64,000 nucleotides of DNA, from positions 62,001 to 126,000 of the forward strand of contig JAUIGV010000003.1 in the NCBI GenBank assembly GCA_030432565.1, in the 5' to 3' direction. This document shows positions 1 through 64,000 of the stretch, one piece after another. The notes beneath the pieces were generated by a model. That model was not told the origin of the DNA. It saw only the letters and a program-made list of their open reading frames with translations, and did no database searches. The stretch's first letter is position 1, and each line of letters begins with the position of its first letter. Both the position numbers and the translations under genes were made by a program. The stretch comes from Verrucomicrobiia bacterium (lineage in GTDB: Bacteria > Verrucomicrobiota > Verrucomicrobiia > Verrucomicrobiales > Akkermansiaceae).

Positions 1-137
1 GGTCGAAGGACTTTGATGATTTGGTGGCGGTGCTTCAGATGCAGAAGCAATTGGATGATGAGTATTTGGAAAGATGGTGCGGGAAGCACGGGACTTTGCC
101 CTTACTCACGGAGGCGCGGTTTGCGGCGGTGATTTAA
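1..137 (+). CDS. C-terminal fragment of a hypothetical protein, possibly nucleotidyltransferase-like
   Basis: An open frame enters from the left edge (first full codon at base 3) and ends at TAA 135-137, giving about 44 residues. The helical tail contains a KDFDDL segment and a LDDEYLERW segment. This resembles the C-terminal helices of DUF6036/AbiEii-like nucleotidyltransferases, where K-D-hydrophobic-D precedes a final helix with an L-D-x-x-Y-L pattern. The match is from memory and the catalytic part lies outside the window, so the function is only a suggestion. Its stop overlaps the stop of the convergent cupin gene by 3 bases. Confidence 0.5.
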   Translation, partial: SKDFDDLVAVLQMQKQLDDEYLERWCGKHGTLPLLTEARFAAVI

Positions 138-478
138 TCGTCGAAGTATTCGTCGGCGGGGTCGAAGGTGGGGACGGGAATGTTGATGATTTTCATTTCG
201 CCGATGGCGCGGTGGCGGCAGCCCGGTTTGATGAGGATGCTGGTCATGGGCTTGACGGGGAGGAGTTCACCATCGAGCTCGATGTGGCCCTGACCTTCGA
301 GGACGAGATAGATCTCGGTCATCTTTTTGTGATAGTGGCTGCGGGCTTCTTTGGAGATGTCGACCATGTGGATGCTGGCGACGGGGTTTTCGGGGATGCA
401 GAAGGCGCGCCGCGAGGTGCCGCAGGGGCAGGGGGTGCCGGGGACTTCGTCGAGTTGTTCGATGAGATAGTTTTTCAT
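134..478 (-). CDS. small single-domain cupin protein
   Basis: This is a 114-residue protein starting at ATG 478. The central region has the cupin two-motif pattern: an SHYHKKMTE segment followed by EIYLVLEGQGHIELDG (cupin motif 1 with its G-x-G turn), then a PGCRHRA segment (motif 2 with its metal-ligand-type His). Such stand-alone cupins bind a metal and a small ligand, but the substrate cannot be read from sequence. An N-terminal CPCGTSRRAF segment with two Cys is unusual for a cupin. The stop overlaps the convergent partial gene at the window start. The first gene of the lipoprotein cluster lies just upstream on the same strand, 17 bp away. Confidence 0.8.
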   Translation of the reverse strand: MKNYLIEQLDEVPGTPCPCGTSRRAFCIPENPVASIHMVDISKEARSHYHKKMTEIYLVLEGQGHIELDGELLPVKPMTSILIKPGCRHRAIGEMKIINIPVPTFDPADEYFDD

Positions 479-495
479 GGCAGGGATGTTGGCCT

Positions 496-1299
496 CTATT
501 TCAGGGTGACCACGACTTCATTCTTGGGTTCAACTTTAATTCCTTTTAGTTTCTTAGCTTCGTCGGGGAGGTTTTGGGGGGCGTTGCTTTGAAGGAGTTT
601 CTTGATCACACTCACTCCTTTTGAAGTTTTTATCAGTTCGTCGCAATCGATCTCGAAAAGTGTTATCGTCTGGTCCTTTTGAAATGTGGAATTCGTTCTT
701 TTGATCCCTTCGGGGAAAACTATTTTGAAGCCAAGCTTGACCCCTTTTAAGCTGTCCTTGGTCACCACCACCAGCCCCAGTTCCCCAAGAATATTTGGGT
801 CTTCAGGGTCAAAACCTTCTGTTTCGAGCTCTCCTCTCTTGGCCGCATTCCCGTCTTGATTTGTTTTGGGTAGGTTGATCGTGAGGCGTCCATCGTTAAA
901 AAGAAATGTCACCTTATTCTCCGGGTTCTTTTCCCGGTTATTGCCGGTGAGGGGGATGCTCAGTTCATTGATATCGCGGAACTGATAAGTGACCCGTAAG
1001 CCGCGACTTCCGGCGTTGGGTTCGATTTCCTCGTCTTCAAAAAAGGAGACCCCCTCGCCAAATTGTTCTGATCTTCGTTGGTCCCTTGCACCGCTCTTCA
1101 TGCTAGCGAGGAAATCATTAGCCAACTTGTCTCCTCCACCTTTTTTGAACTTGTCGTTTGGAATTCTAACGACAGCGGTTTCGGAGATGGTGCCACTTCC
1201 ATCTTTATTCACGGAAATGACGGTTTCAGACTGAAAGCTGCAACTCTGCAGGAAAGCCAAAAGAGCGATCCCGAATAGGCTAAAAATCTTCGCTTTCAT
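496..1299 (-). CDS. LppM-like lipoprotein, paralog 1 of 3
   Basis: 267 residues with a lipoprotein signal: charged MKAK, hydrophobic stretch, lipobox LQSC at about residues 17-20. The mature start has the segment VNKDGSGTI, shared with the next two genes (VNKDGSGTI and LNKDGSGTI). All three also share a middle FGEGV or YGEGV segment, a RVTYQF/RVIYKF/RVTFKF strand followed by DIN, and a C-terminal K-G-x-K/Y-x-x-E or I-x-x-K tail ending in V-x-x-K. The DGSG opening resembles LppM/DUF3153-type lipoproteins, but I do not recognise a function. It is probably outer-membrane or periplasmic. It is the most divergent of the three copies and lacks the Ala/Met-rich insert of the third. About 120 bp separates it from the next paralog upstream. 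Confidence 0.75.
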   Translation of the reverse strand: MKAKIFSLFGIALLAFLQSCSFQSETVISVNKDGSGTISETAVVRIPNDKFKKGGGDKLANDFLASMKSGARDQRRSEQFGEGVSFFEDEEIEPNAGSRGLRVTYQFRDINELSIPLTGNNREKNPENKVTFLFNDGRLTINLPKTNQDGNAAKRGELETEGFDPEDPNILGELGLVVVTKDSLKGVKLGFKIVFPEGIKRTNSTFQKDQTITLFEIDCDELIKTSKGVSVIKKLLQSNAPQNLPDEAKKLKGIKVEPKNEVVVTLK

Positions 1300-1418
1300 T
1301 TGGGTGATAGGGTAGCCTTGAGACGTTCCGGCGGCAACGATGGGTTTCGTGGGTCGTCACCTGCGCGGGGCCAAGGAAGCCCGCGTCGGGCTGAGCCGAA
1401 GCGTTTTGGTGAGGAGTG

Positions 1419-2237
1419 TTATTTGATCTTTACGGTGATCTCTTTCTTTTCGATTTTGTATCCTTCCAGGATGGCCCCGGCTCGGAGGATGGCCAGGGAT
1501 TTGAGTTTGCTTTTGTCCATAGTGGCCAGGCTTGCAGCGCTTTTACGTGCTTTGTCATAGTCCAAAGCGACCAGGGTGACGGTGTTGCCTTCCACGAAAG
1601 TTGCGTTTGTCTCGGCGATGCCGTCGGCAATGACGAGTTTTGATGATAGCTTCAGACCGGTCCAGAGATCGGCCATTGCGTTTTCTAGCCGATCATCAGC
1701 CTCAGCGGGCTTTTTCTTTTTCTTTTTTTTCGCAACCGGCTTGGGAGCACGCACGGTGAGAATGCCGTTTGAATACTTGAAGCGCGAGACTTCAGCGTCC
1801 TTTTGAGGAGTATCTTCACTTTTTGGTTTCATGGAGCTGAAGGCACTCTCAAGTTTGGTAGGTGCATTTGTTATTTTGTTAATGTCAGTGAATTTGTAGA
1901 TCACCCGCCCGCTTCTGCTGCCGTCATTCCGTTCAATCTCCTCGATTTTGAAAAGAGTGACGCCTTCACCGAAGGACTTGGCCCTCTCCTCCAGTGTTGC
2001 TTTTTGTTTTCGTTTGGCTTCCATTTCGGAGAGTTCGCCCTCTGAGTCGCCTCCGATGCCGCTGAGCGTGTTGTTCCACGCTGCCGCGTTTTGGACGGCA
2101 GAGGCGGCGTAAACCCAGTCTTCGACGATGGTTCCGCTTCCGTCTTTGTTGACCGTGATTGTGATCTCGCACTCGAGACAGCTGGGCAGGAGGAGAGCAA
2201 GAGTGAGCCCGATCAAGGCAAAGATCATCTTCTTCAT
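1419..2237 (-). CDS. LppM-like lipoprotein, paralog 2 of 3
   Basis: 272 residues from ATG 2237, with a signal peptide and lipobox (LLPSCLE). It has the family's VNKDGSGTI segment near residue 30, the FGEGVTLFKIEEIERNDGS block and the C-terminal ITVKIK tail, and is closest to paralog 3. Oddity: a run of seven lysines around residue 170 (KKKKKKK, from an A-rich codon stretch near 1715-1735) sits in the linker before the last domain. Such a homopolymer is slippage-prone. The function is unknown, and co-orientation with paralogs 1 and 3 suggests tandem duplication. Confidence 0.75.
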   Translation of the reverse strand: MKKMIFALIGLTLALLLPSCLECEITITVNKDGSGTIVEDWVYAASAVQNAAAWNNTLSGIGGDSEGELSEMEAKRKQKATLEERAKSFGEGVTLFKIEEIERNDGSRSGRVIYKFTDINKITNAPTKLESAFSSMKPKSEDTPQKDAEVSRFKYSNGILTVRAPKPVAKKKKKKKPAEADDRLENAMADLWTGLKLSSKLVIADGIAETNATFVEGNTVTLVALDYDKARKSAASLATMDKSKLKSLAILRAGAILEGYKIEKKEITVKIK

Positions 2238-2330
2238 GAAGAAGGCATAGTGGAAGAGCTTGTTTAACGGCGATTATAAATTTCAGCGTATCTTAGAATG
2301 CAAAATTCTCAGCTGGTGAAGTGGGGCTGG

Positions 2331-2369
2331 GAAAATAAAAAAGCCCGCACCGGATGAAACCGGGCGGGC
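2331..2369 (-). terminator. rho-independent terminator after lipoprotein paralog 3
   Basis: A GC-rich hairpin spans 2343-2369: arms GCCCGCaCCGG and CCGGGCGGGC with one bulged A and a six-base loop. On the minus strand it is followed by a T-rich run (2331-2342). It lies 22 bp beyond the stop of the 2392-3195 gene, so paralog 3 probably forms its own transcript apart from paralogs 1 and 2. Confidence 0.85.
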
Positions 2370-2391
2370 ATTGGAAAAGGGAAATGAGTGA

Positions 2392-3195
2392 TTACTTGAT
2401 TTTGACGGTGACCTCTTTCTTCGTCTCGGTCTTCACGCCCTTGATTTTCTGCATGGCTTTGGCGGCAGCTTCGGGGTCTTTGCCAGCGCCCATTATGGCG
2501 CCCATGGCACCGGGGTTTTTCATGATTTCGTCCATGTTCATTTCGACCATGGTGATGGTGTCGCCATCCTTGAAGGTGGCATTGGTTTCGGCGATTCCAT
2601 CGGGAATGACGAGCTTGGCAGAGATTTTCATGCCCTTCATCATCCCAGCCATCATGGCGGCGTTTGGATCGTTGGGGTTGCCGGCAGGTGGTTCTTCTTC
2701 GGCAGCTTCTTCACCACCCTCTGGCTGGGGGAGGCTTATGGTGAGGACGCCGTCAGCATACTTGAAGGAGGCGTTTTCGGCGACGGGCTTGGCCTTTTCT
2801 CCGCCAGGCTTCATGTTTCCGAGTTCGCCAATTCCGCTGGCGGGATCCATTTTAACCTTGTTGATGTCAGTGAATTTGAAGGTGACGCGGACGCCTTTGC
2901 TGCCGTCGTCGCGCTTGATTTCCTCGGACTTCAGGAAGGTGACTCCTTCGCCGTAGCTGGCGGCTTTTTCCTTGAGCTTGGCTTCGTCTTTCATGTCGGC
3001 GAAGGGATTGCCCTGATTGCCACCCTGGGCGGCGGCCATCTCCATCATGCCGATGGCCTGGGCACCGAGGACCATCTCTTCGGTGATGGTTCCGCTCCCG
3101 TCCTTATTGAGGGTGATCTTGGTTTCGTATTCGAGGCAGCTGGGCAAAACCAGCGCGATGGCGGCCCCGATGAGGGCGAGGAATGTCTTTTTCAT
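2392..3195 (-). CDS. LppM-like lipoprotein, paralog 3 of 3
   Basis: I chose ATG 3195 because it gives a proper lipoprotein signal (MKKTFLALIG..., lipobox VLPSC); an upstream in-frame start at 3276 would put 27 non-signal-like residues in front. The 267-residue product has LNKDGSGTI, YGEGVTFLKSEEI and the terminal VTVKIK of the family. It also has Met/Ala-rich segments (MMEMAAAQGG and AAMMAGMMKGMK) absent from the other two. The protein should be lipidated and envelope-localised; its function is not known. A clear terminator follows the gene. The 113-bp region upstream is shared with the divergent ABC exporter. Confidence 0.8.
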   Translation of the reverse strand: MKKTFLALIGAAIALVLPSCLEYETKITLNKDGSGTITEEMVLGAQAIGMMEMAAAQGGNQGNPFADMKDEAKLKEKAASYGEGVTFLKSEEIKRDDGSKGVRVTFKFTDINKVKMDPASGIGELGNMKPGGEKAKPVAENASFKYADGVLTISLPQPEGGEEAAEEEPPAGNPNDPNAAMMAGMMKGMKISAKLVIPDGIAETNATFKDGDTITMVEMNMDEIMKNPGAMGAIMGAGKDPEAAAKAMQKIKGVKTETKKEVTVKIK

Positions 3196-3308
3196 ACCAA
3201 GACGGAGCGTAGCGGGTTCTTCGCCTTGTCTGCAATGAGGAACTTTTGTTTCGCCAATCAATCCGCTTCCTTGCACGCGTTCAGCCGATGAAGTAGGATG
3301 CGAGGACG

Positions 3309-4184
3309 ATGAGCGACGTTCCAGCGGTAGAGGTCAAGAATCTGGTAAAGGACTTCAAAGGTGCTTTCAAAGGAAAGAAAGTGCGTGCGGTGAAGAATGT
3401 CTCGCTTCAAATCGCTCCCGGTGAGGTATACGGGCTGATTGGGCCGAATGGCTCGGGAAAATCGACGACGATGAAGGCGGTGCTGGGGTTGGTGGCTCCG
3501 ACTTCGGGCTCGACTTCAATTTTCGGGCGGAATTCCTTGAAGGTGGATTCTCGCAACGAGGTGGGGTTCCTTCCGGAAAATCCTTATTTCTATAAGCACC
3601 TGACGGCAGCGGAAACGGTTCGTTTTTACGGGAAGCTTTGTGGCATGCGGGGGCGCAAGCTGAAGGAGCGAATTGGCGAGCTGCTGGAGTTGGTGGGTCT
3701 TCAGGATGCGCGAGATCGGCGATTGAAGGGGTTTTCCAAGGGGATGCTGCAGAGAATCGGGCTGGCGCAGGCCATGGTGCAGGATCCCCGTTTATTGGTT
3801 CTCGATGAGCCCACGGCAGGGGTTGACCCAACAGGCTCGCGCGAAATTCGAGACCTCATTTTGGAACTCAAGAATCGGGGGATTACCGTTTTTCTTTGTT
3901 CCCATTTGCTGGAGCAGGTTCAGCAGGTTTGTGACCGGGTGGGAATTATCCATCAGGGTGTTTTGGTGAATGAGGGACGCCTGGACGACTTGATCGCAGT
4001 GGAGAACCGCACCGAGCTGATTTTGGAGAATGCCAGCGAGAGTTTGTTGGATCAAATCCGCACTCTGGTTGATGTGACTCATCAGGCGGAGGTGGTTTCG
4101 GAGGGGAATGCCCGGACCACTCTTGAGGATTTGTTCCTTCGTGAAACCATGTCGGACGCTCAGGAGAAAGCAGCCAGCAAGTAA
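3309..4184 (+). CDS. ABC transporter ATP-binding protein
   Basis: 291 residues. Walker A is GPNGSGKST (about residues 46-54), the signature is a variant FSKGM in FSKGMLQRIGLA, Walker B is LLVLDEPT and the switch His is in FLCSHL. This is the ABC-2 / GldA-NodI-type nucleotide-binding subunit, with the usual C-terminal EDLFLRE segment of that subfamily. It powers the membrane protein encoded 32 bp downstream. The start ATG 3309 follows a GAGG ribosome-binding site. The substrate cannot be inferred; neighbours give no drug- or polysaccharide-specific hint. Confidence 0.9.
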   Translation: MSDVPAVEVKNLVKDFKGAFKGKKVRAVKNVSLQIAPGEVYGLIGPNGSGKSTTMKAVLGLVAPTSGSTSIFGRNSLKVDSRNEVGFLPENPYFYKHLTAAETVRFYGKLCGMRGRKLKERIGELLELVGLQDARDRRLKGFSKGMLQRIGLAQAMVQDPRLLVLDEPTAGVDPTGSREIRDLILELKNRGITVFLCSHLLEQVQQVCDRVGIIHQGVLVNEGRLDDLIAVENRTELILENASESLLDQIRTLVDVTHQAEVVSEGNARTTLEDLFLRETMSDAQEKAASK

Positions 4185-4216
4185 AACCCCGGAGTCCCGA
4201 ACCACTTTAAACTACC

Positions 4217-5149
4217 ATGAGCAGCCGAGCCTCCACTTCCTTTTTTTCGTTGCGCCGGATTTTAATCATCGCGCAAAGCACCGTGACCCAGTTGGTGCGC
4301 ATGAAGGTGTTTTATTTTTTGGCGCCCATCGCACTCCTTTTTGTGGGAATCCAGTTCTTTGATTTGATCTGGTATCAAGGTGCGGAGACCTTGCAACCGG
4401 AGCAGGAGCTGCGAATGCATAAAAACATCTGTCTGGGGACGATGATGGTTTTCAGTTCGATGTTTGGCATCGTTGCGACGGCGTTGCTCATCCCCGGTGA
4501 TATTGAGGATCGCACGTTATACACCATCCTATGCAAACCGGTGCCACGGCTCGATTATTTGGTGGGCAAGCTTCTCGGGGTGATGGCGGTGATCTTCATC
4601 GCAATGGTCGTGATGGACGTTTTGCTGGTGGCAACGCTTCATTTCCGAACCGAGCAAAAGTTGGTGGAAGCCACCGAATATATGAAAAAGATTGGGTATC
4701 CGGAGGAGGATCTGGCGGCTGGCCGCGCGGAGATTGCGGCACACGGTCCGACCTTGATCTTACAATATGGCGTGATGGCCCACTTCTTGAAGGCTTCCGT
4801 AATCGCGGCGGTGGCGCTCTTGATTTCCACCTTCTCGACCTCAACCATATTCACCATCGCGACCAGTGCGATGGTCTGGATTATTGGCTCGTTTCAGTCG
4901 GTGGCGCGGGAGGGGCTCTTTACCGACCCCTTCTCTGGTGAGGATCCGAACATGGCGGAGCGGATTGTCAGCACCTTCGTCTCACTGGTTTTTCCTGACT
5001 TCAAACTCTTTGAGTCGATCGCCGACGGCGCGGTCAGGGCGGAGGAGGTCTTGCACACTGACATGGCACAACTTGGGGGATTCGCGGCGCTATACATCGG
5101 AATTTATGTGGTTCTCTCGTGGTTCGTTTTTTCGGACAAGGAATTTTAA
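4217..5149 (+). CDS. ABC-2 type permease
   Basis: 310 residues with about six predicted membrane segments (for example near residues 26-46, 75-95, 120-140, 195-225 and a C-terminal one ending SWFVFSDKEF). A DIEDRTLYTILCKPV segment, the typical amphipathic coupling motif of ABC-2 permeases, follows the second helix. It is the partner of the ATPase just upstream. It is followed after 12 bp by a conserved-looking hypothetical protein that probably belongs to the same transcript. Confidence 0.85.
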   Translation: MSSRASTSFFSLRRILIIAQSTVTQLVRMKVFYFLAPIALLFVGIQFFDLIWYQGAETLQPEQELRMHKNICLGTMMVFSSMFGIVATALLIPGDIEDRTLYTILCKPVPRLDYLVGKLLGVMAVIFIAMVVMDVLLVATLHFRTEQKLVEATEYMKKIGYPEEDLAAGRAEIAAHGPTLILQYGVMAHFLKASVIAAVALLISTFSTSTIFTIATSAMVWIIGSFQSVAREGLFTDPFSGEDPNMAERIVSTFVSLVFPDFKLFESIADGAVRAEEVLHTDMAQLGGFAALYIGIYVVLSWFVFSDKEF

Positions 5150-5161
5150 AGAGGTGTGGGG

Positions 5162-6166
5162 ATGAGAAGACTTAAGACCATTCGCAACCTGATCGTGATC
5201 GCAGCTGTTTTGGCGGGCACGGGCTATCTGCGCATGCCCAGGGAGCAAAAATTTACGGAGGATCTTCGTGAACGTAAAATTGCCCATCCACAAATCGACT
5301 CGGAAATTTGGAGCGAGATGGGGCAAACCAGTTTGGCCGGGGCCTTTGGGGGGCTTCGGTCGGTGATGGCTTCCTTCATGAGTGTTGGAGCGTACGATCA
5401 CTTCGAGAATAACGACTGGTATGAGCTCGAAAAAGACTACGACGTCATTACGGCTCTCGATCCCTACAATTCCTTTTATTGGGATACCGGGGGGTGGCAT
5501 TTGGGATGGAATGCTGCTTCCTGGGCAAAACGAAACCAGGACTTTAGCCCGGCCAAGCGGCAGCTTTTTGAGATGGAGTATCTTGAGAAGGGAGACGCCT
5601 TTTATCGCAAGGGTCTGAAGTATAATCCGAACTCCGAGAAGCTCTATTATGAGATGGGAGCGATGTGGTCCAACGAGTTCAAGCGACCCGACCTGGAGCG
5701 CGCGGCCGAGGCCTTCAAGATGATTCGTTATTCGCGGAATCCGGTTTACCGTCGGCGTTACCTTTTCACGGTTTCCCGGATTCCCGGCCGGGAGATTGAG
5801 GCGTATGACGAAATGATGCGTTTGATGCAGGATGGCCCGATTCATTTTTCAGTTCCTAAATTCCGTGTGCTTTCGGTGATTCTTGGAAGCAATCCCAAGC
5901 TTCCGGATGGCGTCCTCCGCCCGCAGATTCATCAGGTTTTTCAAACCAAGGAACTGGCCTATCGCGATCTCTATAATTACCGGGCCAGGATAAAGTATGA
6001 TGGCTACTATGCCGGAAACATCGACCAGCTCATGAAGCAGTTGATTGATGAACTTAAGGTTCCGGATTCGCTCAATCCATTCGTAACCGAGCCAATGCGC
6101 CCTCTCTATCCCAGGGTCTGGCGAGAGGAGCTCGAGAAGAGAGACGCAGATGCGACAATCGATTAG
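5162..6166 (+). CDS. membrane-anchored hypothetical protein, third gene of the ABC exporter operon
   Basis: I chose ATG 5162 (after GAGG at 5151-5154); a GTG two codons earlier is possible. The 334-residue protein begins with one membrane segment (RNLIVIAAVLAGTGYL) and is then soluble. The rest is Trp/Tyr-rich and helical with a tetratricopeptide-like feel (YRKGLKYNPNSEKLYYEMG; DLERAAEAF). I do not recognise a named family. The 12-bp spacing from the permease argues for a role with the exporter, perhaps as an extracytoplasmic scaffold. Confidence 0.7.
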   Translation: MRRLKTIRNLIVIAAVLAGTGYLRMPREQKFTEDLRERKIAHPQIDSEIWSEMGQTSLAGAFGGLRSVMASFMSVGAYDHFENNDWYELEKDYDVITALDPYNSFYWDTGGWHLGWNAASWAKRNQDFSPAKRQLFEMEYLEKGDAFYRKGLKYNPNSEKLYYEMGAMWSNEFKRPDLERAAEAFKMIRYSRNPVYRRRYLFTVSRIPGREIEAYDEMMRLMQDGPIHFSVPKFRVLSVILGSNPKLPDGVLRPQIHQVFQTKELAYRDLYNYRARIKYDGYYAGNIDQLMKQLIDELKVPDSLNPFVTEPMRPLYPRVWREELEKRDADATID

Positions 6167-6263
6167 ATGCTGAAAAACCAGCCGATTGATTGCAAATCAT
6201 GGAACAATCTGACCTTTACAGTTGGCGGGGGACTGGCAATTGTTAGCCTTTCTTTCCCGCGTT

Positions 6264-6986
6264 ATGCGCATTGCCCTATTCGGAGATATCCACGCCAATC
6301 TTGAGGCCCTCGACGCCGTCCTAGCGGATGCTGCACAGCAGGGTTGTACCGATCACGTTTGCATGGGCGACATTGTCGGCTACAACGCGGATCCTTCCGC
6401 TTGTCTCGAGCGGGTGCGCGAGAGCAATTGGCCGGTGGTGAAAGGGAATCACGATGAAGATGCCTCGGGCAATCATAGCCTCGACAGTATGAACCCGGTC
6501 GCGGCTTCCGCGCTACGGTGGACCCGCGAGCAGCTCACCGATGAACAGCGTGATTGGCTCCGCAAGATCAGGATGGTTCGCCAGGTGGAGGACTTCACCG
6601 TCGTGCACTCTACGCTCGATCAGCCCCAGTCCTGGAACTACGTGACCAACAAGTTCGATGCGATGTCGAATTTTTCATACCAGTTCACCAACCTCTGCTT
6701 TCACGGCCACACCCACGTGCCGCGGATTTTTGTTCGTGATTCGAGAGTGGCGGAAGTTGAGGCCGACTCGGTCGTGATCGAACCGGGAATGAAGTATTTT
6801 ATTAACACCGGATCCGTTGGTCAGCCACGCGATGGCGACTGGCGGGCTTGCTACGTCATTTATGACATGCCCACCTCAACGGTGACTTTCCGTCGCATCG
6901 AGTATGATCTTGCCACTACCCAGGAAAAAATTCGTGCCGCCGGTCTCCCCGAAGGTCTTGCCGAGCGTCTTGCTGAAGGCCGTTAG
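6264..6986 (+). CDS. metallophosphoesterase (calcineurin-like)
   Basis: ATG 6264 is chosen because the first metal motif follows immediately (MRIALFGDIHANLEAL); the longer frame from 6222 adds 14 unrelated residues. The motifs appear in order: GDIHAN, GDIVGYN, GNHDED, VHSTLD, and FHGHTH as the C-terminal histidine pair. At 240 residues it has the length of the YfcE/diadenosine-tetraphosphatase-like group, and metal-dependent phosphodiesterase or phosphatase activity is expected. The substrate is unknown. Its 3' end overlaps the start of the phospholipase-D gene by up to 83 bp. Confidence 0.85.
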   Translation: MRIALFGDIHANLEALDAVLADAAQQGCTDHVCMGDIVGYNADPSACLERVRESNWPVVKGNHDEDASGNHSLDSMNPVAASALRWTREQLTDEQRDWLRKIRMVRQVEDFTVVHSTLDQPQSWNYVTNKFDAMSNFSYQFTNLCFHGHTHVPRIFVRDSRVAEVEADSVVIEPGMKYFINTGSVGQPRDGDWRACYVIYDMPTSTVTFRRIEYDLATTQEKIRAAGLPEGLAERLAEGR

Positions 6987-8217
6987 CCTGCTTGTGTATG
7001 TTGGCGCCTTGTCGCTGACCTCCTGCTTTAGTTCCCGGGTTGATGTTTCACTGGGAAAGGATGTTCCCATTGGTTCGCCTGTTTTTAGAAAGGAAATTTC
7101 CGGGGCGACGCAGTCGCCGTGGAGTTCGACCAATGCGATCCGCACCCTGCCCAATGGCGATGCTTTTTTCCCTCCCATGTTAAGGGCGGTGCGTCGCGCG
7201 CGGAAGACAATCACCTTTGAGACTTTTGCTTTTGTGGATGCGCCGGTGACACGCCAATTCTCCCGGGCCCTCGCCGAGCGGGCCAGGGCCGGGGTTGAGG
7301 TTAAGGTCATTCTGGATGACGTAGGCTCTGCAAAAGCAGGTGAAGCAAACATTCGTATGATGAGACAGGCCGGAGTGGAATTGGAACTCTACCATCCCAT
7401 TAATATTCTCCGGCCGCGGTTTTCCAACAACCGGACCCATCGCAAGATTTTGGTGGTCGATGGTAGGATTGCTTTTACCGGAGGCGCTGGATTTGCCCTG
7501 GCATGGAGTGGCGATGCACATAGCGAAAAGCATTGGCGGGACACCCAATACGAAATCAAAGGCCCGGCGGTGCGAGGGTTTCAGGAAGCCTTTCGCGAGA
7601 ATTGGTTTGAACTCACTGGTGAGAAAATCGAAGGTTCTTCGTACTTTCCGGAATTGCGGGGGGCGGGCGAAACAAAAGTTCAGGTTGTCTTTGATGACCC
7701 CTGGAATCCTGATCACCCGGTGGCCCACGGAGTCATCAGTGCCATCAATGGTGCCCGGAAAAGCCTGCTTCTCCAGCAATCCTATTTTATTCCAAACCGA
7801 CGGTTCCGCAGCCTGCTTTTGGCAGCAGCTGCCAGAGGAGTGAAGATCGAGGTCATCGTTCCGAACCAACTCATTGATTCAAAGCCGACCCGATATGCTT
7901 CGCAAAATCACTGGGCGGAGCTGCTGCGCGGAGGGGTCCGCATCTACCAGTATGAAACGACCATGATGCACGGCAAGCTACTCGTTGCGGACGGGCAGTT
8001 CAGCATTGTGGGATCGGCAAATCTCGACGACCGGAGTTTTTTCATCAACGATGAGATCAACCTGCACGTCGATTCCCGGGAGTTTGCCCGGGAGCAGACG
8101 GCGATGTTTCGTCGTGATCTTAAAGTCTGTCGGGAGATTACCCTCGAAAATCTGCCGTCCGTTCTTGAGCCCGGCTACAAGCGCTTCTTTGCGCGATTCC
8201 TCGAAACTCAATTGTAG
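6904..8217 (+). CDS. phospholipase D-family protein, cardiolipin synthase-like lipoprotein
   Basis: Two HKD motifs are present: HRKILVVDGRIAFTGG (first half) and HGKLLVADGQFSIVGSANLDDRS (second half). This is the layout of bacterial cardiolipin synthase/PLD enzymes, which join or cleave phosphatidyl groups through a His intermediate. The N-terminal region has a hydrophobic stretch ending GALSLTSC, a lipobox-like site, so the enzyme may be lipidated or membrane-tethered. The start is uncertain: ATG 6904 overlaps the previous gene by 83 bp, and TTG codons at 6958 or 6970 would give a tidier signal peptide. Two-segment cardiolipin synthase transmembrane helices are absent. Confidence 0.85.
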   Translation: MILPLPRKKFVPPVSPKVLPSVLLKAVSLLVYVGALSLTSCFSSRVDVSLGKDVPIGSPVFRKEISGATQSPWSSTNAIRTLPNGDAFFPPMLRAVRRARKTITFETFAFVDAPVTRQFSRALAERARAGVEVKVILDDVGSAKAGEANIRMMRQAGVELELYHPINILRPRFSNNRTHRKILVVDGRIAFTGGAGFALAWSGDAHSEKHWRDTQYEIKGPAVRGFQEAFRENWFELTGEKIEGSSYFPELRGAGETKVQVVFDDPWNPDHPVAHGVISAINGARKSLLLQQSYFIPNRRFRSLLLAAAARGVKIEVIVPNQLIDSKPTRYASQNHWAELLRGGVRIYQYETTMMHGKLLVADGQFSIVGSANLDDRSFFINDEINLHVDSREFAREQTAMFRRDLKVCREITLENLPSVLEPGYKRFFARFLETQL

Positions 8218-8227
8218 CCCGGAACGT

Positions 8228-8938
8228 TTACTCCACGCCGATGCCAAGTTCTTCGCGGGCTTTTCTTAATTCGTTTTCCCGGATGATCTCAAGCGGGTCG
8301 GGCCCGGTCTGTTTGAGCTGGTGTTTGGCAAAGAATTTGTCGAGGGGAATCCGGTTGGGGGCTGGGGGAGCCTCTTGTGAATTCAGGGTGACCGTCCCAA
8401 AAGTCTCTTTGTAAATATCGATGGATGAACCGAACCTCGCTTCGAGGAGTTGGCCTCCTTTTCCCAGGGCAGTGGTGCGCGGGACATGTTGGCCGACTTT
8501 GACGTCGATCTCCGTGAGGCCGGTGTAAAAAGTTTGCACGATGGAACCGTCCGGAAGGCGGTGGCCGAGTAGAACGGCCTTGCCATCGTAGCCACTGGGA
8601 TCGCCTGTGTAGAGGACCAGTCCGGTGCCTGCGGCTATGGCATCGCCACCTTCTGGTTTTGTGAAGCCCCGGACGGTTGGAAGCCGGTAGCGTTCCATGG
8701 GGGACATGGTGCTGAGGTTGGGTTGAAATTTGGTTGTTTTGAATGCGGTTGGGCTGCCGTCCTCATCGTAATCGGTGGCGATGGGGTATCCGGCGATGGA
8801 GTCGGACTCCTGCCAGGTGCGCAGCGAGTGGGCAAAGTATTTGATAGGCTCCTTTTGATGGAAGACCCCGATGACCAGGAAGGTGATACCCAAAATGATA
8901 AGGGCGGCAATGATCAGCTGGGGTGCTTTGATCTTCAT
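8228..8938 (-). CDS. membrane-anchored M23-like (LysM/lysostaphin fold) protein, probably catalytically dead
   Basis: ATG 8938 gives one N-terminal membrane segment (LIIAALIILGITFLVIGVF) followed by a periplasmic domain of about 200 residues. The pattern GTGLVLYTGDPSGYDGKAVLLGH, then a Y-x-G-L segment, then VKVGQHVPRTTALGKGG follows the beta-sheet order of M23 (lysostaphin-type) peptidase domains. However, the usual HxxxD zinc site before it and the closing HxHFE are not present (the corresponding end reads GSSIDIY). I infer a non-catalytic, possibly activator-type, M23 fold; the similarity is by eye and needs a profile search. Confidence 0.5.
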   Translation of the reverse strand: MKIKAPQLIIAALIILGITFLVIGVFHQKEPIKYFAHSLRTWQESDSIAGYPIATDYDEDGSPTAFKTTKFQPNLSTMSPMERYRLPTVRGFTKPEGGDAIAAGTGLVLYTGDPSGYDGKAVLLGHRLPDGSIVQTFYTGLTEIDVKVGQHVPRTTALGKGGQLLEARFGSSIDIYKETFGTVTLNSQEAPPAPNRIPLDKFFAKHQLKQTGPDPLEIIRENELRKAREELGIGVE

Positions 8939-8964
8939 GGTGAAAAGAGTTTGGCTTCGATCCC

Positions 8965-9005
8965 GAAAATAAAAAGGCACGAATCAGGGAAATCCCGATC
9001 GTGCC
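8965..9005 (-). terminator. rho-independent terminator after the DUF1080 gene
   Basis: The hairpin at 8976-9005 has outer arms GGCACGA and TCGTGCC, an inner GGG/CCC and small bulges. On the minus strand it is followed by a T-rich run (8967-8975). It sits 26 bp past the stop of the 9032-9712 gene. Confidence 0.75.
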
Positions 9006-9031
9006 TGATTCGTGGTCGGGTTTTTGTGCGA

Positions 9032-9712
9032 CTAGAGCTCTTTGATGAAAATGTTGCGCCACTGCACCGGAGCACCGTGGGTTTGCAATTGGATGGGGCC
9101 CGCTTCGGGGAGTGCGCCCTTTTTGTCGAAGTAGTTGTAAAGCTTGGCCTGATCGACGGTCAGTTTGTCGTTGAGGTGGATCGTGACTTTGTCCCCAACC
9201 ATTTTGATGACGAGTTTGTTCCATTCTCCGACGGGTTTATCGGCATGGACGAGAGGTTCGCGACCGGGAGTGCCCTTGGGATTGTTCCAGAGTCCGGTTG
9301 AGCCTTTCCTGGCTCCGTGTTGCCAGCTACCCCCTGCTTCGGTGGTGTCCCAGAGTTGGACCTGGGGAATGCCGCGAAGGTAGACTCCACTGTCTGCTTT
9401 TGGGTCGAGCTTGAATTCGAGGCGAAGTTCGAAGTCAGAGTAGTTTTTCTCGGTGGTGAGGAAAAGTCCGTGCCCATCGTTGTGGATGATGCCGTCGGCG
9501 ACTTTCCAGTGCTTAGCGATGTTTTCGAGGCTCTTCTTTTTCTTGGCGGCGAGCTTCTCCGCCGGGAGCGCGAGGTATTTCGCGGGGTTTTCGGTGGCTG
9601 CGCCCCACCAGCCGGTGAAGTCCTTGCCATTGAAAAGGGACGTGAAGCCCTCGGGAGGACCAGCGAAGAGAGGAGTGATCAGAAGCGTGAATCCAAGCAA
9701 TATTGTTTTCAT
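9032..9712 (-). CDS. secreted DUF1080 / 3-keto-disaccharide hydrolase-type protein
   Basis: 226 residues from ATG 9712 (MKTILLGFTLLITPLFAG signal peptide). It has the DUF1080 hallmarks: GFTSLFNGKDFTGW at the mature N-terminus, a WKVADGIIHNDG segment, FELRLEFKLDPKADSGVYLRG, and the closing GPIQLQTHGAPVQWRNIFIKEL. The family adopts a concanavalin-like jelly roll and in characterised members cleaves 3-keto-glycosides. It is very abundant in Verrucomicrobia and Planctomycetes. It acts outside the cytoplasm. A terminator follows it. Confidence 0.9.
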   Translation of the reverse strand: MKTILLGFTLLITPLFAGPPEGFTSLFNGKDFTGWWGAATENPAKYLALPAEKLAAKKKKSLENIAKHWKVADGIIHNDGHGLFLTTEKNYSDFELRLEFKLDPKADSGVYLRGIPQVQLWDTTEAGGSWQHGARKGSTGLWNNPKGTPGREPLVHADKPVGEWNKLVIKMVGDKVTIHLNDKLTVDQAKLYNYFDKKGALPEAGPIQLQTHGAPVQWRNIFIKEL

Positions 9713-9851
9713 GAGAAGAAAATACACATTTTTGAGAGAAGCTTTATCACGAAATTGGAAAAAGTGCGGGACGTTCGGATCTGAAGAATTTTTTTGGATC
9801 GTATTGGTTCGATTTGAGGAATAGGGATTTAGGGGTTAAGCTCCAAACAAC

Positions 9852-10466
9852 ATGAAAAAAGGAATCTCACTCGCTTTGGTTGTCGCTCTCGGATTCGGGA
9901 TCTTCGTTTATGCGCAAGATAAGAAGGAAACCGTGATGCCCGTGGCCAAGGAAGTGCCCGAGGCGATCTCGAGAGAAGAGGCAGCCAAGCTGACTGACGA
10001 GGAGTGGAAAAAGCGTCTCACCCCGGAGCAATACCGAATTTTACGTCAGGCCGGGACCGAGCGGTCGAACGGCCAGGTTTACAAGGAGTTCAAAGCGCAG
10101 GGGGGTGGGACTTATTACTGCGCTGGCTGCAATACCGAGCTCTTTTCCTCGAAGGAGAAATTTGATTCCCATTGCGGCTGGCCTTCATTTTACGATCCCT
10201 CGAAAGCGAAGAATGTGAAGACCAAGGTGGACCGCAGTGGTCTGATGGTGCGGACCGAAGTGATCTGCGCGGTTTGTGATGGTCATCTTGGTCACGTCTT
10301 TCTCGGGGAAGGGTTTGATACTCCGACTGACAAGCGCTACTGCATTAACGGAACGGCTTTGAAGTTTGTGCCAGCCGAAGTGGTGGCGGCAGCCAAAAAG
10401 AAGGTTGAGGCAAAGAAGGCACCGGAGAAGCCCAAGGAGTCCAGGGAAAAGAAGGGCGAGTCGTAA
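9852..10466 (+). CDS. msrB: exported peptide-methionine (R)-S-oxide reductase MsrB
   Basis: 204 residues with an N-terminal signal or anchor (GISLALVVALGFGIFVYA). The MsrB domain is complete. Zinc Cys pairs are C90/C93 (CAGC) and C139/C142 (CAVC), GHVFLGEGF is conserved, and the catalytic Cys164 lies in RYCINGTAL. A further Cys108 in HCGWPSF is a plausible resolving residue. The enzyme reduces methionine-R-sulfoxide in proteins, here on the extracytoplasmic side. The K/E-rich C-terminal tail is low complexity. Electrons would have to come from an envelope thiol donor such as the DsbD encoded later in the window. Confidence 0.92.
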   Translation: MKKGISLALVVALGFGIFVYAQDKKETVMPVAKEVPEAISREEAAKLTDEEWKKRLTPEQYRILRQAGTERSNGQVYKEFKAQGGGTYYCAGCNTELFSSKEKFDSHCGWPSFYDPSKAKNVKTKVDRSGLMVRTEVICAVCDGHLGHVFLGEGFDTPTDKRYCINGTALKFVPAEVVAAAKKKVEAKKAPEKPKESREKKGES

Positions 10467-10606
10467 AACTCCCGGCCTGTCCGGCGGCTCTCGCGCCGAT
10501 TGGGCCACATTTCAACCCGCGCCAGGGAGTTGTTTTTCGAGGTTGGGATGCTGGCAATCGCGTCCAACTCTTAGTCCTTTTGTTATCTTTGGTGCTGTTT
10601 GTTACG

Positions 10607-11809
10607 TCAGTGCGCACAGCAATTCTTTGATTGCCAGCTCCACTCATGACTTAGGATCCCGGAGGAAGGCTTGGCGATCTTACGGGGAGCCGGGCGGGCA
10701 GCGGCGGAGTCCGTGCTCACAGCGAAGCGAAAGAAGTCCTTGCCGGAAGGAGCCAGGGGAAAGGTCATTGTTTGGGTTGATCCGTTTCCAGCGATGGCAT
10801 CCCCAAGGTTGGCGAACTGTGAGTTGAGGTTTCCCTGGAGGATTCGATACGTGAAGCCGGTGTTGGTGGGGACCTTGAAATGGACCTCACCGTTGGCAAC
10901 CGAGACGGTGCCGCTGGCTGGCAATTTGATCTCCCAGCCGATGTCGATGAGGCCGGCGAGATCAAGATCGGTTAGGACATTGTGGCCGCCACCGTTGTTG
11001 ATGGAGATGGGGCTCATCAAGACCCGCTGGGATTCTCCGTGCGGTGCACCGAAGCTATTGAAAGTTGTCGATTGATAGGGACCGTCTCCGGAGTTTGTCC
11101 AATGACCCTTGTTACTGGTGAGGGCGGGAGCGGACCCTCCGTTCGCGGCGACGCTGGTGGCACCCTGGAAGAGGAGATCGGAGCCGGCGCGATCAAGCCA
11201 CGAATCAGCGTTGCCAATTCCGAGGATGTGGCAGATTTCGTGAAGCGCGATGCCGACAAAGTCAGTCTTGGAGGTGTCGGTTTCAGTCAGTGAAAAATTC
11301 CAGACACGGGCGCTCCCGTCAAATTTCCAGGTGTCGAAGGAAATGGAGCCGCCCCAGGGTCCATAATTGGTCGAGGGCGTATCCGAAGCGCCAGTTTGGC
11401 CCCGGTAGAGCACCTGGTTGAAGAAGCTGGTGACGCCACTTACCGAAGTCCCGGTGGTGGCGAATCCGGCAGTGGTTCCGGGGAGATCGCGTGCGCCGGG
11501 ATAAATGATGAGGGTGTTGGCGGGGACAACAAGATTTTCAATTTCGAGCGTGTTTCCGGTCGCCGGGTGCCATGGTCTGGCTGACCAGATATTCCGGTTA
11601 TCTCCGCTGGTGGCGGCATTGATTTCATCCAGTTCATCAACCAGGATTTCTTCGAAGAAGTCCGCGCAGGCTCGCATCGCTTCTTTGGCTCCGGGTTGGT
11701 TGAAGAATCCACTGGTGTCGTAATCGTAGCGAAGTTCAATCTCGATTCCGTTCACTGCCATGGGCAGTGCGGTGAAGGTGATTAAGCCAACAAAACGGGG
11801 GATTTTCAT
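10607..11809 (-). CDS. secreted metzincin-like zinc peptidase homolog
   Basis: 400 residues with a signal peptide (PRFVGLITFTALPMAVNG). The zinc motif is HEICHILGIGN: H190, E191 and H194 are in place with the family Gly197, but the position that normally supplies the third His ligand is Asn200. The C-terminal part (TYRILQGNLNSQFANLG... DFFRFAV) is the short beta module seen at the end of many verrucomicrobial secreted proteins. It probably acts on extracellular protein, but peptidase activity is unproven given the missing third His. It is convergent with msrB, 140 bp away. Confidence 0.7.
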   Translation of the reverse strand: MKIPRFVGLITFTALPMAVNGIEIELRYDYDTSGFFNQPGAKEAMRACADFFEEILVDELDEINAATSGDNRNIWSARPWHPATGNTLEIENLVVPANTLIIYPGARDLPGTTAGFATTGTSVSGVTSFFNQVLYRGQTGASDTPSTNYGPWGGSISFDTWKFDGSARVWNFSLTETDTSKTDFVGIALHEICHILGIGNADSWLDRAGSDLLFQGATSVAANGGSAPALTSNKGHWTNSGDGPYQSTTFNSFGAPHGESQRVLMSPISINNGGGHNVLTDLDLAGLIDIGWEIKLPASGTVSVANGEVHFKVPTNTGFTYRILQGNLNSQFANLGDAIAGNGSTQTMTFPLAPSGKDFFRFAVSTDSAAARPAPRKIAKPSSGILSHEWSWQSKNCCAH

Positions 11810-11885
11810 GAAGCGAAGCTAGCGGCCATGACGTCGGCTGACAACAGCTGGTGTTTGGCTTTTAGATCTGCTATTTGCTTAATCC

Positions 11886-13037
11886 ATGAAAGTGTTTTTC
11901 ACCGTCGCTGCTTTTGCCAGCCTGTTTTTTCCTCTCAATGCCGAGACCCGCTTACGGGTCGGGCATGCTCACAGCCCATCGGAAGCGAAGGCGGAACTCG
12001 CCGGGCTAAGGAAGAGCTATCCGGATCTGGCGGCTTGGCGGAAAAGGAAGGAGTTGCTTGTCAAAGGGATTTTTGAAGGGGCGAAATTGCACACGCTTCC
12101 GCCAAAAACTCCTCTCAATCCAAAGCATTCCAACAAGCGGACCTACAAGGGATACACTGCCGAGAGTGTCGCCTTTGAAAGTTCTCCGGGTTTCTTTGTC
12201 ACTGGGACACTTTACGAACCGACTGAAGCCTTCGCGTCCTATGCGGGGATTCTTTGCCCCCACGGTCATGGTGGCCGGTTCAAGGCGAGCCGGCAGGTGA
12301 GATGCGCCGCTTTTGCCCGTATGGGTGCGAAGGTCTTTCTTTATGATATGGTCGGATATGGTGACTGGAAGGAAGCGGGGTGGGATCATCGCAAGACTCC
12401 CGAAGTGTTGAGACTTCAAACGTGGAACAGCATGCGGGCTCTCGACTTTATCTTGTCGCTGCCTGAAGTGGATGCCCGGCGAATTGGGATGACCGGATGC
12501 TCGGGGGGCGGGACCCAGACCTTTATCCTCGCTGCGATTGATGAGCGAATTTCGGCAAGTGTGCCGGTTTGTCAGGTTTCGGCGCACTTTTTTGGAGGCT
12601 GTGTTTGTGAAAGTGGAATGGCCATTCATCACGGAGAAAACCACCTTACCAACAATGTTGAAATCGCCGCGATGGCTGCGCCCCGTCCTCAGCTTTTGGT
12701 CTCAAATGGTTCGGATTGGACAGTGAATACTCCGAAGGTGGAGTTTCCGCACGTGCAGTTTGTTTACGAACTCTTCGGTCACAAGGAGTTGGTCAAAAAC
12801 GCGCACTTTGCGGATGAGCAACACGACTACGGTAAGTCAAAGCGGATGGCGGCCTACCCTTTTTTTGCGAAGCACTTGAAATTGGAATTGGGGAAAATCC
12901 AGAACGGTGAAGGGATGATTGATGAATCTTTTGTGACTGAAGAAACCCGCGAGCAGATGTTGGTTTTTGGGAAAGAGAATCCTTATCCGGACAGTGCGGT
13001 GAAACCCAACACACCACTTCCCGCTGTCCGGAAATGA
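11886..13037 (+). CDS. secreted alpha/beta hydrolase, acetylxylan-esterase/prolyl-oligopeptidase-like
   Basis: 383 residues with a signal peptide ([20 protein letters not shown]). The nucleophile elbow is GCSGGGTQT; later acid and base candidates are the Asp in NGSDWT and the His in EQHDYG. The oxyanion region reads CPHGHGGRF. The family includes acetyl-xylan and other carbohydrate esterases in this phylum. A role in polysaccharide deacetylation is an inference. Its stop overlaps the next gene's start (ATGA at 13034-13037), indicating translational coupling. Confidence 0.8.
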
Positions 13038-13603
13038 GACGCGTGATCCGGAAATATCATTCCAGGGACCTAGAGGCCTGCCTTGGGATCTATCGAGCCA
13101 ACTTTGAAGCTGGTTTGATTCCGGATCACTACGAAGATGATTTCTTGGAGGTCCTGAACTCGACCGAAATACTGACCCTGGTCCTTATCGATGATGGTAA
13201 GGTTTTGGGCTGTGGTTCGATAAGCTGTTCATGGCAGGGCTCCACCTTGTCTGCAAATCTCAGCTATGGCTTGATCCACCCTGATCATCATCGCAAGAAG
13301 TTGGGCTCTTATTTGCTGGTGAGTCGCTTGTCTTTACTTGCGGAAAGTCGTGCCGGGGGTGTGGTGTCGCTGAGCGCGATCAAAGGGTCGGTGGGGTTTT
13401 ATGCCGACGTGGTTGGTTTTACGGAATATGATCAGACGAAGGATGAGTACGGTAACCAATTCCATGAGCTTTACCTGAAGATTGGGCGCCGGAGCCATCA
13501 GGATGCAATTGATTACATGGCCGCCAGTGGGTTTGAGATGGATCCTGCTTTGCGGGTGCCGATGACTTCGCAGGATTCGGTTGGGCTTTGGAGTTGGGAC
13601 TAA
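13034..13603 (+). CDS. GNAT-family N-acetyltransferase
   Basis: 189 residues. The N-terminal [20 protein letters not shown] is the alpha1 region of GNAT proteins. The segment [17 protein letters not shown] matches the acetyl-CoA pyrophosphate-binding motif A (Q/R-x-x-G-x-G/A, here R-K-K-L-G-S). The acceptor is unknown. The start overlaps the esterase stop by 4 bp, so the two are co-translated. The stop overlaps the convergent SRAP gene by 4 bp. Confidence 0.8.
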
Positions 13604-14175
13604 AACAACTCGTCCTGAATGTGGGTGGGCTTGGTCTTGAGGAGCGGATTGGCAGCTCTTTCGGTCGTCAACAAATCTGAAGCGGGTTTGAAGGATTCGA
13701 GGCCTTCAAGAAGGAAGGATCTTTGTTCGTCTTCGGTCAGGATTGCCGGCATACGATGGTGAATCGGTGAGACCAGTGAGTTTGCCTCTGTGGTGAGCAT
13801 GGAGAAACAGGGGCCGAACTCCGCGCTTTCCTCCCAGACTCCTGCCATCCAGAGCCAGTCATGATCAGGGCTGCGGAAAAGGTGGGTTTGCTTGTTCCCT
13901 TTGGGGCCACTCCATTCGTAGTAGGAGATTACCGGAATCAGGCAGCGCCGCTTTTCGATCGCATCCTTCCACATCGGACTGTCGAGGTTGTCGCTGCGGG
14001 TGTTGTTCACCACGCCGAGGCCTTTCCGTTGAAATCCCCAGCGCATCGACACGATCTCGCCGCCGGGCAATTTCACGGGTGCGTGGTCCGTGCGTCGGAT
14101 CAACTTGCTTTCAACTTCCTTGATCGCCTCCCGGATGTCTCCTGGATTTTTGGCGGTGTTGAAGGCGTTGCACAT
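13600..14175 (-). CDS. SRAP-domain protein (HMCES/YedK, abasic-site DNA-protein crosslinker)
   Basis: ATG 14175 is chosen because it makes Cys the second residue (MCNAFN), the invariant catalytic Cys2 exposed after Met removal. Other family features are present: NTRSDNL, the YYEW segment with the active-site Glu, and HHRMPAIL with the active-site His. SRAP proteins shield abasic sites in single-stranded DNA by a thiazolidine crosslink. The usual start is MCGR; here it is MCNA, a mild variant. Length 191 residues. Its start overlaps the upstream DUF1287 gene's stop by one base (TAATG). Confidence 0.88.
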   Translation of the reverse strand: MCNAFNTAKNPGDIREAIKEVESKLIRRTDHAPVKLPGGEIVSMRWGFQRKGLGVVNNTRSDNLDSPMWKDAIEKRRCLIPVISYYEWSGPKGNKQTHLFRSPDHDWLWMAGVWEESAEFGPCFSMLTTEANSLVSPIHHRMPAILTEDEQRSFLLEGLESFKPASDLLTTERAANPLLKTKPTHIQDELF

Positions 14176-14759
14176 TAGTCTTTGAACCAACGGTAGTGAC
14201 CGGTCAGTTTATAGGTGAAGAGGTCGTTGTCTTCGGAAGCCCCGCCACCGATATTATGAATGACGTAGGGAACGCCTTCGGAGTTCTTCTTGTCCGAAAC
14301 GATCATGATATGCGGGCGGTTCCCGGGCACCTTGCAAGTGACAAGATCGCCGGGTTTGAAGTTGGCGGGATCCTCGGTGAGCTTCTGCTCGATGCCACGG
14401 CGTTCGAAGTATCGGCGCAGGTTGGGGACGCGTCGGTGATCGATGTTTTTGTCCGTGCGTGCGAGTCCCCAGATTCTGGGATATTTGGAAAAGTTCTTCT
14501 TCATATCCTCGTGGACCAGCTTTTGGAGGTCGAAGTCGAGCTTGCGGAGGGCGCGGATGACGACGTCGGTGCAGACGCCGCGTTCCATCGGGACGTCGCC
14601 GTTGGGATACTTGAGAGCGACGTATGAGCCATCGTAAGTTGTGGTGACGCCGATTTGCTTGCGGGCTTCGGCGACGAGGCGGCCGCTTTTGGTTTGCACG
14701 GAAGGTTCACCACAGGCGAGGAGCGTAAGGAAAAGGAAGAGAGGACTGAGGATTCTCAT
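14175..14759 (-). CDS. DUF1287 family lipoprotein
   Basis: ATG 14759 gives a lipoprotein signal (RILSPLFLFLTLLAC). The 194-residue product contains GVCTDVVIRALR with the conserved Cys and Asp, RRVPNLRRYFER, PGDLVTCKVP, HIMIVSD and IHNIGGGA. These are the pattern of DUF1287, thought to share the NlpC/P60-like papain fold (Cys, then His in the HIMIVS segment). A murein-related hydrolase role is plausible but not shown. It is co-directional with the SRAP gene. Confidence 0.82.
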   Translation of the reverse strand: MRILSPLFLFLTLLACGEPSVQTKSGRLVAEARKQIGVTTTYDGSYVALKYPNGDVPMERGVCTDVVIRALRKLDFDLQKLVHEDMKKNFSKYPRIWGLARTDKNIDHRRVPNLRRYFERRGIEQKLTEDPANFKPGDLVTCKVPGNRPHIMIVSDKKNSEGVPYVIHNIGGGASEDNDLFTYKLTGHYRWFKD

Positions 14760-14824
14760 TGTGAGACAAGCGAGGTGGTTCGCGGCGTTTGTCTGATGTG
14801 ATACTTGCAGAGATCGCCGATAAA

Positions 14825-15133
14825 ATGGGAACGGCCGCCAGCTGGTGGATTCTTGCAAGTTTTTTAGCTGTTCCTTTGGTTTATGGGGCATTCCGGGTCA
14901 CCGGAAAGACCGGAATGGCCGTGGTGCTGGTCCTTGCAGGTGGGCTCTCGTTTCTGATGACGCTGGCGGCGGTTCAGGAAGCGTATTTCGAAGGTGAATT
15001 CAGCCTCATGGTCCGCGACAAATTGGGAAGTCAATGGATCGCCCATCGGATCGCTTCGGGATGCCTTCCGGTCGTGTTGGTATCGATTGCGTCGGGTTTG
15101 AGGCGTCGCTGGTCCAAGCAGGACTCTGTTTAG
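14825..15133 (+). CDS. small membrane protein, hypothetical
   Basis: About 102 residues from ATG 14825; an in-frame TTG at 14789 could add 12 residues. It has three likely membrane segments (WWILASFLAVPLVYGAF, MAVVLVLAGGLSFLMTLAAV, and ASGCLPVVLVSIASGL) and ends with a basic tail. No family is recognised. It stands alone between divergent and convergent neighbours, so it probably has its own promoter in the 65 bp upstream. Confidence 0.55.
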   Translation: MGTAASWWILASFLAVPLVYGAFRVTGKTGMAVVLVLAGGLSFLMTLAAVQEAYFEGEFSLMVRDKLGSQWIAHRIASGCLPVVLVSIASGLRRRWSKQDSV

Positions 15134-15275
15134 GTCCGGCCTAATTTTTTTTGCGCTGTGGGTGCGGTAGGAAATCTCTTTTGGAGAAAGAGGGATCCCA
15201 TAGAATTTCCACGGTCTATCGCTCCGTGGGGACCACGACTTCTTCGTTCCGCAATAGCCGGTAGAAAGATTGACT

Positions 15276-16337
15276 CTACGCGAGGTCCTCGTTGAAGTAG
15301 ACCTTGATGTAGCTCATTTTGCGCTCTTCGTCGTAGCCTTTTTCGAGGACGTCGTCGGGTTTGTCGACGACCTTGGGGCTCAGGCGTATTTCGACGCCGG
15401 TGTCCAATTTCATCATGCGCTTCATGAATTTCTTGGCCTTGGAGATATCGCGTTTTGAAATGTCGAAGTTCTCTTCCAGCTTGATGCCTTCCTCTTCTTC
15501 AAGTCGTTGGCGTTCTTCCGAAAAACGGGTTTTGGCAGCTTCGGTACGGAGGGCGTTTTCCTCAAATTCCTGCAGGCTGAATTGCTTCTGATCGCGAAGG
15601 TATGAGAGAGCTTCATGGGCCGGCTCGTTGACGTCCCAGGGCGGGCTGTCTTCGGCGATGCCTTCGGGAGAGACCGCATTGACGGCCATTTCGGCAACCC
15701 GCTTGCTGAGAAGGGCGGAATCGGGAATAGGGCGGACACCGAGAAAATCGCGAACCCAGAATCGCGATTCGGATCCGGCACGGTCAAAGGTGAGAACGTA
15801 GAATCCTTTCTTTTCGAGATGCTCCACGACGAGACATCCCTTGTCGATTTTTTCAGGGTTGATTCCTTGCTCGGTTTCAAGTTGCAAGTCGCCATCACGC
15901 GTCGCGATGCTTAGGAAAGGAGTCATGCTTTCGGATTTCAGGATGCAGATGGCGCGCTTTGTTTCGCCATCGACATCGACCGAATTGATGAGCGAGATAC
16001 AGAGGTCGCCGGACTTGATGTTCGGGTGCGATGACTTTGAGTAAAGGCGTTGGGCAATTTCACAGCCCTGCTTGAGAAGGGTGTCCGAGTCTTCGAAAAT
16101 CGCCTTGGCGCTGGTGTTGATCTCGTTTTTGTCGAGCGAGCTGTGGTGGGTGAATCGCTGGCCGACAAGATTGCGGAAGGGCTTCAGAAAAATGGGGCAG
16201 AGAACTTTTTGGTCTTCTTCGCTGACATTGAAGAGTTGCTTCGAGGTTTGCAGGGGCTCGTCGCGGGAGGGATTTCCCACTTTTGCAAGAACCAGTCCGG
16301 CGATTTCCACCGCCTCAAAATTGAGCTTCAACGTCAT
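15276..16337 (-). CDS. nucleoid-associated protein, NdpA/YejK-like
   Basis: 353 residues, matching the 37-kDa nucleoid-associated family (PF04245). The N-terminal region has LFNVSEEDQKVLCPIFLKPF; the middle has GDLCISLINSVDVDGETKRAICILKSE. The C-terminal half has FWVRDFLGVRP and a charged helical region (EERQRLEEEEGIKLEENFDISKRD in part). It presumably binds DNA in the cytoplasm. The role in E. coli itself is modest. It is divergent from the VKOR-DsbA gene with 89 bp between them. Confidence 0.78.
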   Translation of the reverse strand: MTLKLNFEAVEIAGLVLAKVGNPSRDEPLQTSKQLFNVSEEDQKVLCPIFLKPFRNLVGQRFTHHSSLDKNEINTSAKAIFEDSDTLLKQGCEIAQRLYSKSSHPNIKSGDLCISLINSVDVDGETKRAICILKSESMTPFLSIATRDGDLQLETEQGINPEKIDKGCLVVEHLEKKGFYVLTFDRAGSESRFWVRDFLGVRPIPDSALLSKRVAEMAVNAVSPEGIAEDSPPWDVNEPAHEALSYLRDQKQFSLQEFEENALRTEAAKTRFSEERQRLEEEEGIKLEENFDISKRDISKAKKFMKRMMKLDTGVEIRLSPKVVDKPDDVLEKGYDEERKMSYIKVYFNEDLA

Positions 16338-16426
16338 GCCGACTATCTAGGGAGAGGGCGCGAAATAAGGAATGCAAATTCGAGAAAAATGCGTGAGATG
16401 TGGGTAGAATGTGAACAAGCTATCCC

Positions 16427-17566
16427 ATGCGCATCATTCGAACTCTCGCTCTTGTTGGATTTGGAATCAGTGCCTACCTCGTTTGGATGAAACTGACGGG
16501 CCGGATCACTTCGGTGGTGGGCTGCGGCGGTGAAGGCGGCTGTGCCAATGTCCTTGGTTCCCAATGGTCGCAGTGGTTTTTAATTCCGGTGAGTGCGGTC
16601 TCGGCGTGCTTTTATCTCGGAGTGATCACGCTGACCTTCAAGGTCTCAAAGCCTCTTCTTACCATGGGCGCTTTTCTTCTGATCGCGGCCGCGGTTTGGT
16701 TCATGGGCTTGCAGGCCATTGTCATCAAATCGTTTTGCCCGTGGTGTTTCGCCACTCATCTGACCGGGCTCCTGACCGCCGGGGCTATTCTGTGGAAAGC
16801 GAGGGCTTCTTTCAAAGCGTCTTTTGCGGTCATCCCGTTGGTTCTCATGGCGGTGCTGGCACTGGGCCAGGTTTACGGGCCCAAGCCCAAGACTTATGAA
16901 GTCACCTCGGAGACGGGCATTGAAGAGCGTAAGGAGGTGAAGGTTCAGAATGAAGGGAAGGGGAAGTTGGTGGCCTTCAAGGATCCCACGGGCAAGGTCG
17001 TGAAAACCTACCGCCTTGGCTCGGTGCCTTTGATCGGTTCGCCAAACGCGAAGCATTTCGTCGTAAAGTATTTCGATTATACCTGTGCTTCGTGCCGCAC
17101 CATGGAGGAAGATTTGGCCGCTTTGATGCAGAAGTATCCCGGGCAGGTTGCCGTGATTGTTTTGCCGACGCCACTGAACCGGGCGTGTAATCCCTATCTT
17201 AGCCCAAAAATCCACGACCACGAACATGCTTGCGAGTTGGCTCGTTTGGGTCTCGCGGCCTGGAAGGCGCAGCCCGGGTCGTTCGAGGAAGCACATGAAA
17301 TTCTCTTTCAGCGTCCGGTCCATTCCGGAGCCAGCGCCAGGGCCCGGCTCGAGGAGGTCATCCCGGCTGAAAAGCTGGATGCGGCCCTCAAGGATCCGTG
17401 GCTTGAGGCCTTGCTGAAGTCCAACCTGGAAGACTATCGCGTCCTTTCCAGCCAGCGAATTGAGATGCCCAAGCTGATGGTGAGGGGCACCAGGACAATG
17501 CATGGCCTCGCGCCTACCACAGAGAAATTCCTAAAGCTCATTGCGAAGGAGTTCCAGCTCCGGTAG
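16427..17566 (+). CDS. VKOR-DsbA fusion (disulfide bond formation)
   Basis: 379 residues. Residues 1-145 form a vitamin K epoxide reductase domain with several membrane helices. Its loop Cys are C33 and C39, and the quinone-side pair is C104-P-W-C107. Residues 205-379 are a thioredoxin-fold DsbA-like domain with CASC (C220/C223). Such fusions oxidise secreted proteins and pass electrons to quinone, replacing DsbB plus DsbA. The stop region overlaps the convergent membrane protein gene by 29 bp. With msrB and the DsbD-like gene it completes an envelope thiol-redox set. Confidence 0.92.
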   Translation: MRIIRTLALVGFGISAYLVWMKLTGRITSVVGCGGEGGCANVLGSQWSQWFLIPVSAVSACFYLGVITLTFKVSKPLLTMGAFLLIAAAVWFMGLQAIVIKSFCPWCFATHLTGLLTAGAILWKARASFKASFAVIPLVLMAVLALGQVYGPKPKTYEVTSETGIEERKEVKVQNEGKGKLVAFKDPTGKVVKTYRLGSVPLIGSPNAKHFVVKYFDYTCASCRTMEEDLAALMQKYPGQVAVIVLPTPLNRACNPYLSPKIHDHEHACELARLGLAAWKAQPGSFEEAHEILFQRPVHSGASARARLEEVIPAEKLDAALKDPWLEALLKSNLEDYRVLSSQRIEMPKLMVRGTRTMHGLAPTTEKFLKLIAKEFQLR

Positions 17567-18296
17567 GAGCCTCATCCTCATCGTCGTGCTCGGTGAATTC
17601 GTCGACAAGATCTTCACGTTGTTCGGCGATCGCACGGTCGTATTTAGCCAGCAAATCGCCGGCTTTATCGGTCGAGGTAATGAGGGCAATGACGAGGTAT
17701 TGTGAGATGGCAAGGCCGTAGCAAATCCACCCGATGGAGGCACCGGGCGAATCCGGGTCGCCCCCGAAGATCGCCGACATCATCGCGAAGACAGGGCTGG
17801 ATCGATTGAGGTGAACGCAGCCAATTTTTTTGATCCAAGAAACCCGGTCGTTCCAAAGATCAAGGAAGAGCCGTTTCCCGATCGGCAGGTTCAAGGGCCC
17901 GGAATGGAGGACGCCGAACAAAGCCTGGTCCGGCATCAATTCGATCACGCCGATGACGAGAAGGAGGCGGAAAAAGATTCCAACCCAACTTTGTTCGCCC
18001 TGGAGATCGAGTGGAACCCAGCCAAAGAGCAGGTGTTCCATATTCGCAGTGGCCACGAGCAGGATTAGAGCGGCGCGGAACCACTCTTCGAGGTCTTTCT
18101 CAAGCTCTACTTCCACCTTGGCCATCCGCATGCCCTTGCGGATCACAAGCCGGAAAAGCGGGATCGCGATCAGGCCCACCAGGATTCTGGTGAGTGGTTT
18201 TAGGATGGGGCGGAGGACGGCCCAGCGGAGAAGGTTTCCGAACACGGCGCAATCTAAGTAAGGGAGGAAGAGGCAAAAGGAAAGCCCGCCTGACAC
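17538..18296 (-). CDS. integral membrane protein, hypothetical
   Basis: Up to 252 residues if the GTG at 18296 is used; a later GTG at the VFGNLLRW segment is equally plausible. There are several hydrophobic stretches (LTRILVGLIAIPLFRLVI, FFRLLLVIGVIELM, ICYGLAISQYLVIALI) and an acidic tail (VDEFTEHDDEDEAPTG). It resembles uncharacterised Planctomycetes/Verrucomicrobia membrane proteins, but I cannot name a family. The 3' end overlaps the VKOR-DsbA gene in convergent orientation. Confidence 0.6.
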   Translation of the reverse strand: MSGGLSFCLFLPYLDCAVFGNLLRWAVLRPILKPLTRILVGLIAIPLFRLVIRKGMRMAKVEVELEKDLEEWFRAALILLVATANMEHLLFGWVPLDLQGEQSWVGIFFRLLLVIGVIELMPDQALFGVLHSGPLNLPIGKRLFLDLWNDRVSWIKKIGCVHLNRSSPVFAMMSAIFGGDPDSPGASIGWICYGLAISQYLVIALITSTDKAGDLLAKYDRAIAEQREDLVDEFTEHDDEDEAPTGAGTPSQ

Positions 18297-18387
18297 GCTT
18301 GAGACTTTTGGGACAATGGTTGGGAAAGGTCCAGAGGCGAAAGTTGTGGTATAAATCCGGCGTAAGGTCTGCCGACCAATCCCGGAG

Positions 18388-20715
18388 ATGCGCTTCCTTT
18401 TCTTCTATTTAGTCCTCGCGACCTGCCTTCAGGCCGATGTTCGCACGGACGTCGAATCGTTTCTTGAGCAGCACTGTTACGATTGTCACGACGACATTGA
18501 CAGTGAGGGTGGCCTGAACCTGCTTGATCTAAAATTCGATCCGGGGAATCCCAAAAATCGTGCGCATTGGGAGGCTGTCTTTCAACGGGTTGAGACCGGT
18601 GAGATGCCGCCCAAAAAAAAGAAACGCCCCGAGGCCAAGGCAATCGCGGATTTTTTAGAAAAGCTCGAGAGCCCCTTGATCGAGGCTGATCGCGAGGACC
18701 TCCTCAAAATAGGACGGGTTCATGCCCGGCGGCTCACCGCTCAGGAATATGAAAACTCGCTGCACGACCTCCTTGGCATCGACATTCCGCTTGCCGGTGA
18801 ATTGACCGCCGATGCCGGGGAAGGATTTACCACCAACGCCGGGACACAGCAGATTTCCCACTTCCATCTCGACAATTATCTGCGTGTTGGCGCGAAGGCG
18901 CTCGATGAAGCATTCGATCGGGCTTTAGATGGGGACAAGCAGTTTCGCCGTGAGTATTCGGCGAAGGATGTCACCAGTCCGGGACGCGGAAACAACCGGG
19001 GTCCCCAGTTTTGGAAAGGGAAGGCCATCTCATGGCACGCCCGGCTGCAGTTTGCCGGTCGCATTACCAAAACCCGGGTGCCGGACAACGGCTGGTATCG
19101 CATTACGATTCATAATCTCGATGCCGTCAATCCGGGCTCTGATGGCTATCTCTGGGGGACACTTCAGACGGGATCCGGATTTTCAAACGAGCCCCTCCTT
19201 TATCCCCTCGGAATTGTCGAGGCCACCACCAAACCGACAACGCATACTTACGAGGGTTGGATGCAAAAGGACCATATGCTGGTCTTCAAGCCAAACGAGG
19301 CCAACTTGAAAAGCCTTCCGAGCAAGGGCGGTAATTTTACCTTTGGAGGCCGCGACTTTGAGAAGATGGGAATCACCGGGTTTCGATTCGAAAAGATGAC
19401 CATCGAGCGAATTTACCCTGTTGCGGATCGCAAGCTGGTCCGGTCTCATCTCTTTGCCGGGCTCGATCCCAACGAACTTAAAACGGACCCTGGTTCGGCC
19501 CTTTCCAGACTGACTCGTCGCTTCGCTTCGCGTGCTTTTCGCCGTCCTGTGACGAATGAGCAGATTGCCCCGTATGAGGAACTTGCAGCGGAGCAACTCA
19601 AGGCAGGTAAGTCCTTCCCGCAGGCACTTCGCTCGGCCTATCATGCCATTTTGTGTTCGCCAAATTTCCTGACCTTCGTGGAAAAGCCGGGCCCTCTCGA
19701 TGACTACGCCATCGCCGCCCGTCTCAGCTTTTTGCTTTGGAAAACCCTCCCTGATGGTCAGTTGCGCAAGCTTGCCGACGAGGGCAGGCTTCGTGAACCC
19801 GAGGTTCTGCATCAGCAGATTGCACGACTTTTGGCCCACGAGAAATCGTCCAGATTCATTGAGGACTTCACCGACCAATGGTTGGACCTTCGCGACATCG
19901 ATGCCACCCAACCGGACCCGCGCCGCTTCCGGAATTTTGATCTGCCTTTACAGGGATCGCTTAAGGCGGAAACCCGGGCTTTCGTAGCAGGGCTCATTGC
20001 CGAAAACCGCCCTGTCACTCAGCTCTTGAAATCCGACATGGGCTTTCTCAACACCCGTCTTCGCGATCATTACAAGATGAAGGAGGTAAAACTGACACCT
20101 GGCGGCGGACTTCAAAAAGTGAAGCTCGCCCCCGTTCACCGGTCCGGGCTTCTTACCCAGGCCTCCATTCTCAAAGTCACGGCGGATGGTTCGGTGACCT
20201 CGCCGGTTCTCCGGGGTGTTTGGGTCAACGAAAAGATCCTGGGTCGCCACATTCCACCTCCGCCTGAGAGTGTTCCCGCGATCGAGCCGGACATCCGTGG
20301 CGCGGTTTCCATTCGCGATCAGCTTGCCAAGCACACCAACTCGACCTCTTGTGCGAGCTGTCACGACAAGATCGACCCGTCCGGGTTCGCCCTCGAAAGC
20401 TACGATCCCATCGGTCAATACCGGACCGCTTATGGAGATAAAAAGAATTCCGCCAAAGTCGATCCCTCCGGAGTCACCCCGGACGGAGTCCGTTTTCAGG
20501 CCTTCAATTCCTGGCGGGCGATTTATCTGAACCGTCCGGAAGTTTTGACCCGCGCTTTCGCAAAACAGGTTTTAAGCTATGGTGTCGGTGGAGAGTTGCG
20601 ATTCAGCGACCGACCACACCTCGAGCAGATCGTCACCCGGACCTCCCAAAAGAGCTACGGCCTTCGCAACATCATCCATGCCGCGCTCACCAGCGAAATT
20701 TTCCTCAACAAGTAA
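18388..20715 (+). CDS. DUF1592/DUF1588/DUF1585 multidomain c-type cytochrome protein
   Basis: 775 residues with a signal peptide (RFLFFYLVLATCLQA). An N-terminal cytochrome motif is CYDCH (C30, C33, H34), then a DUF1587 region (RRLTAQEYENSLHDLLGI), a carbohydrate-binding-like middle part, DUF1595 (RRFASRAFRRPVTNEQ), DUF1592 (FVEKPGPLDDYAIAARLSFLLW), DUF1588 (CASCHDKIDPSGFALESYDPIG) and C-terminal DUF1585. This architecture is characteristic of Planctomycetes and Verrucomicrobia, and its reaction is unknown. The DUF1552 partner follows after 14 bp, the standard pairing. Confidence 0.92.
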   Translation: MRFLFFYLVLATCLQADVRTDVESFLEQHCYDCHDDIDSEGGLNLLDLKFDPGNPKNRAHWEAVFQRVETGEMPPKKKKRPEAKAIADFLEKLESPLIEADREDLLKIGRVHARRLTAQEYENSLHDLLGIDIPLAGELTADAGEGFTTNAGTQQISHFHLDNYLRVGAKALDEAFDRALDGDKQFRREYSAKDVTSPGRGNNRGPQFWKGKAISWHARLQFAGRITKTRVPDNGWYRITIHNLDAVNPGSDGYLWGTLQTGSGFSNEPLLYPLGIVEATTKPTTHTYEGWMQKDHMLVFKPNEANLKSLPSKGGNFTFGGRDFEKMGITGFRFEKMTIERIYPVADRKLVRSHLFAGLDPNELKTDPGSALSRLTRRFASRAFRRPVTNEQIAPYEELAAEQLKAGKSFPQALRSAYHAILCSPNFLTFVEKPGPLDDYAIAARLSFLLWKTLPDGQLRKLADEGRLREPEVLHQQIARLLAHEKSSRFIEDFTDQWLDLRDIDATQPDPRRFRNFDLPLQGSLKAETRAFVAGLIAENRPVTQLLKSDMGFLNTRLRDHYKMKEVKLTPGGGLQKVKLAPVHRSGLLTQASILKVTADGSVTSPVLRGVWVNEKILGRHIPPPPESVPAIEPDIRGAVSIRDQLAKHTNSTSCASCHDKIDPSGFALESYDPIGQYRTAYGDKKNSAKVDPSGVTPDGVRFQAFNSWRAIYLNRPEVLTRAFAKQVLSYGVGGELRFSDRPHLEQIVTRTSQKSYGLRNIIHAALTSEIFLNK

Positions 20716-20729
20716 CCGTATCCCTCCCT

Positions 20730-21977
20730 GTGCACATCTCCACCCGCAAAGTTCTTCCCCGCCGCACCGTCCTGAAACAGGCCGGGATCGCTCTCGGCCT
20801 GCCCATGCTCGATGCCATGTCACCGGCCTTTGGGGCCTCCGCACCTGTCAGCCCAAAGCGCTTCGTCGGGGTTTCGCTCTCGCTGGGACTGCACAATCCC
20901 TACCTCGTTCCGAAGGATAAGGGACCGAGCTACACTCCTTCTCCCTACCTGAAGTCGATGCAGGACATTCGGGACAAGTTCACCGTGATTTCCGGGACCT
21001 CCCACCCGGGCGTGAAAGGGGGGCACACGGCCGAGGCTTCCATTTTTTCGGCCTGCCCGATGGGGCGGGGGAGCAATAGCAAGAACACGATCTCGCTGGA
21101 TCAATACATGGCCAAATACAAGGGAGACGAAACCCGTTTTTCCTCGTTGGTTCTGAACACCTCGAATCAACGTTCGCCGTCTTACTCAGAAAGCGGAGCG
21201 ATGATTCCGGCCATCGACGACCCCCGTAAACTTTTTACGGCTCTTTTTGTCAATGATTCCCCGGACGCCAAGAAGCGGCAACGTGATATCGCCCGCGGCG
21301 GGAAATCCATCATGGACATCGTTCGCTCTGAGACCAAAGCGCTCGAACGTCAGGTCGGCCCGGGGGACCGCGAGAAGCTCGATGAATGGTTCACTTCGGT
21401 GCGTGAGCTGGAGTTGCGCCTTGAGGCCAACGAGGCCTGGATCAACAAGCCAAAACCCAAGGTCGGCGAGGCTCCCGCCAGTCCGGATCGCAACAACGCG
21501 CCCGACATCATGCGCGCCTTCCTCGATACCGTCTTCATGGCTCTCCAGACCGACTCGACCCGCTTTGTCACGCTTCACTGTGCCGGCAACTCGGTACGAG
21601 CCCTCGAAGGCGTCGACGAATCCTACCACTCGCTTTCCCACCACGGCCAAAGCGGTGAGAAGCTCGAACAGCTTGCCATCGTCGAGAAGACCACCGTCGA
21701 TCGCTGGGGCGATTTTCTTCGCAAACTCCAAGGCGCGAACTTGATTGATGACACCATGGTGCTTTTGACGTCCAACCTCGGAAATGCCTCGTCTCACGAC
21801 AATCGCAACATGCCGGTGCTTTTCGGTGGTGGTGGTTATAAACACGGTCAGCACCTCGCCTTCAGCAGCACCAACAATTATCCGTTGCCAAACCTCTACC
21901 TCTCGATGTTGCAGAACCTTGGCATGGAAGCCGAACAGTTCGCGACCTCGACAGGCACGATGAGTGGCTTGGTTTAG
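20730..21977 (+). CDS. Tat-exported DUF1552 protein
   Basis: GTG 20730 starts a 415-residue protein. The N-terminus carries a twin-arginine signal (LPRRTVLKQAGIALGLPML). The body has SGTSHPGVKGGHTAEASIFS, SLDQYMAKY, a FVTLHCAGNS region, and a SNLGNASSHDNRNMPVLFGGG segment. This is DUF1552, a sulfatase/alkaline-phosphatase-like relative of DUF1501 that is always found next to DUF1592 proteins. It is co-transcribed with the upstream gene. The substrate is unknown; a folded, cofactor-bearing export is implied by the Tat signal. Confidence 0.9.
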   Translation: MHISTRKVLPRRTVLKQAGIALGLPMLDAMSPAFGASAPVSPKRFVGVSLSLGLHNPYLVPKDKGPSYTPSPYLKSMQDIRDKFTVISGTSHPGVKGGHTAEASIFSACPMGRGSNSKNTISLDQYMAKYKGDETRFSSLVLNTSNQRSPSYSESGAMIPAIDDPRKLFTALFVNDSPDAKKRQRDIARGGKSIMDIVRSETKALERQVGPGDREKLDEWFTSVRELELRLEANEAWINKPKPKVGEAPASPDRNNAPDIMRAFLDTVFMALQTDSTRFVTLHCAGNSVRALEGVDESYHSLSHHGQSGEKLEQLAIVEKTTVDRWGDFLRKLQGANLIDDTMVLLTSNLGNASSHDNRNMPVLFGGGGYKHGQHLAFSSTNNYPLPNLYLSMLQNLGMEAEQFATSTGTMSGLV

Positions 21978-22031
21978 CGTTCCGGGTAGTTGGTATCGGT
22001 CCGAAGCAATCTTTGCTCCTTCCATGAACCG

Positions 22032-22280
22032 ATGAAACTCTTTAAGCAGCTACTCCTTGGTCTGCTTTACGGATATGTTTTTATTCTTCCATGTGCCGTT
22101 GTGGCAACGATTTTAGGTTCCGAGATGTTGCGGGGAGCTGCCGCGGCAAGGTTTTGGACCCCCTTGTATGCAGGCTGTTATTACCTGGGTTTCTGCCACG
22201 CCGGAAGAAGGTTGGAGCGAAGTGCGCGAAGGAAATTCAGGGAGGAGGCTGTCGATGAATCATTGAACAGCTCGCATTGA
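22032..22280 (+). CDS. small membrane protein, hypothetical
   Basis: 82 residues from ATG 22032. It has two hydrophobic segments (LLLGLLYGYVFILPCAVVATILG and a shorter one around FWTPLYAGCYYLGF) followed by a basic tail (RRLERSARRKF). I do not recognise a family. It sits 54 bp after the DUF1552 gene and may be read through from it. Confidence 0.5.
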   Translation: MKLFKQLLLGLLYGYVFILPCAVVATILGSEMLRGAAAARFWTPLYAGCYYLGFCHAGRRLERSARRKFREEAVDESLNSSH

Positions 22281-22433
22281 GCAAACGCGTGTTGGTCCGA
22301 CGGCTCAATCCTCAAGGATCCCATGAATCACCTGCACCTAATAGGCCTTTCGAGATCCGTGCCCGGTGTCGTTAGTCTGGTGTTTTTTAAGGGGATCCTT
22401 GTCGAAGGCCGTCGGGCTTGCTGTAGTTATGGC

Positions 22434-22757
22434 ATGGATCCTTATCTTCCTCCGGAGAATCAGAACGGAGATGACTCTGTCGATGTTGTTCCACTTGCGA
22501 ATCGGGGTGCGCCTTGTCCTGATTGTAAAAGCACGAATACGAGCAGCGATGATCCGGTGCGGTCTCGTCCGGGCATTCTTTGGGTCGTCCTTTTTGGATG
22601 GATCGTTATTCTGGTGAGGTCCGCCTTTTCGACGAAGAGCGAAGTGTGCCGGGATTGTGGCGGTGTCCGAAGATTCCGGACGGGTGGCAATTATGTCGCG
22701 ATGATTTTGCTCGGCGTGGTGATTCTTCTTTTCCTTCTGGTTTGGCTTGGAGCGTAG
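22434..22757 (+). CDS. small zinc-ribbon-like membrane protein, hypothetical
   Basis: 107 residues from ATG 22434 (the frame is open further upstream but those residues are not protein-like). Two Cys pairs, CPDC and CRDC, bracket a membrane segment (ILWVVLFGWIVILV), and a second segment closes the protein (MILLGVVILLFLLVWL). The paired CxxC suggests a treble-clef or rubredoxin-like zinc site on one side of the membrane. The function is unknown. Confidence 0.5.
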   Translation: MDPYLPPENQNGDDSVDVVPLANRGAPCPDCKSTNTSSDDPVRSRPGILWVVLFGWIVILVRSAFSTKSEVCRDCGGVRRFRTGGNYVAMILLGVVILLFLLVWLGA

Positions 22758-22869
22758 TCCTTTGGCGTGGGTCTGCGGGGGAGGGGGCGACGATAAATCC
22801 AAGGCGTTGCCGGGGATTGGTTTGATCACCCTGTTGGGGACGCGTGAGGTCTTGGAAGGAGGAAGTTCG

Positions 22870-24321
22870 TCAGGGAAGCTGGTTGGCAGTGTAGTAGAAG
22901 AGGCGGTTTTGGATCTCCGCACCGTCTTTTGATTTCAGTTTCCCAAGGTCGAGTTGGTAGACGCGTCCGGGCTTGAAACCTGCGAGAGTGACTTCGGTGG
23001 TTTTTGTATCGAGCGGCTTGAGTGATTTGATCTCGTTGTCGGCCTTGTTTTCCTGCGGCGAACCATAGGTCCACTTCGATTGGTAGGTGAAAGACTTGAA
23101 TTTGAGATCTTTCTCAGTAAGGGCTGTTGCAAGCTCGCGGTTGAAGGTGAGCCGGAACCCTCTTGGCGTGATGTTGAAGGCGGTGATGTCGAAGGGTTCC
23201 TCTCCGCTTGGCGTGATCCGTTGCAAGCCTTCCGCTTCCTTGCCCCAGCCGCGAACAGTTTGTCCGACGTAGATTTGCTGATGGTCAGGGCTGAAGCGAA
23301 TGCGGTGGTTGCCGCTGCGAAGGCCTCCGCCATTCAGGAAGTGGGTGCAGGCTCCCTGAAATTTCCCGTTCACTTTTTCCAGCATAATGCGGGTGATGCG
23401 CTTGCTGTTGTTGTCGGGCAAAAGCATTTGGCCGGGAAAGTGGGGGAAGTCCCCGGGGATCTCATAGGGTTCGCCGGCGGACCGATTCATTTCCTTATGG
23501 GGAATTTGTACCGAGGGCCAAGTACGATGTTTGTTGTAGGCATCAAGATCTTCGCGATAGGTGTGAAGCGGGTCTTTGTCCCCGGGCCAGTTCTCATCCC
23601 AAACGAGGGCGCTGGGGTGGCCGTAGAAGTTACCCTTCTCCAAATAGTAAAGCGGAGTGGTGGCACGCCAGTCGCCCTGGTTATCGCCGCACCAGAGGTT
23701 GCCGGAGGAATCCTGATGGATGCCGTTGTGCATGCGAAATCCAAAGCAGAACGGGGTGAGATTTCCTTCCGAATCGCAATGAAGGGTGCAACCCCGCCAT
23801 TTCACGGAGGCGAAGTTGCGGCCGCGTCGGCCGAACTTGGAATACTCGCCGAGGGTGTGTTCGGCGGTGGGTCCGTTGTGCGACGCGGTGCCGATGGCGA
23901 TGTAGTATCCGCCTTTGCCATCTTCCGCGATGGTGTTGGTTTCGTGATAGTTTCCGGAGAGTCCCCAGCCTGCGGCGAAGATGCGGTATTGGTCGGCGGT
24001 GCCGTCGTTGTCGGTGTCGGTGGCTTCGGTGAAGTCGGCCATCTGGGTAACGCGGACCTTGTCGCGTGAAACGGCATCAATGCCGCAGCCGTTGTGAAAG
24101 CCGGTTGCAAAGAGCTCCCATTCCCAGTTTGCGGGGTCGGCGGCAGGCTTGGCGCGCATGACATCGCCCCGGCGCAGAACTGCGAAAAGGGTGCCATCGG
24201 GTGCGAAGTCGATCGCACCCACTTCGGGAGGAATGTCAGCGGGAAACTTGATGTCTTCCACTTTGTAGGGAGACGCGACGAGAGGAGCGGTGAAGAGGGT
24301 GAAAAGAAGGGAGTGTTTCAT
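22870..24321 (-). CDS. PQQ-dehydrogenase/sorbosone-dehydrogenase-like beta-propeller protein
   Basis: 483 residues with a signal peptide (KHSLLFTLFTAPLVAS). The propeller blades include GAIDFAPDGTLFAVLRRGDV, FATGFHNGCGIDAV, SEGNLTPFCFGFRMHNGIH followed by GNLWCGDNQGDW, and a late LNGGGLRSGNHRIRFSPDHQQIYVGQ. A C-terminal Ig-like module (FDITAFNITPRGFRLTFNRELAT) ends the protein. The family is near soluble PQQ sugar dehydrogenases but often lacks proven activity. It overlaps the upstream cytochrome gene by 4 bp (ATGA at 24318-24321), so cytochrome and propeller are made together, as expected for a dehydrogenase with its electron acceptor. Confidence 0.85.
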   Translation of the reverse strand: MKHSLLFTLFTAPLVASPYKVEDIKFPADIPPEVGAIDFAPDGTLFAVLRRGDVMRAKPAADPANWEWELFATGFHNGCGIDAVSRDKVRVTQMADFTEATDTDNDGTADQYRIFAAGWGLSGNYHETNTIAEDGKGGYYIAIGTASHNGPTAEHTLGEYSKFGRRGRNFASVKWRGCTLHCDSEGNLTPFCFGFRMHNGIHQDSSGNLWCGDNQGDWRATTPLYYLEKGNFYGHPSALVWDENWPGDKDPLHTYREDLDAYNKHRTWPSVQIPHKEMNRSAGEPYEIPGDFPHFPGQMLLPDNNSKRITRIMLEKVNGKFQGACTHFLNGGGLRSGNHRIRFSPDHQQIYVGQTVRGWGKEAEGLQRITPSGEEPFDITAFNITPRGFRLTFNRELATALTEKDLKFKSFTYQSKWTYGSPQENKADNEIKSLKPLDTKTTEVTLAGFKPGRVYQLDLGKLKSKDGAEIQNRLFYYTANQLP

Positions 24322-25259
24322 TTTGCGAGAGATTGAATGTAGAGCACGAGGGATTCGATTTCCTTGTCCTTGAGTTGGTAGGGCGGCATGTAGCCAGGCG
24401 GGAATCCTTTTGCGGTTTTTGCGTTGGGGACTTTGATGGACTCGGTGAGGTAAGCGGCGTCGGCGAGGACGGGTTCGCCGCCTTCGATGTCGCGGGTGGA
24501 GCCGGCGAGGCCCTTTAAGCTGGGGCCGTGGCCTTTGGAGCCATCGGTGGAGTGACAGGCGATGCAGCCGTAGGCGCCGAAGACTTGTTCCCCGGCTTTG
24601 GCGGTGGCTGATTTGATTTTCAGGTTTCGGTCGAAGCCCTGGTGTTTCGAGATCAGATCGCCTTTGTATTCGAGTTTATCTTCGTCCAGATAGGAGATGA
24701 AGGAATACTGTTTGTCAGACGGGATAATCTTCTCCGTGTATTCCTTATCGCCGAGCTTGTAGCGGAAGGTGGGGACGCCTTTGTCCGAAAGGTCGTAGCC
24801 GATGAAGGTGGGCCTCTCTCGTTTGATGGGCTTGGCGAGGTAAAAAAGATTGCCGACGAGCCGGGCTCCGTAGTCGAAGGAACGTCGTCCGCCCCGGTTT
24901 TTTTCGCCCCAGTACGGGTAGAGATCGAGAAAGCCACCCTGCCACGCGTATAGGAGGCGGCACTCGGTGGTGTCCCAGACATAGGAAAGGGCTGGGCCGT
25001 GGTTCACTGCGATGGCAGCGGGAATGACCTTCAGCATGCTGTATTCCCCTTTGGTATCACGTCCGCTATTCGGGCTGTATTTTGGCGATTTGGAGGCCTT
25101 GCCATGGTTGCGGAAAACGGCCGGATCGAGGCCCGGATCAGGGACGTAGGTCCGCAGAATGATGGGACGATCTTTCTCCCCGAGAGGAGTGGTGTCGAAA
25201 GTGAGCGGATCAGCTGAAGCCAGAGTGATCCCGAAGAGCGTTGGCAAAAGGGCGCGCAT
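24318..25259 (-). CDS. secreted c-type cytochrome with N-terminal extension
   Basis: 313 residues with a signal peptide (RALLPTLFGITLASA). The C-terminal 100 residues are a class I cytochrome c: CIACH, then HGPSLKGLAG, and a Met ligand region (PPGYMPPYQLKDKEIESLVLYI). The N-terminal 200 residues match the extension found in verrucomicrobial cytochromes fused or paired to PQQ-type dehydrogenases (LRTYVPDPGLDPAVF; SYVWDTTECRLLYAWQGGF). It should accept electrons from the propeller protein encoded next. Confidence 0.88.
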   Translation of the reverse strand: MRALLPTLFGITLASADPLTFDTTPLGEKDRPIILRTYVPDPGLDPAVFRNHGKASKSPKYSPNSGRDTKGEYSMLKVIPAAIAVNHGPALSYVWDTTECRLLYAWQGGFLDLYPYWGEKNRGGRRSFDYGARLVGNLFYLAKPIKRERPTFIGYDLSDKGVPTFRYKLGDKEYTEKIIPSDKQYSFISYLDEDKLEYKGDLISKHQGFDRNLKIKSATAKAGEQVFGAYGCIACHSTDGSKGHGPSLKGLAGSTRDIEGGEPVLADAAYLTESIKVPNAKTAKGFPPGYMPPYQLKDKEIESLVLYIQSLAK

Positions 25260-25275
25260 CCACCCTTAACGGAGC

Positions 25276-26091
25276 TTATCGGCGGTGCTTTTCAAAAAAG
25301 CGGGCGGCGGCGACGCAGTCAGCGGCGAGGTCTTCTCCCACGTTGGCTTCCACGGAAACTCCGCCCTGATATCCGATCCCTGCGAGGTGTTCGAAAAAGG
25401 CTTCGATCCCGGGAATATCGGCGTCGGTTTTTGGAAAAGAGCGTCCGTCGGGATTTGCGAGCTGGACCGCGCAGATCAGGTCGGAGGCTTCGCGCATGAC
25501 GTCGCTGCCTTCGCCTTCCATGGCGAAGTGATAGAAGTCGGCGGCGAGGCCAATTTCAGGCCGGTCCACCTCGCGGGTGATGGCGAGGGCTTCCGCAAAG
25601 GTGTTGAGAAAATTGGTCTCGGTGTGATTGACGTGTTCGACGGCAATGCGGAGACCCAGGCTCTTCTCTTGAATGACTTCGGCAGCCATGCGGCAAAAGC
25701 GAATCATCTGTTCGCGGGCCTTCAGCTCGGCCCAGCCGGTGGGGATGGAACGTGATCCGGGGCTCCCGAACACGACCGCTCTGGCTCCGAGGTGAGCGGC
25801 CCGCCCAAGAGCAAGTTGCAGGAAGGCGAGTGATTTTTCGTCGTCAACTTCGGGTCCGACAACTTTGAGAGTCGGAGGGAGAAACCAATTCGCGGAGAGC
25901 ACCGGAACACCAGCGGCCTTGAGCCGAGCGGCCGCGGCGAGGAAATCCTCCCCGGACATGGCGGCGGCCTTAGCCAGCCCGGGTTCGATAAAGTCGAGAC
26001 CACTGGCCTTGATGAGTTCACCGTTTTGAAGAGGTTCGCTGGTCGAAAAATCAGAGACACCAAATTGCCAGAGAGGAGAAGAGTCGGTCAT
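25276..26091 (-). CDS. sugar phosphate isomerase/epimerase-type TIM barrel (AP-endonuclease 2 superfamily)
   Basis: 271 residues from ATG 26091. The xylose-isomerase-like barrel is seen in ASGLDFIEPGLAKAA, LSANWFLPPT, a GARAVVFGSPGSR phosphate-loop-like segment, IAVEHVNHTETNFLN with the conserved Glu-x-x-N/H, DFYHFAMEGE with metal-ligand-like Asp and His, and GGVSVEANVGED with the final Glu. Cofactor-dependent isomerase or epimerase activity on a sugar or polyol is expected. The substrate cannot be told. The gene lies just 16 bp from the cytochrome/propeller pair on the same strand, which suggests a common catabolic pathway. Confidence 0.85.
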   Translation of the reverse strand: MTDSSPLWQFGVSDFSTSEPLQNGELIKASGLDFIEPGLAKAAAMSGEDFLAAAARLKAAGVPVLSANWFLPPTLKVVGPEVDDEKSLAFLQLALGRAAHLGARAVVFGSPGSRSIPTGWAELKAREQMIRFCRMAAEVIQEKSLGLRIAVEHVNHTETNFLNTFAEALAITREVDRPEIGLAADFYHFAMEGEGSDVMREASDLICAVQLANPDGRSFPKTDADIPGIEAFFEHLAGIGYQGGVSVEANVGEDLAADCVAAARFFEKHRR

Positions 26092-26160
26092 CACAGGGAC
26101 CTTACATCGACTATCCCGGAGCGGTAGTAAATTACTTTTCCACTGCCGTGGGTCGGACGA

Positions 26161-26889
26161 TTAGTTTGGAGAGACGCGGAAGAATTGGCGGGAGGGAGCA
26201 CCCGGCGAGATTAGAAAAGGGGAGCTTGCGCCGGGAACCGGGGTGAATGGTGTGGAGAGGTCCGGGGAGGATTCCAAAACGCCGGTAAATTCGATGGAGA
26301 TTTGGCCGGTGGGATCTTTGGTGAGCGTAATGCTTGCGGGTGTTTCCGAGATGGGATTGGTGATTCCCGCAAGGGTGCCGCGTCCCTGATTGGTTCCCCA
26401 ATTCGGGAAGCACCAGTAGATCGGCAGGTTGCTAAAATCCGACGTTGTGATCACGGCGCTTGTGGGGAGGACCACATCCAGGGTTGAGGTGTTCGGGAAG
26501 GTTGTTGCGGAAGTGAGACCACCATCAAAGGCGAAGCTCACGCGGTCAAAGTAGACGGCTTCATCATTGCGGATCTCGACTTTAGTGATGGTCCGGTTGG
26601 CTTCGGTTAAGACGGTGTTTGAGACGAAGCTAAACTCGTCGAGGACCCCGGGAAATGCCGCCTTGAGAGCCGGAGATTCGGCGAAATCGATGAACAGAAA
26701 CGAGCGCAAATTGACATCGGGCACGAGATCGGAAAGGTCGCCGGTGAAAGTGAAACGGACGGTGGATGACTCTGCGGTGGATGCAAGAACTTCGGCTTTG
26801 ATCCTGATTTCAGCTTGCGAACTCAATCCAAGGAGGCCGAAAATCACCAGCGAGAGAATGGCTCTGTTTGATGGGAAGGGGCTTCTCAT
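26161..26889 (-). CDS. secreted protein with C-terminal FFRV-type beta module, hypothetical
   Basis: ATG 26889 gives a signal peptide (ILSLVIFGLLGLSSQA) and a 242-residue product. The mature domain is beta-rich (VRFTFTGDLSDLVPDVN; DRVSFAFDGGLTSA), and the C-terminal segment (VLESSPDLSTPFTPVPGA then QFFRVSPN) is the module at the ends of many verrucomicrobial secreted proteins. No enzymatic motif is seen. It is divergent from the K+ channel gene with 71 bp between. Confidence 0.65.
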   Translation of the reverse strand: MRSPFPSNRAILSLVIFGLLGLSSQAEIRIKAEVLASTAESSTVRFTFTGDLSDLVPDVNLRSFLFIDFAESPALKAAFPGVLDEFSFVSNTVLTEANRTITKVEIRNDEAVYFDRVSFAFDGGLTSATTFPNTSTLDVVLPTSAVITTSDFSNLPIYWCFPNWGTNQGRGTLAGITNPISETPASITLTKDPTGQISIEFTGVLESSPDLSTPFTPVPGASSPFLISPGAPSRQFFRVSPN

Positions 26890-26960
26890 TTCAAAAGGCC
26901 AGCAGCTTGAATGCCACTTGTCGAGCGATTGGCTTGAAAACTGCATTCATAAACCCATCA

Positions 26961-27995
26961 ATGTCGTCTTCGCTGCGCCATCTCCGCAACGCTGCAATCT
27001 TTTTGTTTGTGGTGAATTCGGTTGCCGTCGCCGGGTATATGATTGCCGGTTGGACTTTTCTGGAGTCGGTTTACATGGCGATCATCACTGTTTTTGGAGT
27101 GGGCTTTGGCGAGGTCAAACCGGTGGATTCCGATGCCCTCCGATTCTTCACCATTCTCTTTATCTTCTTTGGCTGTACTGGATATATTTACATTGGTTCG
27201 GCCTTGGTCCAGTTCCTCGTGGAGGGGCAGATTGAACAAAAACTAGGAAAACGTCGTATGTCAAAATCCCTGGAGTCCTTAAGCGGGCACACTATCATCT
27301 GTGGCTTCGGCCGGGTCGGCCAAATGCTGGCGACCGAACTCGCGTCTGCCGGGCACCCCTTTGTCGTGATCGAAAGCAACGAAGGGCGGTCCGAAAAAAT
27401 TGAAAAGCTGGGCTACCTTCACATCGACGGGGATGCTACCCTCGAAAGTTCGCTGAGTCATGCGGGGATCGAGCGTGCCTCTACGATCGCGGTAGTGATC
27501 CCGAGTGATGCGGTGAATGTTTTCATTACGCTCAGTGCCCGGACCTTGAATCCGGATTTGGAGATCATTGCACGAGGGTTGGCTGTCTCGACCGAAGTGA
27601 AGCTGCGGCAGGCCGGGGCCAATCGCGTGATCATGGCGGAGCACATCGGTGCCGAGAGAATTGCAGGATTGATTCTTCGCCCGTCGCTGGGTCATTTGAT
27701 TAGCGAGGATCAGGGGCTCGGGCACATTCAGGATGAGTTGGCTGAATTGGGGATTCAGATTGAAGAGCTTGATGTCTCTCCGGAATGCCGGCTTGTTGAT
27801 CGTCCCCTTTCCGATCTGGAGATGACGGGGTCTTCGGCATTTCTTATCGTGAAGATCATCCGAAAAGACGGTCGGCAAATCCATCGGCCGGGCCTCGAGA
27901 CCAAGTTGTTGGCCGGCGACACCATTCTCATGCTATGTCATCGTGGTACCCGACCGGCGTTTGCGGATCTTTTTTCAAAGGTGGATCCCAAATGA
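26961..27995 (+). CDS. RCK-domain potassium channel with variant selectivity filter
   Basis: ATG 26961 is chosen at the start of the first helix (NAAIFLFVVNSVAVAGYMIAG); the frame is open further upstream but not channel-like. The 344-residue protein has two membrane helices with a pore loop, then a TrkA-N domain (ICGFGRVGQMLATEL, the NAD-binding glycine motif; IESNEGRSEKIEKLGYLHIDGDA) and a TrkA-C domain. The filter reads G46-V-G-F-G-E51 after ITVF, so the Thr normally preceding VGYG is Gly. It should gate K+ flux in response to ligand or nucleotide binding. Confidence 0.88.
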   Translation: MSSSLRHLRNAAIFLFVVNSVAVAGYMIAGWTFLESVYMAIITVFGVGFGEVKPVDSDALRFFTILFIFFGCTGYIYIGSALVQFLVEGQIEQKLGKRRMSKSLESLSGHTIICGFGRVGQMLATELASAGHPFVVIESNEGRSEKIEKLGYLHIDGDATLESSLSHAGIERASTIAVVIPSDAVNVFITLSARTLNPDLEIIARGLAVSTEVKLRQAGANRVIMAEHIGAERIAGLILRPSLGHLISEDQGLGHIQDELAELGIQIEELDVSPECRLVDRPLSDLEMTGSSAFLIVKIIRKDGRQIHRPGLETKLLAGDTILMLCHRGTRPAFADLFSKVDPK

Positions 27996-27997
27996 AT

Positions 27998-28600
27998 CTA
28001 TGAGGTCTTCATCTGCCTGAAGGTCAGGCTGATACGGGGAGTGGTGATTTTTTTACTCTTGGGGAGGGCGTGAAGCCAGTGGGTCTGGATTTCACCGGCC
28101 ATGACAAGAAGGCTTCCGTTTTCGAGTTCGGTGGAAATGAGCTCCTTGGTTGTGGTGTGTTTGAAGTGGAATTTTCGCTCGGCGCCGAAACTCAGGCAGG
28201 CGATGGTGGAGTTTGAAACGATCGATGATTCGTTATCGCGATGCCAGGACATGCCTTCGTTGCCATCGTGATAGAGGTTGAGGAGGCATGAATTGAAGGA
28301 TTCGCCGAGGCGGGGTTCAAGAGTGGACTTCAGGGAAAGTAAGAGGCTCGTCCAGGGAAGTGGTTGTTTGGTGGCTCCGGAGTATTTGTAACTGAGACCG
28401 TCATCGCCAATCCAGGCGACCTTGCGGGCGGTGGTGATGGTTTTGCCGAACATCTTGACGACATCGTTTTGCCAGGGGATTTCGCTGAAGAGCTGGTCGA
28501 AGATTTGATCTGCCTCGGGCTTCGAAAAGATGGGTCCGTGATTGATGGCCTCGCCGTCGTGCGGGAGGAGGTTTTCCGGGGGAATCAGGAAGGTGCTCAA
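27998..28600 (-). CDS. AlkB-like 2-oxoglutarate/Fe(II) dioxygenase
   Basis: 200 residues. Iron ligands H120 and D122 (WHRDNE) and H177 (WLHALPKS), and the 2-oxoglutarate Arg pair in RISLTFR, are all present with AlkB spacing. It repairs alkylated nucleobases by oxidative demethylation (ALKBH2/3-like short form). The only start I can find is TTG 28600: the in-frame upstream codon run has no ATG or GTG before a stop. The stop is 2 bp from the stop of the convergent channel gene. Confidence 0.88.
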   Translation of the reverse strand: MSTFLIPPENLLPHDGEAINHGPIFSKPEADQIFDQLFSEIPWQNDVVKMFGKTITTARKVAWIGDDGLSYKYSGATKQPLPWTSLLLSLKSTLEPRLGESFNSCLLNLYHDGNEGMSWHRDNESSIVSNSTIACLSFGAERKFHFKHTTTKELISTELENGSLLVMAGEIQTHWLHALPKSKKITTPRISLTFRQMKTS

Positions 28601-28656
28601 AGCGTGGAGGAGTCTAGCACAATTTGACTAGCGATGACGGGGGATTTTTGTTCAGA

Positions 28657-29262
28657 ATGGCGTCGATGAAATTCACTTTTTGGTTCTCTTTGATGGCGGC
28701 CTTCGTGGTTCCAGCGATCGTCTCTTGTTCCAACTCATCTCCAGGAGGGGAATCGGCTTGGAGCAAGGCGACCGGCAATTTTTATTACGGGTTGGAAGAG
28801 GCGGCTTCGCTTGAGGGGGTGAAGGTTCCGGTCCTGCGATCCCCGGCTTATGAAGCGAAGTGGGGCAAGCCGAAGATTCGAACCACCACGGCCGGAGACT
28901 ATGAATTAAACTATGCCAATCCGGACCAGCCATTTGATCGGCTGGCAATTCAGGGGACGAGCCGGCCCTTCCCGAAGTTGACCAAAGTTCCCAAGGTCAG
29001 CGGTGAAAAAATGATCAATGACGAGCTCACCGGGGTTTTGATTCCACAGGAATTTCGCACCGTGATGATTGCGGGGCAGTCGGTGCGCTGGTTCCAGGAA
29101 AGCCTCTCAGGCGGAGCGGACGGTGCCTATTATACCACCGAGGGTTTCGCCTTGAAGGATGCCTTTGGGAACACGGGATTTTTTCGCTTGGTAGTCGAAG
29201 GGGGAAACAACGCCGATGCCGAGGTCGCAAAACGATTCGGATCGGTGAAGCTTAAGGAATAG
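28657..29262 (+). CDS. lipoprotein, hypothetical
   Basis: 201 residues from ATG 28657 (ATG 28666 also possible). It has a lipoprotein signal (KFTFWFSLMAAFVVPAIVSCS). The mature domain has strand-rich repeats (KVPVLRSPAYEAKWGKPK; PDQPFDRLAIQGTSRPF) and a DAFGNTGFFRLVVEGG segment. No family is recognised. A strong terminator follows. Confidence 0.6.
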   Translation: MASMKFTFWFSLMAAFVVPAIVSCSNSSPGGESAWSKATGNFYYGLEEAASLEGVKVPVLRSPAYEAKWGKPKIRTTTAGDYELNYANPDQPFDRLAIQGTSRPFPKLTKVPKVSGEKMINDELTGVLIPQEFRTVMIAGQSVRWFQESLSGGADGAYYTTEGFALKDAFGNTGFFRLVVEGGNNADAEVAKRFGSVKLKE

Positions 29263-29285
29263 GTTTTATCGGGACTTCGGATTCC

Positions 29286-29323
29286 TGCCTCTTTCCGGTG
29301 ATTCGGGGAGAGGCATTTTTTTT
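29286..29323 (+). terminator. rho-independent terminator
   Basis: An 11-bp stem (arms TGCCTCTTTCC and GGGGAGAGGCA with two G-T pairs) and an 8-base loop are followed by eight T at 29316-29323. It lies 23 bp after the lipoprotein stop at 29262 and separates it from the PEP-CTERM gene. Confidence 0.93.
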
Positions 29324-29412
29324 GACCTTTTTTGACATTGGGGTGAGCGGAGCGCGATCCGTTGAATGAAAGGCCGGATCAACCGGCCCATAGAACCGAT
29401 CAAATCAATCCC

Positions 29413-30173
29413 ATGAAATATCTACTTCGCTGCGCCGTCCTCGGGCACCTCCTGCTTGCCACCACCGCCTCCGCTTCCGTGGTCTCGACTTTCGCGGTCG
29501 ATTTCCACGGCACTTCCCAACCCGATCTCCTGACTTCGACGGATACTGCCGGAGTGATTCCGACCACCAATTGGATCCCGGCAGTCGGTTCCTCAGGTGG
29601 AACCAGCGGGCTCACCAACACCGGAATTGGCGGGTCAATTTTTGTCGGTTGGAATGGGCCGATGAGTGGAACGATTGGTGGAAGTGCGTCCTCCAATCCG
29701 GACGAGGATATGATGGAGGGCTACATCGCAGGTTTTGTTGATGCCACTGGTTCTGTTCAACAGGCGACCGTTCAGGTCGGGACCCTGAATTTGCCGGCTC
29801 TGGGATGGGACTACTATGATCTCTACGTTTACAGTGATCAGGGAATGAGCCCTCCCAATCTAGGCTTGATTACCCGGGTAGGCTCCCCCGATCCAAGTGC
29901 GACCTTGATGCATCAGGAGCATGCTCTTGGATACGGTGCCGGTGCCTCGGGCTATCTTGACAGTCAGGTTTCTCCTGATGGGAACTACCTCCGCTACACG
30001 GGGCTGACGGCGCCCGTGTTTTCGCTGATTGCCGGTCCGTCGACAGGAAGTGGCTCCACGGCGATCAATGGAATCGAGATCGTGGGATACCGGAATGTGC
30101 CGGAGCCTTCAAGCGGGCTGGCGGTGTTGTTTGGTGCGGCCTTGCTCGCCTTTCGCCGCAAAAGGACAGCATG

Positions 30174-30177
<4 letters not shown>
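29413..30177 (+). CDS. PEP-CTERM sorted secreted protein, hypothetical
   Basis: ATG 29413 is chosen at the signal peptide (KYLLRCAVLGHLLLATTASAS); the 254-residue protein is otherwise Gly/Ser/Thr-rich and beta-like. The C-terminus is a PEP-CTERM signal: VPEPS, a hydrophobic segment (SGLAVLFGAALLAF) and the basic RRKR. Such proteins are processed by an exosortase, not present in this window. The stop overlaps the convergent SNF2 helicase stop by 4 bp. Confidence 0.85.
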
Positions 30178-32828
<2,651 letters not shown>

Positions 32829-32884
32829 GCGGAGACTTTAGGGGAAGCCGCTGAGTGAGCAAAAGAAAAGCGAGAGTCGTTGAA

Positions 32885-33244
32885 CTAAGTGGGAGAATTG
32901 ACCTCCTCTTTGAAAGCCATACGAGCTTCCAGAATCGCTGGTCTAAAGTGTCCGGTGATTTCTTGTTCGCTAATCTGGGCGGGCTTGCTCTGAGCCAATC
33001 GTTCCAGATTGGCTGCGACCTGGGCGAGAGCCGGGAATCCCGACATGGAGGCTCCACCCTTGAGACGGTGTGCTGATTCGCGGAGCTCATTGTGATTCCC
33101 TTCATTTGCCAAGCGGCAAAGTTCGCTCAGGTTTGTCTCAAGGTCGGAGAGGAAATCTTCGATGATCTCAACGAGCTCGGGGCATTCCAAGCCACCCAGG
33201 GATTCGATGTGGGACTTATCCAGGATTTCCATTAGCACATTCAT
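32885..33244 (-). CDS. stand-alone histidine phosphotransfer (Hpt) protein
   Basis: 119 residues. The four-helix Hpt bundle is recognisable by ESAHRLKGGASMSGF, with the phospho-acceptor His59 followed by the conserved K-G-G. No kinase or receiver domain is attached, so the protein must shuttle phosphate between a hybrid kinase's receiver domain and another regulator. The hybrid kinase at 37927-40422 and the NtrC-type regulator at 36025-37386 are the obvious partners. It lies directly downstream of the DUF4114 gene on the same strand, after a hairpin. Confidence 0.9.
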   Translation of the reverse strand: MNVLMEILDKSHIESLGGLECPELVEIIEDFLSDLETNLSELCRLANEGNHNELRESAHRLKGGASMSGFPALAQVAANLERLAQSKPAQISEQEITGHFRPAILEARMAFKEEVNSPT

Positions 33245-33276
33245 GATTGAAGTTAGTCCTCTTGAAAAGAGGGAAA

Positions 33277-33304
33277 CCGGATTACTTTCGATGAAGTAAT
33301 CCGG
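33277..33304 (-). terminator. perfect hairpin between the DUF4114 gene and the Hpt gene, possible attenuator
   Basis: An 11-bp perfect stem (CCGGATTACTT / AAGTAATCCGG) with a 6-base loop lies 30 bp past the DUF4114 stop. On the minus strand it is followed by a T-containing but not uniform run (TTTCCCTC), so it could be a weak terminator that limits read-through into the Hpt gene. Confidence 0.55.
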
Positions 33305-33334
33305 CCCCTGTGTGGTTGATAGTTTTCGTCAGAT

Positions 33335-35785
33335 CTAGTGGCAACACTTGACATCGTCCGCTCTTGGCTGATGCCCGTCATCGGCGTTCCAGCCGGTGGT
33401 TGGATCAACCGAGCCGGTCCGGTATCCTTGGTGGAAGTTGCCTACTGCTTTAAGAGGAGTGTTGAAGTGAATGATCATGTCATCAAAGGTGATGTCACTT
33501 GGATCACCAGCTTCGACAAAATTTGGGTTTGCAAAAAGGCTGTGGTCTTCGATTGCAAAGACCGTGCCACCTTCTCCGGTGAAGGTCAGAAACTGATCGC
33601 GCATCCCCGGGTTTGCTCTGTTGATTGTGAAAAGAGGTTGACGCTTCGTTCGTTCTCCTTCTCCCTTCGGGGTGTAGCGCCACGGGTTCCTCAGGAAGGT
33701 TGTTCGTGTGTTGTTGGGCACGATGAAGAAGCCAACGGTTTTTCCCGCGAGACCCAGCAAGGCCGGATCAAAAGTGGTGACCGAGCCAATGTTGTTGAGA
33801 CGATCATCCATAATCGAAGTTGCGTTCCGGGCAGCCTGCTTCCGATACTCCAGGGATGAAGGGTCGAGGTGGGCGATGAGGTCATGGTCATAGACACAGA
33901 GGTCGAATTTCATCGAGCTGCGGTCTTCAATCATCGTCACATCAATCGGGTGGCTTGGGAGCTGGTAGAGTTGCCCAACGTGTTCGAAATCAGCCCGGGC
34001 AATCCCCATGCGGCGAAGGTGTTGTTCAACTCCGCGTGCCTGGCGGTTTGATTGAATCCCTGCTATTCCCGGGATTACGTTGTCATACTGGGTGATGCCC
34101 AGGGCGATGGGCCGGAATTCGATTTGGAAGATCACGTCATTGTAGTCGAGATCGCTAACTCCGTATTCCCAGTCTTCGAAGGCCAGGATAAGCGGACGAT
34201 CCCCGGCGATGTCTGTGAAGAGTCGACCGGCTACATGTTCCATTGAGGCAGGGTTGAGATGTGAGTCCTGATAGAGTTTTAAGGTTCCTCCCTGCGCACC
34301 ATCCTGGATAAGGTGGAAGCGAAGGTCGGTTCCGGCAGGCAGAATGCCGAGACTGGCACGGGCTCCCTGACGTAGCGGTAGGTTGGGGCCGGTCGAGGCA
34401 TCATGCCAAATCGTCGTTTGCGTCTCCGGATCGGAGGCCTCATACCATCCAAGGGTGTTGCGATTGTTGCCACCATCATAAATCAAAGTGACGATGACTT
34501 CGGCGTCTTCGTTGAGATGGAAGGCTTCGGGGTTGAAGCCAAGTTTTTCACTCTCGAGTTGGATTCCTTCTTCGCGGCAGTGCAGTTGATCCCTTACCTG
34601 AGCCCAGACCCGGCGGCCCTGCCGGTAGTCGTCTTCGGATACAGCATAGGTGGCAACACTTTCCACATCGTTTCCTTCGACTCGAACGTTGAAGTCTTCG
34701 GAGACTTGATAGTCGCCGTCATCCGCAGTTGCGCGAATCACATAGGCACCATTTCTTGAGAAAGTGACATTGGTGTTCGCACGGTGATTACGGGAGAATT
34801 TCGCTTCGCCCGGCCCGCTCTCCTGGGTCCATTTGATGGTTAGGCCGTCTCCTTCAAGTGGCAGGCCTTCATCGCTCACGGTCAGGTCGATGTTGATGCT
34901 GGCGCCAGGAAGATCGGTAACGGCGGTATCCTTTAATGTAATGGCCGGTGGCTGGTTTTCCGGGATGATGATGGGAGATTCCTGTTCGGGAATGCTCCAG
35001 CCATCGTTGTTACTGGTGACAGCGCTATCGAGAAGATAAACTGCACGGGGAGAGGAGGTGGTGAAGTTAAGGATCTGGTAAACCCCTCCCTTGTTACTCG
35101 AGACAAAAAGAGAGCCATTCTTGTCGGTATAGGCGGCTCCATAGGTGGTCCTGCCCTCCGGAAGGTTCGAAACGTCGACGCGATTTACGGTGCGGGCGTC
35201 CACGTCCCAGATGAAAAGTCGCTGGTGTCTGGCTCCAAAAAAGAAGGGGCGGCCGTCGATTTCCATGTAGACCAAATCAGCAACCCCGCCGGCAGCGGCT
35301 CCATTGAAACGGATGACGTCATACCGGTTCGTTTCTACGTTGATGCGAATAAGGGCCGAGCCGGAATCGAGCTTGTTGGATCTGACCCAGAGGTTGCCGT
35401 TGTGATCCATATCAGCAGCATAGTAGTTGGTCTCGGGTGATGTTTCTCCGTTGGGAAGCGGGGTTCCGATAATCTCAGTCGAACCGTCTCCGTGGATGCG
35501 AATCAGTTGGTTCTTGTAAGGTGCGTAGCGGCCCCAGGCGTAAACATAGCCGTCGAGTGGGTTGTAGCCCGCGGCATTGTAGGATTGGTTTTTTTCTCCG
35601 AGAGTGGTGTAGCCGCCGGAGCGCGGGTTGAGCCGGTTCGCCTGTCCCGAGATCACTTGGTAGAAGTCAGGCTGTGGTTCAAAAGCAGGTGGAGTTTGTG
35701 CGTGCGACTGAAGTCCAAGGGCCAGCCATAATGCCAGAAGTGATCTGGTCTGAAGAGCTGGTCGGGTTGTCTTTTTAGTGGTCAT
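33335..35785 (-). CDS. secreted DUF4114-containing multidomain protein
   Basis: 816 residues from ATG 35785 (MTTKKTTRPALQ); an upstream ATG at 35851 would lie upstream of the predicted promoter. A signal peptide (SLLALWLALGLQSHAQ) is followed by a DUF6923-like propeller region (YNAAGYNPLDGYVYAWG; ADMDHNGNLWVRSN), an Ig/PKD-like domain (NQPPAITLKDTAV...GAYVIRATADDGDY), and a DUF4114 region (FEDWEYGVSDLDYNDVIF). A second DUF4114-like half follows, with DDMIIHFN. DUF4114 and propeller modules are typical of large surface or matrix proteins. It has the only sigma-54-type promoter candidate I found in the window, opposite an NtrC-type regulator gene. Confidence 0.8.
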   Translation of the reverse strand: MTTKKTTRPALQTRSLLALWLALGLQSHAQTPPAFEPQPDFYQVISGQANRLNPRSGGYTTLGEKNQSYNAAGYNPLDGYVYAWGRYAPYKNQLIRIHGDGSTEIIGTPLPNGETSPETNYYAADMDHNGNLWVRSNKLDSGSALIRINVETNRYDVIRFNGAAAGGVADLVYMEIDGRPFFFGARHQRLFIWDVDARTVNRVDVSNLPEGRTTYGAAYTDKNGSLFVSSNKGGVYQILNFTTSSPRAVYLLDSAVTSNNDGWSIPEQESPIIIPENQPPAITLKDTAVTDLPGASINIDLTVSDEGLPLEGDGLTIKWTQESGPGEAKFSRNHRANTNVTFSRNGAYVIRATADDGDYQVSEDFNVRVEGNDVESVATYAVSEDDYRQGRRVWAQVRDQLHCREEGIQLESEKLGFNPEAFHLNEDAEVIVTLIYDGGNNRNTLGWYEASDPETQTTIWHDASTGPNLPLRQGARASLGILPAGTDLRFHLIQDGAQGGTLKLYQDSHLNPASMEHVAGRLFTDIAGDRPLILAFEDWEYGVSDLDYNDVIFQIEFRPIALGITQYDNVIPGIAGIQSNRQARGVEQHLRRMGIARADFEHVGQLYQLPSHPIDVTMIEDRSSMKFDLCVYDHDLIAHLDPSSLEYRKQAARNATSIMDDRLNNIGSVTTFDPALLGLAGKTVGFFIVPNNTRTTFLRNPWRYTPKGEGERTKRQPLFTINRANPGMRDQFLTFTGEGGTVFAIEDHSLFANPNFVEAGDPSDITFDDMIIHFNTPLKAVGNFHQGYRTGSVDPTTGWNADDGHQPRADDVKCCH

Positions 35786-35794
35786 GGTAATAAG

Positions 35795-35809
35795 GGCCCT
35801 CGTAGGGCC
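35795..35809 (-). promoter_or_regulatory. palindrome in the DUF4114 5' leader
   Basis: A perfect palindrome GGCCCT-CGT-AGGGCC (plus strand) ends 10 bp before the DUF4114 start codon. In the transcript it would form a short GC-rich hairpin whose right arm contains the only Shine-Dalgarno-like GAGGG, so it could limit translation initiation. Confidence 0.45.
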
Positions 35810-35818
35810 GCTTTGTAG

Positions 35819-35837
35819 AGGCAGGAGACATGCCACT
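35819..35837 (-). promoter_or_regulatory. sigma-54 (-24/-12) promoter candidate for the DUF4114 gene
   Basis: Minus strand reads TGGCATG-TCTC-CTGCC: the invariant GG (35834-35833) and GC (35822-35821) are exactly 10 bases apart, and the flanks match the consensus TGGCACG-N4-TTGCW at most positions. Transcription would start near 35809, about 24 bp before the ATG. The adjacent divergent gene encodes a sigma-54 activator, which makes the match more credible. Confidence 0.65.
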
Positions 35838-35861
35838 CTGGTTCTCTTCATTAGTTATGAT

Positions 35862-35927
35862 CTGAAAATCAGTCTGTTAAACGATGGCTACCGTTATTTG
35901 CACGGAAGTTGGCTTCTTGATTTTCAG
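35862..35927. repeat. 10-bp perfect inverted repeat, possible enhancer site for the adjacent NtrC-type regulator
   Basis: CTGAAAATCA at 35862-35871 and its exact reverse complement TGATTTTCAG at 35918-35927 are centred 56 bp apart. They lie about 28-105 bp upstream of the DUF4114 sigma-54 promoter, the distance at which activator dimers bind. A shorter arm pair (CAGGTA / TACCTG) lies at 35925-35954. Confidence 0.5.
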
Positions 35928-36024
35928 GTAGAAATTACAAGACCAGGCTACCTGTGGGGTAGAATTTACCATGTGGGTTGAGTTCACTTGTCAGATTGGG
36001 GTCAAAGGACCATGCTGGCACCCA

Positions 36025-37386
36025 ATGGAAGGAAATCCCAACCTCTTGATTGTCGAAGATGATGCGACGACACGCAGGCTGCTTGTTTTAAAAGCGCGGG
36101 ATTATGGCTTCCGCGCTCATACGGTTGAGAGCGGGGAAGAGGCGCTGGAGTGCATCAATGATGGGATCAAAGTTCTCCTCGCTGATCTTGGTTTGCCGGG
36201 GATGTCGGGTTTTGATCTGCTTGAGCGGATTGGGAAAGATCATCCTGGACTTCCCAGTGTCGTTCTTACTGCGGCTGACCGTGCTGAGGATGCGGTGCGT
36301 GCGATGAAGTTGGGAGCCTACGATTACCAGACCAAGCCCTTTGATCTTGAGGACCTCTTCCTGAGCTTGAAGCGTGCCTCCAAATTACGCGAAGTTCAGC
36401 AGGAGAATGAGGCACTCCGTGCGTCTCTCAGCGATTCTCCCGCGGATGGAAGAATGGTGGCCGAGGCACCGACGATGTTGGACTTACTGGCGAAGGCTCG
36501 CAAGGTGGCCAGGATTCAATCGACGGTTCTCCTGACGGGCGAGAGTGGTGTGGGCAAGGGAGCGTTGGCTCGTTTTATTCATGCCAACAGTGGATCGCCG
36601 GAAGCACCTTTCGTTACGGTAAGTTGTCCGGCGTTGCCAAGAGAGTTGCTGGAGAGCGAATTATTTGGTCACGAAAAAGGAGCCTTTACTGGAGCGATCA
36701 GGCGGCGCTTGGGTAAGATCGAAGCAGCGAAGGGCGGAACCTTGTTTCTTGATGAAATTGGGGACATGCCCATTGATCTTCAGCCGAAATTGCTTAACGT
36801 CCTTCAGGATCGTGAGTTCCAGCGGGTCGGAGGTGAGGAGAAAATTAAAGCGGACTTCCGCCTCATTGCGGCCACCAACATTGATTTTTCAGAGAAGATT
36901 CAGGCCGGAGAATTTCGTGAGGATTTGTTCTATCGTCTCAATGTCATTCCGCTGGAGTTGCCTCCGCTTCGCGAGCGGCCGGAAGATGTGCCCCCCCTGA
37001 TGGAGAAGATTCTTGCCGGAATCTCAATGCGTCGGAATTGCGGGGTGATCCGGCTTGATGCTCCGGCTCGCAAGCAGCTCACCGCCTACCGATGGCCCGG
37101 AAATGTCAGGGAAGTGGAGAACGTTCTGGAACGTGCGAGCGCCTTTTGTGAAGACCGAACGATCCGACTTTCCGATCTCCCGGAGTTCCTGAGTGGAGCT
37201 GACGAAGCTGCCTCTCACTCCAATCTGCCGACCGGGCTCTCGGGGCTCACACTGGAACAACTGGAGACCGAGGCGATCCGCCAAACCCTTGCGGCTTGTG
37301 ATGGAAATAAAGCGGAAGCAGCGAGAAGACTCGGGATTGCCGAAAAATCAGTTTACAATAAAATGAAACGATACGGTCTGAGTTGA
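36025..37386 (+). CDS. NtrC-family sigma-54 dependent response regulator
   Basis: 453 residues from ATG 36025. Residues 1-120 are a receiver domain with phospho-acceptor Asp54 ([12 protein letters not shown]) and a Lys in the KPFDLEDL segment. The AAA+ core has Walker A GESGVGKG, the sigma-54 contact motif GAFTGA (in [10 protein letters not shown]) and Walker [13 protein letters not shown]. The C-terminus is a Fis-type helix-turn-helix ([20 protein letters not shown]). It activates transcription with RpoN when phosphorylated. It sits 13 bp before the H-NOX gene in an apparent operon, so a route from kinase to regulator through the Hpt is likely. Confidence 0.95.
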
Positions 37387-37399
37387 CCAACACACAGAT

Positions 37400-37930
37400 A
37401 TGAAAGGAATTATTTTTACCGAGTTTCTCGGTTTGGTTGAAAGGCAATGGGATGGAGATATGGTCGATGATATCATCGAAGCATGCGATCTGGCCTCTGG
37501 CGGAGCTTATACAGCCGTGGGTACTTATGATCATCGGGAAATTGTCGCATTGGTGGGAGAGTTGAGCGAACGGAGCGAGGTGCCGGTCCCCGATCTTTTG
37601 CAAATTTACGGGGAACATCTCTTTGGAACGCTTGCAAAATCCTATCCTCATTTTGTCGCGAAATCCGGTAACTTGCTCGATTTTTTGGAAGGGGTGGAAA
37701 GTTACATTCACGTGGAAGTGCGCAAGCTCTACCCTGATGCCGAGTTGCCAAGTTTTGAGACAAAGAGAGTGGAGCCCCGGGTCCTTGAGATGATCTATCG
37801 TTCCAGTCGCCACTTGGATGATGTTTGCCACGGATTGATCAAGGGAGCGATTGTTCATTTTGACACTGAAGCGCTTGTTGAGAGGGAGCCAATCGATGAC
37901 GGGACTCGATTTGTGATACGTTGTCAATGA
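37400..37930 (+). CDS. H-NOX heme-binding NO/O2 sensor
   Basis: 176 residues, the full length of a stand-alone H-NOX. The proximal heme ligand His104 lies in YIHVEVRKLYPDAELP with the conserved Pro, and the propionate-binding triad Y133-x-S135-x-R137 (YRSSR) is intact. The distal pocket has no obvious Tyr, as in NO-selective facultative forms, though this cannot be settled by eye. The stop overlaps the kinase start (ATGA at 37927-37930), a strong sign that it controls that kinase. Upstream is the sigma-54 regulator. Confidence 0.94.
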   Translation: MKGIIFTEFLGLVERQWDGDMVDDIIEACDLASGGAYTAVGTYDHREIVALVGELSERSEVPVPDLLQIYGEHLFGTLAKSYPHFVAKSGNLLDFLEGVESYIHVEVRKLYPDAELPSFETKRVEPRVLEMIYRSSRHLDDVCHGLIKGAIVHFDTEALVEREPIDDGTRFVIRCQ

Positions 37931-40422
37931 GTGGCGACGAAGAAAGAGTGAGGCGGCTGGAGCGAAGGCTCGAGCGCGAGCGAAGGGCGCGTCACGAGGC
38001 GGAGCGCCTTCTGGAGGAGAAGAGCGGCGAACTCTTCGAAGTAAATCAGGAGCTTGAGAAGCTGCTCGAGAGTCAGGGCCGGACGCTGCAGAAATACCGT
38101 GAGGCGATGTCACGATTGGTGGAGGCCTTGCTCTGGAGCGGTGATGATCACAAGAAGAAAGTGAGTCACCTGATGGAGGAGGGCAGGGCTTTGCTGGGAG
38201 GAAACGGGGGCATCATTCTTGGGCTGGATGGGGAGCAGGGTTGGGCCGGGGAGAATCGGGCGTGGTCTTTTGGAAAGGAGCTGCCGGAGGAGGTGAAGCA
38301 GCGGGGAATGAAGGCGGTCGTCCTTGAGGAATGGACCGAGGGGGACTCGCGCTACCTGGCCATTCCCCTCGAGATTGCAACGCGCCACGTCGGGGTGATT
38401 TTGATGAGTTTGGGTCCGGGGAATCATCTTGATGAACTTGGACAGATGATTGCCGAGCTGGTTGGCACCGGGGTCGCGGCAGAGCTGGAACGCAGCGAGG
38501 CCAAGAGTGAAATCAGAATGAAAGAGGAGCGATACGAGTCCTTGTTTCATGCATCGGTCGACTCCATTCTGATCATCGATTTTGAGGGGAGGATCCAGGA
38601 GGTGAGCGAGAGTGCTCTCAAGATGTTTGGGCTAACGCGCGAATGGATGAAAAAAACGACGTTGCACCGGTTTGTAGGGCGTCATTCGTTAAAGCGGGCG
38701 GCCGGTGCTTTCCGGCAGGTCAAGGAAGTGGGCCGCTGTCACTTTGAGGCGGATCTTCTTCGTGCCGATGACTCTGTGTTTCCTGCCGAGTTGGTCGGAA
38801 ACTCGTTTGAGATTGGAGGAGAGAAGCGGATATACGCCATCATCCGGGACCTGACACAGAGGAAAAAGAATCAGGCCGAGGTCCTCGAAAGAGAGCGGAA
38901 ATTCCGGACGGTCTTCGAGCAATCACAGGACGGAATCGTTTTGCATGATCTCTCCGGTTCGGTCGTTGACGTTAATGAAACGCTTTGCAAGTTGCTCGGC
39001 TACACCGCCCCGGAGTTGAGGGGGCGTCATCTTTCGGAACTGCATCCGGAGGATTCGCTTTCAATTTGCCGGCGAGCCATGGAGGAGGTCTCGTCCCATG
39101 GTCGCTCGCGCTTCGAGTGTCAGTTTGCCCGGAAGGATGGAAGCACGTTCGTTGCGGAGGTCTGGGCAAATTCCTTTGAGTCCAGTGGCGACCAGCTGGT
39201 GCAGGGAATTGTCCGCGATGTGACCGACCAAAGACGGCGTGAGCGGGAAATTCGCGAGGCTATGGAAGCGGCCGAGCTCGCCAACGAGACCAAGTCGGTT
39301 TTCCTTGCCACGATGAGCCATGAGATCCGGACGCCCCTAAACGGAATCCTGGGATTTGCCGAGCTGCTGGATCGTTCAGGCATGTCTGATGAGCAGAGGA
39401 ATTCGGTCGAAATGATCCACAAGAGTGGAGATGTCCTTTTGGGGTTAATAAACAATATTCTGGATTTTTCGCGTGCGGAAAGTGGTCGCATTTTGGTGAC
39501 GGAAGAGGAGATCGCGCCGGCTTCATTCCTCGCAGAGACTGTTGAGCTTCACCGGGGCGTTGCTGATGGCAAAAAATTGGAACTGAGTGTTGAGATCGGA
39601 GCAGGCGTGCCGGATCAAATCACGGCGGCGAAAACACAACTTCGCCAAGTCATGATGAATCTGATCGGGAATGCGGTGAAGTTCACGGACGAAGGGTCGG
39701 TCGTTGCTGCTTTAAGCGTGCCTGCTGAGGGGACCTTGCGATTTGAAGTCACGGATTCTGGGATTGGCTTCCCTGAGGGTGACGAGGAGAAAATTTTCGA
39801 AGCGTTTTATCAGGTGGATCTTTCCTCGACCCGGCGTCACGGAGGGACCGGACTGGGTCTGGCAATCTGCCGGCAGCTCGTCGAAGAGATGGATGGCAAA
39901 ATCAAGGCAATGCGCAAGCCGTCCGGAGGGTCCCGCTTTGTCGTTGATCTCCCTCTTAGAGAGGTGCAGCAACAAGTCGAAAAGGCAGCTACTGAGCCGA
40001 TCGACCGCACGTCCTTGAGGGGCGGCGGAATGACGGTGCTCGTGGTGGAGGATCACCCGGTGAATTCAAAACTGCTCCGAATGATGCTCGAAAAACTTGG
40101 CTTCGAAGTTGTTGCCGCTGAAAACGGACGGGTGGCTTTGGAAGTTCTGAAGGAGCGCGAGAACGTCAAGATCATCTTGATGGACATGCGGATGCCGGAA
40201 ATGGACGGCTTGGAAGCAACCCAGAGGATTCGTGCCGGTGAGGCTGGAGAATCTGCACGTGAGCTGCCAGTCGTGGCGGTAACGGCCAATGCCATGGAGG
40301 CCGATCGTGAGGCCTGCCGGAAAGCGGGAATGAATCACTACCTGAGCAAACCCATCAATGGCCGCGAGCTTGAGAGAGTTCTGCTGAATGTGATCCTTCC
40401 CGATCACGGTTCCGGGATCTGA
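37927..40422 (+). CDS. H-NOX-associated hybrid histidine kinase (PAS-PAS-HisKA-HATPase-REC)
   Basis: 831 residues from ATG 37927 (TTG two codons earlier is less likely). A coiled coil (residues 1-50) precedes a cytosolic domain of unclear type (about 65-200), then two PAS domains (about 200-320 and 325-440), HisKA with His465 (MSHEIRTPLNG), an HATPase (N box NAVKF, G1 DSGIGF, G2 GTGLGL) and a REC domain with Asp753 (ILMDMRMPEMDG). No membrane segment is present, so it is cytosolic. The N-terminal coiled coil resembles those of HnoK/HqsK kinases that take signals from H-NOX. The REC domain needs an Hpt to pass phosphate on. Confidence 0.95.
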   Translation: MSGDEERVRRLERRLERERRARHEAERLLEEKSGELFEVNQELEKLLESQGRTLQKYREAMSRLVEALLWSGDDHKKKVSHLMEEGRALLGGNGGIILGLDGEQGWAGENRAWSFGKELPEEVKQRGMKAVVLEEWTEGDSRYLAIPLEIATRHVGVILMSLGPGNHLDELGQMIAELVGTGVAAELERSEAKSEIRMKEERYESLFHASVDSILIIDFEGRIQEVSESALKMFGLTREWMKKTTLHRFVGRHSLKRAAGAFRQVKEVGRCHFEADLLRADDSVFPAELVGNSFEIGGEKRIYAIIRDLTQRKKNQAEVLERERKFRTVFEQSQDGIVLHDLSGSVVDVNETLCKLLGYTAPELRGRHLSELHPEDSLSICRRAMEEVSSHGRSRFECQFARKDGSTFVAEVWANSFESSGDQLVQGIVRDVTDQRRREREIREAMEAAELANETKSVFLATMSHEIRTPLNGILGFAELLDRSGMSDEQRNSVEMIHKSGDVLLGLINNILDFSRAESGRILVTEEEIAPASFLAETVELHRGVADGKKLELSVEIGAGVPDQITAAKTQLRQVMMNLIGNAVKFTDEGSVVAALSVPAEGTLRFEVTDSGIGFPEGDEEKIFEAFYQVDLSSTRRHGGTGLGLAICRQLVEEMDGKIKAMRKPSGGSRFVVDLPLREVQQQVEKAATEPIDRTSLRGGGMTVLVVEDHPVNSKLLRMMLEKLGFEVVAAENGRVALEVLKERENVKIILMDMRMPEMDGLEATQRIRAGEAGESARELPVVAVTANAMEADREACRKAGMNHYLSKPINGRELERVLLNVILPDHGSGI

Positions 40423-41912
40423 CCTCCGCCAACAGATTTAAAAAGGGCCGCGGCGAATCCTGCACGTCGACCTCGGGCCGCCGCTTCTTCGTCGCGGGTG
40501 TCGTGGTATTCGATGAGGACATTCAGCAGACGTCGGATGTCGACAAGTCCTGCGAGGTAGGATTTACGAATCAGGTCGATGCTTTTCAGGTGAGCTTCGA
40601 CCGCTTCTGATTGTTTGTCGGCATATCGGCCCTCAGTTTCGAGGCGTGTCAGGGCAATCTCGATTTCAGTGACAGCATCAATGATTTGTTGACGGTAGGC
40701 AGCCAGGCGAATGTCGGTCCGGGCTTCTTCTTCCTTGATGCGATTTTGAATACGGCAGCCCTGGAAAATCCGCCACCTGAGTTTGGGTCCAAAGCCAAAG
40801 GCGCGGTTGACTTGCGAAAAGAGATCCGAGCTTGAGGTGCTTTCCCAGTTAAGACCACCGGAAACCGAGAGGATGGGATAGAGCTCGGATTCCGCCATGC
40901 CAATACGGGCCGTTTGGGCTGCCAGCTTACGTTCCTCCCGCCTGACGTCCGGCCGGTTGCGAAGTGCGTTGACGGGGGTGTCGATCAAGATGTTTTCGGG
41001 CGGAACAGGGATGCCACGGGATTTTTTAATTAGGGAGGCTAGAGTTTCAGGATCAACCCCCACACTGTTGGCGAGGCGGATTCGGGCTACTTTCATTTCC
41101 TGCTCCAGTTTGGGTAGCCGGGCTTCCCGGGTGAGGAGCTGCGCGTGCATTTCCGCAACGTCTGCTTTTGGGGTGAGGCCTTTCTCTTCCCGTGCTACGA
41201 GAATCTCATGAAGTTCACGGAAGTCGGCCGCGGCAGTCGTGGCCCGGGAAAGGCGCTCTTCGAGAGTTCGCGTTGCCATGTAGTGAAGTGCCACTTCGGC
41301 GCTGAGGACGACGAGCGCGTCGCGTTGCCATTCGATCGCTGCCGCCCATTCGGCCTCGGCGGCTTCGACTCCTCTGCGAGTTCCACCAAACAAATCGATC
41401 TCCCAGCCGGCGTCGAGTCCGGCAATGTAGTTGGTCGTATATGATGACCCGATGCTTCCTCCGAATGTGCTGGGATTATTTTCTCCGGCTTGAATCTGAG
41501 AGCGTGCTCCGATCCAAGGTGACCAGGCGGATGCGAGGACATTGCGCTGGGCGCGGGCTTCACGAATCCGGGCATCGGCCAAGGCCGCGGTCGGGTGGTT
41601 TTTGCGGGCGAGGGTGACAAGCGTGTTTAGCGATCGATCATCGAATCTCCGCCACCAAACCTCGGCTCCGCTGCGTTTGGCATACTGATCGGCGGTGAGG
41701 CGTTCGGTCCAGTAGTCACGATCTTGAGTTTTAGCTCCCTTGGAATGCCATTTTCCTGGAACCACGATTTCCGGGTCCTTGTAATCGGGGCCTACGGTCA
41801 TGCAGGAAGGGATGGCCAACACCAGCATCGTTTGGGCGATTTTGATGTGGATCGAGCGTGGCACGGCGGAAAGGTAGCCGGAGATCATCGGGGCGGTCAA
41901 GGTATCCGCCAT
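40404..41912 (-). CDS. NodT-family outer membrane efflux lipoprotein
   Basis: 502 residues from ATG 41912. It has a lipoprotein signal with lipobox-like AIPSC just before MTVGPDYKDP, the opening typical of RND outer membrane factors. Two repeats of the TolC/OprM fold are seen: long helices with ARIREARAQRNVLASAWSPW and a RNRPDVRREERKLAAQTARIGMAESELYPILSV repeat. It should be the outer-membrane channel of an efflux or export system. No inner-membrane RND pump is adjacent; the nearest periplasmic adaptor is the HlyD gene at 45365. It overlaps the kinase 3' end by 19 bp in convergent orientation. Confidence 0.88.
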   Translation of the reverse strand: MADTLTAPMISGYLSAVPRSIHIKIAQTMLVLAIPSCMTVGPDYKDPEIVVPGKWHSKGAKTQDRDYWTERLTADQYAKRSGAEVWWRRFDDRSLNTLVTLARKNHPTAALADARIREARAQRNVLASAWSPWIGARSQIQAGENNPSTFGGSIGSSYTTNYIAGLDAGWEIDLFGGTRRGVEAAEAEWAAAIEWQRDALVVLSAEVALHYMATRTLEERLSRATTAAADFRELHEILVAREEKGLTPKADVAEMHAQLLTREARLPKLEQEMKVARIRLANSVGVDPETLASLIKKSRGIPVPPENILIDTPVNALRNRPDVRREERKLAAQTARIGMAESELYPILSVSGGLNWESTSSSDLFSQVNRAFGFGPKLRWRIFQGCRIQNRIKEEEARTDIRLAAYRQQIIDAVTEIEIALTRLETEGRYADKQSEAVEAHLKSIDLIRKSYLAGLVDIRRLLNVLIEYHDTRDEEAAARGRRAGFAAALFKSVGGGQIPEP

Positions 41913-42098
41913 GACCGGTAGATTGTTCCGGCACGAAATTCCGGGTCCGGTAAAAAATGCCGGATTTTCAACAGGGTGGCAAATCGGAATAAATCCTAAA
42001 ATTATCATAAGTCGCTTATTGGTAGTTTTTTAAAAAGTTCTCGGGGCGGGTTGGTACACGCCGTGATGAATGGGGAATTCCAATCAACCAACCGATTC

Positions 42099-43103
42099 AT
42101 GAAAACCACATCCAAAATTACCCAACTCCAGTCCGTTTCATTCATCATCCCTGCCATGAATGAGGAGGAGACACTCGAAACACTCTTCAACGGCATCGCC
42201 ACCCAAATGGAATCACTCGGTTACGAGTGGGAAGTCCTCTTTATCGACGACGGCAGCACAGATAACTCGTGGAACGAGATGGTACGTCTCGCCCAGCTTC
42301 ATCCGACCAAGGTCCGCTCATTCCGCTTCCGCCGCAATCTCGGCAAGGCCGATGCGCTTGCCCTCGGTTACCAGGAAGCGACCGGTGATGTCATTTTCAC
42401 GATGGACGCCGACCTTCAGGATGACCCCAATGAAATCCCCCGCTTTCTTGAGAAACTTGCCGAGGGTTATGGAATTGTCACGGGCTGGAAGCGCAAGCGC
42501 TTTGATCCCTGGCACAAGGTCCTCCCCAGCCGGGTTTTCAATGCCGTCTTGAGCCGTTTGGTCGGAGTTCCTCTCCACGATCACAATTGCGGATTCAAAG
42601 CCTACCGGAGTGAGGTTGCCAAGGTTCTCCCAATGTATGGTGAGATGCACCGCATGGTTCCTTCTCTTGCTTCCTTCGAGGGATATCAGACCGCCGAAAT
42701 CGTGGTGCAACACCACGCCCGCCAGTTCGGAGTGAGTAAGTATGGAGTGAAGCGGATCCTCTGTGGCATCTTCGACATGACCACGGTCAGTTTTCTTAAA
42801 ACTTATCGCAACCGGCCCATGCATTTCTTCGGACGTCTTGCGCTGGTTTCGGGAGCCTTGTCCGGCCTTCTCTGGACCTCCGCGATTGTTTTGGCTGCTC
42901 TTGGAGGCGCCGCTGCTCTGCCAGCACTGGCAGGAACTCTCACCGCGATTGCAGCCGTGCTTTTCGTCGGCCAGGGCTTGCAATTGGAGCACGGTGTTTA
43001 CCGTGAGATGAAAGAGGGCCGGAGTCTTCCGGTTTCCAGTGTGGTCTCAGGCCTGAACCCATCATCCGGGGTTGCCTTCGAGGAAGCTGGTCGCGCCGCT
43101 TAA
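42099..43103 (+). CDS. GT2 polyprenyl-phosphate hexosyltransferase (DPM1/GtrB-like)
   Basis: 334 residues from ATG 42099; earlier ATGs at 42066 or GTG 42051 are in frame but lack a better ribosome site. It has GT2 motifs VSFIIPAMNEEETLE, IDDGSTDNSW and the DxD-type MDADLQDDP, then TGWKRKR and HDHNCGFKAYR, typical of undecaprenyl/dolichol-phosphate sugar transferases. Two C-terminal membrane helices follow, as in GtrB and many DPM1-like bacterial proteins. It should load a lipid carrier with a sugar for the GT-C enzyme at 48138. First gene of a six-gene co-directional set. Confidence 0.9.
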   Translation: MKTTSKITQLQSVSFIIPAMNEEETLETLFNGIATQMESLGYEWEVLFIDDGSTDNSWNEMVRLAQLHPTKVRSFRFRRNLGKADALALGYQEATGDVIFTMDADLQDDPNEIPRFLEKLAEGYGIVTGWKRKRFDPWHKVLPSRVFNAVLSRLVGVPLHDHNCGFKAYRSEVAKVLPMYGEMHRMVPSLASFEGYQTAEIVVQHHARQFGVSKYGVKRILCGIFDMTTVSFLKTYRNRPMHFFGRLALVSGALSGLLWTSAIVLAALGGAAALPALAGTLTAIAAVLFVGQGLQLEHGVYREMKEGRSLPVSSVVSGLNPSSGVAFEEAGRAA

Positions 43104-43138
43104 CTTGCATCGTAAACTTCCAACGAAAGACCAGCCCA

Positions 43139-44389
43139 ATGAGCACTCTCTTCTCAGCTTTCAACCGCCGCTCCAGCCGCCCCCGGGTGGCCGTGGTGAC
43201 CTCAACCTACGCCCGTAGTCAGGATGACCATCAGGTTCCATGGATGCGCGAGATGGCTGCCCGCACTGCCAGCCATCTTGAATCGCTCAAGGTCTATGCT
43301 CCGTCATTCCGGGGGTTGACCAATCACGAAATCGATGGAGTTGAGGTTCGCCGTTTTCGTTATGCACCTGCGAACAGCGAAACTTTGACACACGACTCGG
43401 GAGCGCCAAGCAAGTCCCGCTCGCTCGGATACAAGCTTCTCGTTCTGCCCTATTTGATCATGGGAATGTTCGCGATGTTCGCGTGGTGTGTCCGTGATCG
43501 CACCCGCGTGTTACATGTCCACTGGCCTTTCCCTCATGGTTTGTGGGCGCTCTTGCCCAAGTGGATTCTTGGGGTCCGGGTGGTGGCCATGTGCCATGGT
43601 GCGGAACTCGCATTGGCTCGCAAGAGCTGGATCATCCGTAAGGCCTTGCAGTTTTTCCTGAGCCAGGCTGATGAAATTTGCGCGAATAGCTCACATACTG
43701 CCGCTGAGATCAGACGTCTTTGTGGATTTGATTCCAGGGTGGTTCCTTATGGTGCCACAGTCGCAGAGCCGGAAATCTTCCAGGAGCCACAAACCGATGA
43801 GGTTCCAACTCTCCTTTTTTGTGGTCGTCTCATCCAGCGCAAGGGAATTGATGTCCTGCTGCGTGCCCTCCCGATGGTCCTGGCGGAGCGCGCGGTGAAG
43901 CTTGTAATCACCGGCGAAGGGGATCGCAAAGCAGAATGGGAACAGCTCGCGAAAGAGCTGGGTCTTGAATCAACCGTGCGCTTTGCGGGCTTTGTTTCCA
44001 ACGAAGAACTTGGCGAACTCTACCGCAATTGCACCACCTATGTTCACCCTGCGATTCATGACGACAATGGCGACACCGAGGGGCTGGGAGTCGTGTTGAT
44101 AGAAGCTCTTGCGAATAAGAAGCCAGTGATCGCCTCGGAAGTGGGCGGGATCGTCGATGTCATTATTGATGGTGAAACCGGCCTGCTGGTTCCGGAAAAG
44201 AACGAAGGGGCACTGGCACTGGCCATCCTCCGCGTGCTTTCAGATTCCTCGCTTGCTGCCGCACTCGGAGAACAAGGCCGACTCCACGCTTCCCGCGTTT
44301 TCGATTGGGATCGATGTGCCGATTTGACCTTGGGCGTCTATCAAGGCCGCCACTTTGTCCCGGCGGGCCAGCTTCCGTTGGCTGCTTAG
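43139..44389 (+). CDS. GT4-family glycosyltransferase
   Basis: 416 residues. It has GT-B fold signs: VVTSTYARSQDDHQVPWMREMA, CHGAELALARKSW, FCGRLIQRKGIDVLLRA, the GEGDRKAEWEQLA turn, the Rossmann strand VRFAGFVSNEEL and the retaining-type E-x7-E/G region LGVVLIEALANKKPVIASEVGG. It transfers a sugar from a nucleotide donor, in the cytoplasm. A 35-bp gap to the upstream GT2 and 20 bp to the next gene suggest one transcript. Confidence 0.88.
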   Translation: MSTLFSAFNRRSSRPRVAVVTSTYARSQDDHQVPWMREMAARTASHLESLKVYAPSFRGLTNHEIDGVEVRRFRYAPANSETLTHDSGAPSKSRSLGYKLLVLPYLIMGMFAMFAWCVRDRTRVLHVHWPFPHGLWALLPKWILGVRVVAMCHGAELALARKSWIIRKALQFFLSQADEICANSSHTAAEIRRLCGFDSRVVPYGATVAEPEIFQEPQTDEVPTLLFCGRLIQRKGIDVLLRALPMVLAERAVKLVITGEGDRKAEWEQLAKELGLESTVRFAGFVSNEELGELYRNCTTYVHPAIHDDNGDTEGLGVVLIEALANKKPVIASEVGGIVDVIIDGETGLLVPEKNEGALALAILRVLSDSSLAAALGEQGRLHASRVFDWDRCADLTLGVYQGRHFVPAGQLPLAA

Positions 44390-44409
44390 ATCTTTACTGA
44401 TTAATTGAT

Positions 44410-45351
44410 ATGAAGACTCGCATCAAAAAACTCATGCCGCTTCTGGCGATTGGACTTCTGCTGATTGGATTTGGATCCCAGCTGCCAGCCGCTGCGGATG
44501 CGATTGCGCAGGCCAAAGTCTCCAATCTGCTCTTGGTTCTCGCGGGGTTGATCGTTTATACGATTTTAAATGCTTCGGTTTGGCAGGATGTCCTTGCCGG
44601 TTTGGGTCGGCATGTCGGGAGAGCTGCTGCGACCCGTCTTTGGATCCGGAGTGAAGTGATGAAGTGGTTGCCGGGAGGGATCTGGGGATATGCTTCCCGA
44701 GTGGTGAAGGCGCCGGAAATCGGGGTCGGGCGCCAAGTCGCAGGTGCCAGTCTTGTAGTCGAACTGCTTCTCACGATCACGGCTTGGGGAACCTTGTTTC
44801 TCCTGGGCTTGTTTGGATCAGGGAGTCAGTTGCTGGGTTTGGTGACCTTGCCCGAGTCCAGTTTGATAATCGCCGGAGCTGCGGCCCTGCTTGTCATTAC
44901 GGGTTTGGCTTTCCAAGTGCGTGGTCGTCTGGCGGGCGTATTACGAGATCGTTTGGCGCCATTGCGCGAGATCTCCTGCAAACCACTTCTGTTGATTCGA
45001 GCTTTTGCATTCTATCTTGGTCTCTGTGTTTTCCATGCAGCCCTCTTGAACCTGCTGGTTCTGGCGTTTTTGCCGGAGACCGAGGGTTTTACTTTCTTTG
45101 CCTCCGTTGACGGAATGGCTTGGTTGATTGGCTTCTTTGCGATTGGCGTTCCCGGAGGCATTGGAGTCCGTGAAGCGGGCATGGCCTGGCTCTTGGGTCA
45201 GGCCATGCCTCTCCCGGAGGCCGTTGCGATTGCCGTGTCCTGGCGGGTTGCTCAGCTTGCTGCCGAGATGCTCGTTCTTGGAGGCACCTTCTTGCGGTGT
45301 CCGGCCAAGCGGCCTCGAACTTGCCTCGACGGAGGCAGCGCCACGCTATAG
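44410..45351 (+). CDS. flippase-like / lysylphosphatidylglycerol synthase TM-region protein
   Basis: 313 residues with about eight membrane segments. The family signature FFAIGVPGGIGVREAGMAWLL, with the P-G-G-x-G-x-R-E core, is present. Members (UPF0104, MprF TM domain) are implicated in moving lipids or glycolipids across the membrane. In this operon it may flip a lipid-linked sugar, but that is inference. It is separated by 13 bp from the HlyD gene. Confidence 0.8.
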   Translation: MKTRIKKLMPLLAIGLLLIGFGSQLPAAADAIAQAKVSNLLLVLAGLIVYTILNASVWQDVLAGLGRHVGRAAATRLWIRSEVMKWLPGGIWGYASRVVKAPEIGVGRQVAGASLVVELLLTITAWGTLFLLGLFGSGSQLLGLVTLPESSLIIAGAAALLVITGLAFQVRGRLAGVLRDRLAPLREISCKPLLLIRAFAFYLGLCVFHAALLNLLVLAFLPETEGFTFFASVDGMAWLIGFFAIGVPGGIGVREAGMAWLLGQAMPLPEAVAIAVSWRVAQLAAEMLVLGGTFLRCPAKRPRTCLDGGSATL

Positions 45352-45364
45352 ATCATCAGGTGTC

Positions 45365-46786
45365 ATGAGACGAATTATCCGGAAAGGACTCGGTCTGCTC
45401 AAAAGCCTTTTGCTGGAGAACCGTATGCTATTGGTCACTGCAATGGTATTGTTGGTGTCCGGTGGCTTGCTGACTGTGACTGTCCTCTGGCCTGCTTATA
45501 AAGATCCGGGTTCGAAGATGTATGATTCAAGTCTGGGCTATGCGTCCTTGATGCGGAAGTTGGGAAAAGCCTTCCCCGTGGTGACCGCGGAGGTCCGTGA
45601 GCGTGAATTCATCAAGCCTTTACTGGCCGAGGGGACTTGTTCGGCAGACCCCTACCTCGTGCCGGTGGTGCCCATGTCGAAAATCACTTCGGTGAAGATT
45701 GAAGAGGGGCAACTTGTGGAGAAAGGAGACCTCTTGTTGACACTTGATCGCGTGAAAGCCGAGATCAAATTGGAGTCGGCCAGACTGGCACTTTCGACTG
45801 CGCTGGCGGAGTTGGAGCGCGTTAAGGTCGGCTCGGCTTATGTGCTTGCCCAGGAAAGACCCGATCGGGAAAAAATTAATCTCGAGGCCTCGATCGAGCG
45901 TGCCAGGCAAATGGTGGAAAAAGTCGAACGCTATCGTTCTGCTCAAAAGGAGGGGCTGATTTCACGCACTGCTCTATTGGAAATCGAAAGGGAATACATC
46001 GATGCCGTTCAGGAGAAGGAGCTGGCCGAGCTGTTTCTCACGATGTCAGAGAAGGGTGTTGAGCAGAGTCGGCAAATCGCGATCAATGCCGTTGATGATG
46101 CCCGTAAGGCTTTGAAACATCGTGAGCAGGAACTGACCGAGTATGAAGTTTACGCGCCAATTTCCGGAGTGGTTGAACGCGTCTTGATGCGTGAGGGAGA
46201 ATACAATCAGGACAGTGGCAAACCGGGGTTTGTCATCGCTTCCGGATTGTGGTTCGAAGGCTATTTTGATCAGGCGGATTTCAACTGGGTGGATGAGAGC
46301 CTGAGCGGGGTGGCCTATTTGGAAAGCTATCCGGGCCTTGAGTTGGCGGTTGAGGTGGAGCGGATCGTTCCGGTGGTGAGTTTCAACCAAGGGGGGCCGG
46401 AAATTAACCGTCCCCTTCGACCGCGGGGCACTGGTGCTCCGGAATGGGCGGCGACATTTCAGGTGAGGCTAAGGTTCCATGCCGTAGGAAAGGAAGTTCG
46501 ACTTGCCCCTGGAATGACCGGGTTTGTGAGGCTGGAATCCAAACGGACTTCGCTCGCCGTGCCGCGAGAAGCCTTGACTTCAGTTTCGGCCGGGAAGGGG
46601 TTTGTCCACGTGGTTGGTGAATCAGGTAAGCGGGAGCTTCGTGAGGTCAGCGTGGGTCATGTGGATGGCATCGCCGCTGAGATCCTTTCCGGCCTGAAGG
46701 CTGGCGAGGTGGTTATCGCTGACGGTCACTGGGGGTTGCTCGATGATGATGGTATCGAAGTGGTATCCAGGGAGGGGTGGAAATGA
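45365..46786 (+). CDS. HlyD-family membrane fusion (adaptor) protein
   Basis: 473 residues from ATG 45365. It has one N-terminal membrane helix (ENRMLLVTAMVLLVSGGLLTVTVLW), a lipoyl half (VVPMSKITSVKIEEGQLVEKGDLLLTLD), a long coiled-coil hairpin (SARLALSTALAELERVK...EREYIDAVQEKELAELF), the second lipoyl half (YEVYAPISGVVERVLMREGEY), and beta-barrel plus membrane-proximal regions. No ABC or RND pump is nearby, but the NodT-like factor at 40404 could be its outer-membrane partner. It overlaps the next gene by 4 bp (ATGA). Confidence 0.9.
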   Translation: MRRIIRKGLGLLKSLLLENRMLLVTAMVLLVSGGLLTVTVLWPAYKDPGSKMYDSSLGYASLMRKLGKAFPVVTAEVREREFIKPLLAEGTCSADPYLVPVVPMSKITSVKIEEGQLVEKGDLLLTLDRVKAEIKLESARLALSTALAELERVKVGSAYVLAQERPDREKINLEASIERARQMVEKVERYRSAQKEGLISRTALLEIEREYIDAVQEKELAELFLTMSEKGVEQSRQIAINAVDDARKALKHREQELTEYEVYAPISGVVERVLMREGEYNQDSGKPGFVIASGLWFEGYFDQADFNWVDESLSGVAYLESYPGLELAVEVERIVPVVSFNQGGPEINRPLRPRGTGAPEWAATFQVRLRFHAVGKEVRLAPGMTGFVRLESKRTSLAVPREALTSVSAGKGFVHVVGESGKRELREVSVGHVDGIAAEILSGLKAGEVVIADGHWGLLDDDGIEVVSREGWK

Positions 46787-48141
46787 AGTGGATTCCTCCG
46801 TGGTCGTTACCCAAGCTAGCTGCGCTTGGAATGATGTTCACTGGTGGCGGGCTTTTGTTGATTGGGCTGCTTTCTCCATGGATGGTAATTCCGGTTGCAG
46901 TGTTGGACGGGGAATTGGTCGTGCGTGATGCCAGAGCCACTTTTTGGTGGAAAATTGCTTTTTTGGCCGGGCTCACTTTGTCGGCTGGCAGCCGCCTTCT
47001 CATCCGAAATCGGGAGCGTGGTCAACGGTGGAGCTTGCGGATTTTGGTAATGCTCCTGCCCTTGCTTCTTGCCTTTCCTCAAGGAGTTATCGTACATGAT
47101 GAAGAGACCAGCGGTCACCTTGCCTGGCTCCAGCAACAACATGACTCCATGACCTGGTTGGGTGGGGATGTCTTTCTTGCCCAGGGCTTGAGATATCAGC
47201 AGACGATGCCTGTTGTTGATCTGGCCAACCCTCCCTTGAGGCTTGCCGCCTTTCGCCCTCCTTCGGTCGCGCCTTGGTCATTGGGGATTGCCGAGCTTCC
47301 CGATTTGGTTTGGTGGTTTGGATATAATCCTGCCTTCAACCAATTCGTGGCGCGGGGCTGGGTGGGGTCGATTCTTGGTGTTTCGATATTGCTCGTTGGT
47401 TGGCTGGGCTGGCGGCGCAAAGATGCTGAGATCGGCAGCCGAAGTGGAGACTTCAAGGTTGCGGCGGGAGCTTTCGTGGTAGGATCGGGAATTTTTACGA
47501 TTTTGGCCATTGCTCCAATTTTAGGTGCGTCGCATTACTTGCGAGAAGCCCGCCGGGAAGCTTTGGATGATCATCCCCGTGAGGCGCGTGCCGACCTGGA
47601 GCGTGCCTGTTGGTTCATGTCTGCGCTACGGTTTGATACCGGAGTGATTCAGCAATTGGGTCGTTTGGATTTGGCCTGTGGCGAGCTGGATTCGGCGAGA
47701 GCCGGCTTGAGCCGGGCCCGGTCGTTGCGGGATGACTCCTACAGTCAGCGCTCAGCTCTTGAAGTAGAAGGTCTTCTTTCGCGCAAGATTACTTCTCCCA
47801 GTGTTCGTCGGGAGGTTTCGAGAATGTTGGTGAGTATCGCGGTCGAGGACGCAAACAGCGGCAGGATCGAGGATGCCCGGCGGAGATTGGAGATGGTTTG
47901 CCAGCGCGAACCCGCAGCGATCCAAGCCCGGTTTCATCTGCAGTTGCTCTCTTTGCATGGAAATCAGATCGGAGTGAACCGTCGTTGTCGGGCTGAGATT
48001 GAATCTCTTTATAAATCGTTTCAGCGGAAGGAGAAGAAGGGGGTTCTCTCGGCCTCGTGGCTCATGTTGGCTCAGGGCGAACTCCAGTTGGGCCGCGTGG
48101 CGGAAGCTGCAGCGGCGAGAGAAAAAGCCCGAAAGTTGTGA
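46783..48141 (+). CDS. membrane protein with periplasmic TPR-like region, glycan operon
   Basis: 452 residues from ATG 46783, overlapping the HlyD stop by 4 bp. There are four or more membrane segments (LLLIGLLSPWMVIPVAVL; FLAGLTLSAGSRLLI; GVSILLVGWLGW; GIFTILAIAPILGASHYL). A C-terminal 200-residue helical domain has TPR character (SYSQRSALEVEGLLSRK; GRIEDARRRLEMVCQ; QGELQLGRVAEAAAAREKAR). The function is not recognised. The HlyD gene upstream and the GT-C gene downstream (4-bp overlap with GTG) place it in the secretion/assembly step. Confidence 0.7.
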   Translation: MKWIPPWSLPKLAALGMMFTGGGLLLIGLLSPWMVIPVAVLDGELVVRDARATFWWKIAFLAGLTLSAGSRLLIRNRERGQRWSLRILVMLLPLLLAFPQGVIVHDEETSGHLAWLQQQHDSMTWLGGDVFLAQGLRYQQTMPVVDLANPPLRLAAFRPPSVAPWSLGIAELPDLVWWFGYNPAFNQFVARGWVGSILGVSILLVGWLGWRRKDAEIGSRSGDFKVAAGAFVVGSGIFTILAIAPILGASHYLREARREALDDHPREARADLERACWFMSALRFDTGVIQQLGRLDLACGELDSARAGLSRARSLRDDSYSQRSALEVEGLLSRKITSPSVRREVSRMLVSIAVEDANSGRIEDARRRLEMVCQREPAAIQARFHLQLLSLHGNQIGVNRRCRAEIESLYKSFQRKEKKGVLSASWLMLAQGELQLGRVAEAAAAREKARKL

Positions 48142-51100
48142 AGCGATATCGGGGCAGAAGAGCATTACTGGCAATCTCGATTTCATTGGTCGGATTGCTC
48201 GTTGTCGAATGGTTGCGACCGTCCCATCAGGTGCCTGTTCCGGTGGAGCTGCCACGCGGGGCTCATTGGATTTCAAGTCCGGATTCAGCACAAACGACAG
48301 GTTGTTTTCGGCATGATTTTGAATTAAAGCATGAAGTGGTTGGCGGTTGGTTGGCGGTGGCAGCCGAAGGAGGCTTTGAGGTGATTTGTAATGGGAATAC
48401 GGTTGGGAAATACTCGCTTTGGCGATCAACGCGACCGTTCCAAAACGGGCTTTCGGAATCGGGTCAGCGAATTTACGGCGGGGAGCCGGCGATGGCGCTG
48501 AACTTCCCTCGAGAGTATCAATGGGATTTACACGCGAATGAGAAGTTGCCGGTATGGTTGGACCTTCGCCCATTTGTACGACGGGGATGGAATGCGCTCT
48601 CAATCGAACTCCAAGCGAGGAAGCCGCGTGCCGCGCTTGTTGCGTGGGGTGAATTGACTCTTAAGGATGGCTCGGTGGTGGCATTGGGAACGGGGCGGAA
48701 TTGGCTGGCCGAGCCCGTGCCAAAGGGGACGACCCAGTTCGAGTGGACGCGCCCCGAGGTCAGGCTGCGTGGATGGAGAAATGCGGAGGAAAGAAATCCT
48801 GCGGGAAGGACAATGATGCGGGTGGCGCCCGACGCTGCTTTCGCCCGTCCTTTTGCCGCCCCCATGCTCAGCCGGCCCAGCGGTGGGTCGGGGCCCGGAG
48901 ATTGGGTTCTCCACTTCGACCATCACGCAGGAGAAGCTGAAGCGTTTCTCCGTATTCTTGCGAATGGTCCCTACCGGGCTTGGTTGAATGATCATCCGAT
49001 TCAGCCGGAATCGCGCGCCAACTTGGGGCTCGCCGAAGGTGGTTGGCAGGTGAGGTGGGAAGGGAGACGTCCGCTTGCGGTAAAGCCGACCCTTATGGAT
49101 CCAGATGACCTCAGTGGTGGATGGGGTGGTGATCGGTTTGCAGATCCGCGTCATGGAGACCCAACTGCGGATGCTCTCAAGAGCGAGGAGAACCAGGCAA
49201 ATCGAACCCGTGAACGTCCGACTGCCAATCGGCAAGGGCAGCTTCTCTATGATCAGTATGGCGAAAAGAAGGAAAAAGGCCGGGAATCGGACCCGAAGGG
49301 ATTTCTTGAGGAACCGGTGAGACGAACACCTTTGAATGTGGCTAGGGACCGTTCGGTTGAACAATTTTCAGCTTTTGGAGTTGGCCGCTTGCTCGTACGT
49401 GGGAGAAACGAATTACGGATTAGGATGGTGGACGACGCGGGTGATCGCTACGGGAAAACCAGGCCCTCCAAGCTGGCGGTTGATGGTTGGAAGCGAACGA
49501 GCGGAGTTTGGGAAAACTATACCGGAGGAGAGATGTGGAAGCGCACCGAGCCTTGGGGAAGTGAAGGTCCGGTAGAGAGCGGGATGAGGATACAGGAATT
49601 GAGCGCTGCGGTTCCGGCGATGAAGTTCTTAGGCCACGCCGGCCGCCCAACTCAACGCCGGCTCGTTGCCCCTCTGCTGCTAGTGGTTGTGTTTTTAGGG
49701 ACCGGACTTCTTCTGCGATGGCGAAGAAACTCAAGGCTGAGTCGCTGGATCGAAAGGGACTCTTGGATTCCACCGGTGTTGTTGTTGACGCTCGTGATTC
49801 TTGGATTTCATGCGGTGAAGGCTGCGAACTTGGAACGGTCGGAGCTTCTGTTTTTCAGGTCGGCAAATTGGCCCGTGCTGGCTCTTTTAGCTGCAGGGTT
49901 GATGGCTTGGCTCACTGTGTGGGCGATGAAGAGGCCACAGAAATCCGGACCTCGATCGATTCGCTGGGAGCGGCCTGCAGTCATTCTAATCCTAGTTTTG
50001 GTGGCGGCTTTACGTGCCTGGAAGATGGATTACCAGCCGATTGATGACGATGAGTTCGCCTCGATTCAGGCGGTGGTGGCGATTTCAGAAACCGGGGTGC
50101 CGGAGATTGGTCAGGGAATCTGGTATACCCGTAGTCCGCTTTATCACTATGCGGCCGGATTGATGGCTTGGATTTTTGGTCCTCACCTTTGGGTTCTTCG
50201 TGGGTTTTCTGTTCTGGCGGGAGTGATTACAGGATGGGTTTTGTGGGCCATGGCCCGCACGATCTTCAAGGATCCCGGGATCGCGATCGGTGCGCTTCTG
50301 CTATACGCGGTGCATCCGTTTTTGATCTTCTCATCCCACATTGCACGATTTTATCAGCAACAGCAATTGTTCCTACTTTTGGGGATCTGGGCATTTATTC
50401 GAGGTTTCGTTGACGCAGATGGGGGAGACCGTTGGAGGTTGGGATCGCTGGCCGCTTTTACGGCTGCCATTCTCACCCAGGAAATCTCCGTGACGATGGC
50501 ACCGGTCATTTTGGTGGTGTTCGTGCTCTTTGGGCGTCGTACTCATTGGCGCTCTGACCTGAAGCTGATCATTGCCAGCTGTGTGGCGGGACTCGCAGTG
50601 TTCATTGATGTCTTCGCCTTTCAAGTGAAGTGTCTCACCCGGGGAGTCGGAGTTTCGCCGAATGTTGAGGCTACGATTTCACCAACCTTCTGGGAGTTGG
50701 GCAACTTGGTTTCGATGGCAATCGGATACTCGAGGCTACACGTCGTTCTCAGCTTGTTCGTTTTGATTTCACTAGTGGCGGCGGTTCGTTCAAAGAAGCG
50801 TCCGGTTCTAGCTCTGCAGGTGTTTGTTCTCGGAGGAATTATTGCCTGTAATTTTCTCATCACCTCGGTGAGCTTCCGTTATCAATACACACTCATTGCC
50901 TTGTGGATTCTTTTGGGTGTTCATGGAATCGCAGTCACTTCCTCGTGGCTCACACGGAGAGTTCAATTGAATCGACCTGAAGTGATGGGAAGACTCACCT
51001 CGGCCTCTTGTATTATTATCGTATTAATCTCATGGAGTCCTTGGCGTATTGCAGGGTCTTACGATGAGAAAATCCTCGGAGATCCGATCACGCCATTGCG

Positions 51101-51530
51101 TTATGTCGCTGCGATGGAGCGGCAGGGCGACAAGATCATGATCACGGAGCCGCATCCGCATGCCGCCAAGATGGAAGTGGGCCATGCCGATTATGATTTG
51201 GTGGTTCCCTTACTTCATGACTTCACCTATCGGGATCAACATGGTGTCCTTCGCGACCGCAACGGAGATGCTGAAGTTGTGAATCATTTGGGCCGCCTTC
51301 AGGATGTTTTTGCTCGGGGTGACCGGGTGTGGATTCTATTAAATCGGGAGAAATTCCGGTCGCGTGGCAAGAACCTGCGGTGGGAATATCCGGGGGCTCG
51401 CGAGGAGTTGTTCATTCGCAGGAATTGCGAATTAGTGTTCCGTTCCCATCTGTGGAGCCTGTATCTTTGGGACCCCGCTGCAGGTCGTTACCATGGCTTC
51501 AGGCAGGAACCCGGAGGGTGGGTGGACTGA
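48138..51530 (+). CDS. GT-C glycosyltransferase (GT39/ArnT-like) with a large N-terminal carbohydrate-binding-like domain
   Basis: GTG 48138 overlaps the previous stop (GTGA); a longer ORF from 48057 starts inside the previous gene and is rejected. The 1130 residues are built as one helix near residues 10-30, an extracytoplasmic beta-rich region to about 505 (galactose-binding-like, like the N-terminal domains of rhamnosidases: LPVWLDLRPFVRRGWNALSI), then about ten membrane helices (about 508-1000) and a soluble tail. The catalytic loop is DYQPIDDDEFASIQA near residue 636, with the acidic motif of GT39/PMT/ArnT enzymes. It should transfer a sugar from a polyprenyl carrier outside the membrane. 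The N-terminal domain is unusual for GT-C. Confidence 0.8.
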   Translation: MKRYRGRRALLAISISLVGLLVVEWLRPSHQVPVPVELPRGAHWISSPDSAQTTGCFRHDFELKHEVVGGWLAVAAEGGFEVICNGNTVGKYSLWRSTRPFQNGLSESGQRIYGGEPAMALNFPREYQWDLHANEKLPVWLDLRPFVRRGWNALSIELQARKPRAALVAWGELTLKDGSVVALGTGRNWLAEPVPKGTTQFEWTRPEVRLRGWRNAEERNPAGRTMMRVAPDAAFARPFAAPMLSRPSGGSGPGDWVLHFDHHAGEAEAFLRILANGPYRAWLNDHPIQPESRANLGLAEGGWQVRWEGRRPLAVKPTLMDPDDLSGGWGGDRFADPRHGDPTADALKSEENQANRTRERPTANRQGQLLYDQYGEKKEKGRESDPKGFLEEPVRRTPLNVARDRSVEQFSAFGVGRLLVRGRNELRIRMVDDAGDRYGKTRPSKLAVDGWKRTSGVWENYTGGEMWKRTEPWGSEGPVESGMRIQELSAAVPAMKFLGHAGRPTQRRLVAPLLLVVVFLGTGLLLRWRRNSRLSRWIERDSWIPPVLLLTLVILGFHAVKAANLERSELLFFRSANWPVLALLAAGLMAWLTVWAMKRPQKSGPRSIRWERPAVILILVLVAALRAWKMDYQPIDDDEFASIQAVVAISETGVPEIGQGIWYTRSPLYHYAAGLMAWIFGPHLWVLRGFSVLAGVITGWVLWAMARTIFKDPGIAIGALLLYAVHPFLIFSSHIARFYQQQQLFLLLGIWAFIRGFVDADGGDRWRLGSLAAFTAAILTQEISVTMAPVILVVFVLFGRRTHWRSDLKLIIASCVAGLAVFIDVFAFQVKCLTRGVGVSPNVEATISPTFWELGNLVSMAIGYSRLHVVLSLFVLISLVAAVRSKKRPVLALQVFVLGGIIACNFLITSVSFRYQYTLIALWILLGVHGIAVTSSWLTRRVQLNRPEVMGRLTSASCIIIVLISWSPWRIAGSYDEKILGDPITPLRYVAAMERQGDKIMITEPHPHAAKMEVGHADYDLVVPLLHDFTYRDQHGVLRDRNGDAEVVNHLGRLQDVFARGDRVWILLNREKFRSRGKNLRWEYPGAREELFIRRNCELVFRSHLWSLYLWDPAAGRYHGFRQEPGGWVD

Positions 51531-51553
51531 AGCCCGGTTTCGTTTCCAGTAGA

Positions 51554-52525
51554 TCAAACAATCAACATGCAGTCGCCGTAGGAGTAGAAGCGGTATTTTT
51601 CTTCAACCGCTTTGGCGTAGGCTTCCATAATGAGTTCACGGGTGGCGAAGGCGGAGACGAGCATCATGAGGGTGCTGCAGGGGAGGTGGAAGTTGGTTTG
51701 CAGTGCGTTGATCGCTTTGAATTCGTGGGGAGGATAAATGAAGATATCCGTCTCGCCGTGGCAGGCTTCGATCTTGCGGTCGCGGGCGAGGTGTTCGAGG
51801 ACACGGGTCACGGTGGTGCCCACGGCGGCGATTTTTCTTGCGGCCTGCATTTTGGTGGCGGCTTCCTCGCTGAGGACGTATCGCTCGGAATGCATGTCGT
51901 GCTCGCGCGGGTCCTCGGCTTTCACGGGGCGAAAAGTGCCCACGCCGACGTGCAGGGTGAGAAAGGTGTGATCGAGTTTGGACAAGAGCTCGGGCGTAAA
52001 GTGAAGCCCGGCGGTTGGAGCGGCGATGGCACCTTCTTCTTTGGCGTAAACCGTTTGGTAACGATCCCGGTCGGCCTTGTCCGGTTCGCGGTCCATGTAG
52101 TGTGGCAGGGCGAGGTGGCCATGTTTGTCGAGGTCGGGCGGAGTGTTCCATTTGATCAGGCGTTCGCCCTTTTCGTTGGTTTGAACGACAGTTCCCGTGC
52201 TGCCTCCAATTTCGACGGTGCGGCCGTCCCTCATTTTTTTTCCGGGCCGAACAAGACACCACCAGTGGTCGGGGTCCGGAGCATCGGTGCGAACGAGCTC
52301 GATCTTGCCATCGTTCGAAAAGAGACGGGCGGGGATGACCTTGGTATCGTTGAGGACGAGGAGATGATCGGGCGGGAGGAGATCGGGGAAGTCGCTGAAT
52401 AGGTGGTGGGAGATCTCACCGGTCGCGCGGTTGATGAACATCATACGCGAAGACGAGCGGTCTTCCAAAGGTCGCGAGGCAATAAGTTCCGGCGGGAGGT
52501 CGTAGTGAAAGTCGGTGGTGCGCAT
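51554..52525 (-). CDS. queA: S-adenosylmethionine:tRNA ribosyltransferase-isomerase
   Basis: ATG 52525 begins MRTTDFHYDLPPELIASRPLEDR, the standard QueA N-terminus. The 323-residue product contains LVLNDTKVIPARL, a RYQTVYAKEEGAIAAPTAGLHFT block, LHVGVGTFRPV and the C-terminal FHLPCSTLMMLVSAFA. It makes epoxyqueuosine at the tRNA wobble position from AdoMet. The longer ORF from 52693 adds 56 non-homologous residues. It is convergent with the GT-C gene, 23 bp apart. Confidence 0.97.
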   Translation of the reverse strand: MRTTDFHYDLPPELIASRPLEDRSSSRMMFINRATGEISHHLFSDFPDLLPPDHLLVLNDTKVIPARLFSNDGKIELVRTDAPDPDHWWCLVRPGKKMRDGRTVEIGGSTGTVVQTNEKGERLIKWNTPPDLDKHGHLALPHYMDREPDKADRDRYQTVYAKEEGAIAAPTAGLHFTPELLSKLDHTFLTLHVGVGTFRPVKAEDPREHDMHSERYVLSEEAATKMQAARKIAAVGTTVTRVLEHLARDRKIEACHGETDIFIYPPHEFKAINALQTNFHLPCSTLMMLVSAFATRELIMEAYAKAVEEKYRFYSYGDCMLIV

Positions 52526-52865
52526 TTCCGGAGGGAGCTTTGACGTATCTTGTCGATTCTGCAAGGGCGGGAAATTGTTTGAGGCCGGGCACAGTGGTTG
52601 GCAGTTTGCTGGCAGGGATCGTTTTTTGGCCCGGTGGATTTGTTGTTGTGGGACTCTTGTCGATTTAAGGGGCGTCCCTTTTGCATCGGACAAGCCCTTC
52701 AGGCTGGTTGTTCTAGCTGATCAATGGAACATAAAGGGGCATTGAGCCATCGATGGGTGCAATCGGGTGGAAAGCGATGATATCGAGGGCCGGGTTCTTT
52801 TGATCAAGAACGGGTGGAGGAGGAGTAGGTTTGACCAGTGACCAGGCATTTGCCTAAGGTGTGAT
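52526..52865. other. 340-bp intergenic region between queA and the phosphoesterase gene
   Basis: A divergent intergenic stretch. It holds no ORF I trust (an ORF at 52515-52745 is antisense and unlike a protein). It contains a short 6-bp hairpin (GTTCTT/AAGAAC near 52801-52818) and a GGAGGAGGAG purine tract at 52827-52836. I see no tRNA, riboswitch or clear promoter by eye. Confidence 0.5.
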
Positions 52866-54557
52866 ATGAGAAAAAATGAGGCATCTGGCGCGGGCTTCTG
52901 CCGATCCGGGCTCACCATCATTACGATCTTGTTTTCTACTCTTGGTGTTTCGGGCCAGGAGAAGACCAGTCCCCCATTTCGCCCCGGGAGCACTACCCTT
53001 GTGGTCCTTCCTGATACCGAAGGCTATCCTGCAAAACGGCCCGGGACGTTTCACACCATGATGAAATGGGTGGCGGATCAGCGGGATGATCGCAACATCG
53101 CCGGAATCCTGCACGTGGGTGACGTTACCAATAATAATACGAGGGCCGAGTGGAAAGTCGCACGCGCGTGCTTCGATCATGTCGAAGGAAAGCTGCCTTA
53201 TGTTCTTGCAGCCGGGAATCATGACTACGACCACACGCCGGGCCGACTGACCTACATGAATGAGGTTTTCAAAGTTGGTGAACTCAAAAAGAAATCTGAA
53301 TTCGGAGGAGTTTTCGAGGCGGGGAAACTCGAGAACCATTATCAGTTGATTGGGATTGGCGGTCGTCGCTGGCTTGTTCTTTCTCTTGAGATGGGGCCGC
53401 GAAAGGCGGTGGTCGAGTGGGGGAACGAGGTGCTTGAAAGACACAAGAATGATCCGGCGATCGTACTCACCCACGGCTATCTTTATTACGACAATCAGCG
53501 GTACGATCATCGGCTCGGGAAGCAACGTGCCACGCCTTACAATTTTTACGGTGAAGGTGCCGATGGGGAGCAGCTCTGGGATCAACTTGTGAAACGACAC
53601 CCCAATGTCATGATGGTCGTCTGTGGTCACGTTTCATCCGCCTATTTAGGCTATCGTGCCGATGAGGGAGACTTTGGCAATGTCGTTCACCAGATGATGG
53701 TCGACTATGAGAAATTACGTGGGGGTGGCATGGGGTTCCTCCGGCTCCTGGAGTTTCTTCCGGATAATGAGACCGTGCAGGTCAGGACCTATTCGCCGGT
53801 GACGGGAGGGAAAAATCCACGCGGGTCCAAGTTGGAGGAGTTCGTTTTTAAACTCCAACCTGCAACCCGGTCTTATCGAAAAGATCCTGCGGTCACGCCG
53901 TCCGAGGCTCTTTCCCGCGCTCCGCGGAACCGTTATCGTTTTGGAGGACCGAGCGACAAAAGAGAGGTCCGTGATTCCCTGGGAGATCAAAACGGAAAAC
54001 TCACCGAAGGCGCTTTTCTCGATGGAGAGGGGCGGTTGGTTCTCTCCGGGGATGGGGCCGTGGAGTTGCCTCAGGGCCTCATCGAGGGGAAAACGGACAT
54101 GAGTTTTGAATTATGGTTTACTCCTACCGCGGAGAAATATTCGTGGTCGGCTCCGGTGCGATTTGGGAGTTCCGACGACTGGTTGACTTATGTCTTTCGC
54201 AATTTGACGACCCATCGAGCCGAGATCGCAGTCGACCGGCACAATGAGGATATTCAGCAGGGGGTTCCCGCCAAACCGGGGCGGATGATGCATGTCGTGG
54301 TGACCTACGATGCCGATGGCGCCGATTCCAAAGCCCTTCTCAGCTACTATCGGGATGGCATTCTTCGCGGAACGATGCCGACCTCGCTCAAGCTGTCGGA
54401 TGTCACCGAGAAGCAGAACCGGATCGGTCCGTTTGCCGGAATCTTCAATGAGTTTCGGATTTATGATTTTGCACTGAGTGCCGCCGAGGTCGGTGGCAGT
54501 TATAATGCGGGCTCTGAGAAGCTGGTCGTTGCGAAACCTGGGGATGGAGCCAAATAG
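52866..54557 (+). CDS. secreted calcineurin-like phosphoesterase fused to a LamG/concanavalin domain
   Basis: 563 residues with a signal peptide (TIITILFSTLGVSG). Phosphoesterase motifs appear in order: VLPDTEGYP (Asp), HVGDVTNNNT, AGNHDYDH, VLTHGYLYY and CGHVSSAYL. A C-terminal jelly roll follows (GEGRLVLSGDGAVELPQGLIEGKTDMSFELWFTPT; NEFRIYDFALSAAEVGG), typical LamG. It should cleave an extracellular phosphomonoester or diester; substrate unknown. No operon partner. Confidence 0.88.
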   Translation: MRKNEASGAGFCRSGLTIITILFSTLGVSGQEKTSPPFRPGSTTLVVLPDTEGYPAKRPGTFHTMMKWVADQRDDRNIAGILHVGDVTNNNTRAEWKVARACFDHVEGKLPYVLAAGNHDYDHTPGRLTYMNEVFKVGELKKKSEFGGVFEAGKLENHYQLIGIGGRRWLVLSLEMGPRKAVVEWGNEVLERHKNDPAIVLTHGYLYYDNQRYDHRLGKQRATPYNFYGEGADGEQLWDQLVKRHPNVMMVVCGHVSSAYLGYRADEGDFGNVVHQMMVDYEKLRGGGMGFLRLLEFLPDNETVQVRTYSPVTGGKNPRGSKLEEFVFKLQPATRSYRKDPAVTPSEALSRAPRNRYRFGGPSDKREVRDSLGDQNGKLTEGAFLDGEGRLVLSGDGAVELPQGLIEGKTDMSFELWFTPTAEKYSWSAPVRFGSSDDWLTYVFRNLTTHRAEIAVDRHNEDIQQGVPAKPGRMMHVVVTYDADGADSKALLSYYRDGILRGTMPTSLKLSDVTEKQNRIGPFAGIFNEFRIYDFALSAAEVGGSYNAGSEKLVVAKPGDGAK

Positions 54558-54585
54558 CCCTTTAAGGAAGTCACGCACCCGGGTG

Positions 54586-55869
54586 TCATTTCGCGACCGG
54601 CTCGCCTTTTGGCAAATTTTTGAAATCAATGGTCGGTTTCGTTTCGGGGTTGGATGGCTTTTCGAACCATTGATCGAACTCGACCCGGTCATCAAAGAAG
54701 CCGCCGTTCTTCATGAAGAAGACCCCGTCTTTGGTGCCGCCCGCGTAATCGAGGCGGTGGCCGCCGCGTGCGGTGGCGTCGGCCGTGAAGCGGGCGCGGG
54801 TGATCTCGTGCCAGTTCCCACTGGTGTCACAAACCCATTGGTTGCCGTAGAGTCCGAGGCGCTTTTCTGCACCAAAATTCACCGAGAAGTTTTCCAGGAA
54901 AGAGTGAAACCCGGTGAGGTGAACCTTGGTGCGGGGACGGCGGAAGCTGGCAATGAGCTGCCATTCACCGGCTTCCTTGTCGCCAAACCAAGAGGTGTAA
55001 ACGGTGGTGTCGTCTTCGCTGGGTTGGACGCGGGTTAAAAAGCGGTAGGTCTTCCCGGCTTGCCAAGGGTATTTCAAAAAGCTTTGTCCACCGGACCCCT
55101 CGCCACCGAATTTTTGAGCGCGAACATTCCTGCCTTTGGCCAGCGTCGTGACGCGATCTTTTTCAGGGATGGCGTTTGGGTTGTTGGTTTTAAAGGGACT
55201 CCATACTGAAAACAGAACCCAGCGCTCCGTCGGGCTTTTGACCTGAAACCCGAAGTAGCCCTGACCGAAACCATTGGCCATGAAGTAGGAACCAATCGGG
55301 TCTTCCCCCTTCGGAACCGTGATTTCACTGTAAGCCCATTCGATGTTTTTCCCCTTCGGCACCTGATAACCGAGATGGACCGAAGGTCCGCGTCGTCCCC
55401 AGTAGAACATATTGCCTTTGTTGGATTTGACGAAGTGCAACTTAAGGTCGTCATTCCCGGATTGTAGAATCAGGTCGCTGATTTCGCCAAAGTTGGCACC
55501 TCCCTTCTTGAGGCCGGAGAGGTCCAACTTCAGATAGCCTGCTTTTGCGACTTTGATTTTACCTACCGGATATTCCTTGGCGTCAGCTCCCTCGGCCTCG
55601 ATCTCGAAGCTTTGACTAGCGCTTGCGAGCTTCCAGCGGACTGGTGTTGGCGAAGCGCCACGAAGAGCGACGTCAAAGGTGGCCGGCTGGTCGATATGGA
55701 CGTAAATGGAGTGGACTTCCTCCGGATTGGACCAAACGAGTTTCCCTTCGCGATTCATGCCGCTGCCGGGCGCCGGTGCGGTGCGGTAGGTGTTGCCCGC
55801 AAGCGGGATGGTCCATTCTCCGGCCAGGCCGGAAGTCGCAGTGAGAAGGAGAAAAAGAAATAGCTTCAT
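54586..55869 (-). CDS. secreted DUF5077/DUF3472 protein
   Basis: 427 residues with a signal peptide (KLFLFLLLTATSGLAG). An N-terminal DUF5077-like part carries IPLAGNTYRTAPAPGS and FDVALRGA. The DUF3472 part has HLGYQVPKGKNIEWAYSEITVPKGED, SYFMANGFGQGYFGFQVKS, the FSVWSPF segment, and TYRFLTRVQPSEDDTTVYTSWF. It is an envelope or secreted protein found next to carbohydrate-active genes in this phylum; function unknown. It is convergent with the phosphoesterase gene, 28 bp apart. Confidence 0.85.
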   Translation of the reverse strand: MKLFLFLLLTATSGLAGEWTIPLAGNTYRTAPAPGSGMNREGKLVWSNPEEVHSIYVHIDQPATFDVALRGASPTPVRWKLASASQSFEIEAEGADAKEYPVGKIKVAKAGYLKLDLSGLKKGGANFGEISDLILQSGNDDLKLHFVKSNKGNMFYWGRRGPSVHLGYQVPKGKNIEWAYSEITVPKGEDPIGSYFMANGFGQGYFGFQVKSPTERWVLFSVWSPFKTNNPNAIPEKDRVTTLAKGRNVRAQKFGGEGSGGQSFLKYPWQAGKTYRFLTRVQPSEDDTTVYTSWFGDKEAGEWQLIASFRRPRTKVHLTGFHSFLENFSVNFGAEKRLGLYGNQWVCDTSGNWHEITRARFTADATARGGHRLDYAGGTKDGVFFMKNGGFFDDRVEFDQWFEKPSNPETKPTIDFKNLPKGEPVAK

Positions 55870-55965
55870 CGGCGGGAGCGGGAACGTAACGCCGGTCGAC
55901 TTTCTTGCAATGGCCCTTTGTCAAAGAGGATGGAAGCCGGTGCCCGGTGGTTGGAACTTCGATAG

Positions 55966-56012
55966 GAGTGCATGTAGAAAAGGAGCTGATGTGCTCGCAC
56001 ATCAGCTCCTTT
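55966..56012 (-). terminator. rho-independent terminator after the secreted-twin operon
   Basis: A perfect 15-bp stem (55979-55993 and 55998-56012, arms AAAGGAGCTGATGTG / CACATCAGCTCCTTT) with loop CTCG is followed on the minus strand by TTTTCT. It lies 48 bp past the stop at 56061. Confidence 0.9.
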
Positions 56013-56060
56013 ACGCGGAATCTAAAAATAGGGTTTTCCGGTGCCCCTTCCGGGTTGAAA

Positions 56061-57188
56061 CTATTGTTTTTCGACCCGGAAGAATAATTTTGTTGCACCC
56101 TCCAGTCCGAACTCGGTGAGGTCGAAAGTTGCGGAGGTGGAATCACCTGCTTCGCCAACAATTCCATCATCGAGATCGAAGTCCCAATTTTCCAAATCGG
56201 TGGAGTATTTGACGGCATATGTGGTTCCCTCGGTCGAGTTCCAGGTCAGGGCAACCGAAGTGTCACCGGGAGTGTAGTTGATGCTGGTGATTGCGAGCGG
56301 AGAAGAGGATGGAATTGTCCCGCCAACCACGTCTCCGAAGGTATTGCCAACACGAATCTCGTCCACGTAGCCCACCTGGGTGTCGCTGAAGTTGAAGACG
56401 TCGAGCGACTGCTGGGTGGCGAGGTCAAAGTCGAAGGTGTCGCTGGCAAGAGCATCGGCTTCATCAGGTTCGGTGGTTAAATCGTCAATGATGAAGACGA
56501 AGATCTCATCCGGTGTCCCTTCCGGATTCCAGTTCACCTTCATGGCCAGAAGAAAGGTTTCGCTGGCAGCGGGTCCGTTGAAAGTGGGCTCGGTTTCAAA
56601 CTGTCGGGTGAAATTGACGGCATTGTTGTAGACTGCGGTCCCGATATTCCGGGCCTGGCCACCACTGGAGACGATGCCAAAGCCAACGCCGAAGCCCGGA
56701 ACTTCGAGGTCCTGATTGTCATTACCGATCATCTTCTCGGAATGGAGGCCAATGCCGAAGTCGGGTCCGCTGAAACCAAAGTCCTGGAAAAGGAAGGTCA
56801 TCCACATCGTGGAATTATCGGCGGTTAGTCCGGCAGTGGCTGCGGCGTCGATCGGAGAAAAGCAGGCAACCTGGCCGACCCGGTTCCTTCGCTCGTAGGC
56901 ATTCCCCAAGACCGGGAGTTCGTTGCCCCCGGCGTCGGTGAAAGTCACCCCCTCGTCGGCGACATCACCTTCATTGACGGGCGGAGCAGCGCTTGTTCCG
57001 ACGGCTCCATTGGAAATCTGGCTCCAGGCTCCGAGTCCGAAACCTCCGGCCTGGTTACCGTCCCCGAAGAATCCGTTTGCGTTGATTTCAGCCGTTGATT
57101 CGTATTCGAAAGGTTCGTAGATGAAGAGGTCAGCGAAGGCGGAGGTTGCGAGTCCTCCGAGGACGCTTGCGATGAGTGAATATTTCAT
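56061..57188 (-). CDS. secreted twin protein A, Ig/FnIII-like C-terminus
   Basis: 375 residues with a signal peptide (KYSLIASVLGGLATSAFA). The first 280 residues are homologous to the next gene (FIYEPFEYESTAEINANG; RRNRVGQVACFS; DNSTMWMTFLFQDFGFSGPDFGIGL; SDTQVGYVDEIRVGNTF). The C-terminus differs: a beta module (SVALTWNSTEGTTYAVKYS...KLFFRVEKQ) replaces a PEP-CTERM tail. The 20-bp gap to its upstream paralog suggests one operon. A concanavalin-like fold is likely; no catalytic motif is seen. Confidence 0.75.
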   Translation of the reverse strand: MKYSLIASVLGGLATSAFADLFIYEPFEYESTAEINANGFFGDGNQAGGFGLGAWSQISNGAVGTSAAPPVNEGDVADEGVTFTDAGGNELPVLGNAYERRNRVGQVACFSPIDAAATAGLTADNSTMWMTFLFQDFGFSGPDFGIGLHSEKMIGNDNQDLEVPGFGVGFGIVSSGGQARNIGTAVYNNAVNFTRQFETEPTFNGPAASETFLLAMKVNWNPEGTPDEIFVFIIDDLTTEPDEADALASDTFDFDLATQQSLDVFNFSDTQVGYVDEIRVGNTFGDVVGGTIPSSSPLAITSINYTPGDTSVALTWNSTEGTTYAVKYSTDLENWDFDLDDGIVGEAGDSTSATFDLTEFGLEGATKLFFRVEKQ

Positions 57189-57208
57189 AAGAGTTTGGGT
57201 TGGTTGAT

Positions 57209-58150
57209 TTACTTCCTGCGGCGGCGCAGTGCCAGAAGACCACCCAGAGCTCCAAGAAGGGCTGAGGCAGGCTCAGGGATGACTGCGCCTCCAACCGCGT
57301 CTTCGAAAGTGGTGGCAACACGGACCTCATCGACAAAGGCCACCTGGGTGTCGCTGATATTCAGAACATCCAGAGAATTCTGCTCGGCCTGTGACAGGTC
57401 AACGGATGCAGTGGCGAGCGGGGTGGTTGGTTCGGTGGTCAGGTCGGTGACGTTGTAAACGGAAATCACGTCGTCGGTGCCATCGGGATTCCACTCGACC
57501 TTCATGGCAAGGAGAAGAACGTCGCTCGCCCCCGGACCGTTGAATGTTGCGGTCCCCTCGATCACGCGCGTGAATTCAGTCCCGCCGTCATAGTAGAGCG
57601 CGCCGATACTACGGGCCGGTCCACCGCTGCTGTTGATTCCGAAGCCAACGCCGAAACCTGCGGTGGCGAGGCTTTGGTTGTCGTTGCCCACCATGTTTTC
57701 GGAGGTGAGTGCGATGCCAAAGTCGGGGCCACTGAAGCCAAGGTCCTGGAAGAGGAAGGTCATCCAGACGGTCGAGTTGTCAGCAGTAAATCCCCCCGCG
57801 ACAATTGGGGCGCTGGTGGCAATTTGGCCCACCCGGTTTCTCCGGACCCAGGCATTACCGGTGGTTGGCAATGCGTTGCCTCCACCATCCGTGAACGACA
57901 AGCCACCGTCCGAGACGTCTGCTTCGTTGACTGGTGGGATGTTCCCGGGGTTGTCGCGCTGGGTCCAGGTGCCGAGACCGAGTGCTCCGCTTTGATTTCC
58001 GTCACCCAGATATGCTCCGTTGTTGATTGCCTCGGTCTGGGCGTAATCAAATGGCTCGTAAATCAGGAGGGTGGCGGAAGCTGAGCCGTTGAGGGCAAAG
58101 GCGCTGGCAAGAGCGCAGACGATTGATTTGGTGCAATGAGGAGCGTTCAT
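57209..58150 (-). CDS. PEP-CTERM secreted twin protein B
   Basis: 313 residues with a signal peptide (TKSIVCALASAFALNGSASA). It shares the twin A core (LIYEPFDYAQTEAINNGAY; RRNRVGQIATSAP; DNSTVWMTFLFQDLGFSGPDFGIAL). It ends in a PEP-CTERM signal (IPEPASALLGALGGLLALRRRRK): PEP motif, hydrophobic segment, basic cluster. It should be sorted and anchored by an exosortase, unlike twin A. It heads the two-gene operon; the 264-bp region upstream is AT-rich. Confidence 0.82.
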   Translation of the reverse strand: MNAPHCTKSIVCALASAFALNGSASATLLIYEPFDYAQTEAINNGAYLGDGNQSGALGLGTWTQRDNPGNIPPVNEADVSDGGLSFTDGGGNALPTTGNAWVRRNRVGQIATSAPIVAGGFTADNSTVWMTFLFQDLGFSGPDFGIALTSENMVGNDNQSLATAGFGVGFGINSSGGPARSIGALYYDGGTEFTRVIEGTATFNGPGASDVLLLAMKVEWNPDGTDDVISVYNVTDLTTEPTTPLATASVDLSQAEQNSLDVLNISDTQVAFVDEVRVATTFEDAVGGAVIPEPASALLGALGGLLALRRRRK

Positions 58151-58414
58151 TCCGGTGTTTCTTTTAGTTTTTCAAAGATTATCTTGAGACGATACGAATG
58201 AAATTCGGGAAACTTTTTTTTCCAGAAAAAATATTTTCAGCGCTCTTACCCCATAATGGGCAGGTCCGCTGGCTTGTTTTTCAGGATTTTGGTTCCTTCT
58301 GACCGGTTGATCAGATTGTCGGATTCCAGACTATCAGTTCTGTCTTCAAGCAAAACCCATGCCATGGATTGAGCAACCCATTCATAGGTAACCTCTGTTT
58401 TTGGATACATCAGG
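58151..58414. other. 264-bp intergenic region upstream of the twin operon
   Basis: It holds the likely promoter for the 58150 gene. The minus strand has an A/T-rich tract (AAAATATTTTTTCTGG near 58224-58239) about 80 bp before the start, followed by a GATAAT-type -10 candidate at 58171-58176. No ORF, RNA gene or strong hairpin is seen. Confidence 0.4.
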
Positions 58415-60505
58415 TCACAGGTTGGAGATTGAAAATCCAGCCTCCACGACGAAGGGGGCCAGACTGTTTGTGGGCTCGCTGAGGGCGATGAAGGTGCGAT
58501 TAACCGGGGTGCCGGTTTGCTCGGTGGCGGCGAGGAGTTTGCAGTGGCCCCGTTGGAGGTCGAAATCGGGATCAGAGCAGGGTTGCCATCCATGATTGAG
58601 AAGGTGACGGTAAAGTTCGTGGCGGCCGAGGCCTTCCTCGCTGATTATGGTGAGACGCGAGGCGACGGAAGGAGTTCCGGCTGGCGGTCTCGGCCATTTC
58701 CCGCGGGTGGCCGGTCCGCCATTTTGTCTTCTTTTCCAGTTGCGAAGATGACTTTGAAGCCAACTTAGCAGCGTAAGAGCGGCCCGGGCGGGCGGGGTGT
58801 CGAAATCCGGGTGCAGTCCGCGCATGGGTTGACGGAGCATTTTGCCGACTGATTGGTAAGGATCCTCGCCGGTGGGGCCGGAGTAGATGAAGTCACCCGG
58901 TTCGATGCCCAGGGCGACTCCGCGATAGACACAGCCTTCCCAGCGGATGCCGCCTTCGGAAAAGCGATGAGGGTGTTTTTTAAAGAGCAGGGCTTCGGCG
59001 GATCCGTAGCCCATTTGCTGTTTGAGGTATTTCCAAGGGGTGGCGCGGCGGTGGTGCCAGACGAAAGAAGCGCCGGAAAAGCCCAATGAAAAGCCGGCTT
59101 CGCGAAGCCGCCAGCAGAAGTCGACGTCATCTCCGGCGGTTTGGAAGATGGGATCAAAACCGCCGATTTGTTCGAAGGCGGATTTTTTTACCGAGAGATG
59201 ACAGCCGGGAAGGTGCTCGGCGGTGAGGTCATCGATCATGACGTGGGTGGGGGCGCCGGGGGCGGCCGTGGTCAGGGCGAGCGCGAGAGACCCGGGCTTC
59301 GGAGCGAGATTGGGTCCGCCAATGGCGGCGTGGTTCGAACTGGAATAGGCCCGGGCGAGCCAGGTGAGCCATTGTTCGTCGGGCCGACAGTCGTCGTCGG
59401 TGAAGGCGAGGATCCGGCCGGTGGCCTTTGCGGCGCCGTGGTTGCGGGCGGCCGAGAGGCCGGAGGGTTCGAGGTGGAACGCGCGGACTTCTTTTTGCCG
59501 GTCCAGAAGTTCAGCGGTGCCATCGGTCGAGCCGTCGTTGACGACGATGATTTCGAAGTCGGGGTAGTCGATATTTTGGCAGGCATCGAGGCAGGCCTGA
59601 AGGCGATGGGCGCCGTTGCGGGTGCAGATGATGACCGAGAAGCGCGGTGGGTTGGATGGCAGCGGGGAGGGAAGATCGAGGGCGCGGAGGGCGGGGAGGA
59701 TCGGCTTTTCCGAGCCGTCCCTGCGGAGGAGGCCGAAGGACCAGTCGTCCATGACCTGGCCGTTGTTGAGCCAGTGGTCCGACCAAGCATAAAGGGTGGC
59801 GCCGGCGAGGCCGGCGGTCCGTGCGGACTTGAGAGCGGCGGGGAGGAGGGTGGCTTGCACTTCCTCGGTATTGCGCTTGGTATCGAGCCCGAATTCGGTG
59901 AGGTAGACGGGTCGGTCCCCGGCGAGGTGGTGAAGACGGGGGAGGTAGCTTTCGAGCGCTTCGCCGTCTTCGAGGTAGATGTTAAAGGCCGTGAAGTCGG
60001 CCGAGGGAGGTTCCAGGTATTCGGTGGTGGGGAAATTGGCGTAGCCGATGGGGATTCCGGGTGCGGTTTTTTGGCAGGTGCGAATGAGGCCGTCGAGTGC
60101 CCGGTTGACCTTCCAGGGGGTCATCCAGCGCGCCATATCGGAGGGGACTTCATTCCCGACGAGGACCGCGCCAAGACCCGGGTGGTCTTGATAAAGTTCA
60201 AGCCAGGCGACGAGATCGCGGCGGGCCTGATCGAGGAGATCCGGATTCTCGGTGATGAAGTCGCAGCCGTGACCCCAGGCGTGGGTGGCAATGACGATGA
60301 GGCCATTCCGGACGGCGTGGTCGAGAATGTTGCGATCCGGGAGGGCGTAAATTCGAATGGAGTCAAAACCGGCGTCGCGGATTTTCGGGAAGTCCTTTTT
60401 GGGGGAATGTCCGGATGAATCCGGGAAGGGGCCATAGGTGACGGTCCGCAGGAAGTGCGGTCTTCCATCGAGATGGAAGTGCTTTCCGTGAACCGTCAGT
60501 TGCAT
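58415..60505 (-). CDS. glycoside hydrolase-GT2 glycosyltransferase fusion
   Basis: 696 residues, no signal peptide. Residues 1-280 are a clan-A (GH2/GH5-like) TIM barrel: acid/base Glu119 in VGNEVPSD and nucleophile-type Glu204 in LTEFGLD, with THAWGHG and YALPDRN strands. Residues 288-520 are a GT2 transferase: FSVIICTRNGAHRLQA, VVNDGSTDGTAELL, DxD-like AFTDDDCRPD and the acceptor-side GGFDPIFQTAGDDVDFCWRLREAGF. A basic C-terminal tail follows. The fusion of a hydrolase-type barrel with a glycosyltransferase in one cytoplasmic chain is uncommon. Which reaction the barrel performs, and whether it remodels the transferase product, is unknown. Confidence 0.88.
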   Translation of the reverse strand: MQLTVHGKHFHLDGRPHFLRTVTYGPFPDSSGHSPKKDFPKIRDAGFDSIRIYALPDRNILDHAVRNGLIVIATHAWGHGCDFITENPDLLDQARRDLVAWLELYQDHPGLGAVLVGNEVPSDMARWMTPWKVNRALDGLIRTCQKTAPGIPIGYANFPTTEYLEPPSADFTAFNIYLEDGEALESYLPRLHHLAGDRPVYLTEFGLDTKRNTEEVQATLLPAALKSARTAGLAGATLYAWSDHWLNNGQVMDDWSFGLLRRDGSEKPILPALRALDLPSPLPSNPPRFSVIICTRNGAHRLQACLDACQNIDYPDFEIIVVNDGSTDGTAELLDRQKEVRAFHLEPSGLSAARNHGAAKATGRILAFTDDDCRPDEQWLTWLARAYSSSNHAAIGGPNLAPKPGSLALALTTAAPGAPTHVMIDDLTAEHLPGCHLSVKKSAFEQIGGFDPIFQTAGDDVDFCWRLREAGFSLGFSGASFVWHHRRATPWKYLKQQMGYGSAEALLFKKHPHRFSEGGIRWEGCVYRGVALGIEPGDFIYSGPTGEDPYQSVGKMLRQPMRGLHPDFDTPPARAALTLLSWLQSHLRNWKRRQNGGPATRGKWPRPPAGTPSVASRLTIISEEGLGRHELYRHLLNHGWQPCSDPDFDLQRGHCKLLAATEQTGTPVNRTFIALSEPTNSLAPFVVEAGFSISNL

Positions 60506-60674
60506 ACAGGGAGATTGAAGGAAGATTGACCTGTTCTCCAGTTTGGAGTTTTTGTTTATAGAGGGATTTTCCAGCTGAAACGTGTCCTCCCCTTGGGGTG
60601 AAGGCGCACTTTGTCAAAAAATTCGGGAAGAAACTCGCCTCCGCATCGCTCCAATGGACAATCCCGGCAACCCA

Positions 60675-62894
60675 ATGAAGCATCGATTTCTCATTTTCAT
60701 CCTAACCGTGTTCCTCGCGCCTCTTGCCTTGGCGCAAGATCCCTTCGGCGAATCGGCGTTTCTAAAGAAGGAAACCACCGCAACGATCAAGCCGGAGGCG
60801 AGTCAGATCCAGCCGGGGGATTTTTTCAAGGTGGCTTTCACCCTGGATCTCCAGCCTAAATACCATGCCTACTTTAAAAGTGCGGGATCCGTTGGTGATC
60901 CTCCGGCGGTCGAGTGGGAGCTTCCTGCCGGATTTACGGCGGGTGAATTGCAGTTTCCGCTTCCCAAGGCTTTCAAATCGACAGCGACAGGGGTCGAGGT
61001 TGTAAGTTACGGTTATGACGGGAAGGTGACCTTTGTGACCGAGATCGTGGTCGATGAGAGTCTCGAGCCGGGCAAGGAGTTTACCATCAAAGGTAACTTC
61101 AATTGGCAGGAGTGTGATGAGACCTGCATTCTTGGAGACAAGGATTTCTCTTTCTCGATCAAAACCGGCAATGAGACCGTGATGGTCGAAGCTGACGAGG
61201 AGTTCTTCCAGGAAGCCCGCAAGAACCTGCCGAGTGATAGTTCGGCGTGGGGGTTCCTTGCGACTGAGAAAAGTAACGTCATCACCCTGAAGGCCATTTT
61301 TCCGGAAGGTTTGACCTTTAGCGAGCCGGTCTATTTCTTCTCGACCGACAAGCAGATCGACTCCCAGGCGGACCAGGAAGTGGAGATCGGTGAGAGTGAG
61401 ATTACCGTCACTCTGAAGAGAAACGAAGGAAACGAAGAACTCTTCATTGAGGCTGGAAAGGTTCGCGATAAATTATCCGGGCTCCTGACTGTTCAGGCTG
61501 ATTACGGGCGCATTGGGTTGGAGGTCGATGCGCCCTTCATTCCTGATGCCGATGTCCAGATGGATGGTCCCGGTGAAAAAGTGATCAAGGCATCCAAGGA
61601 AGACCGTGAAGCAGGTCTGGCACTCTACGACGTCGATGCGCGGCCTGAGGTCGTTCTTCTGGGTGGGGCCAAGGAAAAGGAGGTCACTTTCATTTCATCG
61701 CTTGGGCTGGTGTTCCTTGGAGGTTTGATTCTCAACCTGATGCCCTGTGTTTTTCCGGTGCTGGGCCTCAAAATCATGGGCTTCGTTTCGCAGGCCGGTG
61801 AAGACGAGGATAAGATCAAGGTGCACGGCTTGGTGTTTGGTCTCGGACTGCTCATCACGATGTGGATCCTGGCTGCGTTCATTATCGCGCTTGAGTTGGA
61901 TTGGGGTCAGCAGCTGGCCAACCCGGTCTTTCTTGGGACCATGATTATCGTTTTCTTCCTGATGGGCCTCAACCTTTACGGAGTATTTGAAATTGGCACG
62001 AGCATGACCAGCGTGGGCGGCGAGCTTCAGGCGAAGAAAGGCTACTCCGGTTCCTTCTTTTCCGGAGCACTGACAACTCTCGTGGCGACCCCTTGTTCGG
62101 GGCCATTCCTCGGAGCGGTGATGGCCTTTGCGCTTTCTCAGGATGACAAGGCGATTCAGTTCTCGGTCTTCACCGTCTTTGGGTTGGGAATTGCCTCACC
62201 CTATATCCTGTTGTCCTTCTTCCCTGCCCTCATCAAGAAGTTGCCACGTCCGGGAGCGTGGATGGAAACCTTCAAGCAGGTCATGGCCTTCTTTGTTTTT
62301 GCGACCGCGGTCTTCTTTATGAAAGGCTACCTCAAGTTGGTGGGCGACGATCACTTCAACGTCTTCCTCTTTGCCCTGTGTTTGATTGGTCTCGGAGTTT
62401 ATATCTACGGTCGCTATGGCAACCAGGCTGTCGAAAAGACCAAGCGCTTTGTGACGGGTTTCGGGCTTGCCGGCGTGATGACGGTGGGTGGGATCGCTTG
62501 GGCTTACTCGACGGCGAAGCCGCCCGAGCCGGGGTTGGCCTGGAACGAGTGGTATCCCGGAATTGTGGAACAATCGCGATCCAAGAAACGAATAATATGG
62601 GTCGATTACACCGCCGATTGGTGAGCGACTTGCAAAGTGAACGAGAGCCGTGTGTTCTCGAATCAGAAAGTTCTCGATCGGTTGGAAGAGCTGGATGTGC
62701 TCCTTATTAAGGCGGACAACACCGACAAGCTACAGTCCATCAATGATGATCTTAAGCGCTATGGTCGTGCCAATCTGCCCGTAAATCTGGTGGTGCCGGC
62801 CGATCCCGATGCTCCAATCATTGTCATGCCGGAAGTCTTCGGGCCGGACGATGCCCTGCAAGCCCTTAAGGAAGCGGAAGCCCTCGGCAAATAA
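60675..62894 (+). CDS. DsbD-like thiol:disulfide interchange selenoprotein candidate (in-frame TGA at 62622-62624)
   Basis: Read through one TGA the gene gives 739 residues: signal peptide (KHRFLIFILTVFLAPLALA), N-terminal periplasmic domain with CDETC, an eight-helix-type membrane domain with the two transport Cys (C358 in NLMPCVFPVLG and C474 in ATPCSGPF), and a C-terminal thioredoxin domain. In that domain the usual DWCxxC reads W649-TGA-A-T-C653-K-V-N-E. The frame then stays open and protein-like (NLPVNLVVPADPDAPIIV) to TAA at 62892-62894. A SECIS-like hairpin starts 17 bases after the TGA. DsbD moves electrons across the membrane to periplasmic thiol enzymes. Nonsense mutation or sequencing error is the alternative. 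Confidence 0.82.
62642..62660 (+). promoter_or_regulatory. candidate bacterial SECIS hairpin
   Basis: Arms CGAGAGC (62642-62648) and GUUCUCG (62654-62660) pair over 7 bp with one G-U, closing a 5-base loop CGUGU. The loop begins 24 bases after the TGA and has G among its first two bases, both within the published rules for bacterial SECIS elements (spacing 16-37, G in the first two loop positions). The elements overlap coding sequence, as expected in bacteria. Confidence 0.6.
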
Positions 62895-62913
62895 ACTCAC
62901 GGAGAACCGAACC

Positions 62914-63393
62914 ATGAATTTTTTCCCAATCATGGTTGCGGGTCTGTTGGCTGTGGTCGCTGCGATGTGGGCAAACCTCGATTTTCTAAACGAAAAACTG
63001 CTTCGTGCAAAACCACCGCTTTGCGCCCCTCCCTACGAGGTGGCATGGCTTCCCTGGAAACCGGGGTTGGTGGAGTTTACCAGGGATGGAGAGAGAATAG
63101 TATGGCTGCAATTCGCTTCCGACTGGGATATGACGGGTCACGTTAATGAAAAGAGAGTTTTCTCTGATGACGATCTCCTCCAGACCTTGGCGAAGCACCG
63201 GGTCTCCTTAATCAAGGCAGACCATACGAATCTCGACGAAGAGATCACAAAGGAACTTAAAAAATATGGGAGGTTTTCGATTCCAACGAACCTCATCTTT
63301 CCGGCAGATCTGGACAAGGAAATGATCATCCTTCCCGAATTGCTTGCGCCGGAGCTTGTCATTGAGGCCTTAGATAAAGCCGCCGGGAGGTAG
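62914..63393 (+). CDS. membrane-anchored thioredoxin-like protein lacking both active-site Cys, paralog of the DsbD C-terminal module
   Basis: 159 residues from ATG 62914 (GGAG upstream). One membrane helix is followed by RIVWLQFASDWDMTGHVNEKRVFS, aligned with RIIWVDYTADW-U-ATCKVNESRVFS of the DsbD gene. The similarity also covers the AKPP linker before it and the SIPTNLIFPADLDKEMII segment after it. The active-site positions are Asp72 and Gly75, so no CxxC remains; only Cys37 is left. It looks like a duplication of the last membrane helix plus thioredoxin domain that lost redox chemistry but kept the fold. It could be a binding, chaperone or regulatory subunit. It lies 19 bp after DsbD. Confidence 0.85.
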   Translation: MNFFPIMVAGLLAVVAAMWANLDFLNEKLLRAKPPLCAPPYEVAWLPWKPGLVEFTRDGERIVWLQFASDWDMTGHVNEKRVFSDDDLLQTLAKHRVSLIKADHTNLDEEITKELKKYGRFSIPTNLIFPADLDKEMIILPELLAPELVIEALDKAAGR

Positions 63394-63396
63394 CGA

Positions 63397-63446
63397 AAAG
63401 CTCCAGCTTTTTGAGGTTGCGGGGAAATTCCGAAAGCTGGAGCTTT
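63397..63446. repeat. inverted pair of AAAGCTCCAGCTTT-type palindromes
   Basis: AAAGCTCCAGCTTT at 63397-63410 and its reverse complement AAAGCTGGAGCTTT at 63433-63446 are separated by 22 bases. Each arm is itself nearly palindromic (GAAAGCT-GG-AGCTTTC, extending to CCGAAAGCT...AGCTTTCGG in the second). This is the look of a dispersed REP-like element, or of a terminator after the gene ending at 63393. Confidence 0.55.
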
Positions 63447-63493
63447 CGGCTACCTTGTCAGAGGCGGGATAAGTCCTATACTCCAAACATCGC

Positions 63494-64000
63494 ATGAAGA
63501 GCACGGGATTTATTTGGAAGGGGATTCGCCACTACCGGTCGGCCTATTGGGGGGTGCTTGCAGGGGCTGCAGTAGGGGCCATGGTGCTCCTGGGGGCGCT
63601 CATGGCGGGGGATTCCGTGCAAGAAAGTCTGACCCGGTCGGCTGCGTTGCGGACTGGCAAGGTGGCGAAGATTTTCTCAGGCGGAGAGCGATTTTTCCGG
63701 GCTGATCTGGCCGAGCGCAATGGTGGCTCGGCCATGATCTACCTGAAAGGGCAGGTGAATGTGGAGGAACGAGCCGAAGGGCAGGTTCAGGTGATGGGCG
63801 TTTCGGAGGACTTTTGGGACTTTGCTCCGCAGGAGGCTCCAGTCGATTTGTCGAATTTTGACGCTGCCATCAGCGGGCCCCTGGCGCGGGCCCTCGATCT
63901 CAAGGAAGGTGATTCGGCGGTGGTGCGCTTGCAAAAGCCGGGTCTCCTCTCGCGGGATGCCCCACTCTCGGGTGAGAGCGAGTCGGTATCCTCAATGCGA
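63494..64000 (+). CDS. FtsX-like ABC permease, N-terminal part (runs off the window)
   Basis: ATG 63494 opens a frame that stays open to the last base (169 codons). It has an N-terminal membrane segment (SAYWGVLAGAAVGAMVLLGALMAGDS) followed by a periplasmic region of the MacB_PCD type (QVQVMGVSEDFWDFAP; AAISGPLARALDLKEGDSAVV). Members of the FtsX family extrude lipoproteins or act as mechanotransmitters with an ATPase encoded nearby. The ATPase and the rest of this gene are outside the window. Confidence 0.8.
   Translation, partial: MKSTGFIWKGIRHYRSAYWGVLAGAAVGAMVLLGALMAGDSVQESLTRSAALRTGKVAKIFSGGERFFRADLAERNGGSAMIYLKGQVNVEERAEGQVQVMGVSEDFWDFAPQEAPVDLSNFDAAISGPLARALDLKEGDSAVVRLQKPGLLSRDAPLSGESESVSSMR

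Follow-up and report, generated by a model that had tools for sequence, protein, structure and literature searches.

The window analysed here, a stretch of 64,000 nucleotides, holds a cluster of genes around an intergenic region (35786-36024) that lies between a DUF4114 gene on the minus strand and a divergent gene for an NtrC-type response regulator on the plus strand. The DUF4114 gene (33335-35785, minus), the putative first target of the regulator, encodes a protein of 816 amino acids with a signal-peptide-like start, in which Pfam recognises DUF6923, a PKD-like stretch just under the cut-off, and DUF4114. It is followed by a gene for an Hpt phosphotransfer protein with the motif HRLKGG (32885-33244, minus). 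The regulator (36025-37386, plus; likely ATG at 36025 in a reading frame open from 35971) combines a receiver, a sigma-54 AAA domain with GAFTGA and a Fis-type helix-turn-helix domain (HTH_8), and it is indeed the divergent activator gene that the first-pass annotation had placed here. Downstream of it lie a gene for an H-NOX (HNOB) protein (37400-37930, plus), in which the motifs IHVEVRKLYP and YRSSR, a haem-ligand histidine and the YxSxR signature are present, and the adjoining gene for a hybrid histidine kinase (37921-40422, plus) with PAS, HisKA, HATPase and receiver domains. Each of the three proteins of the presumed phosphorelay carries relay motifs: the regulator has GAFTGA and the receiver stretch, the kinase has its HisKA and receiver stretches, and the Hpt protein has HRLKGG.

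The regulator could not be named as PrsR, AtoC or NtrC, its scores being under the cut-off of each of the best 25 of 106 families; against TIGR02915 (PrsR) it reaches 382 bits with a cut-off of 502.6, and no protein in the source genome is above that cut-off. Among 288 genomes, with up to three DUF4114 candidates scored in each, H-NOX is present in 14 of the 15 that have a DUF4114 relative (E<=1e-60). The six closer DUF4114 orthologues (the window and L032, L037, L130, L132 and L136) end in CY, CCY or CCH, possibly a processing or anchoring signal. In one further genome (G146; L131:6865 onward) the DUF4114 gene is apparently interrupted near its start, with an ORF of 143 amino acids behind the site; the match of this genome to the DUF4114 protein spans query residues 116-813 only, and an assembly error is possible. 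Also near the cluster, a gene at 29362-30177 (plus) encodes a protein with a PEP-CTERM-type C-terminus, and the weight-matrix scan described below lists no regulon site before it.

The probable control region and its second copy

Facing the DUF4114 gene, TGGCATGTCTCCTGC on the minus strand (35835-35821) contains GG-N10-GC and nine of the 11 consensus letters of a -24/-12 (sigma-54) element, its -24 element being 50 bp from the DUF4114 ATG (35785). This match, to which the first-pass annotation had drawn attention, is confirmed in the sequence, and G054, whose cassette is the closest one detected (same layout, DUF4114 protein 78% identical), has a 9/11 site in register with it and at an equal distance from the ATG. 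Taken alone, the match is weak evidence; at least nine of 11 letters are matched at 12 places on the two strands of the window, 35821-35835 included, or about 0.045 times per 239 bp. The top match of the window (11/11; 33555, minus) falls inside the DUF4114 coding sequence, and the weight-matrix scan reported no palindrome pair there. At 35821-35835, the GG-N10-GC element is joined by enhancer-like sites upstream and by the NtrC-type activator gene, and an rpoN gene is present in the source genome. A search of 35600-36200 found no sigma-70-like promoter (0.4 expected) and no intrinsic-terminator-like site (0.5 expected).

Two 11-bp palindromes on the minus strand likely form the enhancer of this promoter. 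The putative proximal site, GTAATTTCTAC (35928-35938), is 92 bp upstream of -24, and the putative distal site, GTAAATTCTAC (35959-35969), lies 31 bp further upstream; the two had also appeared as direct repeat D1 in a repeat search. GTAA-TTT-CTAC of the window corresponds to GTAG-TTT-CTAC in G054, and DUF4114 orthologues of 53-55% identity (G058 and G049) have GTAATGTTTAC and a second palindrome, GTATTTTTTAC, before the -24/-12 element. One contig of G049 carries both the DUF4114 gene and the regulator, separated by ~9.5 kb, and a different contig carries H-NOX. Single palindromes are at chance level, with six matches at up to three mismatches to CTGTAA-N3-TTACAG in the 64-kb window versus 8.5 expected and none of the enhancer palindromes among the six; the pair plus promoter is above chance. 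Between pair and promoter, a further weak element is anchored on -24 across sites and is possibly IHF-like; its counterpart in the window, placed by column conservation anchored on -24 (35856-35869, minus), is a poor match.

A second copy of this arrangement (41918-42066) precedes two glycosyltransferase genes. It comprises, on the plus strand, a distal palindrome GTAGATTGTTC (41918-41928), a proximal palindrome GTAAAAAATGC (41950-41960) and a -24/-12-like element TGGTACACGCCGTGA with GA in place of GC at -12 (42052-42066), which faces the putative second target, a family-2 glycosyltransferase gene (GT2; 42099-43103, plus). The GT2 reading frame is open from 42051, and its start is placed downstream of the promoter. 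The glycosyltransferase group 1 (GT4-type) gene that follows (43139-44389, plus) is probably in one operon with GT2. This copy is the weaker of the two. Sites of this kind also precede GT2 relatives in G054, G048, G036 and G057, and those of G054, G036 and G057 share the GA at -12. An earlier description of the locus as a self-contained switch of regulator and target holds if taken more broadly: genes for H-NOX, kinase and Hpt protein and a second target promoter belong to the cluster too, and the two strong model matches listed for the source genome (below) are its two promoters. That account was incomplete in that it had missed the palindrome pair, the H-NOX gene and the promoter at 42052-42066.

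Distribution of the paired sites among genomes

One palindrome plus promoter is unspecific and shows no enrichment. A pattern with one palindrome 70-100 bp before GGCA-N7-TGC, designed from four regions (the window, G054, G058 and G049), gave 56 matches in 144 genomes versus ~97 for a backward control (counted by eye), and one versus two in the source genome. All 56 matches were then checked for a second palindrome 28-36 bp upstream, which, at seven or more of eight letters, was present in 13. A regulator orthologue (E<=1e-105, up to 11 candidates scored per genome) is present in 35 of the 144 genomes, and these account for 18 of the matches, all 13 included; the remaining five of these lack it, as do all 38 matches in genomes without the orthologue (Fisher 4.5e-9). 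The 7/8 limit, which random places pass in 0.9% of cases, was chosen after the data were seen; the test gives 1.8e-6 at 6/8 letters, where three of the 38 pass, and 5.7e-4 at 8/8, and all these values overstate independence because the genomes are related. Three of the 13 paired sites come from the four design regions, and the other ten are independent of the design.

A sequence-only model (R1) was made from 24 sites, L040 and L050 being left out of the 26 sites of the 89-93 gap class (alignment A1), and run on the 144 genomes with up to 20 first-look candidates scored per genome. At this depth, it gave 46 matches with E<=1e-5 over both palindromes and the promoter in 28 genomes (counted by eye), all within the 29 that have a close regulator orthologue (E<=2e-141), and no full-length match at that threshold in the other 115; the 29th genome (G013) has a match at 2.7e-5. 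Training of R1 drew on 16 of the 29 close-orthologue genomes, and the weight matrix described below on others, and 12 of the 13 that gave no training sequence still have a match. In the source genome (5.9 Mb), where 20 of 401 candidates were scored, there are three R1 matches: two, at contig positions 97819-97971 and 103915-104068, equal window 35818-35970 and 41914-42067 and are both training sequences, and the third is weak and outside those listed. The regulator occurs at 49-52% identity in six of the other 115 genomes. In four genomes with 49-50% identity, weak and partly partial R1 matches lie within ~230 bp of the regulator, upstream of its gene in G038 and just downstream in G044, G062 and G084; one partial match in G088 covers the promoter part only.

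Genomes in which H-NOX and the regulator are dissociated separate the two. Two genomes with H-NOX and no orthologue at 1e-105 (G026 and G046) have no R1 site, and five with the orthologue and H-NOX undetected (G041, G060, G068, G075 and G082) have one. H-NOX was therefore ruled out as what the site follows: palindrome pair and promoter track the regulator orthologue. This tracking test covered one activator family, that of the divergent NtrC-type regulator.

The geometry of the sites was read with a weight matrix from 16 sites of the same kind. A first scan with three gap classes only gave 50 matches of at least 20 bits versus one in the control, repeats from overlapping loci included; with free spacing, 745 kb of loci contained 45 sites of at least 27 bits versus two in reversed sequence. 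The two palindromes are 30-34 bp apart in 42 of these 45, and the gap from the pair to -24 is 79-81 bp in nine, 89-93 bp in 26 and 102-105 bp in seven, with three outliers. Among the pattern matches, four gaps are at 80-81 bp and nine at 91-93 bp. The gaps, which were free within 70-100 bp in the pattern search and 50-140 bp in the scan, change in steps of 11-12 bp, which fit binding on one helix face.

Sorted by the first gene downstream, 12 of the 42 sites listed (in 12 genomes) precede DUF4114 relatives, 15 (in 13 genomes) GT2 relatives, two GT4-type glycosyltransferase genes and four or five DUF1194-type genes; one of the latter was Pfam-tested, with PEP-CTERM present (G039), and the others were assigned from the similarity of their N-terminal residues. 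In five genomes of genus g16 the site has no clear protein downstream, and three sites precede other or unknown genes. Several GT2 sites, the window's included, have GA or GG at -12, and in G153 the palindrome pair is present and the -24/-12 element poor. The full site is missing before some DUF4114 relatives (G048 C1, G057 C104, G065 and two in G036 C45), some of which perhaps lie in an operon behind a GT2 site. In G103, the sites for DUF4114 and GT2 adjoin each other in opposite orientation, and the GT2 target (L130:5155-6522, plus) is fused to a response-regulator receiver domain.

The genus-g16 genomes, Roseibacillus-like relatives that by kinship label belong to the same family as the source genome, contain a conserved block that begins ~300 nt downstream of the palindromes and sigma-54 promoter (L217-L228; e.g. 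L224:4518-4687, minus, and G041:C53:20518-20687). The promoter is upstream of the block in 12 of 12 loci, and the block occurs in five of 144 genomes, all of genus g16 and with H-NOX undetected. In its predicted structure, 98.8% of cells are paired and eight pairs show double changes; of five measures, four exceed the values of all 500 shuffles, the fifth is equalled by 104 of them, and every slid version of the structure scores lower. The block is a candidate sigma-54-dependent small RNA with covariation. It has a non-significant match only in Rfam (E 0.54), and no tRNA or tmRNA was found in the RNA-bearing loci L168, L169 and L172. A Roseibacillus-type RNA in the window was rejected (best match E 0.56, partial), and no Rfam family reaches its gathering score in the 64 kb.

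A putative relay from H-NOX to the cell surface

The sequence itself shows the promoter, the palindrome pair and the relay motif residues, and it shows that the pair tracks the regulator and recurs in front of the same gene families. On these grounds we consider it probable that 35786-36024 is a sigma-54 control region through which an H-NOX-gated phosphorelay acts, via the divergent regulator, on the DUF4114 and GT2-GT4 genes. The regulator would bind the two GTAR-N3-YTAC palindromes on one helical face, ~92-134 bp upstream of -24; the DNA would loop, for which a bend of the IHF type may help, and the sigma-54 promoter would be opened by the AAA domain. The second, weaker copy would drive the GT2-GT4 operon. 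Phosphate is predicted to pass from the hybrid kinase to its own receiver domain, to the Hpt protein and on to the regulator, and H-NOX, judged by homology, may bind nitric oxide and modulate the kinase. If the response has the same sign as in Vibrio fischeri, kinase activity would fall in the presence of nitric oxide and the target genes would be turned off. The targets might serve in attachment or matrix formation: in PilY1.1 of Myxococcus xanthus, DUF4114 has been associated with the binding of calcium and of sugar (excerpts of PMC9109919), which fits an adhesion role.

The regulator and its sites could be real and the input other than nitric oxide, be it oxygen, a redox signal or a kinase dominated by its PAS domains. 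Five genus-g16 genomes keep regulator and site with H-NOX undetected, a kinase-like ORF adjoins the regulator in both g16 loci read (L168, where it was Pfam-tested, and L169), and H-NOX proteins can sense oxygen or oxidation too (excerpts of PMC7108781). However, the genes for regulator and kinase immediately flank H-NOX in 16 of the 25 H-NOX loci examined, and the H-NOX protein of the window aligns with its nearest solved relatives without gaps over ~165 residues, motif residues included; we regard another input as unlikely. It is less plausible still that promoter and palindromes are used by an activator encoded elsewhere and that the neighbouring H-NOX cassette is incidental. The source genome does have three other full-length response-regulator activators, with 350-410 bits against TIGR02915, but the site keeps company with the orthologue of the regulator next to it, also in genomes with H-NOX undetected, and in four such genomes (G041, G060, G075 and G082) site and regulator are on one contig within a few kb.

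The first-pass annotation had seen the activator site in a perfect 10-bp inverted repeat, with arms said to be 56 bp apart. The repeat is present as sequence (left arm CTGAAAATCA, 35862-35871; right arm 35918-35927, abutting the proximal palindrome), but its arms are 46 bp apart, 56 bp being the distance from start to start. A repeat as good arises in 49 of 5000 mononucleotide shuffles (~1%), the left arm plus the next base is an 11-bp palindrome by itself, and this arm overlaps the third, weakly conserved element at 35856-35869. Nevertheless, the repeat was rejected on conservation, as G054 keeps the proximal palindrome and the promoter and neither of the two arms; it is absent from the code common to the other sites. 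It is the palindrome pair that relatives retain, in step with the regulator, and we give the repeat very little credence as an activator site. Chance, with a -24/-12-like match arising at random in AT-rich intergenic DNA, could be argued from the 12 such matches in the window, from single palindromes being no more frequent than expected and from one palindrome plus promoter being no commoner than its backward control. It is already contradicted by the comparison of genomes for pair plus promoter, with 45 sites versus two in reversed sequence and confinement to genomes with the regulator, and is scarcely credible.

Building on a sigma-54 control region served by an H-NOX-gated relay, we lean towards a family-wide regulon, in which one NtrC-type regulator and a fixed enhancer code are kept, and in which the sensor (H-NOX present or absent) and the outputs are swapped. 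The outputs would be DUF4114 surface proteins, GT2/GT4 genes for polysaccharide, DUF1194 PEP-CTERM proteins and, in Roseibacillus-like genomes without H-NOX, a structured small RNA; the cassette of the window would then be a switch for attachment that responds to nitric oxide and is recognisable from the DNA alone. The H-NOX pathways compared from the literature are those of Proteobacteria, and the cassette described here is a compact one from Verrucomicrobiota that pairs a readable enhancer code with structural targets under direct control, namely a DUF4114 protein and glycosyltransferases. This would place DUF4114 proteins in a regulatory setting and connect nitric oxide with the cell surface in a way open to experiment, and helical phasing together with co-occurrence of site and regulator offers a clean case for the inheritance and rewiring of sigma-54 enhancers. 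Within the literature collection searched, no paper joined Verrucomicrobia, PEP-CTERM and sigma-54, and neither of the two that mention both Verrucomicrobia and H-NOX is, judged from its title, on a system of this type.

Comparison with known systems

The published systems are compared here from excerpts of the papers cited. The HnoX pathway of Vibrio fischeri is, by analogy, the closest working model. There, HnoX inhibits HahK and hence SypG-dependent polysaccharide production, and the order of components (HnoX-HahK-SypF(Hpt)/LuxU-SypG) is alike in that a kinase controlled by H-NOX acts through an Hpt protein on an NtrC-type activator; the targets of SypG make surface polysaccharide, which resembles the glycosyltransferase targets proposed here (PMC12369376). 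In contrast to V. fischeri, the system described here belongs to another phylum, assembles sensor, kinase, activator, Hpt protein and both target operons in one cluster, and has a DUF4114 protein as a main putative target. The SypG site, TTCTCANNNTGMDWN (PMC10162802), also differs from CTGTAA-N3-TTACAG. Vibrio harveyi, with H-NOX/HqsK-LuxU-LuxO, has the same succession of H-NOX, kinase, Hpt protein and regulator (PMC3759921). The sites of LuxO, TTGCAWWWTGCAA, are likewise palindromes that occur in pairs and have an AT core of 3 bp, and its Qrr targets recall the Roseibacillus-like relatives, in which the target looks like a structured RNA (PMC10162802). Unlike in V. harveyi, the targets here would be surface-protein and glycosyltransferase genes, and the half-sites differ. 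Neither TTGCAWWWTGCAA (up to two mismatches) nor TTCTCANNNTGMDWN (up to one) was found in 35786-36024 or 41900-42070.

A hybrid-kinase relay with an NtrC-like regulator, HsfBA, controls the DUF4114 surface protein PilY1.1 in Myxococcus xanthus, similar to what we propose; PilY1.1, however, is pilus-associated, and the excerpted passages make no mention of H-NOX (PMC9109919). The nearest described cis architecture, as far as the excerpts go, is that of the PrsK-PrsR/PEP-CTERM regulon, in which an NtrC-type regulator is combined with a sigma-54 motif and an upstream motif that ends in TTTACA and is sometimes repeated (PMC1569441). Regulator type, sigma-54 motif and the surface and exopolysaccharide context are shared with the present system, one tested target of which carries PEP-CTERM (G039), and the upstream motif may be comparable. 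Several of the palindrome sites also end in TTTACA, at a spacing other than that of PrsR. The PrsR motifs, reported in the excerpts from Proteobacteria only, are nearer to the promoter than the palindromes are here, with a mean spacer of 62.8 nt (PMC1569441), and the kinase gene of the window encodes an H-NOX-linked hybrid kinase. Given that the regulator is under the PrsR cut-off, that the spacing differs and that the half-sites of LuxO and SypG are others, the control region is therefore of a known kind and a new variant of it.
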